Source: Sandaracinobacteroides sayramensis
GTDB taxonomy: Bacteria > Pseudomonadota > Alphaproteobacteria > Sphingomonadales > Sphingomonadaceae
Length of the DNA stretch: 45,621 nucleotides
Reading direction: 5' to 3'
NCBI RefSeq assembly: GCF_022014495.1
Contig: NZ_JAKLSQ010000002.1
Coordinates: 1-45,621, forward strand
Shown: piece by piece, positions 1 through 45,621 of the stretch
Layout: each line of letters begins with the position of its first letter
Numbering within the stretch: the stretch's first letter is position 1
Translations under genes and position numbers: made by a program
The notes under the pieces: generated by a model
Told to the model about the DNA's origin: nothing
Seen by the model: the letters and a program-made list of their open reading frames with translations, nothing else
Database searches by the model: none

Positions 1-118
1 GGCCGCCCCGGCCCGATCGGCCGCCGGCGCGGGCGCAGGCCCCGCGGGCGGAATCGCCGCGCGGCGACGCGGGGGCCGGTGGTCGGCAGGCGCGCGGGCG
101 GGAGTCTTCGTCGCGCAT
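1..118 (-). other. possible 5' end of a divergent gene running off the window
   Basis: On the minus strand an ATG at 118 opens a frame with no stop down to base 1. It would encode an Arg/Pro/Ala-rich N-terminus of about 39 residues. In DNA this GC-rich such an open frame can occur by chance and no domain is recognisable. The only support is that a divergent gene would make 119-255 a shared promoter region, which fits the repeats and palindrome there. It may equally be non-coding. Confidence 0.15.
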
Positions 119-121
119 GGA

Positions 122-161
122 CGATCGGTAACGATCGTCATTTGGTCTGCGATCGGTAACG
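122..161. repeat. two direct repeats upstream of the Anbu operon
   Basis: The 12-mer CGATCGGTAACG occurs at 122-133 and again at 150-161, a start-to-start distance of 28 bp. That is close to three helical turns, so a protein could bind both on roughly one face. They lie about 95 bp upstream of the first gene of the Anbu operon. The regulator is unknown. Confidence 0.5.
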
Positions 162-189
162 CATCTGCAATTTTCCGGTTGCGCGGCGG

Positions 190-206
190 TTGTGCGGCGC
201 ACAATA
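190..206 (+). promoter_or_regulatory. palindromic operator-like site upstream of the Anbu operon
   Basis: Bases 190-204 form a 15-bp palindrome (TTGTGC-GGC-GCACAA), imperfect only at its central base. With the next two bases it gives the 17-mer TTGTGCGGCGCACAATA. The same 17-mer, in the same orientation relative to the downstream gene, lies upstream of the TorF porin gene (34608-34624, minus strand). A TTGCGC hexamer at 179-184 could be a -35 box with the palindrome overlapping the promoter core, but the -10 is unclear. A transcription-factor site is inferred. Confidence 0.5.
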
Positions 207-255
207 TGTTCCCCAAGGGCCGGGCGACGGGCGCCCGGCCGGCAAAGGGGGTCAG

Positions 256-1755
256 GTGGCCGCACGCGCCTTCGATGAAACCTATGGCTTCGGGCCTTAC
301 CCTTCGGCGGAAGGGGCAGGGCCGCTCTTTGGCGGCGCGGATGCGCCGCAGGTCCGCGAAGCTTACGCCGAAGTCGAGAGATGGCTGCGCGCCGCCCCCC
401 CCGATCTGCTGGAAACCCGCCGCCGGCAGGCGGAGCTGTTCTTCCGCCGCATCGGCATCACCTTCGCCGTCTATGGCGACCCGGACGCCGGCGAGCGGCT
501 GATCCCCTTCGACATCGTGCCCCGGGTGATCGCCGGCAGCGAATGGGCGATGCTGGAGGAAGGGCTGAAGCAGCGGGTGGAAGCGCTGAACCTGTTCCTG
601 GCGGACGTCTATGGCCCGCGCGAATGCCTCCGGGCCGGGGTGGTGCCCGAGGAGCTGGTGCTGCTGAACCCGCAATATTGCCTGCCGCAGGTGGGCTATC
701 GGCCGGCCGCCGACATCTGGGTGCAGATCGCCGGGATCGACCTGGTGCGGACCGGGCCGAGCGAATTCTTCGTGCTGGAGGACAACGCCCGCACCCCGTC
801 CGGCGTCTCCTACATGCTGGAGAACCGCGAGGTGATGCTGCGGCTGGTGCCGGAGCTGATCCACGCCGTTTCCGAGGCCGGCGGGCTGCGGCCGGTGGAA
901 ACCTATCCGGAAACGCTGCTGGAAACGCTGACCTCGGTGGCGCCAGCCAGTTGCGGGCAGGAGCCTTGCCTCGCGCTGCTGACGCCGGGCATCCACAACA
1001 GCGCTTATTACGAGCACAGCTTCCTCGCCGACAAGCTGGGGGTGGAGCTGGTGGAGGGCTCGGACCTCTTCGTCCATGGCGACATCCTCTTCATGCGCAC
1101 CACCGAGGGGCCGAAGCGGGTGGACGTGCTCTACCGGCGGGTGGACGATGATTTCCTCGACCCGCTGCAGTTCCGCCCGGACTCGGCGCTGGGGGTGCCG
1201 GGGCTGGTGCAGGCGGTGCACGCCGGCAATCTGACGGTCGCCAACGCCATCGGCACCGGAATCGCCGACGACAAGGCGATCTACAGCTATATGCCGGAGA
1301 TCGTCCGCTTCTTCACCGGGCGCGATCCGATCCTGCACAATGTGCCGACCTGGCGCTGCCGGGAGCCGGACTCGCTCGCCTATGTGCTGGAGCGGCTGGA
1401 CGAGCTGGTGGTGAAGGAAACCGACGGCTCGGGCGGCTATGGGATGCTGGTGGGGCCACATGCGACCCAGGCCCAGCGCCAGGAGTTCGCCGCGCGGCTT
1501 CGCGCCCACCCCGAACATTATATCGCCCAGCCGACGCTCGCCCTTTCCACCTGCCCGACGCTGACGGCTTCCGGCCTTGCGCCCCGGCATGTCGATCTCA
1601 GGCCCTTCGTGCTGACCGGGGCGAACGGGGTGAAGATCATCCCCGGAGGGCTGACGCGGGTGGCGCTGAAGGAGGGCTCTCTGGTGGTGAATTCCAGCCA
1701 GGGCGGCGGCACCAAGGACACCTGGGTGCTCGACCGGCAGGCGGAGGAGGGCTGA
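256..1755 (+). CDS. circularly permuted ATP-grasp protein (Anbu cluster)
   Basis: This 499-residue protein belongs to the circularly permuted ATP-grasp family (DUF404/DUF407 type), whose members are predicted to join an amino group to a carboxylate using ATP. Family-like stretches include FDIVPRVI, FVLEDNARTPSGVSYMLENR, VKETDGSGGYGMLVG and HVDLRPFVL near the C-terminus. The GTG at 256 is preferred because a G-rich Shine-Dalgarno stretch (AAAGGGGG) lies just upstream; an in-frame ATG at 190 would add 22 residues and would place the palindrome at 190-204 inside the gene. The stop overlaps the next start by one base (TGATG), so translation is probably coupled. It is the first gene of the ATP-grasp / alpha-E / transglutaminase / Anbu operon. 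The substrate is unknown. Confidence 0.9.
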   Translation: MAARAFDETYGFGPYPSAEGAGPLFGGADAPQVREAYAEVERWLRAAPPDLLETRRRQAELFFRRIGITFAVYGDPDAGERLIPFDIVPRVIAGSEWAMLEEGLKQRVEALNLFLADVYGPRECLRAGVVPEELVLLNPQYCLPQVGYRPAADIWVQIAGIDLVRTGPSEFFVLEDNARTPSGVSYMLENREVMLRLVPELIHAVSEAGGLRPVETYPETLLETLTSVAPASCGQEPCLALLTPGIHNSAYYEHSFLADKLGVELVEGSDLFVHGDILFMRTTEGPKRVDVLYRRVDDDFLDPLQFRPDSALGVPGLVQAVHAGNLTVANAIGTGIADDKAIYSYMPEIVRFFTGRDPILHNVPTWRCREPDSLAYVLERLDELVVKETDGSGGYGMLVGPHATQAQRQEFAARLRAHPEHYIAQPTLALSTCPTLTASGLAPRHVDLRPFVLTGANGVKIIPGGLTRVALKEGSLVVNSSQGGGTKDTWVLDRQAEEG

Positions 1756-2696
1756 TGCTTTCGCGCAACGCCGCCAACCTCTACTGGATGGGCCGCTATC
1801 TGGAGCGGGCCGATTTCCTCTGCCGGCTGATCGAGGCGACGGTGCGCCTTGCCTCTCTCCCCGCCTCGCACGGCGGGGCGCAGGCGGCCTGGGAAAGCGC
1901 CATCCAGTCCGCCGCCGTCGCGCCCGCCTTCCACGCCCGCAACCTGCCGGTCGACGAGGCGCATGTCGGGCATTTCCTGACTCTGGACCCGGAGAATGCG
2001 AGTTCCATCCGCCGCTGCCTGGAGGCGGCCCGCAGCAACGGCCGGGCGGTTCGCACCTCGCTGACGCTGGAAACCTGGGAGGCGGTGAACGACGCCTGGC
2101 ACGAAATCCAGCGCTTCGGCACGGCGACGCCCGACAGCCCGACGCTGGTGAGGCTGATCGACGGCATTCGCGGCTCGCTGCTGATGTTCGACGGCGCGGC
2201 GCACCGCACGCAGCTGCGCGAGGCGACCTACTGGTTCCTGCGGCTGGGAACCACGGTGGAGCGCGCCGACAACACCGCGCGGCTGCTGGACGTGAAATAT
2301 CATCTGCTGCTGCCGCGCTCCGAGCCGGTGGGGGGCAGCCTCGACTATTTCCAGTGGACGACGCTGCTGCGCACCGTCTCGGCGCTGACCGCCTATCGCT
2401 GGGTGTATCGGGAATCGGTGAAGCCCTGGCTGGTGGCGGACCTGCTGGTGTTCAACCGCGCCATGCCGCGATCGCTGATCGCCTGCCTCGAGGATTCGGT
2501 TTGGCTGCTGGACCAGCTCGCCGCCTCGCGCGGGCGGCGGGGGCCGGCGAACCGGGTGGCGGCCAATTCGCTGCGGAAGCTCTCGGCCAGCAACATCGAC
2601 ACGCTGTTCCAGGCGGGGCTGCACGAGTTCCTGCTGGACTTCATCGCCGGGAACAACCGGCTGGGCGACGCCATCGCCGAGCAATATCTCTTCTAG
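1755..2696 (+). CDS. alpha-E domain protein (DUF403)
   Basis: This 313-residue, mostly helical protein begins MLSRNAANLYWMGRYLERA, the hallmark of the alpha-E (DUF403) family. A second family-like motif, FLRLGTTVERADNTARLLDVK, lies in the middle, and a NSLRKLSASNIDTLFQAGLHEFL-type helix (shortened here: NSLRKLSASN) lies near the end. Alpha-E proteins are almost always encoded beside circularly permuted ATP-grasp enzymes and are thought to work with them in peptide-bond formation; no catalytic role has been established as far as I know. The start overlaps the upstream stop by one base. Eight bases separate its stop from the transglutaminase-like gene. Confidence 0.92.
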   Translation: MLSRNAANLYWMGRYLERADFLCRLIEATVRLASLPASHGGAQAAWESAIQSAAVAPAFHARNLPVDEAHVGHFLTLDPENASSIRRCLEAARSNGRAVRTSLTLETWEAVNDAWHEIQRFGTATPDSPTLVRLIDGIRGSLLMFDGAAHRTQLREATYWFLRLGTTVERADNTARLLDVKYHLLLPRSEPVGGSLDYFQWTTLLRTVSALTAYRWVYRESVKPWLVADLLVFNRAMPRSLIACLEDSVWLLDQLAASRGRRGPANRVAANSLRKLSASNIDTLFQAGLHEFLLDFIAGNNRLGDAIAEQYLF

Positions 2697-2704
2697 GGCC
2701 GGGC

Positions 2705-3538
2705 ATGCTGCTGCAGATCGACCATATCACCCGCTATCGCTATTCCGAGCCGGCCACCGGGATCGTGCAGAAGCTGCGCCTGACCCCGCGCGCGACGGAC
2801 GGGCAGCAGATCGTGTCGTGGCGGATCGACACCGACGCCGACGGGCGGCTGATGCGGTCGACGGACGCCTATGGCAATGACTGCCACATCTTCTACGCCG
2901 ACCGGCCGGTGGAGGAACTGACGCTGCACGTGACCGGCACGGTCATCACCAGCGACATGGCCGGGCTGGTGCGCGGGGTGGAGGAGCCGCTGGTCGCCAC
3001 TCTGTTCCGCCGCTCGACGGCGCTGACGGCGATCACGCCGGCGCTGGAGGGGTTCGCCGAAGGCTTCCGCCGGGCAGATGCCATCGACACGCTGCACGGC
3101 CTGATGCTGGGGGTGAACGGGCGGATGCAGTTCGAGCCGGGCATCACCGACGTGGTGACGGACGCCGACACGGCGCTGGCGCTGGGGCGCGGGGTCTGCC
3201 AGGATCTGTCGCAGATCTTCATCGCCGCGGCGCGGCATCTGGGTTTCGCGGCGCGCTATGTCTCCGGCCATTACGCCGCCCCCGACCATCCCGAGCAGGA
3301 AGCCGCGCACGCCTGGGCCGAGGCGTTCGTGCCGACGCTGGGCTGGGTGGCCTTCGATCCGACGCATGGGGTCTGCGCTTCCGAAGGGCATGTGCGGGTG
3401 GCGGTGGGGCTGGACAGCCTAGAAGCCGCGCCCGTTCGCGGCTCGCGCCGGGGCGGCGGGCTGGAATCGCTTGCGGTCGGCGTGCACGGGCGGCAAGCGA
3501 CCCATCGAAGTCTAAGCCAGAGCCAGACACAGGCCTGA
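2705..3538 (+). CDS. transglutaminase-like cysteine protease (Anbu cluster)
   Basis: This 277-residue protein has the bacterial transglutaminase-like N-terminal beta domain (start MLLQIDHITRYRY; LRLTPR) followed by a papain-fold transglutaminase core. The predicted catalytic triad is visible: Cys165 in GRGVCQD, His202 in AAHAWAEAF and Asp218 in AFDPTHG. In bacteria this family more often acts as a peptidase or amidase than as a protein crosslinker. The ATG at 2705 follows the alpha-E stop by eight bases; longer in-frame starts run through the alpha-E gene and are rejected. The last 40 or so residues are Gly/Arg/Ser/Gln-rich and probably disordered. It would be the second hydrolytic activity of the cluster, beside Anbu. 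Confidence 0.92.
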   Translation: MLLQIDHITRYRYSEPATGIVQKLRLTPRATDGQQIVSWRIDTDADGRLMRSTDAYGNDCHIFYADRPVEELTLHVTGTVITSDMAGLVRGVEEPLVATLFRRSTALTAITPALEGFAEGFRRADAIDTLHGLMLGVNGRMQFEPGITDVVTDADTALALGRGVCQDLSQIFIAAARHLGFAARYVSGHYAAPDHPEQEAAHAWAEAFVPTLGWVAFDPTHGVCASEGHVRVAVGLDSLEAAPVRGSRRGGGLESLAVGVHGRQATHRSLSQSQTQA

Positions 3539-3556
3539 GTCGGGGGGCGAGCGCGA

Positions 3557-4318
3557 ATGACCTACTGCATGGGCTTGCTGGTGAAGGAAGGGCTGGTGAT
3601 GCTGGCGGATACCCGCACCAACGCCGGGATCGACAATATCTCCACCTACCGGAAGCTGCGCGTGTTCGGCGAGGCGGGCAAGCGCATCGTCGCCATCGCG
3701 TCGGCCGGCTCGCTCAGCACGACGCAGGCCCTCATCAACCGCCTGCATGAAGGGGTGGTGATGGAGGAGGAGGGCGAGCCGGAGTTCATCGAGACGGCGC
3801 CCAGCATGTTCCGCGTGGCGCAGATCGTCGGCGAGGCGATGGTGGGCGCCAAGCAGGATATCGAGAAGACCATCCAGCAGCAGGCCGGCGAGAAGGGCGT
3901 GGAAGTGGGCGTGACTCTGCTGGTCGGCGGCTCGATCGAGGGCCGGGCGCCGCGGCTGTTCCTGATCTATGGCGAGGGCAATTTCATCGAGTGCGGCATG
4001 GACACGCCCTATTTCCAGATCGGCGAGCTGAAATATGGCAAGCCCATCCTCGACCGGCTGCTGGACTATCGCACGCCGCTGCCCAAGGCGATGAAGATCG
4101 GGCTGGTGTCGATGAACTCCACCATGCGGTCGAACCTGGGGGTGGGGCTGCCGATCGACATGCTGGTGATCCGCCCGGGCCGCTCGGAAGCGGCCTTGAC
4201 CCGGATCGCCGAGGACGACGCCTATTTCCACGATCTGGGCGCGCGCTGGTCCACCGCGCTGGCGCACGCGATGGAGGAAATCCCCGAGCCGGATTACGCG
4301 CTGCCGGGCTCAGCCTGA
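3557..4318 (+). CDS. Anbu (BPH) proteasome-like NTN hydrolase
   Basis: This 253-residue protein belongs to the Anbu family, the proposed ancestral beta-type proteasome homologue. It starts MTYCMGLLVKEGLVMLADTR: loss of Met1 would expose Thr2, the expected N-terminal nucleophile. The Asp in ADTRTNAG and the Lys in YRKLRVF lie where proteasome-type subunits carry the residues that activate this Thr. The remainder (GSLSTTQ, YGEGNFIECG, KIGLVSMNSTMRSN) looks like Anbu rather than HslV or actinobacterial PrcB, and no HslU or Mpa ATPase is nearby. It is the last gene of the ATP-grasp / alpha-E / transglutaminase operon, 18 bases after the previous stop, and is followed by a REP-like repeat. The natural substrate of Anbu is not known to me. 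Confidence 0.95.
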   Translation: MTYCMGLLVKEGLVMLADTRTNAGIDNISTYRKLRVFGEAGKRIVAIASAGSLSTTQALINRLHEGVVMEEEGEPEFIETAPSMFRVAQIVGEAMVGAKQDIEKTIQQQAGEKGVEVGVTLLVGGSIEGRAPRLFLIYGEGNFIECGMDTPYFQIGELKYGKPILDRLLDYRTPLPKAMKIGLVSMNSTMRSNLGVGLPIDMLVIRPGRSEAALTRIAEDDAYFHDLGARWSTALAHAMEEIPEPDYALPGSA

Positions 4319-4335
4319 AGGGGCCAACCAGCCCT

Positions 4336-4427
4336 CGTCCCCCCCGGGCTTGACCCGGGGTCCAGCTTTTCTGCAGGCGCCGCGCTGGAACAAGAAAGCT
4401 GGACCCCGGGTCAAGCCCGGGGGGACG
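4336..4427. repeat. REP-like inverted repeat, copy 1
   Basis: Two arms of about 33 bp (4336-4369 and 4395-4427) are inverted complements except for one extra C in the left run. Each arm contains the smaller palindrome CCCGGG-CTTGA-CCCGGG followed by a (T)CCAGCTTT block. The element begins 17 bases after the Anbu stop codon. Similar elements lie at 21169-21247 and 43819-43908, each just after a plus-strand stop codon. No transposase is present. It could also act as a transcription barrier between the Anbu operon and rpmH. Confidence 0.85.
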
Positions 4428-4465
4428 GAGTGGGGGTTTTCGTCTTTCAGGCCCGGCGGCGGGCG

Positions 4466-4494
4466 TTGACCTTTTGCCGCCCCTTCGCTATGGA
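4466..4494 (+). promoter_or_regulatory. predicted sigma-70-type promoter of rpmH
   Basis: TTGACC at 4466-4471 and TATGGA at 4489-4494 are separated by exactly 17 bases. The pair lies about 60 bases before the rpmH start and after the REP-like repeat that closes the Anbu operon. It is the strongest promoter match in the gap and fits a highly expressed ribosomal-protein gene. Confidence 0.65.
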
Positions 4495-4554
4495 CGCCGG
4501 CTCTTGCCGGAGGCCAGCGCCTTCGGCCGATAATCCATTTTCGAGGCAACACCG

Positions 4555-4689
4555 ATGAAGCGCACCTATCAACCGTCCAAGCTCGTCCGCGCTCGCCGCC
4601 ACGGCTTCCGCGCCCGCATGGCGACTCCCGGTGGCCGCAAGGTGATCGCCCGCCGTCGTGCGCGTGGCCGCAAGGTCCTCTCGGCCTGA
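4555..4689 (+). CDS. rpmH: 50S ribosomal protein L34
   Basis: This 44-residue, very basic protein starts [20 protein letters not shown] and ends with a short Lys-Val-Leu-Ser-Ala tail. It is the small ribosomal protein L34, built into the large subunit against 23S rRNA. The length and near-invariant sequence leave no doubt. It heads the conserved bacterial cluster rpmH-rnpA-yidD-yidC and has a good promoter about 60 bases upstream. The next gene, rnpA, starts 32 bases after its stop. Confidence 0.97.
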
Positions 4690-4721
4690 GCCGAGCCGCC
4701 CGGCCCCGGCCGGACAACAGC

Positions 4722-5156
4722 ATGGCTGACGAATCCTTCACGGCTGGCCCAGTGCCGGCCGTTTTGGTGCCTGCGGCACCGCCTGGCGCCCCGTCTGCCG
4801 CCCCGGCCCGAATCGCCATCTCCCGAATCACCCGGCGGCGGGATTTCCTGGCCGCGAACGGCGGAATCCGCGTGCCGCTTCCCCCCTTCGTGCTGCTGGT
4901 GAAGCCGACCGGGCTCGGCGTTTCGAGGGCCGGTTTCACCGTCAGCAAGAAGATCGGCAATTCCGTCGCCCGCAACCGGGCGCGGCGGCGCCTGCGCGAA
5001 GTGGCGCGGCTGTCGATGCCGGAACTGGCGGTGCCGTCTGCCGACCATGTGTTCATCGCCCGCTCGCTGCCCGAGGAGATGCCCTTCGAGCAACTGCTGG
5101 CCTTCGCCCGCAAGGCGCTGACGAAGGCGCGGGCGAAGCTGGAGGCGGCGGCGTGA
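4722..5156 (+). CDS. rnpA: ribonuclease P protein component
   Basis: RnpA is the protein subunit of RNase P, which binds the RNA subunit and the 5' leader of precursor tRNAs. The family signature is clear in the middle of this 144-residue protein: [18 protein letters not shown], the conserved basic RNR helix. The family core starts near residue 33 ([12 protein letters not shown]). The first 30 or so residues are Ala/Pro-rich, so either the true start lies further downstream or there is a disordered extension; no better in-frame start with a clear ribosome-binding site is evident. The last codons overlap the yidD start by four bases (GTGA). Confidence 0.95.
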
Positions 5157-5425
5157 AGCCGGGCGAATGGCCGGCGCGCGCCGTGGCGGGGCTGTTCCGC
5201 CTGTGGCAGCTGACTTTCTCGGTGATCCTGCCGCCCAGTTGCCGTTTCACCCCAAGCTGTTCCCATTATGGCATTGAGGCATTAAGGCGGCATGGGTTAT
5301 GGGCCGGGCTCTGGTTGACGGTGGCGCGCGTCGCGCGCTGCCATCCATGGGGCGGTCAGGGCCATGATCCGGTGCCCGAGCAATTCCGCCTGTTTTCCAG
5401 ACGCCCCTTTCCTACCGACAAGTGA
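5153..5425 (+). CDS. yidD: membrane protein insertion efficiency factor YidD
   Basis: YidD is a small membrane-associated protein that helps YidC and Sec insert inner-membrane proteins. This 90-residue protein shows the family pattern: an amphipathic N-terminus, then the signature [19 protein letters not shown] with its conserved cysteines, then [15 protein letters not shown]. The GTG start at 5153 overlaps the rnpA stop by four bases, indicating translational coupling. It lies directly upstream of yidC, as in most bacteria. Confidence 0.95.
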
Positions 5426-5432
5426 GAGACGA

Positions 5433-7151
5433 GTGACGACCGAGAATCGCAACCTGATCCTGGCTGTCGTGCTGTCGGCCCTGGTCCTCTTCGGCTGGAC
5501 TTTCCTCAGCGAACGCTTCTTCCCCGCGCCGCGGCCCGCCGTCGAGCGGCCGGCGGAAGCGCCGGCGGCAGGGGCGGCAGCAGGGGGGGCAGCGGCGAAT
5601 GCTGAGACCGCCGCTGCCGCGCCGCTGGCGCCCGGCGCCACGGTTCCGGTCGATGTGGCGGTGGCCGCCGCCCCGCGTGTGGCGATCGACACGCCGCGCC
5701 TCAAGGGCTCGATCAATCTGGCCGGCGCGCGGATCGACGATCTGGAACTGCGCGACCATCGGGTTTCGATCGCCGCCGACTCCGCGCCCATCCGCCTGTT
5801 CGCGCCTTCGGGCGCGCCGAACGCGGAATTCGCCGGCTTCGGCTGGGTCGGCCCCGGCGCGCCGCCGGCCGACGCCCGCTGGAGCGCTTCCGCCCAGACG
5901 CTGTCGCCCGGCAAGCCGGTGACGCTGCGCTGGACGAGCCCGGACAAGCTGGTGTTCGAGCAGGTCGTTTCCGTCGACGCGAACTTCCTCTTCACCGTGC
6001 AGCAGCGGGTGCTGAACGGCACGGCGAGCCCGGTGGCGCTGCGCCCCTTCGGCTATCTGAACCGCACCGGAGTGGGCGCGGAGAAGGACGCCTTCAACCT
6101 GCACATCGGCCCCATCGCCGTGCTGAACGGCACGCTGAAGGAAGGCGATATCGGTTTCGAAAAGCTGCGCGACAATGGCCCGCAGACGATCAGCTCGAAG
6201 GGCGGCTGGCTGGGCATCACCCAGAAGCACTGGCTGGCGGCGCTGATCCCCGACCAGAAGTCCAACATCGAGGCGCGCTTCACCGCCGCCGATGGAGACC
6301 GCTATCAGGTCGACTGGATGAAGCCTTCGGAAACGCTGGCGCCGGGGCAGGGCTCCAGCACCACCAGCCATCTGTTCGCCGGCGCCAAGGAAGTGCGGCT
6401 GCTGAACCAGGTGCGCGACGAGCTGGGCGCGCCGCTGTTCGACCGGGCGCTGGCCTGGGGCTGGTTCTGGTTCATCGCCCAGCCGATCTTCGCCCTGCTG
6501 CAATGGCTCTATGGCCTGTTCGGCAATTACGCGCTGGCGATCGTCGGCCTGACGCTGATCGTCCGGCTGGTGCTGTTCCCCATCGCCAACAAGCAATATG
6601 CCAGCATGGCGAAGATGCGGGTGTTCGCGCCCAAGATGAAGGAAATCCAGGAAAAATATAAGGACGACAAGCAGAAGCAGCAATATGAGCTGATGGAGCT
6701 CTACAAGAAGGAGAAGATCAATCCGCTGGCCGGCTGCCTGCCGATCCTGCTGCAGATCCCGATCTTCTACGCGCTCTACAAGACGCTGCTGATCTCGGTG
6801 GAAATCCGCCACCAGCCGGCCTTTCTGTGGATCAAGGATCTGTCCGCCCCCGATCCGCTGACGCCCTTCAACCTGTTCGGCCTGATTCCATGGGATCCGC
6901 CGGGCTTCCTGCATCTGGGCGTGCTGCCGATCATCCTGGGCGTGACGATGTGGGCGCAGTTCCGTTTGAATCCGCCCGCCACCGACGAAATTCAGCGAAA
7001 AGTCTTCGCCTGGATGCCCTGGCTGTTCATGTTCATGATGGCGCCGTTCGCGGCGGGTCTGCAGATCTACTGGATCGTCAACAACCTGGTTTCGATCCTG
7101 CAGCAGTGGATCCTGCTGAAGAAATATCCGGCGCCGGCGCCGGCGCAATAA
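5433..7151 (+). CDS. yidC: membrane protein insertase YidC
   Basis: YidC inserts and folds inner-membrane proteins, alone or with SecYEG. This 572-residue protein is the long Gram-negative form: an N-terminal membrane segment (residues about 6-24), an Ala/Pro-rich linker, a large periplasmic beta domain, and the conserved C-terminal multi-span region ([20 protein letters not shown] within about 445-465). GTG at 5433 is chosen because it lies seven bases after the yidD stop and gives a proper [20 protein letters not shown] start; an earlier in-frame ATG would sit inside yidD. The stop TAA overlaps the ATG of engB by one base. Confidence 0.96.
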
Positions 7152-7792
7152 TGGAGATCGACCTGGAGCCTGCCCGGCGGCTGTTCGCCGGGCCGGTCGC
7201 CTTCCAGTTGTCGGCGCCGAAGCTGGAGTTCCTGCCGCCGGCCGATCTGCCGGAGGTCGCCTTCGCCGGGCGTTCGAACGTGGGGAAATCCTCGCTGCTG
7301 AACGCGCTCACCGGGCGCAGCGCGCTGGCGCGCACCTCCAACACGCCGGGGCGGACGCAGGAACTGAACCTGTTCCTGGTGGGCGAGCCGCCGGTGCTGC
7401 GGCTGGTCGACATGCCGGGCTATGGCTATGCCGAGGCGCCCAAGGACGTGGTGAAGCAGTGGGGCCGGCTGGTGAACGACTATCTGCGCGGCCGGGCGAC
7501 GCTGAAGCGGGTGCTGGTGCTGGTGGACAGCCGCCACGGCCTGAAGCCGGTGGACCGCGAGATCATGGAACTGCTGGACAAGGCGGCGGTTTCCTACCAG
7601 ATCGTGCTGACCAAGGCCGACAAGGTGAAGCCGACGGCGCTTGCAGAAGTGCTGGAATCGGTCGGCGCGGAAGCCCGCACCCGGCCGGCGGCCTATCCGG
7701 CGATCCTGCCGACGAGCAGCGAGACGAAGGCCGGCATCCCGGAGCTTCGCGCCGCCGTGGTTTCGGCCGCGTTCGATGGGGCTGACCTTTGA
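7151..7792 (+). CDS. engB: ribosome biogenesis GTPase EngB (YihA/YsxC)
   Basis: EngB is a small essential GTPase that acts late in large-subunit assembly. The 213-residue protein carries G1 GRSNVGKSS (residues 40-48), the G2 threonine in the TSNTPGRTQ segment, G3 DMPGYG and G4 TKAD. The ATG at 7151 overlaps the yidC stop by one base (TAATG), so the two are translationally coupled. The order yidC-engB is common in alphaproteobacteria. A longer in-frame start inside yidC is rejected. Confidence 0.96.
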
Positions 7793-7831
7793 GCGATTGG
7801 GGCGTAATCTGGCCCTTGAGGGGAGACTGAA

Positions 7832-9247
7832 TTGAAGGCTCTGAGTGCACTGACCGTCGGCGGGCAGACGTTCCTGCCGCTCGTGGAAGGCGGCAAGGGC
7901 GTGTCCGCCACCAACCACGCCTCGGCGGGCGCCTGGGCGAAGGCCGGCGGGCTGGGCACGGTGTCGGCGGTGAACGCCGACAGCTATGACTCGAATGGCG
8001 AGGTGATTCCGCAAATCTACCACAGCCGCACCCGCGAGGGCCGGCATGAGGAGCTGGTGGAATATGGCATCCGCGGCGCCGTGGAGCAGGTGCGCCGCGC
8101 CTTCGACATCGCCGGCGACGAGATTCGCGCCGGGCGCGGAGCGCTCAACATCAACGTGCTGTGGGAAATGGGCGGGGCGCAGCGCGTGCTGGAAGGCGTG
8201 CTGGAACAGACGAAGGGCCTGCTGCACGGCGTGACCTGCGGCGCGGGCATGCCTTACAAGCTTTCCGAGATCGCCGCGCGGCACGGGGTGCATTATTACC
8301 CGATCATCTCCTCCGGCCGCGCCTTCCGCGCGCTGTGGAAGCGCGCCTATTCCAAGGCCAGCGAGTGGCTGGGCGCAGTCGTCTACGAAGACCCCTGGCT
8401 GGCCGGCGGCCACAACGGCCTTTCCAACGCCGAGGACCCGCGCGCGCCGCAGGACCCTTATCCGCGCGTGAAGGAGCTGCGCGAGGTGATGCGCGAGGGC
8501 GGAATCCCCGATTCCGTGCCGATCGTGATGGCCGGCGGCGTCTGGTATCTGCGCGACTGGGTCGACTGGATCGACAATCCCGAGCTTGGAACCATCGCCT
8601 TCCAATATGGCACCCGCCCGCTGCTGACGCAGGAAAGCCCGATTCCCGAAGGCTGGAAGGCCCGCCTGCCGCATCTGGAGGAAGGCGACATCCTGCTGCA
8701 CAAATTCTCGCCGACCGGCTTCTATTCCTCGGCGGTACGCAACAGCTTCCTGCGCAATCTGGAAGGCCGTTCGGAGCGGCAGATCGCCTTTTCGACCGAG
8801 GCCGCCGGAGACCATCAGTTCACGCTGGACGTGGGCGTCGGCCGCAAGACCTATTATGTCACCCGGGACGATCTCAACCGGGCGCGGGAATGGCATGGCG
8901 CCGGTTTCGACACCGCGCTGAAGACCCCCGACAACACGCTGGTGTTCGTGAGCGCCGCGGAATCGAAGCTGATCCGCAAGGACCAGGCCGATTGCATGGG
9001 CTGCCTTTCGCATTGCTCGTTCAGCGCCTGGAAGGACCATGGCGACCACACGACCGGCTATCTGGCCGACCCGCGCAGCTTCTGCATCCAGAAGACGCTG
9101 CAGGACATCGCCCATGGCGCCGACCCGGAGCATGAGCTGATGTTCGCCGGCCACGCCGCCTTCAATTTCAAGACCGACCCCTTCTACTCGAACGGCTTCG
9201 TGCCGACGGTGAAGCAGTTGATGGACCGCATCCAGACGGGGGATTGA
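7832..9247 (+). CDS. nitronate monooxygenase-like flavoprotein with C-terminal Cys cluster
   Basis: This 471-residue protein is a member of the FMN-dependent nitronate monooxygenase / 2-nitropropane dioxygenase family (TIM barrel). Family-like features are an N-terminal ATNHASAGAWAKAGGLGTVS segment (compare GGM motifs), GVTCGAGMP, and a C-terminal barrel part with VMAGGVWYLRDWVDW and IAFQYGTRPLLTQES. After the barrel it has an extra stretch with Cys388, Cys391 and Cys395 (CMGCLSHC) and Cys418 (RSFC), which could ligate an iron-sulfur cluster or zinc. It is longer than typical nitronate monooxygenases (about 320-380 residues). The start is TTG at 7832 with an upstream GAGGGGAGA. The substrate is unassigned; nitronate oxidation is only one possibility. 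Confidence 0.85.
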   Translation: MKALSALTVGGQTFLPLVEGGKGVSATNHASAGAWAKAGGLGTVSAVNADSYDSNGEVIPQIYHSRTREGRHEELVEYGIRGAVEQVRRAFDIAGDEIRAGRGALNINVLWEMGGAQRVLEGVLEQTKGLLHGVTCGAGMPYKLSEIAARHGVHYYPIISSGRAFRALWKRAYSKASEWLGAVVYEDPWLAGGHNGLSNAEDPRAPQDPYPRVKELREVMREGGIPDSVPIVMAGGVWYLRDWVDWIDNPELGTIAFQYGTRPLLTQESPIPEGWKARLPHLEEGDILLHKFSPTGFYSSAVRNSFLRNLEGRSERQIAFSTEAAGDHQFTLDVGVGRKTYYVTRDDLNRAREWHGAGFDTALKTPDNTLVFVSAAESKLIRKDQADCMGCLSHCSFSAWKDHGDHTTGYLADPRSFCIQKTLQDIAHGADPEHELMFAGHAAFNFKTDPFYSNGFVPTVKQLMDRIQTGD

Positions 9248-9410
9248 TCGGGCGCCGCCGATGCTGCGTTGCGGCGGAGCAGGTCGAATCCCCTGTCATT
9301 TAGGATAGGCTTTACAGCCATTGATCGTGGGCCGCGCGCGTTGACACCCGCCGCTGCCTTGCCTCATGGGGTTTCGCGCTAATTCAAGTGGACTGGGGAG
9401 CGATCTGCCC

Positions 9411-10160
9411 ATGAAGATTCTGGTGCCCGTGAAGCGGGTGGTCGATGCCAATGTGAAGGTCCGGGTGAAGCCCGACCAGAGCGGGGTCGAACTCGCCAAT
9501 GTGAAGATGAGCATGAACCCCTTCGACGAAATCTCCGTCGAGGAAGCGGTTCGGCTGAAGGAAAAGGGCGTGGCGACGGAAATCGTCGTCGTCTCCGTCG
9601 GCCCGGCGCAGGCGCAGGAAACGCTGCGCACGGCGCTGGCCATGGGCGCCGACCGGGGCATCCTCATCACCGCCGACGGCCCGACCGAGAGCCTGGGCGT
9701 GGCGAAGCTGCTGGCCAAGGTGGCGGCGGAAGAGCAGCCCGGCCTAATTATCCTGGGCAAACAGGCGATCGACGACGACGCCAACCAGACCGGGCAGATG
9801 CTGGCGGCGCTGCTGGGCTGGGGGCAGGGTACCTTCGCCTCCAAAGTGGAGCCGTCCGCCGACAAGGTGGCGGTGACTCGGGAAATCGACGGCGGCCTCG
9901 AGACCGTCGAGCTGAAGCTGCCGGCCGTGGTGACGACCGACCTTCGCCTCAACGAGCCGCGCTACGCCTCGCTGCCGAACATCATGAAGGCGAAGGCGAA
10001 GCCGATCGCCAACAAGACGCCCGCCGACTATGGCGTGGACCTCACGCCGCGCCTGACGACGCTGAAGGTGTCCGAGCCGCCGAAGCGCTCGGCCGGAATC
10101 AAGGTGAAGACCGTCGACGAACTGGTGGAAAAGCTGAAGAGCGCGGGAGTGATCGCATGA
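9411..10160 (+). CDS. etfB: electron transfer flavoprotein beta subunit
   Basis: EtfB with EtfA forms the soluble flavoprotein that collects electrons from acyl-CoA dehydrogenases and passes them to ETF-ubiquinone oxidoreductase. This 249-residue protein starts [19 protein letters not shown] and contains [10 protein letters not shown] and the AMP-site region [14 protein letters not shown], which match beta subunits. The ATG at 9411 follows a GGGGAG sequence by ten bases. Upstream, TTGACA at 9341-9346 could be a -35 box, but no convincing -10 follows. The stop overlaps etfA by four bases. The acyl-CoA dehydrogenases elsewhere in the window are likely partners. Confidence 0.97.
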
Positions 10161-11101
10161 GCGTGCTGGTCCTTGCAGAACATGACAATGCGTCGCTGAA
10201 GGACGCGACGCTCAACGCCGTTTCCGCCGCCAGGGCGCTGGCCGGCTTCGCCGGTGGCGAAGTGCATGTGCTGGTGGCGGGGAGCGGGGCGCAGGGCGCC
10301 GCCGACGCCGCCGCCAAGGTGGAAGGCGTTTCCAAGGTCCTTCTGGCCGACGATGCCGCCTATGGCGACGCGCTGGCCGAGAATGTGGCGCCGCTGGTGG
10401 CCGGGCTTCTGGCCAACTACGACGCCTTCCTGGCGCCGGCCACGTCGCGCGGCAAGAACATCGCCCCGCGCGTGGCGGCGCTGCTGGACGTGGCGCAGGT
10501 CTCGGAAATCCTGTCGGTCGAAAGCGCCGACACCTTCACCCGCCCGATCTACGCCGGCAACGCCATCGCCACCGTGCAGTCGTCCGACGCGAAGAAGGTG
10601 ATCACCGTGCGCGGCACCGCCTTCCCGAAGGCGGCGGCTTCCGGCGGCTCGGCGAGCGTCGAAGCCGTGTCGGGCGCGGCCGACTCCGGGCTTTCCAGCT
10701 TCAAGGGCGCGGAACTGACGCAATCGGCCCGCCCGGAACTGACCGGGGCGAAGATCATCGTCTCGGGCGGCCGGGCGCTGGGTTCGGGCGAAGCCTTCAC
10801 GCAATATATCGACCCGCTGGCCGACAAGCTGGGCGCCGCCGTCGGCGCCTCGCGCGCGGCGGTCGACGCCGGCTATGTGCCGAACGACTATCAGGTCGGG
10901 CAGACGGGCAAGATCGTCGCGCCGGAACTCTATGTCGCCGTCGGCATTTCGGGGGCGATCCAGCACCTCGCCGGGATGAAGGATTCCAAGGTGATCGTCG
11001 CCATCAACAAGGATGAGGAAGCCCCCATCTTCCAGGTGGCAGACTATGGCCTCGTCGGCGATCTGTTTCAGCTGGTGCCGGAACTGACGTCGAAGCTCTG
11101 A
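10157..11101 (+). CDS. etfA: electron transfer flavoprotein alpha subunit
   Basis: EtfA carries the FAD that relays electrons from acyl-CoA and related dehydrogenases to the quinone pool. The 314-residue protein has the expected two parts: an N-terminal alpha/beta domain starting [20 protein letters not shown], and the conserved C-terminal FAD domain with [30 protein letters not shown]-type sequence (about residues 251-270), [21 protein letters not shown] (taken in part: [12 protein letters not shown]) and DYGLVGDLF. The start overlaps the etfB stop by four bases (ATGA). A terminator hairpin follows the stop by 25 bases, so etfBA forms a two-gene unit. Confidence 0.97.
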
Positions 11102-11125
11102 GCTTCCACCGTTCGAAATCGGGAA

Positions 11126-11158
11126 GGGCCGGCTGCCTTCGGGCGGGCGGCCCTTTTT
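11126..11158 (+). terminator. rho-independent terminator after etfBA
   Basis: GGGCC at 11126 pairs with GGCCC at 11149-11153, the inner CTGCC pairs with GGCGG around a TTCG tetraloop, and five T residues follow at 11154-11158. It lies 25 bases past the etfA stop. Confidence 0.8.
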
Positions 11159-11297
11159 CCATGCGGTGGGCATCTTCCGCTGTTTGTCAGCCCATGGGGG
11201 GGCCGAATATACGACTTCTCCTGATGGGCATTTCGTCTTGTTGTAACCTTATGCCGCACAAGCTAACTCCGGCGGCGGATCAGGAAAGGAATGGGGC

Positions 11298-12164
11298 ATG
11301 AAGGTTGGTGTGATCGGCGCGGGCATCATGGGGGCGGGAATCGCGCAGGTGGCCGCCGCCGCGGGCCACCAGGTCGTGCTTTCCGATATCGCGCTGGATC
11401 GGGCGGAAAAGGGCAAGGCCGGCATCGGCAAGCAGCTCGACCGGCAGGTGGCCAAGGGTGCGCTGGAAGCCGCCGCGGCCGAAGCCCTGCTGGCGCGAAT
11501 CACCCCCGCCGGGGACACGGACGGATTCGCCGACGCCGACATCGTGATCGAGGCCGCGACCGAGAATGAAGGGCTGAAGCAGAAGATCTTCGCCGGCCTC
11601 GCCGGCAAGCTGGCGCCGCAGGCGCTGCTGGCGACCAACACCTCCTCCATCTCCATCACCATGCTCGCCGCCGGCACCGACCGGCCGGACCGGTTCGTGG
11701 GCCTGCACTTCTTCAACCCGGTGCCGGTGATGAAGCTGGTGGAAATCATCCCCGGCCTCGCCACCTCCGACGACAGCCGCGCGGCGGCGCGCGGCTTCAT
11801 CGAGACGCTGGGCAAGACCGCCATCGTTGCCGAGGACAGCCCGAGCTTCATCGTCAACCGCGTGCTCTGCCCGATGCTGAACGAGGCGATCTTCGCGCTG
11901 GGCGAGGGCGTCGGCAGCGTCGAGGGTATCGACACCGGCCTGAAGCTGGGCGCCAACCACCCGATGGGACCGCTGACGCTGGCGGATTTCGTCGGCCTCG
12001 ACACGCTGCACGCCATCATGGAAGTGATGCAGAAGGCGACCGGAGACCCGAAATACCGCCCCGCGCCGCTGCTGACGAAATATGTCGAAGCCGGCTGGTA
12101 TGGCCGCAAGACAGGCCGTGGCTTCTACGACTACAGCGGCGAAAAGCCCGTTCCCACCCGCTGA
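11298..12164 (+). CDS. 3-hydroxybutyryl-CoA / 3-hydroxyacyl-CoA dehydrogenase
   Basis: The enzyme oxidises or reduces 3-hydroxyacyl-CoA with NAD(P)H, in beta-oxidation or in short-chain acyl-CoA metabolism. The 288-residue protein has an N-terminal Rossmann motif ([17 protein letters not shown]), the conserved NTSSIS and [16 protein letters not shown] with the catalytic His, then SFIVNRVL and the C-terminal helical domain with [18 protein letters not shown] and GRGFYDY. Length and motifs match the stand-alone (PaaH/HbdA) type rather than the FadB fusion. It follows the etf terminator by 140 bases and so has its own promoter. The exact chain-length preference cannot be read from sequence. Confidence 0.95.
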
Positions 12165-12226
12165 TTGACAGAAGGGCAAGCTTGCCCAATCCTTCAAGCC
12201 GGGTCCGCTGGACGAGGGAGAAGGGG

Positions 12227-12637
12227 ATGTCGAAAGGCGTGTCTGAAGGCATGGGGCTGCTGGGGGCGGCGTTGCTGCTCGCCGGCTGCGCGAGCGGCAG
12301 CAACGATTCCGCCAATCGCAGCGTCTGGGTGGAAGACGGCCCGCCGGTGAACTGCATCAGCCTGAACCAGGTGCGCAGCTTCCGCGCCATCGACGACCGG
12401 ACCATCGATTTCGAGCGCAACCGCAATCAGGCCTGGCGCAACAATCTGCCGCACAGCTGCTCCGGCCTCAGCTTCGGCCAGGCCGTCCGCCACAACAGCC
12501 GCACCAGCCAGCTGTGCAGCTTCGACACCATCACCCCCGTCTCGATGGCACGCGGCCCCAACCCGCCCCGCTGCCAGCTCGGCCAGTTCCAGCCCATGAA
12601 GCGAGTCCCCGCGCCGGAAACCCCGCCGGCGGGGTGA
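12227..12637 (+). CDS. DUF6491-like lipoprotein
   Basis: This 136-residue protein starts MSKGVSEGMGLLGAALLLAGCASG: a signal peptide ending in a lipobox (LAGC), so it is probably a membrane-anchored periplasmic lipoprotein. The mature part resembles the DUF6491 pattern, with spaced cysteines in VNCISL, HSCSGL, QLCSFD and RCQLGQF and the phrase VRSFRAIDDRTIDF. ATG at 12227 has AAGGGG just upstream; an in-frame TTG at 12182 would add 15 residues before the signal peptide and is less likely. Its TGA (12635-12637) forms the first bases of the composite palindrome that separates it from rbfA. Function is unknown. Confidence 0.8.
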   Translation: MSKGVSEGMGLLGAALLLAGCASGSNDSANRSVWVEDGPPVNCISLNQVRSFRAIDDRTIDFERNRNQAWRNNLPHSCSGLSFGQAVRHNSRTSQLCSFDTITPVSMARGPNPPRCQLGQFQPMKRVPAPETPPAG

Positions 12638-12844
12638 GGGAGAACGCCAGGGGGCTTTGCCCCCTGGACCCCCAGCAGGAGGGTGACCCTCCTGCACCTC
12701 CATAAGTTTGCAGAAGAGCCCCCCGAAAGCCGACGTGCGTGCACAGCCGTCAGTTTCGGGGGGCTCTTCTGCAAACTTAAAGGGGGTCAAGGGGCGTCAC
12801 GCCCCTTGCGGGGTGCAGGGGCAGAGCCCCTGCGTTCTCCCTCA
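12635..12844. repeat. composite palindromic element filling a convergent gene gap
   Basis: The 210-bp element has 13-bp terminal inverted repeats (TGAGGGAGAACGC at 12635-12647, complement at 12832-12844). Inside are four short hairpins: A 12647-12667, B 12675-12695, C 12788-12808 and D 12815-12833. A central palindrome has 26-bp perfect arms at 12703-12728 and 12754-12779. The left half aligns with the reverse complement of the right half: A corresponds to D and B to C. The terminal repeats contain the stop codons of both flanking genes. Bases 12646-12701 recur identically at 45566-45621. It may act as a bidirectional terminator or be a mobile non-coding repeat; no transposase is present. Confidence 0.9.
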
Positions 12845-13285
12845 CTCGTCGTCGAGGATTCGGGGCGGGGCCTTGTCTTCCAGGTCGCGGGCGACCTGGG
12901 GGGAGCGCAGCAGGGCGTCGATGCGGGCGGCTTCGGCGTAGCTTTCGTCCACGCGGAAGTGGATTTCGGCGGCGTATTTGGTGTTCACGCGCCGGGCCAT
13001 CTCGCCCTTCAGCTGCTTGCTTTGGCTGTTGAGGGCCTTCAGCACCGCTTCCTGCTCGGCGGGGGTGACGCCGACTGGCATGATGTAGGCGGTGGCGTGG
13101 CGCAGGTCGGGCGAGACTCGCACTTCCGAGATGGAGACGATGTGCCGGTCCAGCACATCGTCGCGGAGCGTGCCGCGCGCCAGCACATCGGCCAGCACGT
13201 GGCGCATCGCCTCGCCCACCTTCAGCGTGCGGACGGACCGGCCTTCGCCCCGGTCCTGCGAGGAAGAGGCGTGCTGGCGCTTCAC
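12842..13285 (-). CDS. rbfA: 30S ribosome-binding factor RbfA
   Basis: RbfA binds the maturing small subunit near the 5' end of 16S rRNA and is needed for late 30S assembly and cold adaptation. The 147-residue protein has the KH-like core: RTLKVGEAMRHVLADVL, ITISEVRVSPDLRHATAY-type sequence (here ISEVRVSPDLRHATAY), and the end of the domain with IHFRVDESYAEAARIDALL. The GTG at 13285 overlaps the infB TGA by four bases; longer in-frame starts lie inside infB. It is the last gene of the rimP-nusA-ylxR-infB-rbfA operon; the usual truB-rpsO-pnp do not follow, the gap being filled by the composite palindrome. Confidence 0.95.
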   Translation of the reverse strand: MKRQHASSSQDRGEGRSVRTLKVGEAMRHVLADVLARGTLRDDVLDRHIVSISEVRVSPDLRHATAYIMPVGVTPAEQEAVLKALNSQSKQLKGEMARRVNTKYAAEIHFRVDESYAEAARIDALLRSPQVARDLEDKAPPRILDDE

Positions 13286-16140
13286 AGTTCGCGCAGACGC
13301 TCTTCGATCTCGAAGGTCTCGATCACGTCGCCTTGCTGGATGTCCTGGAAGTTTTCGAGGCCGATGCCGCACTCATAGCCCTTCTCGACCTGCGTGACGT
13401 CGTCCTTGAAGCGGCGCAGCGAGGCGATGGAGCCATTGTAGACGATGACGTCGTCGCGCAGGACGCGCGCCTTCAGGTTTCGCTTGATATAGCCTTCGGT
13501 GACGAGGCAGCCGGCGGCCTTGCCGAACTTGCCCGCCTGGAAGACTTCGCGAACGTCGGCGCGGCCGACAACATTCTCGAAATATTCCGGGCCGAGCTTG
13601 CCGGCCATCCCGGCCTTCACTTCGTCGATCAGGTCGTAGATGATGTCGTAATATTTCAGCGGAACGCCGGCCTGGTGCGCGGCTTCGCGGGCCTTGGCGT
13701 TGGCGCGCACGTTGAAGCCGATGATGAGCGCGCCCGAGGCCCGGGCGAGCGTCACGTCGGATTCGGTGATGGCGCCGACGCCCGAGTGCAGCACGCGCAC
13801 GCGGATCTCGTCGGTGGACAGCTTGTTGAGCGCCGAGACGATCGCCTCGGTGGAACCGTGCACGTCGGACTTGACGACGACGGGGAACTCCATCGCCTTC
13901 TTCTCGGCTAGGCCGGCGAACATGCTTTCGAGGCTGGCAGGCGCCGAGGTGGTGCGCTTGGTGAGCGCCACCTGCTGGCGATAGGCCGCCACTTCGCGGG
14001 CGCGGGCTTCGGATTCGACGACCGTCAGCAGGTCGCCCGATTGCGGCACGCCGGAAAGGCCCAGCACTTCCACCGGCAGCGAGGGGCCGGCTTGCTTGAT
14101 GGTCTGGCCCTTGTCGTTCACCAGCGCGCGGACCTTGCCCCATTCGGTGCCGACGACGAAGATGTCGCCGGTGTTGAGCGTGCCGCGCTTCACGAGAACG
14201 GTGGCGAGCGCGCCACGGCCCTTGTCCAGCTTCGATTCCACCACGATCGCCTCGCCCATCCGGTCGGGATTGGCCTTCAGCTCCATGATTTCGGCCTGCA
14301 GCAGGATCTTCTCGGCCAGTTCGTCGAGGCCGGTGCGCTTCAGCGCCGAGACTTCGACGTCCTGCACCTCGCCGCCCATTTCCTCGACCTGGATGTCGTG
14401 CTGCAGCAGTTCGGTGCGCACGCGGTTGGCGTCGGAGCCGGGCTTGTCCATCTTGTTGATGGCGACGATCATCGGCGCGCCGGCCGCCTTCACATGGGCG
14501 ATGGCCTCGATGGTCTGCGGCTTGATGCCGTCGTCGCCTGCCACCACCAGCACGACGATGTCGGTGGCGTTGGCGCCGCGGGCGCGCATTTCGGAAAAGG
14601 CCTCGTGGCCCGGCGTGTCGAGGAAGCTGATCTTCTCGCCCGACTTCAGCGTCACCTGATAGGCGCCGATATGCTGGGTGATTCCGCCCGCCTCGCCGGC
14701 GGCGACTCCGGTTCCGCGCAGCGCGTCGAGCAGCGAGGTCTTGCCATGGTCGACATGGCCCATGATGGTGACGACCGGCGGGCGCGGCTTCAGGCTTTCC
14801 GGCGTATCGGCTTCGCCTTCGATGCCCTGTTCCACGTCGCTGTCGGACACGCGCTTGATGATGTGGCCGAATTCGGTGACCAGCAGCTCGGCGGTGTCCT
14901 GGTCGATGGTGGCGTTGATGGTGGTGGGCATGCCCATCTTGAACAGCAGCTTCACCAGATCGGCGCCGCGCTCGGCCATGCGGTTGGCGAGTTCCTGCAC
15001 GGTGATCGCTTCGGGCACCTGCACTTCGCGCGCCGTGCGCGACTGGGCGGCGGCGCCGCCGCCATGGGCGGAGCGCTTCTGCTTTTCATGCGCGCGGCGC
15101 ATCGCCGCGACCGAACGGGAACGAGTGCCGTCCTCGTCGCCAGTGGCGCGGGTGATGGTGAGCTTGCCCTGGCGGCGGTGGTCGTCGCGGACGTTACGCG
15201 AGGGCTTGGCCGGCTCGGGGGCGCGGCGCACCGGGCCACGGCTGGGCAGCGCGCTGCGCGGGCGCTCCTCTTCCTCTTCCGGGGCGGCGGGCGGCGCAGG
15301 CGGGGCTTCGGCGGCGCGCTTGGCGGCTTCCGCCGCGCGGGCGGCTTCCTCGGCCTCTGCCCTGGCTTTTTCCTCCAGGCGCAGGCGCTCGGCTTCCTGC
15401 GCTTCCGCCTTTTCGCGGGCTTCGCGGATTCGGCCTTCCTCGGCGCGCTGCAAACGCTCTTCCTCGGCGAGGCGGAGGAGGAGCTGCTGCCGTTCGCGCG
15501 GAGTCAGCTTCGGATTCTGCAGCGCCCTTTGCACGGGCGTCAGCTCCGGCTTCGCGGGCGCGGCCGGCCTGGGCGCCGGCTTCGGCGCGGGGGCAGGCGC
15601 GGGCCTGGGCGCCGGGGCGGCAACGACCGGCGCAGGCGCGGGTTCCGGCTGCGGCTCGGGCGCGGCTTCCGCCACGGGCAGGGCGGCCGGCTCGACCGCC
15701 GGAGCGGCTTCGGCGGGCGGAGCCGCTTCGGGTGCGGGCTCCGCTTGCGGCTCGGGCGCGGCCTGAACCTCCGGCTCGGGTTCCGGCTCGGGCTTCGGCG
15801 CGGGGCGGGCCGGTTCGGCCTTATTCAGCGGCTCGTCCGTCACCACCACGAAGGGCGGCGGCGGGGCGACGGGCATGGCCGGCGCGGCCGGCTGAACGGG
15901 TTCCGGGGCAGCGACGGGCGTGGCGGGCACGGCTTCGGCGGCCTCGTCCTGATAGTCAGGAGAAGCGTCTGCGGGCGCGGGATCCCCCGGCTTGCGGAAG
16001 ACACGGGCCTTCTTCGTCTCAACCACGACCTTGTGCGTGCGCCCATGGCTGAAGCTCTGCTTCACCTGGCTCACTTCGGTCGTGCGTTTCACGCCGAGCT
16101 GTGGCCTCAGGCCCAGTTTCGGCTTTTCCTCTTCGCTCAT
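13282..16140 (-). CDS. infB: translation initiation factor IF-2
   Basis: IF-2 brings fMet-tRNA to the 30S subunit and promotes subunit joining with GTP hydrolysis. This 952-residue protein has a short conserved N-terminus, then a long Ala/Pro/Glu-rich low-complexity linker (about residues 50-320), an IF2 N-terminal domain near 370-420, and the G domain: G1 GHVDHGKT (461-468), G3 DTPGHEAF, G4 NKMD. Domains II to IV follow, ending [20 protein letters not shown]. The linker is compositionally biased, which explains the long reading frames seen on the opposite strand. The ATG overlaps the ylxR-type stop by four bases. Confidence 0.97.
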
Positions 16141-16847
16141 TCCCGTCCTTCGTCGTTTCGCCGCCCGGACTGCGCCCGGACGTCGTCTGTCAGATCCCGA
16201 TTGCCATTGAAGGCAGCCCAGCGCCGAAGCTCGTCAGAGATCCGCGCCGCTGCCTTGCCATTGTTGACGCCCGAATGCACCACATTCTCACGCCCGAGCG
16301 CCCGAGACAAGGCCTCGCGCCCCACGGGCAGGCGAATGCAGCCCTCAGGCTCGCCGCCGCCGCTGCGCCAAGCCTGGTCCAGCTTCGATGTTCCATCCTC
16401 CGCCGCATCGGCGGCGTGGAGCAGCAGGAACAGGCGGCCGCCGCGCGCCCATTCCGTCAGCTTCTCCGAACCCAATATAAGATGCCCGGCGCGATGTTCG
16501 AGCCCCAGCCGGTCGAGCGCGCGCCGTTCCAGCCCTTTTTCGATTCGCGCGGGCAGGTCTTCGGGCACGGCCGCCTGGGCCTTGAAGGCGCGGGCCAGCG
16601 CCCCCTTCAGCCGCCCCTTTTCCATCGCCTGCTCCAGCGCCGCCCGGTCGGGGGCGATCCAGGCGCCGCGCCCGGGAAGCTTGGCGGCGAGATCGGGCCA
16701 GACCTGCCCGTCCGGCCCGAGCGCGAGGCGGATGAGGGACGCGCGGTCGCCATGCGCACCCGAAAGGATGCACTTGCGTTCGGGCTTGCGCCCGCCGCGG
16801 CCGTCTTCGACTAAGGCGTCAAGATGGTCATCGGAGGGTTCGCGCAT
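16137..16847 (-). CDS. YlxR-type RNA-binding protein (DUF448 plus L7Ae-like)
   Basis: This 236-residue protein fuses two small domains encoded at this place in many bacteria. Residues about 20-80 are a YlxR/DUF448 domain (RKCILSG, the phrase PDLAAKLPGRGAWI and a KGRLKGALARAF helix). Residues about 95-195 resemble the L7Ae/YlxQ fold seen after DUF448 in alphaproteobacteria (AGHLILGSEKL; LFLLLHAADAAE). Both folds bind RNA. The gene lies between nusA and infB, 36 bases after nusA and overlapping infB by four bases. A link to ribosome maturation or transcription is inferred from this context. Confidence 0.9.
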   Translation of the reverse strand: MREPSDDHLDALVEDGRGGRKPERKCILSGAHGDRASLIRLALGPDGQVWPDLAAKLPGRGAWIAPDRAALEQAMEKGRLKGALARAFKAQAAVPEDLPARIEKGLERRALDRLGLEHRAGHLILGSEKLTEWARGGRLFLLLHAADAAEDGTSKLDQAWRSGGGEPEGCIRLPVGREALSRALGRENVVHSGVNNGKAAARISDELRRWAAFNGNRDLTDDVRAQSGRRNDEGRE

Positions 16848-16883
16848 CGGCGCCCTCCCTGACTGCGGGGGAAAGCGGCCCTG

Positions 16884-18437
16884 TCATCCCTCGGCGCTTT
16901 CCTCATCCTCGAACCAATGCTTGCGCGCGGCCATGATGATGGCGTTGCCGTCGTCCACCGAGATGCCGAACGGCGCCAGGATTCCGGCGGGGATTTCGCG
17001 GCGCTTGTCGCCCTTGCCGATCAGCTCGTCGGTGGAAAGGTCGGCGAGATCGTCCAGCGTCTTCACGCCCTTCTGGCCGAGGCGCACCAGCATTTCCTCG
17101 CTTAGGCCGGGGATTTCCGCCAGCGCGTCTTCCACGCCCAGCGCCCGGCGGGCTTCGCGGTAGCCGGCCTCGCGGCGCTCCAGCGCCTCGACGGCGCGGT
17201 TCTGCAGCTCGGCGGCGATTTCCTCGTCCAGCCCCTCGATGGAGGCGAGTTCCTCGCCTTCGACATAGGCCACTTCCTCGAGGCTGGTGAAGCCTTCGGC
17301 GACCAGAAGCTGCGCCAGAGTCTCGTCCAGTTCCAGCTCGCGCTCGAACAGTTCGGAGCGCTCGACGAATTCCTTCTGCCGCTTCTCGCTTTCGGCCGCC
17401 TCGGTCATGATGTCGATCTGGTGGCCGGTGAGCTGGCCGGCCAGCCGCACGTTCTGGCCGCGCCGGCCGATGGCGAGCGACAACTGGTCGTCGGGGACCA
17501 CCACTTCGATTCGGTTGTCCTCCTCGTCGATCACCACCTTGGAGACCTGCGCCGGCTGCAGCGCGTTCACCACGAAGGTGGCGGTGTCGGGCGACCAGGG
17601 GATGATGTCGATCTTCTCGCCCGCCAGTTCCTGCACCACCGCCTGCACGCGGCTGCCGCGCATGCCGACGCAGGCGCCGACCGGGTCGATCGAGCCGTCG
17701 TTCGAAAGCACGCCGATCTTGGCGCGGCTTCCCGGATCGCGGGCGCAGGCCTTGATCTCGATGACGCCGTCGTAGATTTCCGGCACTTCCTGCGCGAACA
17801 GCTTCTTCATGAATTCGGGATGCGCCCGGCTGAGGAAGATCTGCGGCCCGCGATTCTCGCGGCGGACGAGGGTGATGATGCTGCGCACCCGGTCGCCCAC
17901 CCGCAGCACTTCGCGCGGGATCTGCTGGTCGCGGCGGATCACGCCTTCGGCGCGGCCGAGGTCGACGACGATATGGCCGAACTCCACCCGCTTCACCACG
18001 CCGGTGATGATCTCGGACTGGCGGTCCTTGTATTCCTCATATTGCCGCTCGCGCTCGGCGTCGCGCACCTTGGTGACGATCACCTGCTTGGCGGCCTGCG
18101 CGGCGATTCGGCCGAATTCGATCGGCGGCAGGTCGTCGATCATGAAATCGCCGACCTTCGCGTCCGATTCCCGCTCCTTCGCGTCGACGAGGCTGATCTG
18201 CTTGAAATAATCCTCGGGCTCTTCGACGACTTCCAGCACCCGCCATAGCCGCAGGTCGCCGCCACGCGGGTCGATCTTGGCGCGGATGTCGTTCTCGGCG
18301 CCATAGCGGGCGCGGGCGGCGCGCTGGATCGCCTCTTCCATCGCCTCGATGACGATCATCCGGTCGATCGACTTCTCGCGCGCCACCGCGTCGGCGATGG
18401 CGATCAGTTCGGCCTTGTTCGCAGCAATCGGGTTCAT
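16884..18437 (-). CDS. nusA: transcription termination/antitermination factor NusA
   Basis: NusA binds RNA polymerase and nascent RNA and modulates pausing, termination and antitermination. The 517-residue protein has an N-terminal RNAP-binding domain (about 1-125), an S1 domain (about 130-200, with [20 protein letters not shown]), two KH domains (about 200-345, with [19 protein letters not shown]) and C-terminal helical repeats with helix-hairpin-helix sequence ([33 protein letters not shown]). It lies ten bases after rimP in the conserved operon. The ATG at 18437 opens [20 protein letters not shown], the usual family start. Confidence 0.97.
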
Positions 18438-18447
18438 TTTTCGCCCT

Positions 18448-19014
18448 TTAGTTTCGCGTCTCGTTCGACGATTCCTCGTCGGCCTCTTCCTCGATGTCGT
18501 CCGCGCCTTCCTCGGAGAGGAGGGTGCCCGTCTCGGCGATCAGCCGGTCGGTCAGCAGCAGCTTCGCGGTGCGGATGCCGGCGAAGGGCAGGCGCACTTC
18601 GCCGATGCCCTCCACCTCGATCCGGATATCGTCGCCGGCGGTGCCCAGAAGCGGCCCCTGGAAGCGCTTGCGGTCGGCGCCGTTCAGCGCCACCGTGTCC
18701 GCCAGCTCCAGCTTCGCCAGATGCCCGGCCCAGCGGTCGTAATCCTTCAGCCGGGTCAGCGGCCGGTCGATCCCCGGTGAGGAGACCTCCAGCATATATT
18801 CGCTTTCGATCGGGTCCGCCTCGTCCAGCAGGGCGGAGATCTTGCGCGACACGCGGGCGCAATCGTCCACCTTCATCTGCCCGGTCGCCGGGTCCTCCAG
18901 CATGATCTGCAAGGTGAGGGTCGGCCCTTCGATCAGCGCCACGCGCACCAGTTCGAAGCCATGGTCCTCGACCACCGGCTCGACGAGCGCCTTCAGCTGT
19001 TCCAGACTGGCCAT
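18448..19014 (-). CDS. rimP: ribosome maturation factor RimP
   Basis: RimP is required for maturation of the 30S subunit. The 188-residue protein has the family pattern: an N-terminal alpha/beta domain (LEQLKALVEPVVEDHGFELVR region; DDCARVSRKISALLDE) with the conserved YMLEVSSPGIDRPL, then an SH3-like C-terminal domain (FQGPLLG; EVRLPFAGIRTAKLLL). The C-terminal tail is strongly acidic. ATG at 19014 is preferred over TTG at 19020 because the GAGGAG Shine-Dalgarno is then seven to eight bases away. It is the first gene of the operon and is transcribed away from hisG. Confidence 0.95.
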   Translation of the reverse strand: MASLEQLKALVEPVVEDHGFELVRVALIEGPTLTLQIMLEDPATGQMKVDDCARVSRKISALLDEADPIESEYMLEVSSPGIDRPLTRLKDYDRWAGHLAKLELADTVALNGADRKRFQGPLLGTAGDDIRIEVEGIGEVRLPFAGIRTAKLLLTDRLIAETGTLLSEEGADDIEEEADEESSNETRN

Positions 19015-19181
19015 TTCCAAACTCCTCGGCCTGAAGCCCGTAAATCATGGTGCATGAACTTCGCGGCCCCGCGGCCCGGGGCCGGAGGTTCCGTGAAAGC
19101 CAGGCTGTCAGGAAGTGCGCCGCATATACGCGCACCGGGCGGTTGCCGCAAGTGCGCATGACGTGCATAGCCGCCGCCATC

Positions 19182-19835
19182 ATGACGAACAGCCCGCGAC
19201 AACTGGTCTTCGCCCTGCCGAAGGGGCGGATATTGAAGGAGGCCCTGCCGCTTCTGGAGAAGGCGGGCATTCATCCCGAGCCGGCGCTGTTCGACGAGGG
19301 CAGCCGGGCGCTGCGCTTCGCGACGAGCAACCCCCACGTGTCGGTGATCCGGGTGCGCAGCTTCGACGTCGCCACCTTCGTCGCCTTCGGCGCCGCGCAT
19401 CTGGGGATCGTCGGCAACGACGTGCTGGCGGAGTTCGATTATTCCGAGCTCTATTCGCCGGTCGACCTCGGCATCGGCCGCTGCCGGCTTTCCGTCGCGG
19501 AGCCGGAGGGGACGCCGCCGATCCTGTCGGAAAGCCATGTGCGCGTCGCCACCAAATATCCGCATCTGACGGCGCGGCACTACGCCGCGCAAGGGGTGCA
19601 GGCGGAATGCGTGAAGCTGAACGGGGCAATGGAGCTGGCGCCGCTGCTGGGGCTGGCGCCGCGTATCGTCGATCTGGTTTCCACCGGCCGCACGCTGAAG
19701 GAAAACGGGCTGGTGGAGCGGGAGGCGATTCTGGAGGTTACCTCGCGCCTCATCGTCAACCGCGCCGCTTTCAAGACGATGCCGGAGGTGGCGCGGCTGG
19801 TGGAGTCCTTCCGCGCGCTGGCCGGGGCCGCCTGA
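19182..19835 (+). CDS. hisG: ATP phosphoribosyltransferase, short form
   Basis: HisG makes the first step of histidine synthesis, joining ATP to phosphoribosyl pyrophosphate. From ATG 19182 the protein is 217 residues ([20 protein letters not shown]), the length of the short form that lacks the C-terminal regulatory domain and needs HisZ for activity. Family features include [39 protein letters not shown] and [15 protein letters not shown]. An upstream in-frame ATG at 19158 would add eight residues. The stop overlaps the hisD ATG by one base. No hisZ gene is present in the window. Confidence 0.95.
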
Positions 19836-21124
19836 TGCTGCGCCTGCGTTCGGCGGATGCCGATTTCGCCGCGCGTTTCGCGGCGCTGGTGGCCGACACC
19901 CGCGAGCCCGACCGGGGCGTGTCGGGTCAGGTGGCCGCCATATTGGAGCGGGTGCGCAAGGAGGGCTTCGCCGCCGTCGCCGAGCTGACGCAGAGATTCG
20001 ACCGGGTGGAACTGACGGCGGGCAGCGCCGAAGTCGGCCGCGCCGAGCGCGACGCGGCCGTCGCCCGCGTGCCGGCGGAGGCGCGCGCGGCGCTGGAACT
20101 GGCGGCGGCGCGAATCCGCGCCTTTCACGAGGTGCAGCGGCCGGCGGACGGCGAGCATGCGGATGCGACGGGCGTGCGCGCCGGCTGGCGCTGGACGGCG
20201 GTGGAGCGCGCCGGTCTCTATGTGCCTGGCGGGCGGGCGGCCTATCCCTCCTCCGTGCTGATGAACGCCATTCCGGCGCAGGTCGCCGGCGTCGACGAGC
20301 TGGTGATGGTGATGCCGACGCCGGACGGGCGGCTGAACCCGCTGGCCATGCTGGCGGCCGATCTGGCCGGCGTTTCGCGCATCTTCCGCATCGGCGGGGC
20401 GCAGGCGATCGCGGCGCTGGCCTATGGCACGGCGCCTGTCCCGAAATGCGACATGATCGTCGGCCCCGGCAACGCCTGGGTGGCGGAGGCGAAGCGGCAG
20501 CTTTACGGCACGGTCGGGATCGACATGGTGGCCGGCCCCTCTGAAATTCTGGTGATCGCCGATGCGTCGGCCCGGCCGGACTGGATCGCCGCCGACCTGC
20601 TTTCGCAGGCCGAGCACGACCCGGTGGCGCAGTCGATCCTGATCACCGACAGCCCGACTTTGGCCGACGCGGTGGCGGACTGGGTGGAGCGGCTGCTGCC
20701 GGCGCTTTCCACCGGCGAGGCGGCGCGGGAAAGCTGGGACAATTACGGCGCCATCATCCTGGTGCGCGATCTGGCGGAAGCGGCGCCGCTGGCGAACGCG
20801 TTGGCGGCCGAGCATCTGGAGCTGATGCTGGCCGATCCGAAACCGCTGTTCGAGGTCGTGCGCCATGCCGGATCGATCTTCCTCGGCGCGCACACGCCGG
20901 AGCCGGTGGGCGATTATATCGGCGGCCCCAACCATGTGCTGCCGACTGGACGGCGCGCGCGGTTTTCCGGCGGGCTGGGCGTGCACAATTTCCTGAAGCG
21001 CACCACCTGGCTGGAGGCGGGGGCCGATGGCTTCGCGGCGCTGGCGCACGCGACGGCGACTCTGGCCGATGCCGAGGGGTTGCCGGCGCACGCGCTTTCC
21101 ATCCGGATACGCGCGCGCGGCTAG
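19835..21124 (+). CDS. hisD: histidinol dehydrogenase
   Basis: HisD carries out the last two steps of histidine synthesis, the NAD-dependent oxidation of histidinol to histidine, with a catalytic zinc. The 429-residue protein shows the family signature: GLYVPGGRAAYPSSVLMNA, GPGNAWVAEAKRQLYG, IDMVAGPSEILVIAD, the zinc-binding segment LLSQAEHDP, EHLELM with its conserved Glu and His, and IFLGAHTPEPVGDYIGGPNH. ATG at 19835 overlaps the hisG stop by one base; the longer frame through hisG is a shadow. The gene is followed by the second copy of the REP-like repeat. Confidence 0.97.
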   Translation: MLRLRSADADFAARFAALVADTREPDRGVSGQVAAILERVRKEGFAAVAELTQRFDRVELTAGSAEVGRAERDAAVARVPAEARAALELAAARIRAFHEVQRPADGEHADATGVRAGWRWTAVERAGLYVPGGRAAYPSSVLMNAIPAQVAGVDELVMVMPTPDGRLNPLAMLAADLAGVSRIFRIGGAQAIAALAYGTAPVPKCDMIVGPGNAWVAEAKRQLYGTVGIDMVAGPSEILVIADASARPDWIAADLLSQAEHDPVAQSILITDSPTLADAVADWVERLLPALSTGEAARESWDNYGAIILVRDLAEAAPLANALAAEHLELMLADPKPLFEVVRHAGSIFLGAHTPEPVGDYIGGPNHVLPTGRRARFSGGLGVHNFLKRTTWLEAGADGFAALAHATATLADAEGLPAHALSIRIRARG

Positions 21125-21168
21125 GTTGAGGACTCCTATTCCCCTTCGTCACCCCGGTCCCCCTTCGC

Positions 21169-21247
21169 CACCCCGGGCTTGACCCGGGGGCCAGCTTTCT
21201 CGCCAGCGTCGGCAAGAAGCGGGATCCCGGGTCAAGCCCGGGATGAC
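21169..21247. repeat. REP-like inverted repeat, copy 2
   Basis: The left arm (CACCCCGGGCTTGACCCGGG and the following CCAGCTTT) and the right arm (AAGAAGC...ATCCCGGGTCAAGCCCGG, shortened) are the same sequences as at 4336-4427 and 43819-43908, somewhat more diverged in the inner part. It starts 44 bases after the hisD stop. Confidence 0.8.
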
Positions 21248-21302
21248 GGAAGATATATCCATTACCTGTATGAGTTCTCGACCTGAGGCTGCGGGCCAGG
21301 CC

Positions 21303-21749
21303 TTATCGGCGTTTGCGCTGGGCCGGCTTCGGCGCGGCGGGCTTCGCTTCCGCTTTTGCGGCGGCGGCCGCCGCTTCGGCCGCGCGCGCGGCTTCGCGGG
21401 CGCCGATCAACTGCTGCATGCAGGCACCCGGCTGCGCTTCCTGCCCGTTCGGCAGGCGGGCGTCGGCGTGGGTGGCGACGAGCGGCGCTGGAACCGGCAT
21501 GTCCGGCTGGGGGTAATACCAGATGTCCAGCACGCAATCGCCGCTGAACTGCATCTGCCGCGCCGTCCCTTCGCGCTTGTCGAGGCGGGGCTGGCCCAGA
21601 AGCGCGATGGCGGTTTCGGGCACCTGGTCGAGCACCAGCTCCATCCCCGGCGGCGGGGGCGGCGGGGCGCTGACCACCTGCTGCGCCTTGGGCGTTGCGG
21701 CGCAGCCCGCAACCAGGGTGAAGCCGATGAGGGGGATAAGCCGCGTCAT
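21303..21749 (-). CDS. small lipoprotein of unknown function
   Basis: This 148-residue protein starts MTRLIPLIGFTLVAGCAAT: a signal peptide with a lipobox (VAGC), so the mature protein is probably lipid-anchored. A proline run (residues 29-34) is followed by a compact region with two cysteines (SGDCVLDIWYYPQ and QPGACMQQLI), then an Ala/Lys-rich helix-like tail ending KRKRR-like. No named domain is recognised. It is transcribed divergently from the PfkB kinase gene with a 73-bp gap between the two starts. Confidence 0.7.
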   Translation of the reverse strand: MTRLIPLIGFTLVAGCAATPKAQQVVSAPPPPPPGMELVLDQVPETAIALLGQPRLDKREGTARQMQFSGDCVLDIWYYPQPDMPVPAPLVATHADARLPNGQEAQPGACMQQLIGAREAARAAEAAAAAAKAEAKPAAPKPAQRKRR

Positions 21750-21822
21750 GCCCGATGCTCTAGCCAGTCGGCCCGGTGGATGCTAGCGCCGGGAAAACGC
21801 CTTCCCGCATCAGGAGCCCGAT

Positions 21823-22815
21823 TTGGCCGACCAGTATGACGTGCTCGCAATCGGCAATGCCATCGTCGACGTGATTGCCTCGCATCCGGATTCCTTTCTG
21901 GAAAGCAACGGGATTCCCAAGGGCACGATGCGGCTGATCTCCGCCGAGGAGGCCTCCGCGCTTTACGCGAAGATGGGGCCGGGCCGGGAGATCTCCGGCG
22001 GCTCCGCCGCCAACACCGCCGCCGGAGTCGCGACGCTGGGCGGGCGGGCGGCCTTCGTCGGCCGGGTTTCGAACGACCAGCTTGGCAAGGTGTTCGCGCA
22101 CGACATCCGCGCCGCCGGAGTCGATTACCGCACGCCGGCCGCCGAGGGCGGCCCGCCGACCGGCCAGTGCCTGATCGTCGTCAGCCCCGACGCGCAGCGG
22201 ACGATGAGCACCTATCTCGGCTCGTGCCAGGAGGTGGACGAGACGGACGTGGACGCGGAGATGGTGAAGGCCGCCCGGCTCATCTATTTCGAGGGCTATC
22301 TGTGGGATCCTCCGGCGCCGATCCGCGCCATCCGCAAGGCGAAGGCCATCGCCCGCGAGACCGGGCGCAAGGTGGCGCTGACGCTGTCCGACGTGTTCTG
22401 CGTGGAAGGCCATCGCGAGGATTTCCGGGAGATGATGCAGTCGGGCGCGGTCGACATCGTCTTCGCGAACGAGAATGAGGCGAAGAGCCTGTTCCAGACC
22501 GACAGCGTCGAGGCCGCGGTCGAGGGGCTGGCGGCGCTCGTGCCGCTGGCGGTCCTCACCCGCTCGGAAAAGGGCGCCATCGTGGTGAACGGCGTCGGCC
22601 GCGAGGAAGTGCCGGTGACGCCGGCCGCCCGGGTGCTGGACACGACCGGGGCGGGCGACCTGTTTGCCGCCGGCTTCCTGACCGGCTACGCCCAGGGGCG
22701 GGGCCTGAGGGACTGCGCGGTGATGGGCACCATCGCCGCCGCCGAGATCATCGAACATTATGGCGCCCGGCCGGAAGCCGATCTGCAGGCGCGGGTGAAG
22801 GCGGTTCTGGGTTAG
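21823..22815 (+). CDS. PfkB-family kinase, adenosine kinase-like
   Basis: This 330-residue protein belongs to the ribokinase/PfkB family. The N-terminal signature lies near GNAIVDVI, the substrate-binding GG is in GREISGGSAANTAAGVATLG, and the C-terminal motif VLDTTGAGDLFAAGFLTGY contains the catalytic Asp and the anion-hole glycines. The N-terminal pattern (GNAIVDV and ISGGSAANT) is the one of bacterial adenosine kinase-like proteins, but family members act on several nucleosides or sugars, so the substrate is uncertain. The start is TTG at 21823 with CAGGAG upstream. The last four bases overlap the 3' end of the convergent SBF-like gene. Confidence 0.9.
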   Translation: MADQYDVLAIGNAIVDVIASHPDSFLESNGIPKGTMRLISAEEASALYAKMGPGREISGGSAANTAAGVATLGGRAAFVGRVSNDQLGKVFAHDIRAAGVDYRTPAAEGGPPTGQCLIVVSPDAQRTMSTYLGSCQEVDETDVDAEMVKAARLIYFEGYLWDPPAPIRAIRKAKAIARETGRKVALTLSDVFCVEGHREDFREMMQSGAVDIVFANENEAKSLFQTDSVEAAVEGLAALVPLAVLTRSEKGAIVVNGVGREEVPVTPAARVLDTTGAGDLFAAGFLTGYAQGRGLRDCAVMGTIAAAEIIEHYGARPEADLQARVKAVLG

Positions 22816-23774
22816 GTCCGTTCGGGTTCGGCCCGGTCCGCCAGCCGGCGGGCGATGACCGCGCAGGCGATCAACTGAATCTGGTGGAACAGCATCAGCG
22901 GCAGGATGGCGAGGCCGACGGCTGTCGGCGCGAACAGCACGCCGGCCATCGGCACGCCGGACGCCAGGCTTTTCTTAGAGCCGCAGAACAGCAGAACCAC
23001 CCGGTCCTCCAGCGGAAAGCCGAGCGCCTTGCCGGCCCACCATGTGGCCGCCAGCACCAGCCCGAGGATCAGTATGGATAGCGCCGCGAGCAGCAGCAGG
23101 TCTGTCGCGGAAAGCTGGTCCCACAGGTGCATGACGACGGCATGGCTGAAGGCGGCGTAGACGACGAGCAGGATGGAGCCGCGATCGACGAGCATCGTCA
23201 GCGGGCGGTGGCGTTGCAGGAAGCCGCCGAGCCGCGCGTGCAGCAGATGCCCGGCAACGAAAGGCAGCAGCAGTTGCACGAGGATGGTGCCGACGGCGTT
23301 CGCCGACATGGCGGCGCCGCTGCCCTTCAGGATCAGCGCCACCAGAAGCGGCGTCAGGAACAGCCCGGCGATGTTGGAAAAGGCGGCGCTGACCACCGCC
23401 GCCGCGACGTCTCCACGCGCCATGGCGGTGAAGGCGATGGAGGACTGCACCGTGGAGGGCACCAGCGTCAGGAACAGGATTCCGGTTGCGAGAACGCCGC
23501 CGGCGATTCCGGAATGCACCAGCCCGAGCCCGATCAGCGGGAACAGCAGATAGGTGCTGCCAAGCACCGCCAGATGCAGCCGCCATTTCAGTAGCCCGTC
23601 CTTCACCGCCGCATGCGGCAGGCGGGCGCCATGCAGGAAGAACAGCAGGAAGATCGCCGCATCCGCCACATGCCCCAGCCAGATGGCGGTTTCGCCCTGC
23701 GCCGGGGCGACGCTGGCCAGCGCCACCATCCCCACCAGCAGAAGGAGGAACGGATCGAGCAGGGCGCGAATCAT
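22812..23774 (-). CDS. SBF-like (bile acid:sodium symporter type) transporter
   Basis: This 320-residue protein is almost entirely membrane segments (about nine or ten helices). Its pattern matches the SBF-like/DUF4137 branch of bile acid:sodium symporters: an early FLLFFLHGARLP segment, TLVPSTVQSSIAFTAMARGD, SNIAGLFLTPLLVALIL, and the late conserved LLFCGSKKSLASGVPMAGVLF. Bacterial members are proposed to move organic anions; the substrate here is unknown. The gene converges with the kinase gene and overlaps it by four bases. An inverted repeat separates its start from the acyl-CoA dehydrogenase gene downstream on the same strand. Confidence 0.9.
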   Translation of the reverse strand: MIRALLDPFLLLLVGMVALASVAPAQGETAIWLGHVADAAIFLLFFLHGARLPHAAVKDGLLKWRLHLAVLGSTYLLFPLIGLGLVHSGIAGGVLATGILFLTLVPSTVQSSIAFTAMARGDVAAAVVSAAFSNIAGLFLTPLLVALILKGSGAAMSANAVGTILVQLLLPFVAGHLLHARLGGFLQRHRPLTMLVDRGSILLVVYAAFSHAVVMHLWDQLSATDLLLLAALSILILGLVLAATWWAGKALGFPLEDRVVLLFCGSKKSLASGVPMAGVLFAPTAVGLAILPLMLFHQIQLIACAVIARRLADRAEPERT

Positions 23775-23792
23775 GCGGCGCGAATCAGGGAA

Positions 23793-23828
23793 CGGGCTTC
23801 GAAGGCATCGTGCCGCCCCCGAAGCCCG
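23793..23828 (-). terminator. hairpin between the SBF-like gene and an acyl-CoA dehydrogenase gene
   Basis: CGGGCTTCG (23793-23801) and CGAAGCCCG (23820-23828) are perfect complements with an 18-base loop. No T-run follows on either strand, so intrinsic termination is not certain; it may only mark the end of the minus-strand acyl-CoA dehydrogenase transcript. Confidence 0.3.
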
Positions 23829-23862
23829 GATCAGCGGCTCGGCGCAACCGCTTTCCGCTTGT

Positions 23863-25080
23863 TCAGAGCGGTTTCAATTGGCTGAAGGGGGTGTCCTTGT
23901 CCGGCCTCAGGTCTCCGGGCAGGCCGAGCACCCGCTCGGCGATGATGTTGCGCAGGATCTCGTCGGTGCCCCCGGCGATCCTGAGCCCGGCCGACCACAT
24001 GTAGCTGGATTGCAGCTTGTCGAGGTCGGAACCCGGCTCCACGGTGAATCCCGAGGCTTCCGCCAGTTCCATGGCGAAGGCGGTCATCTCCTGCATGGTC
24101 TTGGCGACGACCACCTTGGAGATCGACTGCTCCGGCCCGGGCACCTGCCCGCGCGACAGGGCGGACAAGGCGCGCATCTGCGTCAGGCTGATCCCCTCGT
24201 CGGCGATATAGGTGTCGGCGATGCGCTGGCGGACATCGGCGCGCTCGATCGCCGGGCCGCTGTCCGTCTCGACGCGCTTCGCAAGCTCCATCAGCGCCTG
24301 ATAGCCGGGCGCGTGGCGGGGCTTTCCGCCGACCGCCAGCCGCTCGTGCATAAGCGTCGTCAGGCTGACCTTCCAGCCTTCGCCGACTTCGCCCAGCCGG
24401 TGGCTGTCGGCCACGCGGACTCCGGTGAAGAACACCTCGTTGAAGTCGCTGCCGCCCGACATCTGCCGGATCGGCCGCACCTCCACGCCGGGCGCGCGCA
24501 TGTCGACGATGAACATGCTGAGGCCCTTGTGCTTGGGGGCGTCGAAATCGGTGCGGGTGACGACGATTCCGAAATCGCTGCGGTGGGCGAAACTGGTCCA
24601 GACCTTCTGGCCGTCGATCACCCATTCGTCGCCATCCCGGACGGCTCTGGTGCGGATGCCGGCGAGGTCGGACCCGGCGACCGGCTCGGAGAAGAGCTGG
24701 CACCAGACCTCCTCGCCGCTCAGCGCCTTCGGCACATAGCGCGCGGCGATCTCCGGCGCGCCATGGGTGAAGACGGTGGGGATGCACATGCCGAGGCCGA
24801 TGGAATAGAGCCCGGTCGGCGCGTAGCTGCGGCTTTCCTCCTGGTTGAAGATGATCTGGTGCATCGGCGTCAGCCCCTGGCCGCCGATCGCCTTCGGCCA
24901 GGTGATCCCGACATAGCCGGCTTCGAACTTCCGCAACTGCCAAGCCTTGCAGCGGGCGACGAAATCGTCGAGCGCGAAGGGCGTGCCCGACGGCTCGGCA
25001 TAGTCCGATGCGGCCTCCTCGATCCAGGCGCGCACCTGGGCGCGATAGGCGGCTTCGGCCGGGGTGTCGTTGAAATCCAT
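23863..25080 (-). CDS. acyl-CoA dehydrogenase family protein
   Basis: A flavoprotein of 405 residues from the acyl-CoA dehydrogenase family, which introduces a 2,3-double bond into an acyl-CoA thioester and passes electrons to ETF. The FAD-binding core has QLFSEPVAGSDLAGIRTRA and WVIDGQKVWTSFAHRSDFGI, and the C-terminal helical domain ends with AGGTDEILRNIIAERVLGLP. Its length and pattern fit the larger of the two dehydrogenase subunits often encoded as a pair, and it lies 13 bases downstream of a second, smaller family member, as in an operon. Substrate specificity cannot be read from sequence. Confidence 0.93.
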   Translation of the reverse strand: MDFNDTPAEAAYRAQVRAWIEEAASDYAEPSGTPFALDDFVARCKAWQLRKFEAGYVGITWPKAIGGQGLTPMHQIIFNQEESRSYAPTGLYSIGLGMCIPTVFTHGAPEIAARYVPKALSGEEVWCQLFSEPVAGSDLAGIRTRAVRDGDEWVIDGQKVWTSFAHRSDFGIVVTRTDFDAPKHKGLSMFIVDMRAPGVEVRPIRQMSGGSDFNEVFFTGVRVADSHRLGEVGEGWKVSLTTLMHERLAVGGKPRHAPGYQALMELAKRVETDSGPAIERADVRQRIADTYIADEGISLTQMRALSALSRGQVPGPEQSISKVVVAKTMQEMTAFAMELAEASGFTVEPGSDLDKLQSSYMWSAGLRIAGGTDEILRNIIAERVLGLPGDLRPDKDTPFSQLKPL

Positions 25081-25093
25081 CTTCGCTACTCCC

Positions 25094-26188
25094 TCAGGCG
25101 GCCGTGCGGTTGCGCCGTTCCAGCGCCCTGACCAGCCGTTCCGCCCAGTGCGCGCGGCTGCCGATCGAGGCCGCCAGCAGGCGGTTGCGGCGGTAGTAGA
25201 ACTGGCAGTCCTGCTCCCAGGTGAAGCCGATCCCGCCGTGCAGTTGCACGGCTTCCTCGGCGGTGAGCTTCAGCGCGTCGAGGCTGGCGACGCGCGCGGC
25301 GGCCGCCGCCTGCGCCAGCTCGGGGGCGTCGGCCTCCCACGCCCAGCAGCCGTGCAGCGCATGGGCGCGGGCGAGTTCCGCCTTCACATACATGTCGGCC
25401 AGCTTGTGCTTCACGCCCTGATAGCGGCCGATCCGCTGGCCGAAGGCGACGCGCTCCTTGGCATAGGCTACCGTCATGTCCCGCGCGGCGTCGGCCGTGC
25501 CCAGCGCTTCCCAGGCGGACAGCACCGCCAGACGCTCGGTCAGCTTCACCCAGTCCGCCGCCGTTCCCAGCGCTTCGCCCGGGGCGCTCTCGAATTGCAG
25601 CTTCGCCGACGGCCGCACGAGGTCCAGCGTTTCCTGTCCGGCGCGCGAGACGCCCTCGAGCGGCACCAGCGCCATCGCCGGGCCGTCGGGGCCTGCGACG
25701 GTGACGATGGCGAGCGTCGCTGCAAGCCCGTCGATCACCGGCGACTTCTCGCCCGAGACCTTGCCACCTTCCAGCACCGCCGCCGGCTGCTGCAGCGGCG
25801 ACCGCGCGCCTTCCGCCCAGGCGATGCAGCCGATCGCTTCTCCGGCGGCGAGCTTCGGCAGCCACTCGGCCTGCTGCGCCGCGCTGCCGGCGATCAGGAT
25901 CGCCTCGATCGCGGCCAGCGTCGACATCAGCGGCACGGGCGCCAGGCTGCGGCCGATTTCCTCGGCCAGCACACAGGCTTCGTCGGCGCCGAGCCCGAGC
26001 CCGCCATGCGCCTCGGGCACACGCGCCGCCGGCCAGCCCTGCTCGACGATTTCCGCCCAGAGCTGCGCGTCCTGCGCGAGGCCGGCGTCCATCACCCTGC
26101 GCGCGGCCTGAGGGCCGGCGCGGGCGTCCAGAAATTTGCGCGCCGCGTCCTTCAGCGTCTTCGCGTCGTCCGAAAGATCGAAGTTCAT
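25094..26188 (-). CDS. acyl-CoA dehydrogenase family protein, partner of the previous gene
   Basis: This 364-residue protein is a divergent acyl-CoA dehydrogenase-family member. It starts MNFDLSDDAKTLKDAARKFLD, contains the dehydrogenase-type helical bundle (ACVLAEEIGRSLAPVPL; RVAFGQRIGRYQGVKHKLADM) and ends with LHGGIGFTWEQDCQFYYRRN, a common C-terminal signature. The adenine-ring region (TEPxxGS) is not well conserved, suggesting the non-catalytic or small partner of heteromeric dehydrogenases such as those acting on steroid side chains; that is an inference. It is the first gene of the pair, with only 13 bases to the larger subunit. Confidence 0.9.
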   Translation of the reverse strand: MNFDLSDDAKTLKDAARKFLDARAGPQAARRVMDAGLAQDAQLWAEIVEQGWPAARVPEAHGGLGLGADEACVLAEEIGRSLAPVPLMSTLAAIEAILIAGSAAQQAEWLPKLAAGEAIGCIAWAEGARSPLQQPAAVLEGGKVSGEKSPVIDGLAATLAIVTVAGPDGPAMALVPLEGVSRAGQETLDLVRPSAKLQFESAPGEALGTAADWVKLTERLAVLSAWEALGTADAARDMTVAYAKERVAFGQRIGRYQGVKHKLADMYVKAELARAHALHGCWAWEADAPELAQAAAAARVASLDALKLTAEEAVQLHGGIGFTWEQDCQFYYRRNRLLAASIGSRAHWAERLVRALERRNRTAA

Positions 26189-26256
26189 CGGGCCTCCTCC
26201 TCAAGCGCCACGATTAATGCGCGCAGGCCGCAGATCGCGCCTGTCGATTGCGCCAG

Positions 26257-26481
26257 TCAATCGTTCCAGTCGCCCGACGCGCCGCCGCCGCCGAAGCGGC
26301 CGCCTTTGCCGCGAAAAGGCGAATCCTCTTCCGCCTTTTCCGCTTCCCCCTTCTCGTCGGGCCTTTTCCGGCGCCGGAAGGGCTGCGAGCTTCGCGGCTT
26401 TTCCTCCGCCTTGCGCACGCCGCCGAACCGGAAGGCGGCCCAGATCGCCAGCACCAGCAGCAGGATGAAGAGGATCGTCAT
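26257..26481 (-). CDS. small membrane protein with Gly-rich tail
   Basis: This 74-residue protein starts MTILFILLLVLAIWAAFRFGG, one membrane segment, then a charged stretch (Arg/Lys/Glu-rich) and ends FGGGGASGDWND. A C-terminal GGGGASGxW is a familiar ending of TPM-domain and related membrane proteins, though the TPM domain itself is absent here. It begins four bases after the stop of the dioxygenase gene and is probably co-transcribed with it. The function is unknown. Confidence 0.6.
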   Translation of the reverse strand: MTILFILLLVLAIWAAFRFGGVRKAEEKPRSSQPFRRRKRPDEKGEAEKAEEDSPFRGKGGRFGGGGASGDWND

Positions 26482-26485
26482 GGCG

Positions 26486-27127
26486 TCAGGCTCTCATGCG
26501 CCGCTCGCGATACCATTTGGTGATGATATATTTGGTGCCGCGATGGACCTTCATTCCGGCATGGAGCGTTTCATAGTTGGGGCGGCCGGCGGAATCGAGG
26601 TTGCACCAGGCCAGCAGCTTGCCGGCTTCCGGCTGGAAGATCTTGCCGATGCGCTTGAAGCGGGTGGCGCCGCCTTCGTCCGGCTGGTTCAGATAGGTCA
26701 TCAGCGTCCAGGTGCGCTGGCCGCCGACGCGGGTGTTGGCTTCCCAGTCGGGGCCGCCGGGTTCGAAATAATCGGTGTGGAACTTGAATTCCTGCCCCAC
26801 CGCATAGCGCTGGCCCTGCAGCACCTCGCCATGGCTGCCGGGCTGGCCGGACATCCGGTCGAGCAGGGCGTTGACTCCGTCGATCAACGGATCGCCGCCG
26901 AAAAGGTCGGCGGTTTCCGAAGTGCGGTTGAACGGGTCGCCGTTGGAGTCGGATATGGTGGATGGCCGGCGCAGGCTGTCGATCCGCTCGACGAGGGCGG
27001 CGCAGGTCGCCGCGTCGAGGAACGCCTTCTTCTGGTAGAGCACCAGCGCCTTGCCCGGGAATTTCTGGCAGCCGGCAAAGGGGGCCGTCGAAACATTTTC
27101 AGCCAACGCAACCGTCATTCGGATCAT
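26486..27127 (-). CDS. prolyl 4-hydroxylase-like 2-oxoglutarate/Fe(II) dioxygenase
   Basis: This 213-residue protein has the double-stranded beta-helix iron site of prolyl 4-hydroxylases: His117 and Asp119 in KFHTDYF, the distal His189 in ETLHAGM, and Lys199 in GTKYIITKWY that would bind 2-oxoglutarate. The region YLNQPDEGGATRF is also typical. It likely hydroxylates prolyl or other residues in peptides or proteins; the substrate is unknown. ATG at 27127 overlaps the upstream lipoprotein stop by four bases (ATGA), which supports this start over the internal ATG three codons later. Confidence 0.9.
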   Translation of the reverse strand: MIRMTVALAENVSTAPFAGCQKFPGKALVLYQKKAFLDAATCAALVERIDSLRRPSTISDSNGDPFNRTSETADLFGGDPLIDGVNALLDRMSGQPGSHGEVLQGQRYAVGQEFKFHTDYFEPGGPDWEANTRVGGQRTWTLMTYLNQPDEGGATRFKRIGKIFQPEAGKLLAWCNLDSAGRPNYETLHAGMKVHRGTKYIITKWYRERRMRA

Positions 27128-28044
27128 CCGCCCTTCTTGTCGTCGCTCTTTCCGCCGTTCGTCTTATCCGCGCTTTTCGTTTTGCCAAAGCCCCGGATGG
27201 CCGCCCAGACGGCGCCAAGGGCAATCACCAGCGCCGCCAGCGCATAGAAGAGCTTTTCCCAGCCGCCGCCGGTCTCGGCGACCCGGCCGGCGTCCTTGCC
27301 CGCCTTTTCCAGATCGCGGATCACCCCTTCGCGGCGGGAAACGGCGACGTCGATCGGATATTGCCGGGTGAAGCCGCGCCCGCGCGGGCGGAATTCGCCG
27401 TCCGCGCCCTTCACCATCACCCGCGTGCGCAGCGTGAGCTGGCGCTGGCCGGGTTCCGTCGCTTCCACCGTCCATTGCCAATAGGCGTCTTCCGAGGCGA
27501 AGAGATCCTGCAGCGCCGGAGTCTCGGGGCTGATGCTGGCTTTCAGGCCGGGGCCGGGGATCAGCGTGGCTTCCATCCAGCGGCCGACGGCGGGCGCCAG
27601 CGGCCGTTCCACGCCGGGGGCTCCGGCCACCGCGTCCGAAGGCGCGCTGCTGCCGGCCTCGCGGGAGAGCGCCAGCGTCACCACCTCGGGCTGTCCGATC
27701 AGCATCTGCGCCGGGGTCTTCAGCGCGCCGCTTCCGGTCTGCACCTGCGTCAGCGCGGCGCATTCCTCGGGCGGCAGTTGCTCCTCGACGGCGGGGCAAT
27801 AGGCTGGCGCGCCGCTGACGGGCGGCGGCGGCGCGGGGGCGGGTGCATCCGGCGCCGGCGAGGCGGCGTCCGTGGCCCCGTCGCTGTCTATCGCTGCCCA
27901 ATCGGTGTCTGTCGCTGACGCGTCGGTGGCCTCGTCCGGGCCCCGCTCACCTGGAGAGGAGGCGCTGCACCCCCAGGTGGTCGCCGCCAGGAACAGGACG
28001 GCCAAGGGAAATACGCTTCGAGCCCGAAGAAAAGCCTTGCCCAT
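27124..28044 (-). CDS. membrane-anchored beta-rich protein of unknown function
   Basis: This 306-residue protein starts MGKAFLRARSVFPLAVLFLAATT with a Cys near residue 25, a possible lipobox (TWGC) that is not ideal. A Pro/Ala/Asp-rich linker follows (to about residue 75), then a beta-rich region around residues 100-240 (MEATLIPGPGLKASISPETPALQD, partially; YWQWTVEATEPGQRQLTLR), and a membrane segment near the C-terminus (LFYALAALVIALGAVWAAI) with a Lys-rich cytoplasmic tail. The WxW...G...L.LR pattern resembles a beta-sandwich region I have seen in some bacterial signalling or caspase-linked proteins; this is from memory and weak. ATG 28044 has a better ribosome-binding site than the GTG at 28047. 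Its stop overlaps the dioxygenase start. Confidence 0.65.
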   Translation of the reverse strand: MGKAFLRARSVFPLAVLFLAATTWGCSASSPGERGPDEATDASATDTDWAAIDSDGATDAASPAPDAPAPAPPPPVSGAPAYCPAVEEQLPPEECAALTQVQTGSGALKTPAQMLIGQPEVVTLALSREAGSSAPSDAVAGAPGVERPLAPAVGRWMEATLIPGPGLKASISPETPALQDLFASEDAYWQWTVEATEPGQRQLTLRTRVMVKGADGEFRPRGRGFTRQYPIDVAVSRREGVIRDLEKAGKDAGRVAETGGGWEKLFYALAALVIALGAVWAAIRGFGKTKSADKTNGGKSDDKKGG

Positions 28045-28146
28045 CACATCACCCCCAGTGCGTGATGAAATGGTTAACGCATTTCCGCTCCGCTGTCATT
28101 CAGGTCTTCAGGCGGCGGTTTTCACCAACCCTCGTCCGCCCCGCCG

Positions 28147-31100
28147 TCAGGCGGCGGCGCGCGCGGCCTCCCCAGGCCATTTCGCCCAGAGCGCCTGGCG
28201 CTGCGCTTCCACCGCCTTCGCCGCCGCTTCCTTCACCGGGCCATAGCCGCGCACGTCGAGCGGCAGGCGGGCGATTTCCACCGCCAGCGGCAGGTTCGCG
28301 CCCGTCAGCCCGGCGAGCAGCTTTTCCACCTCGGCCTCATAGGCGGGAATGGCCTCCCGCTCGTGGCGGCGCTCCTCGCTGCGGCCGAAGAGGTCGAAGG
28401 CGGTGCCGCGCAGGCCCTTCATCGAGGCGAGCAGCCGGAACAGCGGCTCCACCGCCCAGCCGGGCATGGCGTATTTCTTCGGCCGCCCCGTCGCAGGATC
28501 GGTCCTGGCGAAGATCGGCGGCGACAGATGGTAGGTCCGCTTGCGCGCCTTCGAGAAGGTGTCGGCCATCAGCGTATCGAAGCGGCCGTCGGTCATCAGC
28601 CGGGCGACCTCATATTCGTCCTTATAGGCCATCAGCTTGTGCAGCGCCCGGGCCACCCCTTCGGTGAGCGCCTCGCTTCCCGGGCGCAGCGCGGTTTCGG
28701 CCGCCCGCACCCGCTCCACCAGCGCGCGGAAGCGCGCGGCATAGGCGGCGTCGCCCCAGGCCGTCAGGTCGGCGACGCGGCTGGCGATGCGGACGTCGAG
28801 CGTCGCGGATTCGGCGGCCGGCGGCGCGAGCTGCCCTTCCACCCGCGCCGGATCGTGGGCGACCAGCCGGCCAAGCGCGAAGGCCTGCTTGTTGAAATCG
28901 ACCGAGATTCCGTTCAGCTCGATGGCGCCATGCAAGGCGTCGAGCGAAAGTGGGATCAGCCCCTTCTGCCAAGCGTAGCCCATCAGCATCACATTGGCGG
29001 CGATGGCGTCGCCCATCAGCGCCGTCGCGATCCGCTCGGCAGCGACGAAATCCTGCGCGCGCGAGGCCTGTTCCACCGCCCGCTTCACCTGCGCCGACTT
29101 AAAGTCGAGGTCGCGGTTGCGGACGAAATCGGCGGTCGGCGCGATGTCGGCGTTGGCGACGACATGGGTGCGCGACAGCGACATCAGATTCTGCGCCGCC
29201 TTGTCGGCGGCGACGACGCTGTCGCAGGCCAGCACCAGATCGGCGCCACCGGTCATGATGCGCGGGCCGAGCAGATCCTCGTTATCGGGCGCCAGCCGCA
29301 CATGGCTCCACACCGCGCCGCCCTTCTGGGCGAGGCCGGCCATGTCGGCGGTGGTGGAGGCGACGCCCGCCAGATGCCCGGCCATGCCCAGCAGGGCGGA
29401 CACCGTCAGCACGCCGGTGCCGCCGATGCCGGTGACGAGGATGTTGGTCGCCTGCGTCAGCGCCGGCACCTGCGGATCGGGCAGGCCGGAAAGGTCCAGC
29501 GCCTTCTTCGCGGGTTTGCGCACCTCCACGCCGTCCACGGTGATGAAGCTGGGGCAGAAGCCCTTCAGGCAGGAATAGTCCTTGTTGCAGCTCGACTGGT
29601 TGATCCGGCGCTTGCGGCCGAATTCCGTCTGCAGCGGCTCGACCGAGACGCAGTTGGACTGCACCGAGCAATCGCCGCAACCCTCGCAGACGGCGGGGTT
29701 GATGATGACGCGCCGGTCCGGGTCGGGCAGCAGGCCGCGCTTGCGGCGGCGGCGCTTCTCGGCGGCGCAGGTCTGGTCGTAGATGATGACGGTGCAGCCC
29801 GGCGTGGCGGCCGCCGCCTTCGAGATCGGCTCCAGTTGCCCCCGGTCGTGCAGTTCCGCCTCGGCCGGCAGATAGCCCTGCGGGTAGCGCGACATGTCCT
29901 CGGTCAGCACCCAGACCTTCTGCGCGCCTTCGCCCAGCATCTGCCGCGCGACCTTGCCGACCGTCAGTTGCCCTTCCACCGGCTGGCCGCCGGTCATCGC
30001 CACCGCGTCGTTGAAAAGGATCTTGTAGGTGATGTTGGTGCCGCTGGCGATCGACTGGCGGATGGCGAGCAGGCCGGAATGCTCGTAGGTGCCGTCGCCG
30101 AGGTTGGCGAACACATGATTCTCGCCCACGAACGGCGCTTCGCCCACCCAGGTCACGCCCTCGCCGCCCATCTGCGTGAAGGTCTGCGCCCGATCCATCC
30201 ACAAGGCCATGATGTGGCAGCCGATTCCGGCCAGCGCCCGGCCGCCTTCGGGCACCTTGGTGGACGTGTTGTGCGGGCAGCCGGAGCAGAAATAGGGCGA
30301 GCGCTTCGTCGGCGTGACGAACTTCGCCAGCAGCGCCTCGCGCTTCTCGAAGAAGGCCAGCGCATTCTCGATGCGGTCGGTCTTGTGGAAGTGGCTGAGG
30401 CGCTTGGCGATCACCTTGGCGATCATGCCCGGAGTCAGCTCATTGTCGGGCGAGAGCAGCCATTCGCCGGTCTCGTCCTGCTTGCCGACCACCTTCGGGC
30501 GCACGCCCGGCTTCCAGTTGTAGAGCTGCCACTTCAACTGGTGCTCGATGAACTCGCGCTTCTCCTCGATGACGAGGACTTCCTCCAGCCCCTCGGCGAA
30601 GGCGCGGACGCCGTCCGGCTCCAGCGGCCAGGGCATGCCGACCTTGTAGAGCCGGAGGCCGATGTCGGCGGCGACCCTGGCGTCGATCCCCAGTTCCTCC
30701 AGCGCTTCCATCGTGTCGGCGAAGGCCTTGCCGGTGGAGAGGATGCCGAAGCGGGGGCGCGGCGTGTCCCACACCAACTGGTCGATGCCGTTGGCCTTGG
30801 CGAAGGCCTGCGCCGCAAAGCCCTTGTAGCGCTGCAGGCGGGTGTCCTCGTCGCGCCAGATGTCGTTCGGGCGGATGTGCACGCCGCCTTCGGGGAAGTC
30901 GAAGGGGGGCAGGATGATCTGCCGGCGCTCGTTCGCGGTGTCGACGGTGGCCGAGGTCTCCACCGTGTCGGCGGTCGCTTTGAAGCCCACCCAGGTGCCG
31001 GCGAAGCGGCTCATGGCGATTCCCAGCAGGCCATATTCCACGAACTCGTGCACGGAAGACGGCGCGAGGAAGGGGACGAAAGCGGCGGAGAAATTATGGT

Positions 31101-31611
31101 CCGACTGGTGGGGCAGGGTGGAGGATTTGGCGCCATGGTCGTCGCCGACGATCGCCAGCACGCCGCCATGCTGCGAGGTGCCGGCGGCGTTCGCATGCTT
31201 CAGCACGTCCATCGCCCGGTCGAGGCCGGGGCCCTTGCCATACCAGAGGCCGAAGACGCCGTCGAACTTCGCGCTGGGGTTCAGCGCCGTCATCTGCGAG
31301 CCCCAGACGGCGGTGGCGCCCAGTTCCTCGTTGATTCCGGGCACGAACAGCACGTCGGCGGCGGAGAGGCGCTTCTTGGCGCGCCAGAGCTCCTGGTCGA
31401 AACCGCCCAGCGGCGAGCCGCGATAGCCGGATATGAAGCCGCCGGTCTTCAGCCCCGCCGCCGCGTCGCGGGCCTGCTGCACCAGCGCCAGCCGCACCAG
31501 CGCCTGCGTGCCGGAAAGGAAGATGCGCCCGGCGCCGATGTCGTAGCGATCGTCGAGGGAAACCGGCAGCGAAGCGGGCCGCGCGGGCGCGGTTATGGTG
31601 GTGGAACTCAT
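28147..31611 (-). CDS. indolepyruvate ferredoxin oxidoreductase family protein (fused subunits)
   Basis: This 1154-residue protein is a fused indolepyruvate ferredoxin oxidoreductase, which oxidatively decarboxylates aryl (and probably branched) 2-oxo acids to acyl-CoA with thiamine diphosphate and iron-sulfur clusters. The N-terminal part corresponds to the alpha subunit (start region FLSGTQALVRLALVQQ; SGYRGSPLGGFDQEL). The thiamine-binding core contains YFCSGCPHNTST near residue 445 and GIGCHIMALWMD. A ferredoxin-like cysteine motif CEGCGDCSVQSNC lies near 640, followed by CNKDYSCLKGFCPSF. The C-terminal third holds the gamma-type segment (GIGGTGVLTVSALLGMAGH). It stands alone with its own promoter. 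Confidence 0.95.
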   Translation of the reverse strand: MSSTTITAPARPASLPVSLDDRYDIGAGRIFLSGTQALVRLALVQQARDAAAGLKTGGFISGYRGSPLGGFDQELWRAKKRLSAADVLFVPGINEELGATAVWGSQMTALNPSAKFDGVFGLWYGKGPGLDRAMDVLKHANAAGTSQHGGVLAIVGDDHGAKSSTLPHQSDHNFSAAFVPFLAPSSVHEFVEYGLLGIAMSRFAGTWVGFKATADTVETSATVDTANERRQIILPPFDFPEGGVHIRPNDIWRDEDTRLQRYKGFAAQAFAKANGIDQLVWDTPRPRFGILSTGKAFADTMEALEELGIDARVAADIGLRLYKVGMPWPLEPDGVRAFAEGLEEVLVIEEKREFIEHQLKWQLYNWKPGVRPKVVGKQDETGEWLLSPDNELTPGMIAKVIAKRLSHFHKTDRIENALAFFEKREALLAKFVTPTKRSPYFCSGCPHNTSTKVPEGGRALAGIGCHIMALWMDRAQTFTQMGGEGVTWVGEAPFVGENHVFANLGDGTYEHSGLLAIRQSIASGTNITYKILFNDAVAMTGGQPVEGQLTVGKVARQMLGEGAQKVWVLTEDMSRYPQGYLPAEAELHDRGQLEPISKAAAATPGCTVIIYDQTCAAEKRRRRKRGLLPDPDRRVIINPAVCEGCGDCSVQSNCVSVEPLQTEFGRKRRINQSSCNKDYSCLKGFCPSFITVDGVEVRKPAKKALDLSGLPDPQVPALTQATNILVTGIGGTGVLTVSALLGMAGHLAGVASTTADMAGLAQKGGAVWSHVRLAPDNEDLLGPRIMTGGADLVLACDSVVAADKAAQNLMSLSRTHVVANADIAPTADFVRNRDLDFKSAQVKRAVEQASRAQDFVAAERIATALMGDAIAANVMLMGYAWQKGLIPLSLDALHGAIELNGISVDFNKQAFALGRLVAHDPARVEGQLAPPAAESATLDVRIASRVADLTAWGDAAYAARFRALVERVRAAETALRPGSEALTEGVARALHKLMAYKDEYEVARLMTDGRFDTLMADTFSKARKRTYHLSPPIFARTDPATGRPKKYAMPGWAVEPLFRLLASMKGLRGTAFDLFGRSEERRHEREAIPAYEAEVEKLLAGLTGANLPLAVEIARLPLDVRGYGPVKEAAAKAVEAQRQALWAKWPGEAARAAA

Positions 31612-31629
31612 GGTCTCTCTCCCGAAATT

Positions 31630-31664
31630 AGGGCAATAATACTGCCCTTTCTCGGAAAGCGCAA
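31630..31664 (-). promoter_or_regulatory. promoter of the indolepyruvate oxidoreductase gene with overlapping inverted repeat
   Basis: On the minus strand TTGCGC (31659-31664) and TATTAT (31636-31641) are 17 bases apart, a good sigma-70-type promoter. An inverted repeat AGGGCA-N7-TGCCCT spans 31630-31648 and so overlaps the -10 and its upstream flank. A repressor bound there would block transcription. The start of the gene is at 31611, about 18 bases after the predicted start of transcription. Confidence 0.6.
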
Positions 31665-31707
31665 CCGATTCCGCACAGGGCCTGCCGCAACCTTGCCACC
31701 GCAGCGC

Positions 31708-31735
31708 TTGCGTGGAGGCGAAGCGCTGCTATAAG
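31708..31735 (+). promoter_or_regulatory. promoter of tRNA-Leu
   Basis: TTGCGT at 31708-31713 and TATAAG at 31730-31735 are 16 bases apart, followed by the GC-rich stretch CCCGCGC. A GC-rich discriminator just after the -10 is typical of stringently controlled stable-RNA promoters. The tRNA begins about 58 bases further on. Confidence 0.55.
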
Positions 31736-31793
31736 CCCGCGCTTCTATTTCGGACGACGAGCGGCGGCCCGAAGGGAATGCCCGAGGGTATGT

Positions 31794-31878
31794 GCGGGTG
31801 TGGCGGAACTGGTAGACGCGCTGGATTTAGGTTCCAGTGTCGAAAGACGTGGGGGTTCGAGTCCCTTCGCCCGCACCA
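31794..31878 (+). tRNA. tRNA-Leu (anticodon UAG)
   Basis: The 85-base sequence folds as a type II tRNA. Its acceptor arm is GCGGGTG (31794-31800) paired with CGCCCGC (31868-31874), followed by A and an encoded CCA (31876-31878). The anticodon arm CTGGA-TTTAGGT-TCCAG carries TAG in the loop, read as leucine CUA. The long variable arm and the GGTTCGAGTC T-arm are visible. The gene is preceded by a promoter and followed by trigger factor after about 99 bases. Confidence 0.97.
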
Positions 31879-31977
31879 CCCTCTCCACCACCCCGTGCGG
31901 CACCCTTTCGCAATCCACGGCCCGGCTCTTCTTCCATGGCGCCATATCTGGGAATACCTTGAGAGGAACGGGTTTTC

Positions 31978-33609
31978 ATGACTGCCACCGAGACGCTGAA
32001 CGACGGTCTGAAGCGTGCCTATGAGCTGGTGATCGGCTCGGACGCCATCGCCGCCAAGGTCGACGCCGCCATTGCCCAGGTTGCGCCGCAGGTTCGCATG
32101 CCTGGCTTCCGCCCGGGCAAGGTGCCCGGCAACCTGATCCGCAAGATGCACGGCCCCTCGCTCCGCCGCGAGGCACTGCAGGAAGCGGTGAACGAGGCCG
32201 TGAACCGGCTGATGGCCGACAAGGGCCTGCGCCCGGCGATCCAGCCGCAGGTCGATCTGGACGGCGGCCTGAACGACGGCGAGGATGTGAAGATCTCCGT
32301 CAGCCTGGAAGTGCTGCCGGACGTGCCCGACGCCGAAGTGGAAGGCATCGCGCTGGAGCGGCTGACGGTCGAAGTGTCCGACGCGGAGGTGGAAGCCTCG
32401 CTGAAGCGTCTGGCCGAAGGGCAGAAGAGCTTCGAGGACGCGCCGGCCAAGCATAAGGCGAAGGAAGGCGATCTCGTCGTCATGGATTACGCCGGCACCG
32501 CCGACGGCGTCGCCTTCGAGGGCGGCACGGGCGAGGCCATGGAGATCGAGCTGGGCTCCGGCCGGCTGATCCCCGGCTTCGAGGACGGGCTGGTGGGCGT
32601 GAAGGCCGGCGACAGCCGCACCGTGAAGGTGACCTTCCCCGCCGACTATCCCGCCGAGAATCTGGCCGGCAAGGACGCCCAATTCGCCGTGACGGTGACG
32701 GCGGTGAAGCTCGCCAAGGAAGCCGTGGTGGACGAGAGCTTCGCCACCAACCTCGGCCTCGACAGCCTCGACAAGCTGAAGGAGATCCTGAAGGATCAGG
32801 TCGAGTCCGAGCTGAACGGCCTGACCCGCACCTATCTGAAGCGCAAGCTCTTGGACCATCTGGCCGCCGCCCACAGTTTCGATGTGCCGCCTTCCATGGT
32901 GGACGCCGAGTTCCAGCAGATCTGGGCGCAGGTCGAGGCGTCGGCCAGCGACGAGGAAAAGGCCGGGATGGAAGCCGAGCGTGGCGACTATGGCCGCATC
33001 GCCGAGCGCCGCGTGCGCCTGGGCTTGCTGTTGTCCGACATCGGGCAGAAGAATGGCGTGCAGGTGACGCAGGGCGAAATGAACCGGCTGGTGGCGCAGG
33101 AAGCCGCCCGCTACCCGGGCCAGGAGCGCGAGGTTCAGAAATATTTCGCCGAGAATGCGATCGCCGCCGCCCAGCTGCGCGCGCCGCTGTTCGAAGAAAA
33201 GGTCGTGGACTTCCTGCTGGGCAAGGCCAGCATCACCGACCGGCAGGTGAGCCGCTCCGAACTGGAAGCGGCGATCGAGAGCGAGGACGAAACCCCGCTG
33301 TCCGCCCTGCCGCACGGCGCGCCGGGCCATGTGCACGGCCCCGACTGCGACCATGGGCATGACCACGACCATGATCATGGCGCCAAGCCTGCGAAGAAGG
33401 CGGCGCCGAAGAAGGCCGTGAAGGCGGAAGCCGCCGAGGACGCGGTGACTGCGGAAGCGGTGACCGGGGAGGCTGTGGCCGAGGAAGCGCCGAAGCCGGC
33501 AAAGAAGCCGGCTGCCAGGAAGGCGGCCGCGCCCAAGGAAGAAGCCGCCGCCGAAGGCGAAGCCGACGCCCCGAAGAAGGCGCCGGCCCGCAAGAAGGCC
33601 GCGAAGTAA
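31978..33609 (+). CDS. tig: trigger factor with His-rich C-terminal extension
   Basis: Trigger factor binds nascent chains at the ribosome exit tunnel and has prolyl isomerase activity. This 543-residue protein shows the ribosome-binding signature (MPGFRPGKVPGNLIRK), the FKBP-type PPIase domain near residues 150-240 (GDLVVMDYAGTADGVAFEG in short pieces) and the helical chaperone domain (the FDVPPSMVDAEF and LLSDIGQKNGVQ region). The core ends near residue 440, the usual length of the family. It is followed by about 100 extra residues: eight His in about 23 residues (446-468, including DCDHGHDHDHDHG), then an Ala/Lys/Glu/Pro-rich tail ending KKAPARKKAAK. There is no clpP downstream; a terminator follows. 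Confidence 0.95.
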   Translation: MTATETLNDGLKRAYELVIGSDAIAAKVDAAIAQVAPQVRMPGFRPGKVPGNLIRKMHGPSLRREALQEAVNEAVNRLMADKGLRPAIQPQVDLDGGLNDGEDVKISVSLEVLPDVPDAEVEGIALERLTVEVSDAEVEASLKRLAEGQKSFEDAPAKHKAKEGDLVVMDYAGTADGVAFEGGTGEAMEIELGSGRLIPGFEDGLVGVKAGDSRTVKVTFPADYPAENLAGKDAQFAVTVTAVKLAKEAVVDESFATNLGLDSLDKLKEILKDQVESELNGLTRTYLKRKLLDHLAAAHSFDVPPSMVDAEFQQIWAQVEASASDEEKAGMEAERGDYGRIAERRVRLGLLLSDIGQKNGVQVTQGEMNRLVAQEAARYPGQEREVQKYFAENAIAAAQLRAPLFEEKVVDFLLGKASITDRQVSRSELEAAIESEDETPLSALPHGAPGHVHGPDCDHGHDHDHDHGAKPAKKAAPKKAVKAEAAEDAVTAEAVTGEAVAEEAPKPAKKPAARKAAAPKEEAAAEGEADAPKKAPARKKAAK

Positions 33610-33654
33610 CGGCTTGCCGGCCCCGGCCGCGCCGGGGTGGCCCGTTCGGGCATG

Positions 33655-33687
33655 AAAAAGGGCGGGGCCTTTCGGCCTCGCCCTTTT
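33655..33687. terminator. bidirectional terminator between tig and the TorF porin gene
   Basis: GGGCGGGGCC and GGCCTCGCCC pair around a TTTC loop with one G-T wobble. The stem is preceded by A residues (33655-33659) and followed by TTTT (33684-33687), so it can act for the tig transcript and for the convergent porin transcript. Confidence 0.85.
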
Positions 33688-33721
33688 CATTTGGCCCGGC
33701 TGTGGGGCCGTGCCTTTCCGG

Positions 33722-34477
33722 TCAGAAGGCGGCGGTCACCGAGAAGACGACCGTGTCCTTGGCCAGGCGGTTCGCCCGGAAGGAGGATTCGCCGTCGCTG
33801 ATGGTGCGGCCGGTCAGGTCGTTGCCGACATAGGCGACGCTGAACGTCAGCGCTTCCCAGGTCAGGTCGGCGCCCACCAGCCAGTCCCACTTGCTGGTCT
33901 TGAGACCGCTCTCGTCGGCGACGACGCCTCCGCGCTCGTTGCCGAGCGAGGCGGTGAGGGAGATGGGCGTGTTGGGGATGCCGGCGGACAACTGGCCGAA
34001 GGCGTAGCGGCTGGAACGGTCGAGGTTGCTCTGGTCCGGCGCCCAGTTGAGGCCGAAGGTAGCCGTCACCGGGCCGAGCGGCACGCCGATCGTGCCGAAC
34101 AGCTCGACCATGTCGGTGTCCTTGCCGCCCGGATAGCCGTAGTAGAGCACCCCGCCCGAGGCTTCGAGCCCCGCCACATTGCCGGCCCATCCGGCCGTCA
34201 GGTCGACTTCCACCGTCGAGCCGTTGAAGTCGGCGATGGAAGAGCCCCAGGCGCCGACGAAGAAGCCCGACTTATGCTCCAGCGTGATCCCGGCCTGCAC
34301 CGCGGGATCGAGGTTCGACAGGCTGCCGCCGCGCCAGCGATAGTCGCTGACGAAGGCCGCCGAGCCGCTGATGGTGATCGACTTTTCCTCTTCCTGCGCC
34401 AAGGCCGCCGTGGACGCGCCGAGCATCAGGATGCCAGCCAGAACAGCCCGGCTGCCGATGGACGAAACTGCTTTCAT
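33722..34477 (-). CDS. TorF family putative porin
   Basis: This 251-residue protein has a signal peptide (MKAVSSIGSRAVLAGILMLG, cleavage after ALAQ) and then repeated beta-strand segments with alternating aromatic and polar residues, ending in VVFSVTAAF with a terminal Phe, as outer-membrane barrels do. The stretch GSAAFVSDYRWRGGSLSNLDP is typical of the TorF/gcw_chp family. In many sphingomonads a TorF gene stands near glnK-amtB, suggesting a nitrogen-related role; that link is from memory of gene neighbourhoods. The ATG at 34477 has GGAGCGG upstream; a longer start at 34585 lacks a signal peptide. The palindromic site at 34608-34624 lies about 130 bases upstream. Confidence 0.88.
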   Translation of the reverse strand: MKAVSSIGSRAVLAGILMLGASTAALAQEEEKSITISGSAAFVSDYRWRGGSLSNLDPAVQAGITLEHKSGFFVGAWGSSIADFNGSTVEVDLTAGWAGNVAGLEASGGVLYYGYPGGKDTDMVELFGTIGVPLGPVTATFGLNWAPDQSNLDRSSRYAFGQLSAGIPNTPISLTASLGNERGGVVADESGLKTSKWDWLVGADLTWEALTFSVAYVGNDLTGRTISDGESSFRANRLAKDTVVFSVTAAF

Positions 34478-34816
34478 TTTCCGCTCCTGGTATCCCGCGT
34501 GGGCGTGGAAAGCGCCCCGCCGCGGGTCTGATTGTCGATGCACTCGCTTCAGGCATCTGTTCTTGGGCGGGCTTTCTGCCGCCATTTGCCCACCGAGATT
34601 GGCGGCTTATTGTGCGCCGCACAAGTTGCAAAAAGCGTGGATGCGGCGCGCCGGGGCAATTCTGCCACGCCATGTTGCCGCGCCGCAACAGGTGAAAGCT
34701 CGCCATCTGCCCGCGCCTGGCCGGGCGGCGGGACGGGGTGGAACTGCTCATCATCAGCATCAATTCTCGTCAGCCCGCCGTTTCCTTGGGCGAAGCCAGC
34801 GGCTATGACGGCGGCC
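34478..34816. other. intergenic region between TorF porin and parE
   Basis: No protein-coding gene is supported here. On the minus strand it holds the leader and the palindromic site upstream of the porin gene, and on the plus strand the unresolved promoter region of parE. A frame open upstream of parE from 34532 gives a Cys/Ala/Ser-rich N-terminus unlike ParE and is not used. Confidence 0.5.
34608..34624 (-). promoter_or_regulatory. palindromic operator-like site upstream of the TorF porin gene
   Basis: Read on the minus strand this is TTGTGCGGCGCACAATA, identical over 17 bases to the site at 190-206 upstream of the Anbu operon and in the same orientation to its gene. A TTGCAA hexamer lies just upstream on the minus strand, so the site may overlap the promoter. 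The binding protein is unknown. Confidence 0.5.
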
Positions 34817-36802
34817 ATGACCGATCTCTTCGCCGGAGCAGGCGCCGGCGCCACAGGAACCGGGGGCTATGACGCCTCCGCAATCGAAGTCCTCGAAGGC
34901 CTGGAGCCCGTGCGCCGGCGGCCGGGCATGTATATCGGCGGCACCGATTCCAACGCGCTGCACCATCTGGCGGCCGAGATCCTCGACAACGCCATGGACG
35001 AGGCGGTGGCCGGCCACGCCACCCGGATCGAGGTGGAGCTGGCGGCGGACGGCGCGCTTTCCATCAGCGACAACGGCCGCGGCATTCCGGTCGACCCGCA
35101 TCCGCGCTTTCCCGACAAGTCGGCGCTGGAAGTGATCCTGACCATGCTGCACTCGGGCGGCAAGTTCACCAGCGGCGCTTACTCGACTTCGGGTGGCCTG
35201 CATGGCGTCGGCATTTCCGTGGTGAACGCGCTGGCCGAGGAGCTGACGGTGGAGGTGGCGCGCAACCGCACGCTGTGGCGGCAGCGCTATTCGCGCGGGG
35301 CGGCGCTGGGGCCGGTGGAGAATCTGGGGCCGACCCCCAACCGGCGCGGCACCACGGTCACCTTCCGCCCCGACCCGCAGATCTTCGGCGCGACGGCGCA
35401 ATTCGCGCCCGACCGGCTCTACAAGCTCGCCCGCTCCAAGGCCTATCTCTACGGCGGAGTCGAAATCCGCTGGCGCTGCGCGCCGGAACTGGCCTCCGAC
35501 AAGGTGCCCGAGCAGCAGACCTTCATCTTCCCCGGCGGCCTCGCCGACCATCTGGCCGAGGATGTGGCGGGCGAGGCGACGGTCACCAACCAGCCCTTCG
35601 CCGGCCTGCATGAGTTTCAGGATAATCAGGGCAAGGTGGAATGGGCGATGCACTGGACGGTGGCCGGCGACGGCGCCCATAGCTGGTATTGCAACACCAT
35701 CCCGACGCCGCAGGGCGGCACGCACGAGGCCGGATTCCGCACCGCCATCATCAAGGGGCTGAAGGGCTTCGCCGCCCTCATCAACAACCGCAAGGCCTCC
35801 GACCTGACGGCGGACGATGCGCTGGTCGGCACGCGGATCATGCTGTCGCTGTTCATCCCCCAGCCGCAGTTCCAGTCGCAGACGAAGGACCGGCTTTCCT
35901 CGCCCGAGGCGCAGAAGCTGGTCGAGACGGCGGTGAAGGACCATTTCGACCATTGGCTGACCGAGGACCAGGAACGCGCCCGCGCGCTGCTGCAGTTCGC
36001 GATCGACCGCATGGACGAGCGCCTCGCCCGCCGCGCCGAGCGGGAGGAGAAGCGCAAGACCGCCACCAACGCCCGCAAGCTGCGGCTGCCCGGCAAGCTG
36101 ACCGACTGCTCGGCGAACGCGCGGGAGGGGACGGAGCTGTTCATCGTCGAAGGCGATTCGGCCGGCGGTTCCGCCAAGCAGGCGCGGGACCGCAAGACGC
36201 AGGCGATCCTGCCCATTCGCGGCAAGATCCTGAACGTAGCGTCGGCCAACGCCGCCAAGATCGGCGCCAACCAGGAAGTGGCGGATTTGGCGCTGGCGCT
36301 GGGCTGCGGCACGCGCGACCGCTATCGCGACGACCAGCTCCGCTACGAGCGGGTGGTGATCATGACCGACGCCGATGTCGACGGCGCGCATATCGCCACC
36401 TTGCTGATGACCTATTTCTTCCAGGAAATGCCGGGCCTCGTGGCGGCCGGCCGGCTCTATCTCGCGCAGCCGCCGCTCTATCGGATCACCGCCGGCGCCG
36501 ACAGCGTCTACGCCCGCGACGATGCCGAGCGGGCGCGGCTTCTGGCCACCCGCTTCAAGAATAAAAAGGTGGAAGTGGGCCGCTTCAAGGGCCTGGGCGA
36601 AATGGCGCCGCACCAGTTGCGCGAAACCACCATGGACCCGGCGCGCCGAACGCTGATCCGGGTGGTTCTGCCCGAAAGCCATCAGGACCGGCACCAGGTC
36701 CGCGATCTGGTCGACCGGCTGATGGGCCGCGTGCCGGAGCATCGCTTCAATTTCATCCAGGCGCATGCCGCCAGCGTCGAAGCCGACGAAATCGACGCCT
36801 GA
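34817..36802 (+). CDS. parE: DNA topoisomerase IV subunit B
   Basis: ParE is the ATPase subunit of topoisomerase IV, which unlinks replicated chromosomes together with ParC. The 661-residue protein has the GHKL ATP site (EILDNAMDEA, DNGRGIP, GLHGVGISVVNAL), the transducer domain, and the Toprim fold (FIVEGDSAGGSAKQARD and the DADVDGAHI acidic motif). Length and the motif around RRRPGMYIGGTD fit ParE rather than GyrB, which usually carries a longer insert. ATG 34817 (MTDLF) is chosen by resemblance to relatives; ATG 34805 in frame would add four residues. No clear Shine-Dalgarno sequence is visible. Confidence 0.93.
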   Translation: MTDLFAGAGAGATGTGGYDASAIEVLEGLEPVRRRPGMYIGGTDSNALHHLAAEILDNAMDEAVAGHATRIEVELAADGALSISDNGRGIPVDPHPRFPDKSALEVILTMLHSGGKFTSGAYSTSGGLHGVGISVVNALAEELTVEVARNRTLWRQRYSRGAALGPVENLGPTPNRRGTTVTFRPDPQIFGATAQFAPDRLYKLARSKAYLYGGVEIRWRCAPELASDKVPEQQTFIFPGGLADHLAEDVAGEATVTNQPFAGLHEFQDNQGKVEWAMHWTVAGDGAHSWYCNTIPTPQGGTHEAGFRTAIIKGLKGFAALINNRKASDLTADDALVGTRIMLSLFIPQPQFQSQTKDRLSSPEAQKLVETAVKDHFDHWLTEDQERARALLQFAIDRMDERLARRAEREEKRKTATNARKLRLPGKLTDCSANAREGTELFIVEGDSAGGSAKQARDRKTQAILPIRGKILNVASANAAKIGANQEVADLALALGCGTRDRYRDDQLRYERVVIMTDADVDGAHIATLLMTYFFQEMPGLVAAGRLYLAQPPLYRITAGADSVYARDDAERARLLATRFKNKKVEVGRFKGLGEMAPHQLRETTMDPARRTLIRVVLPESHQDRHQVRDLVDRLMGRVPEHRFNFIQAHAASVEADEIDA

Positions 36803-36824
36803 CCTGCCACTTGGGCGTGACATT

Positions 36825-36874
36825 GGAACCCCCCTGGCCTAAGGGCGAATCAGCGGGTTTTTTCAGGGGGTTCC
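36825..36874 (+). promoter_or_regulatory. inverted repeat sequestering the ribosome-binding site of the SHOCT gene
   Basis: GGAACCCCCCTG (36825-36836) can pair with CAGGGGGTTCC (36864-36874), with one C bulged out. The second arm contains the AGGGGG that would be the Shine-Dalgarno sequence for the ATG at 36877. A TTTTTT run (36858-36863) lies in the loop. A folded leader would hide the ribosome-binding site. Confidence 0.4.
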
Positions 36875-36876
36875 CA

Positions 36877-37257
36877 ATGGCTCAATCCATCTTCTCCAGC
36901 ATCGTGAACTTCGCGATGTTCGCCTTCGTGGTGTTCGTGTTCGTGCTGTGGCTGTGGCTGTTGATCTCGGTGATCGGCGACCTGTTCCGCCGCCACGACG
37001 TCGGCGGTTTCGGCAAGGTGATCTGGATTCTCTTCCTGCTGTTCCTCCCCTATCTGGGCGTGTTCGCCTATATCCTGACCCAGGGTAAGGGCATGGGCGA
37101 GCGCCAGGCGGCGCAGGTGCAGGAAGCCCGCCGCGAGCTGCGCGACTTCGTGGGCATTTCCCCGGCCGACGAGCTGAAGAAGCTGGACGAGCTGAAGGCC
37201 GCCGGCAGCATCAGCGCCGACGAATACGCCCGGCTGCGCGCCAAGGTGATCGGCTGA
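36877..37257 (+). CDS. PLDc_N / SHOCT domain membrane protein
   Basis: This 126-residue protein has two membrane segments in its first 70 residues (NFAMFAFVVFVFVLWLWLL and VIWILFLLFLPYLGVFAYIL) separated by the PLDc_N-type phrase IGDLFRRHDVGGFGK. The C-terminal end is a SHOCT motif (DELKKLDELKAAGSISADEYARLRAKVI), shortened here, a helical pair found at the end of many bacterial membrane or secreted proteins. The start ATG at 36877 follows AGGGGG; a longer in-frame ATG at 36811 has no support. The function is unknown. Confidence 0.88.
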   Translation: MAQSIFSSIVNFAMFAFVVFVFVLWLWLLISVIGDLFRRHDVGGFGKVIWILFLLFLPYLGVFAYILTQGKGMGERQAAQVQEARRELRDFVGISPADELKKLDELKAAGSISADEYARLRAKVIG

Positions 37258-37334
37258 GATCGGCTTCGGCCCGGCGCGTTCCCCAATCGACGCGCCGGGC
37301 CTGCGGCTGTAAGGTGGACGCCAAGGAGACTGCC

Positions 37335-39083
37335 TTGGATATCCGCCTGCCGACAGCGCATCTGACCTTATTGTGCGCGCTGGCCTTTGCGCCGGCTCCC
37401 CTCGCCGCGAAAGCGTCTGCCCCCACGATCGAGCAGGCGACGCAGGCCTATGTGCAGGGCCGCCTCGCCATGGCCGGAGACGATTACGTCGTCGCCGCCG
37501 AGCGTTTCGGCACGGCGCTGAAAGGCGACCGCGACGAGATCGCCCGCCGCCGGTCGCTGGATGTCGCCATGCTGTCGGGCGACATGAAGGCGGCGCTGCG
37601 GCTGGCCAACCAGATTCCGCTGGCCGCAGAATCCACCGCCGCGAGCGCGGTCGGCGATTCCATCGTCGCGCTGACGCGGGCGGCGGGCGCCGCCGCCGCG
37701 CGGGACTGGCGCGGCTATGAAGCGGCGCGCGCGGCCTTCGGCGCCCCGGGCCGGGGCGGCGAATCCGGCCAGGTGCTGGGCGTGCTGCTGGAAGCCTGGG
37801 GGCGGGCCGCGCGCGGCGATATCGACGGGGCGCTGGCGCTGGTCGACCCGGCGGCCGGACGCGGAGCGGCGGCCTCTTACCTGCGCGAGCATCGGGCGCA
37901 TCTCCTGGCCTATGGCAAGCGCTGGCCGGAAGCGGCGGACGCCTATGCGGCCATCGTCGGCGCGGAAGGCGCGAACGTCACCCGGCTCAGGCTCTCGGCG
38001 GTCGGCACGGCGCTGGAAGCCGCCGCCACCGACCCGAAGTACCGCGAGCGGGCGATCCTGCTGCTGGGCGGCGGGCCGGAGCGCGATCCGCAGCTGATCG
38101 AGGCGCGGGAGCGGCTGGGCAAGGACGCGCGGATGAGCGGCCGCAAGCTCGCCGATCTGGTGGACAGCCCGCAGGAGGGGCTTGCGCTGATGTTCCTGCG
38201 GCTGGCGGCCGATCTGGCGCGCGAGCGTGCCGTCGGGCCGGCGATCAATTTCGCCCGGCTGGCGACGCTCGCCGACCCGGCGCTGCCGGACGGCTGGCTG
38301 GTCGCCTCCGACACGCTGGCGCGGGCGGGCAAATATGACCAGGCGCTGGCGGCGCTCGATTCCGTGCCGAAAGGCGGCGGCTGGCGGCAGATCGCCGAAA
38401 CCCGCCGCGCCGGAATCCTGATCGCCGCCGAGCGCGACGACGAGGCCCGCGAGATATTGCGGCGTTACGCCAGCCGCCCGGATGCGACCGCCGACGACTG
38501 GAGCCGGCTGGCGGAACTGGAGCGGCGGCAGGAGCGCAGCGCCGAGGCGATCGCCGCCTATGATGAGGCGCTGAAGCGCCTGCCCGCCGATTCCGCCCCG
38601 GCGGAAGCGCAACTGGCCTTCCTGCGCGGCACGGTGAAGGAAAAGGCCGGCGACTGGCCGGGGGCCGAGACGGATCTGCGCCGCGCCGTGGAACTGGCGG
38701 ACAAAAACCCCATATATCTGAATTATCTGGGCTACAGCCTGATCGACCGGGGGCTCCGCATCGAAGAGGCGCGGGGTCTGATCGCGCAGGCCTATGCCAT
38801 CTCGCCGGAAAATGGCGCCATCGTCGACAGCATGGGGTGGGCGGAATATCTGACCGGCAATTATCCGGAAGCGGTGAGGCTGCTGGAAACGGCGCGCGGA
38901 GCCGAGCCTTCCGACCCGACGGTCGCCGACCATCTGGGCGACGCGCTGTGGAAGGTGGGCCGGCGGATCGAGGCGCGCCACGCCTGGGCCAGCGCGGCGG
39001 CGCTTTCGCCCGAGCCGAAACTGGCGGAGATGATCCGCAAGAAGCTCGATTACGGGCTGGACGTGGCGCTCGCCAGCCGATGA
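37335..39083 (+). CDS. exported tetratricopeptide repeat protein
   Basis: This 582-residue protein starts with a signal peptide (MDIRLPTAHLTLLCALAFAP, ending APLAAKA) and carries TPR-like helical pairs, best seen in the C-terminal half: AKYDQALAALDSVP-type, RQERSAEAIAAYDEALKRLP, AEYLTGNYPEAVRLLETARG and PTVADHLGDALWKVGRRIEA. TPRs bind other proteins and this one should be periplasmic; the partner is unknown. The TTG at 37335 is preferred over GTG at 37314 because AAGGAG at 37323-37328 sits six bases before it. The stop overlaps the ispE start by four bases (ATGA), a coupling common in sphingomonads. Confidence 0.88.
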   Translation: MDIRLPTAHLTLLCALAFAPAPLAAKASAPTIEQATQAYVQGRLAMAGDDYVVAAERFGTALKGDRDEIARRRSLDVAMLSGDMKAALRLANQIPLAAESTAASAVGDSIVALTRAAGAAAARDWRGYEAARAAFGAPGRGGESGQVLGVLLEAWGRAARGDIDGALALVDPAAGRGAAASYLREHRAHLLAYGKRWPEAADAYAAIVGAEGANVTRLRLSAVGTALEAAATDPKYRERAILLLGGGPERDPQLIEARERLGKDARMSGRKLADLVDSPQEGLALMFLRLAADLARERAVGPAINFARLATLADPALPDGWLVASDTLARAGKYDQALAALDSVPKGGGWRQIAETRRAGILIAAERDDEAREILRRYASRPDATADDWSRLAELERRQERSAEAIAAYDEALKRLPADSAPAEAQLAFLRGTVKEKAGDWPGAETDLRRAVELADKNPIYLNYLGYSLIDRGLRIEEARGLIAQAYAISPENGAIVDSMGWAEYLTGNYPEAVRLLETARGAEPSDPTVADHLGDALWKVGRRIEARHAWASAAALSPEPKLAEMIRKKLDYGLDVALASR

Positions 39084-39889
39084 CCTTGCCCATTGCCGGC
39101 GTGGAGGGCGCGCCCGCCAAGATCAATCTCGCGCTGCATGTGCGCCGCCGCCGGGCGGACGGCTATCATGAACTGGAGACGCTGTTCGCCTTCACCCGTT
39201 TCGGCGACCGGCTGGAGGCGGAGCCGGCGGAGGACTGGTCGCTGGAGGTGAGCGGCCCCATGGCCGGAGCCGCCGGGCCGCTGGTCGACAATCTGGTGCT
39301 GCGCGCGGCGCGGGCTTTCGCGGCGGAGACAGGTTGGCGGGCGCGTTACGTCTTGCGGCTGGAGAAGCGAATCCCCGTCGCCGCCGGGCTGGGCGGCGGC
39401 AGCGCCGACGCGGGCGCGGCGCTGCGGCTGCTGAACCGGCTGGCGGGCGCGCCGCTGGGCGAAGCGGCGCTGGAACGGATCGGCGCAGGGCTGGGCGCGG
39501 ATGTGCCGGCCTGCGTCCGCTCCCGCACGGCGCGCGGGGTGGGCGTGGGCGAAGGGCTGGCGGAGGCGCAAAGCGTCGCCGGGCTGGGCGTGCTGCTGGT
39601 GAACCCGCGCGTTCCGGTGCCGACGGGACCGGTGTTCAAGGCCTGGGACGGAGTCGATCGCGGCCCGCTGGATGCGGACTGGCGCGCGGCCCGCAACGAT
39701 CTGGAAGCGCCGGCCATCGCCTTGCAGCCGGTGATCGCCGAAGTGCTGGGCTGGCTGCGGGGGCTTCCGGGCGTCTCGCTGGCGCGCATGTCCGGCTCGG
39801 GCGCCACTTCCTTCGCGTTGTTCGACGGGCCGGTGCCCGAAGTGCAGGTGCCGTCCGACTGGTGGAGCGCGGCGACGGAATTGCTTTAG
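39080..39889 (+). CDS. ispE: 4-diphosphocytidyl-2-C-methyl-D-erythritol kinase
   Basis: IspE phosphorylates CDP-methylerythritol in the MEP pathway to isoprenoids. The 269-residue protein is a GHMP kinase: N-terminal PAKINLALHVRRRRADGYHE, ATP motif PVAAGLGGGSADAGAALRLL and a C-terminal MSGSGATSFALF loop. ATG at 39080 overlaps the TPR stop by four bases. Beyond its stop the base composition falls sharply toward AT, marking the edge of the methyltransferase island. Confidence 0.95.
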   Translation: MTLPIAGVEGAPAKINLALHVRRRRADGYHELETLFAFTRFGDRLEAEPAEDWSLEVSGPMAGAAGPLVDNLVLRAARAFAAETGWRARYVLRLEKRIPVAAGLGGGSADAGAALRLLNRLAGAPLGEAALERIGAGLGADVPACVRSRTARGVGVGEGLAEAQSVAGLGVLLVNPRVPVPTGPVFKAWDGVDRGPLDADWRAARNDLEAPAIALQPVIAEVLGWLRGLPGVSLARMSGSGATSFALFDGPVPEVQVPSDWWSAATELL

Positions 39890-39971
39890 ACGGTCAGGTT
39901 GGTCGAATGTCGATGCGGGTTAGTTTTAGCGGACGACGCCTTTCCGAATCTTTTGAGTCACTTAGATGATA

Positions 39972-39999
39972 TTGACTAACATATTGATTCTGCTATACT
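39972..39999 (+). promoter_or_regulatory. strong sigma-70-type promoter of the methyltransferase gene
   Basis: TTGACT (39972-39977) and TATACT (39994-39999) are 16 bases apart in an AT-rich stretch. Counting about seven bases from the -10 places the start of transcription on the A of the ATG at 40006, so the transcript is probably leaderless. Confidence 0.75.
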
Positions 40000-40005
40000 T
40001 TATTA

Positions 40006-40608
40006 ATGGACGCAACATATTACCTTAACGGCGGGTTCAAGCCGACCACGAAACGGTTCGCCGACCTCGATGGCCCCGACTTCTTCCCTACCCCGGCATG
40101 GGCGACCCATGCACTCATAGACAATGAAGAATTTGTGGGGGACATTTGGGAGAGCGCCTGTGGCAATGGCGCTATGTCCAAGGTGTTGGAAAGGACGGGG
40201 AATCAGGTAATCAGTTCGGACCTGATCGATCGCGGTTATGGTGAGGGTAACCACGACTTTCTGAATAGCTGGCGCAAGGCTCCCAACATCATCACCAACC
40301 CGCCCTACAATGCTGCCGAGGGTTTCGTGCAAACTGGGTTAGAGAAGGCAGGTAAGAAGTTCGCGCTGCTCTTGCGACTGGCTTTTCTTGAAGGTGCGAA
40401 CCGCCAGCGCACGATTTTCACCGATGCGCCACCGTCGCGGGTGTGGGTCTTTAGCGAGCGGATTACGTTTTATCCGGCTGGCACAGTCCAGAAGGGAACA
40501 GGGACCACGGCCTATGCTTGGTTCGTCTGGGACAAAGACGCGACCAGCGGGACAGAGTTAAAGTGGTTCAAGCCCGGCTATAAGGCACTTTACTCATCGG
40601 GCCCCTGA
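40006..40608 (+). CDS. small DNA methyltransferase (NPPY type)
   Basis: This 200-residue protein has a class I SAM-methyltransferase core: motif I ACGNG at residues 51-55, an acidic residue at D72 (SSDLID), and the catalytic NPPY at 98-101, typical of N6-adenine or N4-cytosine methylation of DNA. The N-terminal DFFPTPAWATHALI resembles phage-type methyltransferases. It has no target-recognition domain of the usual size, so it may be a solitary or phage-type enzyme. Base composition and codon use (TTA, AAT, AGT and others) differ clearly from the flanking genes, a sign of transfer. A 3' overlap of 19 bases with the convergent winged-helix gene is seen. Target specificity is unknown. Confidence 0.88.
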   Translation: MDATYYLNGGFKPTTKRFADLDGPDFFPTPAWATHALIDNEEFVGDIWESACGNGAMSKVLERTGNQVISSDLIDRGYGEGNHDFLNSWRKAPNIITNPPYNAAEGFVQTGLEKAGKKFALLLRLAFLEGANRQRTIFTDAPPSRVWVFSERITFYPAGTVQKGTGTTAYAWFVWDKDATSGTELKWFKPGYKALYSSGP

Positions 40609-40904
40609 TCCAAGAATTCGCGACCCAGATCAGTGATGCGGATCGATTCTGTCTCTGGATGATATGTTGCGTATCCCTGAGAGAACATGCTCGTACTGGT
40701 ATCCCGGTGAGATACAAGGTTCCGCACTTTCTGGCTAAATTTGCTGTCGCTACGATTCTGAATGATCTTCGCATCCTCGCCTTCCGGTTCGAACTGGTCA
40801 GTCATCTGCTCGATCAAAGCGGTCGTCTGGATTTCTCCTCCAGCGCCAACCGCTGCCTTGAGTGCCGGGATGATAAGGTCTCGTTCGCGAATACGTTCAG
40901 CCAT
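40590..40904 (-). CDS. small winged-helix-like protein convergent with the methyltransferase
   Basis: This 104-residue protein starts MAERIRERDLIIPALKAAVG and ends ITDLGREFLDQG. The pattern of an N-terminal IPALKA helix, a GGE...L turn, a central helix (SDSKFSQKVRNLVSHR) and a final strand resembles the winged-helix N-terminal domain of Mrr-type restriction proteins (Mrr_N), but it stands alone without the nuclease. It may bind modified DNA; this is inferred from shape and context. ATG 40904 has AGGGAGA seven bases upstream, which decides the start. The base composition matches the methyltransferase, so both belong to the same island. Confidence 0.65.
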   Translation of the reverse strand: MAERIRERDLIIPALKAAVGAGGEIQTTALIEQMTDQFEPEGEDAKIIQNRSDSKFSQKVRNLVSHRDTSTSMFSQGYATYHPETESIRITDLGREFLDQGPDE

Positions 40905-40997
40905 CCACAATCTCCCTGTTTTAGTGCGTGTTAACTGTGCACTCGCGGGCCAGTATTCAAGGTGGCGAAGCGTGGATCGCAGGGATAAGCGAGTTTC

Positions 40998-41963
40998 TTA
41001 TTGGCTTCGGTGGCTGGCAGCACGGCGCAGCCGATCGTTGATGGCCGCGCCCAGCCCTGCCTCGGGGATCGGGGCGACCGCGATCGCCGTTCGCCCGCTG
41101 GCGTCCGCGCGGTGCAGCAGATCGAACAGGCGTGCTGCCGCTTCGACCGGGTCGCCTCGGGCGGACAAATTCTCGTCGCCGAAGATTGGGCCGAAGCCGA
41201 TATGAAACTCTTCCGCGCGCGCGGTTTCGGCGTTCAGGCGGATCGGCAAGCGCGGCGCATAGTGGCTTAGCAGCATGCCCGGCGCCGCGACCGGCTCGGA
41301 TGGGGATGCCAGCGCCAGCGGGGCGCCCAGCACAGCTTCGAGCGATTCGCGTGCAATCGCCCCTTGCCGCAGCAACCGGGCTTCGCCGCCAACAACTGCG
41401 ACGATGCTGCTTTCGATACCCGCTTCGCACGGGCCGCCGTCCAGCACCAGCGGTACCTTCCCTTCGAGGCTGGCGGCGACATGCGCGGCGCGGGTGGGGG
41501 AGAGCCGGCCCGAGGCGTTGGCGGACGGCGCCGCCACCCCCCGGCCGAGCGCGCGCACCACGTCGCGCATCACCGGGTGCGCCGGCAGGCGGAGCGCGAT
41601 GGTCGGCAGGCCGGCGGTCACCAGCGGGGAAACCGGGGCGCCGGGCTTCAGCGGCAGCACCAGCGTCAGCGGGCCGGGCCAGAAGGCCGCCGCCAGCTTT
41701 TCGGCGAGCGGCGGGAGGTCGGCGTAGCGGTCCGCCATCGCCCGGTCCGCCAGATGCACGATCAGCGGGTTGAAGTGGGGGCGGCCCTTGGCGGCGTAGA
41801 TTCGGGCCACCGCCTCGCCGTCGGCGGCGTCGGCGGCGAGGCCATAGACCGTCTCCGTCGGGATGGCGACGAGGCTGCCGCCGGCCAGCAGCGCCACGGC
41901 TTCCGCCACGCCCTGGGCATCGGCCGGGCGCATTCGTGTCAACTCGCCAGTGGAATCCGCCAT
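40998..41963 (-). CDS. L-threonylcarbamoyladenylate synthase (Sua5)
   Basis: Sua5 makes threonylcarbamoyl-AMP from Thr, bicarbonate and ATP for the t6A modification at position 37 of ANN-reading tRNAs. The YrdC domain shows IPTETVYGLAADA, KGRPHFNPLIVHL, WPGPLTLVLP and GVAAPSANASG; the C-terminal Sua5 extension has GMLLSHYAPRLPIRL. With the ATG at 41963 it is 321 residues. A longer frame opens at 42011, where its ATG shares the CATG (42009-42012) with the divergent dehydrogenase, so it is not used. Confidence 0.92.
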   Translation of the reverse strand: MADSTGELTRMRPADAQGVAEAVALLAGGSLVAIPTETVYGLAADAADGEAVARIYAAKGRPHFNPLIVHLADRAMADRYADLPPLAEKLAAAFWPGPLTLVLPLKPGAPVSPLVTAGLPTIALRLPAHPVMRDVVRALGRGVAAPSANASGRLSPTRAAHVAASLEGKVPLVLDGGPCEAGIESSIVAVVGGEARLLRQGAIARESLEAVLGAPLALASPSEPVAAPGMLLSHYAPRLPIRLNAETARAEEFHIGFGPIFGDENLSARGDPVEAAARLFDLLHRADASGRTAIAVAPIPEAGLGAAINDRLRRAASHRSQ

Positions 41964-42009
41964 GCGAGCGGCTATAGCCGCAGCAGATTCAAATAACAGG
42001 TGTTTCCCC

Positions 42010-43806
42010 ATGACCTATACCCCGCCCGTCGCCGAGCAGCGTTTCGTGCTGGAGACGATCGCCCGATTCGACGAGCTGGCCGGGTTGCCGCCCTTCGGTG
42101 CCGCAACCGCCGACCTGCTGGAAGCCGTGCTGACCGAGGCGGGCAAGCTGGCCGCGAATGTGTTCGCGCCGCTCAACACGGTGGGCGACCGGGAGGGCGC
42201 GCGCGCCGCCGATGGCGTGGTGCAGACGCCGCAGGGGTTCAAGGCCGCCTACGACGCCTATGCCGAAGGCGGCTGGATCGGGCTGGGCGCTTCGCCCGAC
42301 CATGGCGGGCAGGGGCTGCCGTTTGCGCTGGCATCGGCCGTGCAGGAGCAGATCACCTCGGCCAACATGGCCTTCTCGCTTTGCCCGATGCTGACGCTGG
42401 GGGCGATCGAGGCCTTGCAGGCGCACGCCAGCCCCGAGCAGCAGAAGCTCTATCTGCAGCCGCTGGTGGAAGGCCGCTGGACCGGCACGATGAACCTGAC
42501 GGAACCGCAGGCCGGTTCCGACGTGGGGGCGCTGCGCTCCACCGCCACCCCGGCGGGTGACGGAAGCTGGCGGCTGAAGGGCCAGAAGATCTTCATCACC
42601 TGGGGCGAGCATGACCTGACCGAGAATATCGTGCATCTGGTGCTGGCCCGCACGCCGGACGCGCCGGCCGGAACCAAGGGCATCTCGCTGTTCATCGTGC
42701 CGAAGTATCTGGTGAACGCCGATGGATCTTTGGGCGCGCGCAACGACGTCCGCGTGGTTTCCACCGAGCACAAGCTGGGAATCCACGCCAGCCCCACCTG
42801 CACCATGGCCTTCGGCGACAAGGGCGAATGCGTCGGCTATCTGGTCGGCGCGGAGAACGCCGGCATGCGGGCGATGTTCACGATGATGAACCACGCGCGG
42901 ATCAACGTCGGCCTGCAGGGAATCGCGATTGCCGAACGCGCCTATCAGCAGGCGCTGGCCTTCGCCCGCGAGCGCGTGCAGTCGGCGAAGTTCGGCGGGG
43001 CCTCGCGCGAGCCGGTCCGCATCGTCGAGCATGCCGATGTCCGCCGGATGCTGATGACGGTGCGCGCTTTCACCCAGGCGGCGCGCGCCATCGCCTATCT
43101 GAACGCCTCCGCTGTAGACCGCGCCCATGCCGAGCCGGAGGCGCAGAAGAAGGCGGATGCGCAGGGGCTGGCCGATCTGCTGACCCCCGTCACCAAGGCC
43201 TTCTCCACCGACATCGGCGTGGAAATGTCGAGCCTCGCCCTGCAGGTGTTCGGCGGCATGGGCTTCATCGAGGAAACCGGCGCGGCGCAGCATTACCGCG
43301 ATTCGCGAATCGCCCCCATCTACGAAGGCACGAACGGCATCCAGGCGCTGGACCTCGTCGGCCGCAAGCTGCCGATGGATGGCGGGCGCCATTGGCGGGC
43401 GCTGCTCCAGCGGGAGCGGCAGTTCGTGGCCGGCCTGCCGCGCAGCGGCGATCTGGGGCAGATGGTGCCTTATCTTGAGGACGCAATCGAAGCGCTGCAG
43501 ACGGCGAGCGTCTGGATTTCCGGCAATGAAGGCGAGAAGCTTGCCGACACGGCCGCCGCGGCGACCCCCTATCTGCGCATGTTCGGGCTGACGATCGGCG
43601 CCTCGCTTCTGGCCCGCCAGGCGGCGGAAGCCGCGCGCCAGTTGGAGGAAGGGCAGGGCGACCCCGCTTTCCTGAAGGCCAAGATCGCCACGGCGCGCTT
43701 CTTCGCCGAGCAGCTTCTGCCGGCGGCGCCGGCGCTGCTGGGGCCGGTGACGCGCGGTGCCGACCTGTTCTACGCCATCCCCGAAGAGGCGCTTTTCTCC
43801 GCCTGA
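42010..43806 (+). CDS. acyl-CoA dehydrogenase with C-terminal extension
   Basis: This 598-residue protein is a large acyl-CoA dehydrogenase. It starts [21 protein letters not shown], and the FAD/substrate core shows [56 protein letters not shown] and [21 protein letters not shown]; about 130 further residues follow, as in the DmdC-like or AidB-like group with the Acyl-CoA_dh_C domain. The ATG at 42010 shares a CATG with the divergent Sua5 frame. The REP-like repeat follows the stop by 12 bases. The substrate is uncertain; ETF is the likely acceptor. Confidence 0.92.
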
Positions 43807-43818
43807 GGCAGCAATGTG

Positions 43819-43908
43819 CCACCCCGGGCTTGACCCGGGGGGCCAGCTTTCCGGACGGCAAAGCGCTCAAGGAAAAAAGCTGGACCCCGGGTCAAGCCCG
43901 GGGTGACG
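43819..43908. repeat. REP-like inverted repeat, copy 3
   Basis: The left arm begins GCCACCCCGGGCTTGACCCG and continues through CCAGCTTT; the right arm AAAAGCTGGACCCCGGGTCA reads back to it. The inner CCCGGG palindrome and CCAGCTTT block match copies 1 and 2. It starts 12 bases after the acyl-CoA dehydrogenase stop. Confidence 0.85.
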
Positions 43909-43987
43909 AGAAGGTGGCAAGGCGTGACGAGGGTTGGGCAAGGACTGCCGGCCTTCCATTCGAAGCCGCCGTTTGCCTGCCCCCATA

Positions 43988-44006
43988 TGATCGATCTTAT
44001 CGATCA
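43988..44006. promoter_or_regulatory. perfect inverted repeat upstream of catalase
   Basis: TGATCGAT (43988-43995) and ATCGATCA (43999-44006) are perfect complements with a three-base spacer. The site lies about 76 bases before the catalase ATG. A TTGCCT hexamer (43973-43978) lies just upstream, so the site may overlap the promoter. A peroxide- or iron-responsive regulator is plausible but not shown. Confidence 0.45.
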
Positions 44007-44081
44007 CTGAGGCCGGGTTTCCGTGTTTCCGCCTGTCACACCGGCATGTTAGCTTGCCTGGCATCACAGGAGGATACAGCC

Positions 44082-45557
44082 ATGACCAACCCGCCCCGCC
44101 TGACGACCAGCGCCGGCAGCCCCGTCGCCGACAACCAGAACAGCCAGAGCGCCGGTCCGCGCGGCCCCGTGCTGATGCAGGACTGGCAACTGATCGAAAA
44201 GCTGGCCCACCAGAACCGCGAGCGAATCCCGGAACGCGTGGTGCACGCCAAGGGCTGGGGGGCGCATGGCAGCCTCACCATCACCAACGACATCAGCCGC
44301 TACAGCCGCGCCGCCGTCTTCGGCGAAGTGGGCAAGGTGACGCCGCTGATCGCCCGCTTCTCCACCGTCGCCGGCGAGATGGGCGCGGCCGACGCCGAGC
44401 GCGACGTGCGCGGCTTCTCGGTGAAATTCTACACCGACGAGGGCAATTGGGATCTGGTCGGCAACAACACCCCCGTCTTCTTCGTGCGCGACCCGCTGAA
44501 ATTCCCCGACTTCATCCGCACCCAGAAGCGGCATCCGGTCAACAACCTGCGCTCCCCCACCGCCATGTGGGACTTCTGGAGCCTGTCGCCGGAAAGCCTG
44601 CACCAGGTGACGATCCTGTTCTCGGACCGGGGCATTCCCAAGAACCCGATGCACATGCACGGCTTCGGCAGCCACACCTACAGCTTCTGGAACGAGGCCG
44701 GCGAGCGCTTCTGGGTGAAATTCCACTTCAAGGCGCTGCAACCCATCGAGAATATGACCAACGCCGAATCCGAAGAGCTGATCGGCAAGACGCGCGAAAG
44801 CTATCAGGAAGCGCTGTTCGGCGCGATCCAGCGCGGCGACTATCCGGCCTGGCGCCTGTGCGTGCAGATCATGCCCGAAGCCGAAGCCGCGCAGTGGGAA
44901 GCCCGCACCGGCTGGAACCCCTTCGACCTGACGAAGGTCTGGCCGCACGCCGACTACCCGCTGATCGAAGTCGGAATCATGGAGCTGAACCGCAACGCCG
45001 CCAATTATTTCGCCGAGATCGAGCAGGCGGCCTTCAGCCCCTCCAACTTCGTGCCGGGCATCGGCCCCTCGCCCGACAAGATGTTGCAGGCGCGCATCTT
45101 CTCCTACGCCGACGCCCACCGCTACCGGCTGGGCACCCATTATGAGGCGCTGCCGGTGAACGCGCCGAAATCCGCCGTCCACCATTACCACAAGGACGGG
45201 CAGATGAACTTCTTCGGCCACAAGCACGGCGCCGACGACGCCTATTACGAGCCCAACAGCTTCGGCGGCCCCATCGAAGACCCGTCCGTCGCCGAGCCGC
45301 CGCTGGCGCTTTCCGGCGCAGCCGCACGCCACAACCACCGCCAGGGCAACGACGACTACACCCAGGCCGGCAACCTCTTCCGCCTGCTGAAAGCCGACGA
45401 GCAGAAGCGCCTCGGCGAAAACATCGCCGCCGCCATGCAGGGCGTGCCGCAATTCATCGTCGACCGGCAACTCGCCCACTTCGACAAGGCCGACCCGGCC
45501 TACGGCGCCTCCGTCCGAGCCGCCCTCACCGTGCGCGAGCCGGTCGCTGCGGAGTAG
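44082..45557 (+). CDS. katA: catalase (KatA-type, monofunctional heme)
   Basis: Catalase converts hydrogen peroxide to water and oxygen. The 491-residue protein is a small-subunit clade-3 type: the distal His is in ERVVHAKG (His55), [10 protein letters not shown] is the conserved distal Asn region, and [14 protein letters not shown] contains the heme-ligand Tyr. The NADPH-binding and C-terminal parts ([15 protein letters not shown]-like; [12 protein letters not shown]) match the family. ATG at 44082 is preceded by AGGAGG at 44068-44073, an ideal Shine-Dalgarno sequence. A second copy of the composite palindrome begins just after the stop. Confidence 0.95.
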
Positions 45558-45565
45558 GGAAGAAG

Positions 45566-45621
45566 GCCAGGGGGCTTTGCCCCCTGGACCCCCAGCAGGA
45601 GGGTGACCCTCCTGCACCTCC
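45566..45621. repeat. composite palindrome, left half of a second copy
   Basis: These 56 bases are identical to 12646-12701, including hairpins A and B. The element starts nine bases after the catalase stop and is cut by the window end, so the central palindrome and right half are not visible. Confidence 0.85.

Follow-up and report, generated by a model that had tools for sequence, protein, structure and literature searches.

Several kinds of described palindrome come close to the element reported here. REP and BIME sequences, including the GTAG/CGTC REP dimers of Di Nocera 2013 (PMC3733652), are extragenic palindromes, often arranged as inverted dimers, that lie at gene 3′ ends, and REPs near the 3′ ends of convergent ORFs are already known from the same source. 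REPINs, for which the definition in PMC3116915 was used for comparison, consist of inverted repeats that form one large hairpin and exist as a population of copies within a genome, together with a RAYT. Bidirectional intrinsic terminators (PMC5381666) are palindromes between convergent genes that undergo compensatory changes, whereas hairpins and inverted repeats maintained by template switching (PMC8794818; PMC8604942; PMC6649704) display arm homogenisation, inversion of the loop or spacer, and perfect arms without imperfect intermediates. The element shares these traits and departs from each system, so far as the excerpts of those sources used here describe it. Relative to REP/BIME, it has four hairpins flanking a long central stem, no GTAG/CGTC tag, a convergent position in 21/21 cases, stems homogenised by species, and a symmetry that spreads into the genes; unlike REPINs, it is carried by genomes without a RAYT; unlike the terminators, it lacks a T-rich tail by the scan used and has almost no G-U pairs; and, whereas the template-switch systems are rRNA, yeast genes and worm mitochondria, it constitutes a dispersed bacterial repeat family. 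Short multicopy extragenic palindromes at gene 3′ ends are what the broad REP/BIME definition covers, and the element is of this kind; we would class it as a new REP/BIME-like family for which no mobiliser is known. In the literature on such palindromes, surveyed through titles and the openings of abstracts with few subscription journals, no earlier description of the family was found.

The window analysed is a stretch of 45,621 nucleotides from Sandaracinobacteroides sayramensis. An initial annotation had proposed a composite palindrome at 12635–12844 that takes in two convergent stop codons; reading of the sequence bears this out, and the gene names it used, DUF6491 and rbfA, are confirmed by matches to Pfam PF20101 and PF02033. 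The features are as follows, with the strand given where one applies.

12182–12637, plus strand: DUF6491 gene (Pfam PF20101), 3′ end inside the element
12634–12647: terminal inverted repeat, left end, holding the DUF6491 TGA; variable between loci
12635–12844: whole composite palindrome, stop to stop (hairpin listing, fold; seven copies in the own genome)
12647–12667: hairpin A (CCAGGGGGC-TTT-GCCCCCTGG), covarying family
12675–12695: hairpin B (GCAGGAGGGT-G-ACCCTCCTGC), covarying family; the next bases complete the motif CACCTC
12703–12728: central stem, left arm, 26 bp; two-sided changes between types at 15/21 positions
12729–12753: central loop (25 nt), inverted in copy L006 (loop comparison)
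12754–12779: central stem, right arm, pairing perfectly with the left arm
12788–12808: hairpin C, at motif GGGGTCAAGGGG (hairpin listing; covarying family)
12815–12833: hairpin D (hairpin listing)
12832–12845: terminal inverted repeat, right end, holding the rbfA stop (hairpin listing)
12842–13372, minus strand: rbfA (Pfam PF02033), 3′ end inside the element
45558–45621, plus strand: A-B half of a further copy, truncated where the contig ends (own-genome sequence comparison)

The element lies where it had been annotated and has the four hairpins and perfect 26-bp central arms described for it, in the order A, B, central stem, C, D, as mirror-image double hairpins; the left half does match the reverse complement of the right (79% in a self-alignment over the full length), and the B and C stem sequences had been quoted correctly. 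The stop codons occupy 12635–12637 (TGA of DUF6491) and 12842–12844 (rbfA, minus strand). Terminal inverted repeats of 13 bp had also been claimed: the pair at 12634–12647 and 12832–12845 is exact, by inspection over 14 bp (it is also listed as a 19-nt pair at 89%), but the outer 13–14 bp vary among loci and species and do not belong to the constant part of the element. At −185.1 kcal/mol, the predicted RNA fold is far more stable than those of 200 dinucleotide-shuffled sequences (−103.66 ± 5.17; z −15.75; 0/200 as low). Because the differences between the two halves of the window copy recur in other copies, this single copy is no evidence of independent compensatory events, and the informative covariation is that between copies and species, not within one copy.

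Further genomic copies were found. The genome itself (G000, 3.82 Mb) holds seven, 92–97% identical to the window copy; six are intact and one is split across two contig ends, one being the end of the window and the other that of contig C34, with a 15-bp overlap by inspection. An exact pattern over the central part retrieved 21 copies in 4/298 family genomes, all belonging to the same genus, whose six genomes carry seven (G000), six (G002), two (G003), six (G005) and none (G001, G004). A 22nd element, L116, at the rbfA/DUF6491 site of G002, is broken by another palindrome and was missed by the exact pattern. Overall, the elements measure about 185–210 bp. Class II repeats, also present in the own genome, combine the outer double hairpin with other interiors. 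A covariance model of this double hairpin matched 1/99 family genomes (the own, at 59/59 scored places) and 2/190 class genomes, the second with three weak matches, in searches whose stricter filters scored only the best candidates per genome, so that weak relatives may be missed.

In a collection of 84,980 species the central 17-mer occurs at 24 loci, each a single match with no inverted pair reported; spread over many phyla, against about 30 expected, these are about what chance provides. Plasmid and phage records (E 1e-3) and viral contigs (exact 22-mer) contain no match to the element, and the 11 Rfam matches, all to long hairpins and up to E 1, are below threshold (best 55.1 bits, cut-off 136). 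Among the genomes searched, the element is a non-coding composite palindrome confined to its own genus.

The double-hairpin modules of the own genome seem clustered: contig C9 (60 kb) holds 7/59 scored modules, the contigs listed being C9, C10, C6 and C7, and 18 sampled 20-kb stretches of contigs C1, C2 and C39 contained no module. The three weak class-level matches are in G459, a distant genome from another family of the same class; one of them is L178, around 1501–1552. In L116, at 1193–1554, the palindromes are nested: the element's central stem-loop harbours a second, different one (GCTCAGGCTGAGCTTGTCGAAG with its inverse).

The unusual feature of the family is its complete restriction to convergent junctions. 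Gene calls from a codon model, for which the window served as training set, place 21/21 elements between convergent genes (the right gene of L006 being a weak call), with both stop codons −3 to 29 bp from the match edge in 20 of the 21; the exception, L078, is an interrupted copy with stops 57 and 92 bp away. Since only 40/315 junctions are convergent in a sampled 400 kb of the same genome, the probability of this arising by chance is negligible. None of those 40 carries a listed copy, so the element is optional. Co-directional and divergent gaps hold no copies, which suggests either that the element blocks or ends transcription in both directions or that it is recruited to convergent junctions. 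Class II loci are distributed differently, with 12 convergent, eight co-directional and no divergent cases among 20.

Empty sites in relatives, whose existence the annotation had left to be checked, are present as well: 15 orthologous junctions at eight loci, located with chimeric C-terminal queries and then read, are without the element, their stops overlapping by 4 or 8 bp in seven and standing 9–62 bp apart in eight. Six more junctions, with other long inserts or gaps of 138–715 bp, were left unscored. At the window locus, G000 and G002 are filled, and G001 and G005 are empty, with the two stops overlapping as CTAG. With only six genomes, the empty state may be ancestral or the result of loss. 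The influence of the element on convergent transcription could be tested directly on such junctions, where one gene pair is found both with and without it.

Covariation between copies and species is very strong. In an alignment (A2) of 48 distinct modules, obtained after dropping 3/51 and with a finder that demanded at least seven pairs per hairpin with G-T allowed, 99.9% of cells pair, and 121 cells changed on both sides, none on one. Modules found with the model (92 matches, 61 distinct, from 100 loci) are 99.3% paired, with a covariation score of 0.496 versus 0.130 when shuffled (0/500). Two-sided change is seen in 8/15 module pairs. In a hand alignment of the central stem from 11/19 elements, the eight left out being mostly near-duplicates of those kept, 227/230 cells are paired and 15/21 positions change on both sides.

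Covariation is widely taken as strong evidence of a functional RNA, and it had been read here as the signature of selection on structure. As it stands, this reading is not supported: the family is a textbook case of covariation, yet its other marks point to copying between DNA arms, and switching nearly restricted to Watson-Crick pairs, loop inversion, swapped hairpins and symmetry of coding ends are explained by such copying no less well. Nearly every pairing change is from Watson-Crick to Watson-Crick, and loops or hairpins are inverted or swapped in some copies (STATISTICALLY). The 849 cells of the model-found modules comprise 843 Watson-Crick, one G-U and five other, the 230 cells of the central stem 226, one and three, giving 2/1079 wobble pairs overall in a count that omits the loop-closing pair; a tRNA yardstick was dropped, 20 sampled stretches having held two tRNAs. 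Template switching is expected to leave loop inversions and two-sided changes that arise instantaneously (PMC8794818; PMC8604942); for rRNA, loop inversion alone is described as enriched, but its combination with compensatory changes as extremely rare (PMC8794818). Here, loop inversion was flagged in 7/47 within-genome pairs: the loop of L006 fits 6/6 other own-genome copies better when inverted (narrowly for L005, 18 versus 13.5), and that of L034 fits L041 better inverted. The outer hairpins of L037 and L046 are swapped relative to their orthologs. Both hallmarks of template switching, loop inversion and arm homogenisation, are thus present at the level of the family, single events not being polarised on a tree for which six genomes are too few.

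The mirror symmetry extends beyond the element. When each flank includes the stop and the 18 coding bases before it, inverted symmetry amounts to 261 over 20 elements, compared with 182.1 ± 16.5 when flanks are re-paired within the same genome (0/20,000 permutations); the coding ends alone give 144 versus 117.2 ± 7.8 (12/20,000, or 32/20,000 without the stop codons). By genome, the full-flank excess is strong in G000 (50/20,000) and G002 (20/20,000) and weak in G005 (1015/20,000), and in G003, with two elements only, 10,112/20,000 permutations were as high; L078 (interrupted) and L007/L011 (cut by contig ends) were left out of these tests. No excess was seen in 34 element-free convergent junctions (z −1.1), which remained after six overlapping ones were removed from the 40 of the baseline, or in the outer flanks at 12 class II loci, co-directional ones included (z −1.1; the other 8/20 loci were excluded, their second module not being found by the pattern or a module lying inside a gene call). 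Moreover, symmetry is higher in filled than in empty sites at 7/8 loci, with a tie at the eighth (Wilcoxon p 0.008), the mean score being 9.0 for 12 filled and 6.3 for 15 empty junctions. At L002, the non-coding left flank repeats, in inverted form, the last codons of the right gene, which are conserved; this suggests the direction of copying there. Alternatively, symmetric junctions might be preferred insertion sites and not a product of insertion.

On balance, we consider it slightly more likely than not that the palindrome is kept by arm-to-arm copying of DNA, that its copies are homogenised, and that it occurs only between convergent genes as a two-way 3′-end structure. On a folded strand, template switching would copy one arm onto the other, keeping and locally extending the palindrome, and the copies would be homogenised by ectopic conversion or replacement. 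Less surely, the element would be tolerated or favoured only between convergent genes as a strong two-way 3′-end structure, for example by acting as a transcription barrier or by 3′ protection or insulation, which would harm downstream genes; judged from its placement, a two-way 3′-end barrier would be its likeliest role. If true, this explanation would make the family a natural test bed for the persistence and spread of REP-like palindromes for which no transposase is known, and a caution for screens based on covariation. A bolder version, towards which we lean less than away, is that the palindrome is self-extending: folded DNA would template its own opposite arm, symmetry would grow outward and rewrite the 3′ coding ends of both genes while the copies are homogenised in step, and covariation would be a product of the replication machinery, not of RNA selection.

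Purifying selection on RNA, with ordinary compensatory mutation maintaining the stems of a bidirectional terminator or of a protector of mRNA 3′ ends, strikes us as unlikely, though not far-fetched. It would account for the convergent placement adjoining both stops and for the strong covariation, the upper stem, by inspection, is GC-rich in most types, with a pyrimidine-rich tract after it, and two-way terminators of Bacillus cereus are reported to evolve by compensatory change (PMC5381666). However, the annotation's bidirectional terminator was not recovered as a canonical intrinsic one, a scan of 12400–13100 for U-tract terminators (rule, 5 T in 8 bases) yielding 0 sites versus 0.6 in shuffles. 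In the excerpted account of the Bacillus cereus terminators, moreover, where the intermediate of an A-U/G-C switch could be resolved, it was G-U in 89.5% of cases, and 4.02% of the pairs in ancestral stems are G-U (PMC5381666), compared with 2/1079 cells here; likewise, 79% of their switches are of the A-U/G-C type (PMC5381666), against 56/131 two-sided cells of the A-T/G-C type here, which are cells and not events. The argument from few G-U pairs rests on 10 imperfect cells, and cells are not independent events; moreover, few such pairs could also remain under strong selection if intermediates were very short-lived. RNA selection predicts neither loop inversion nor coding-end symmetry, and the 0/40 sampled convergent junctions with a listed copy also count against it.

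For the homogenisation that arm-to-arm copying would be coupled with, orthologous loci are informative. Flanking proteins place nine element pairs as orthologous, five by both flanks and four by one. Central-stem arm identity is 0.87 within genomes and 0.68 between them (19 elements); in eight orthologous pairs (all but L001/L116) it is 0.58–0.71, and orthologous pairs are no closer than non-orthologous ones of the same genomes, except by 0.01 once. The seven own-genome copies form one stem type, though four of their loci are common to other species. Judging from these sequences, homogenisation between copies would be the simplest reading. The same lack of orthologous likeness would follow if hot spots had repeatedly received independent insertions of species-specific elements without concerted evolution, and inspection of the nine pairs shows opposite orientations in two and exchanged hairpins in two. 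We hold this to be distinctly improbable: nine orthologous pairs among 21–22 elements lie far above chance if all of the approximately 380 convergent gaps, a number extrapolated from the 40/315 sample, can be hit; three loci are common to G000 and G002, which an unrooted tree places together; and orientation is the same in 5/9 pairs, a point that alone is not decisive.

As to how the element arrives at its sites, the suggestion of a transposable element is plausible in that orthologous junctions differ between species in carrying it or not, but neither a RAYT-type enzyme in the carriers nor a target-site duplication was detected. A classical MITE, moved by a DDE transposase and equipped with terminal repeats and a target duplication, is very improbable: the window copy does have terminal inverted repeats and near-identical copies are dispersed, but direct repeats in the flanks of 20 elements do not exceed chance (75 versus 72.9 ± 3.3; 1558/5000 permutations), the outer repeats differ by locus, and no parent with common ends was matched among plasmids, phages and viral contigs. 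Least credible is a REPIN that a RAYT (Y1 tyrosine transposase) would mobilise in trans, despite the two inverted double-hairpin ends, the extragenic position, the many related copies and the element-free junctions in relatives, because the Y1_Tnp profile has no match in the four carrier genomes (G003 being 81% complete) but does match 5/14 control genomes, including E. coli and Caulobacter, and a fixed GTAG or CGTC tag is absent, by inspection, from alignment A1 and the flanks. A RAYT was accordingly rejected as the mobiliser in carrier genomes; G001, which lacks the element, has one partial Y1_Tnp match just above the cut-off. Loss of SbcCD was likewise considered as a cause and rejected: 6/6 genomes of the genus have no SbcD match, but only 10/59 of the family do, 1/59 above the cut-off, and this scarcity throughout the family means that it does not set the genus apart.

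Two further observations concern the surroundings of the element. At L002, L040 and L035, a neighbouring gene kept by relatives is missing beside the element, as if deletions ended there. The window also holds inverted pairs of CCCCGGGCTTGACCCGGGG at 4342–4422, 21171–21243 and 43822–43903 (contexts +/+, +/− and +/+, respectively), this motif matching six times with up to two mismatches against 0.13 expected; from our reading of the motif, these pairs presumably resemble the CGTC-type REP dimers described for Alphaproteobacteria.
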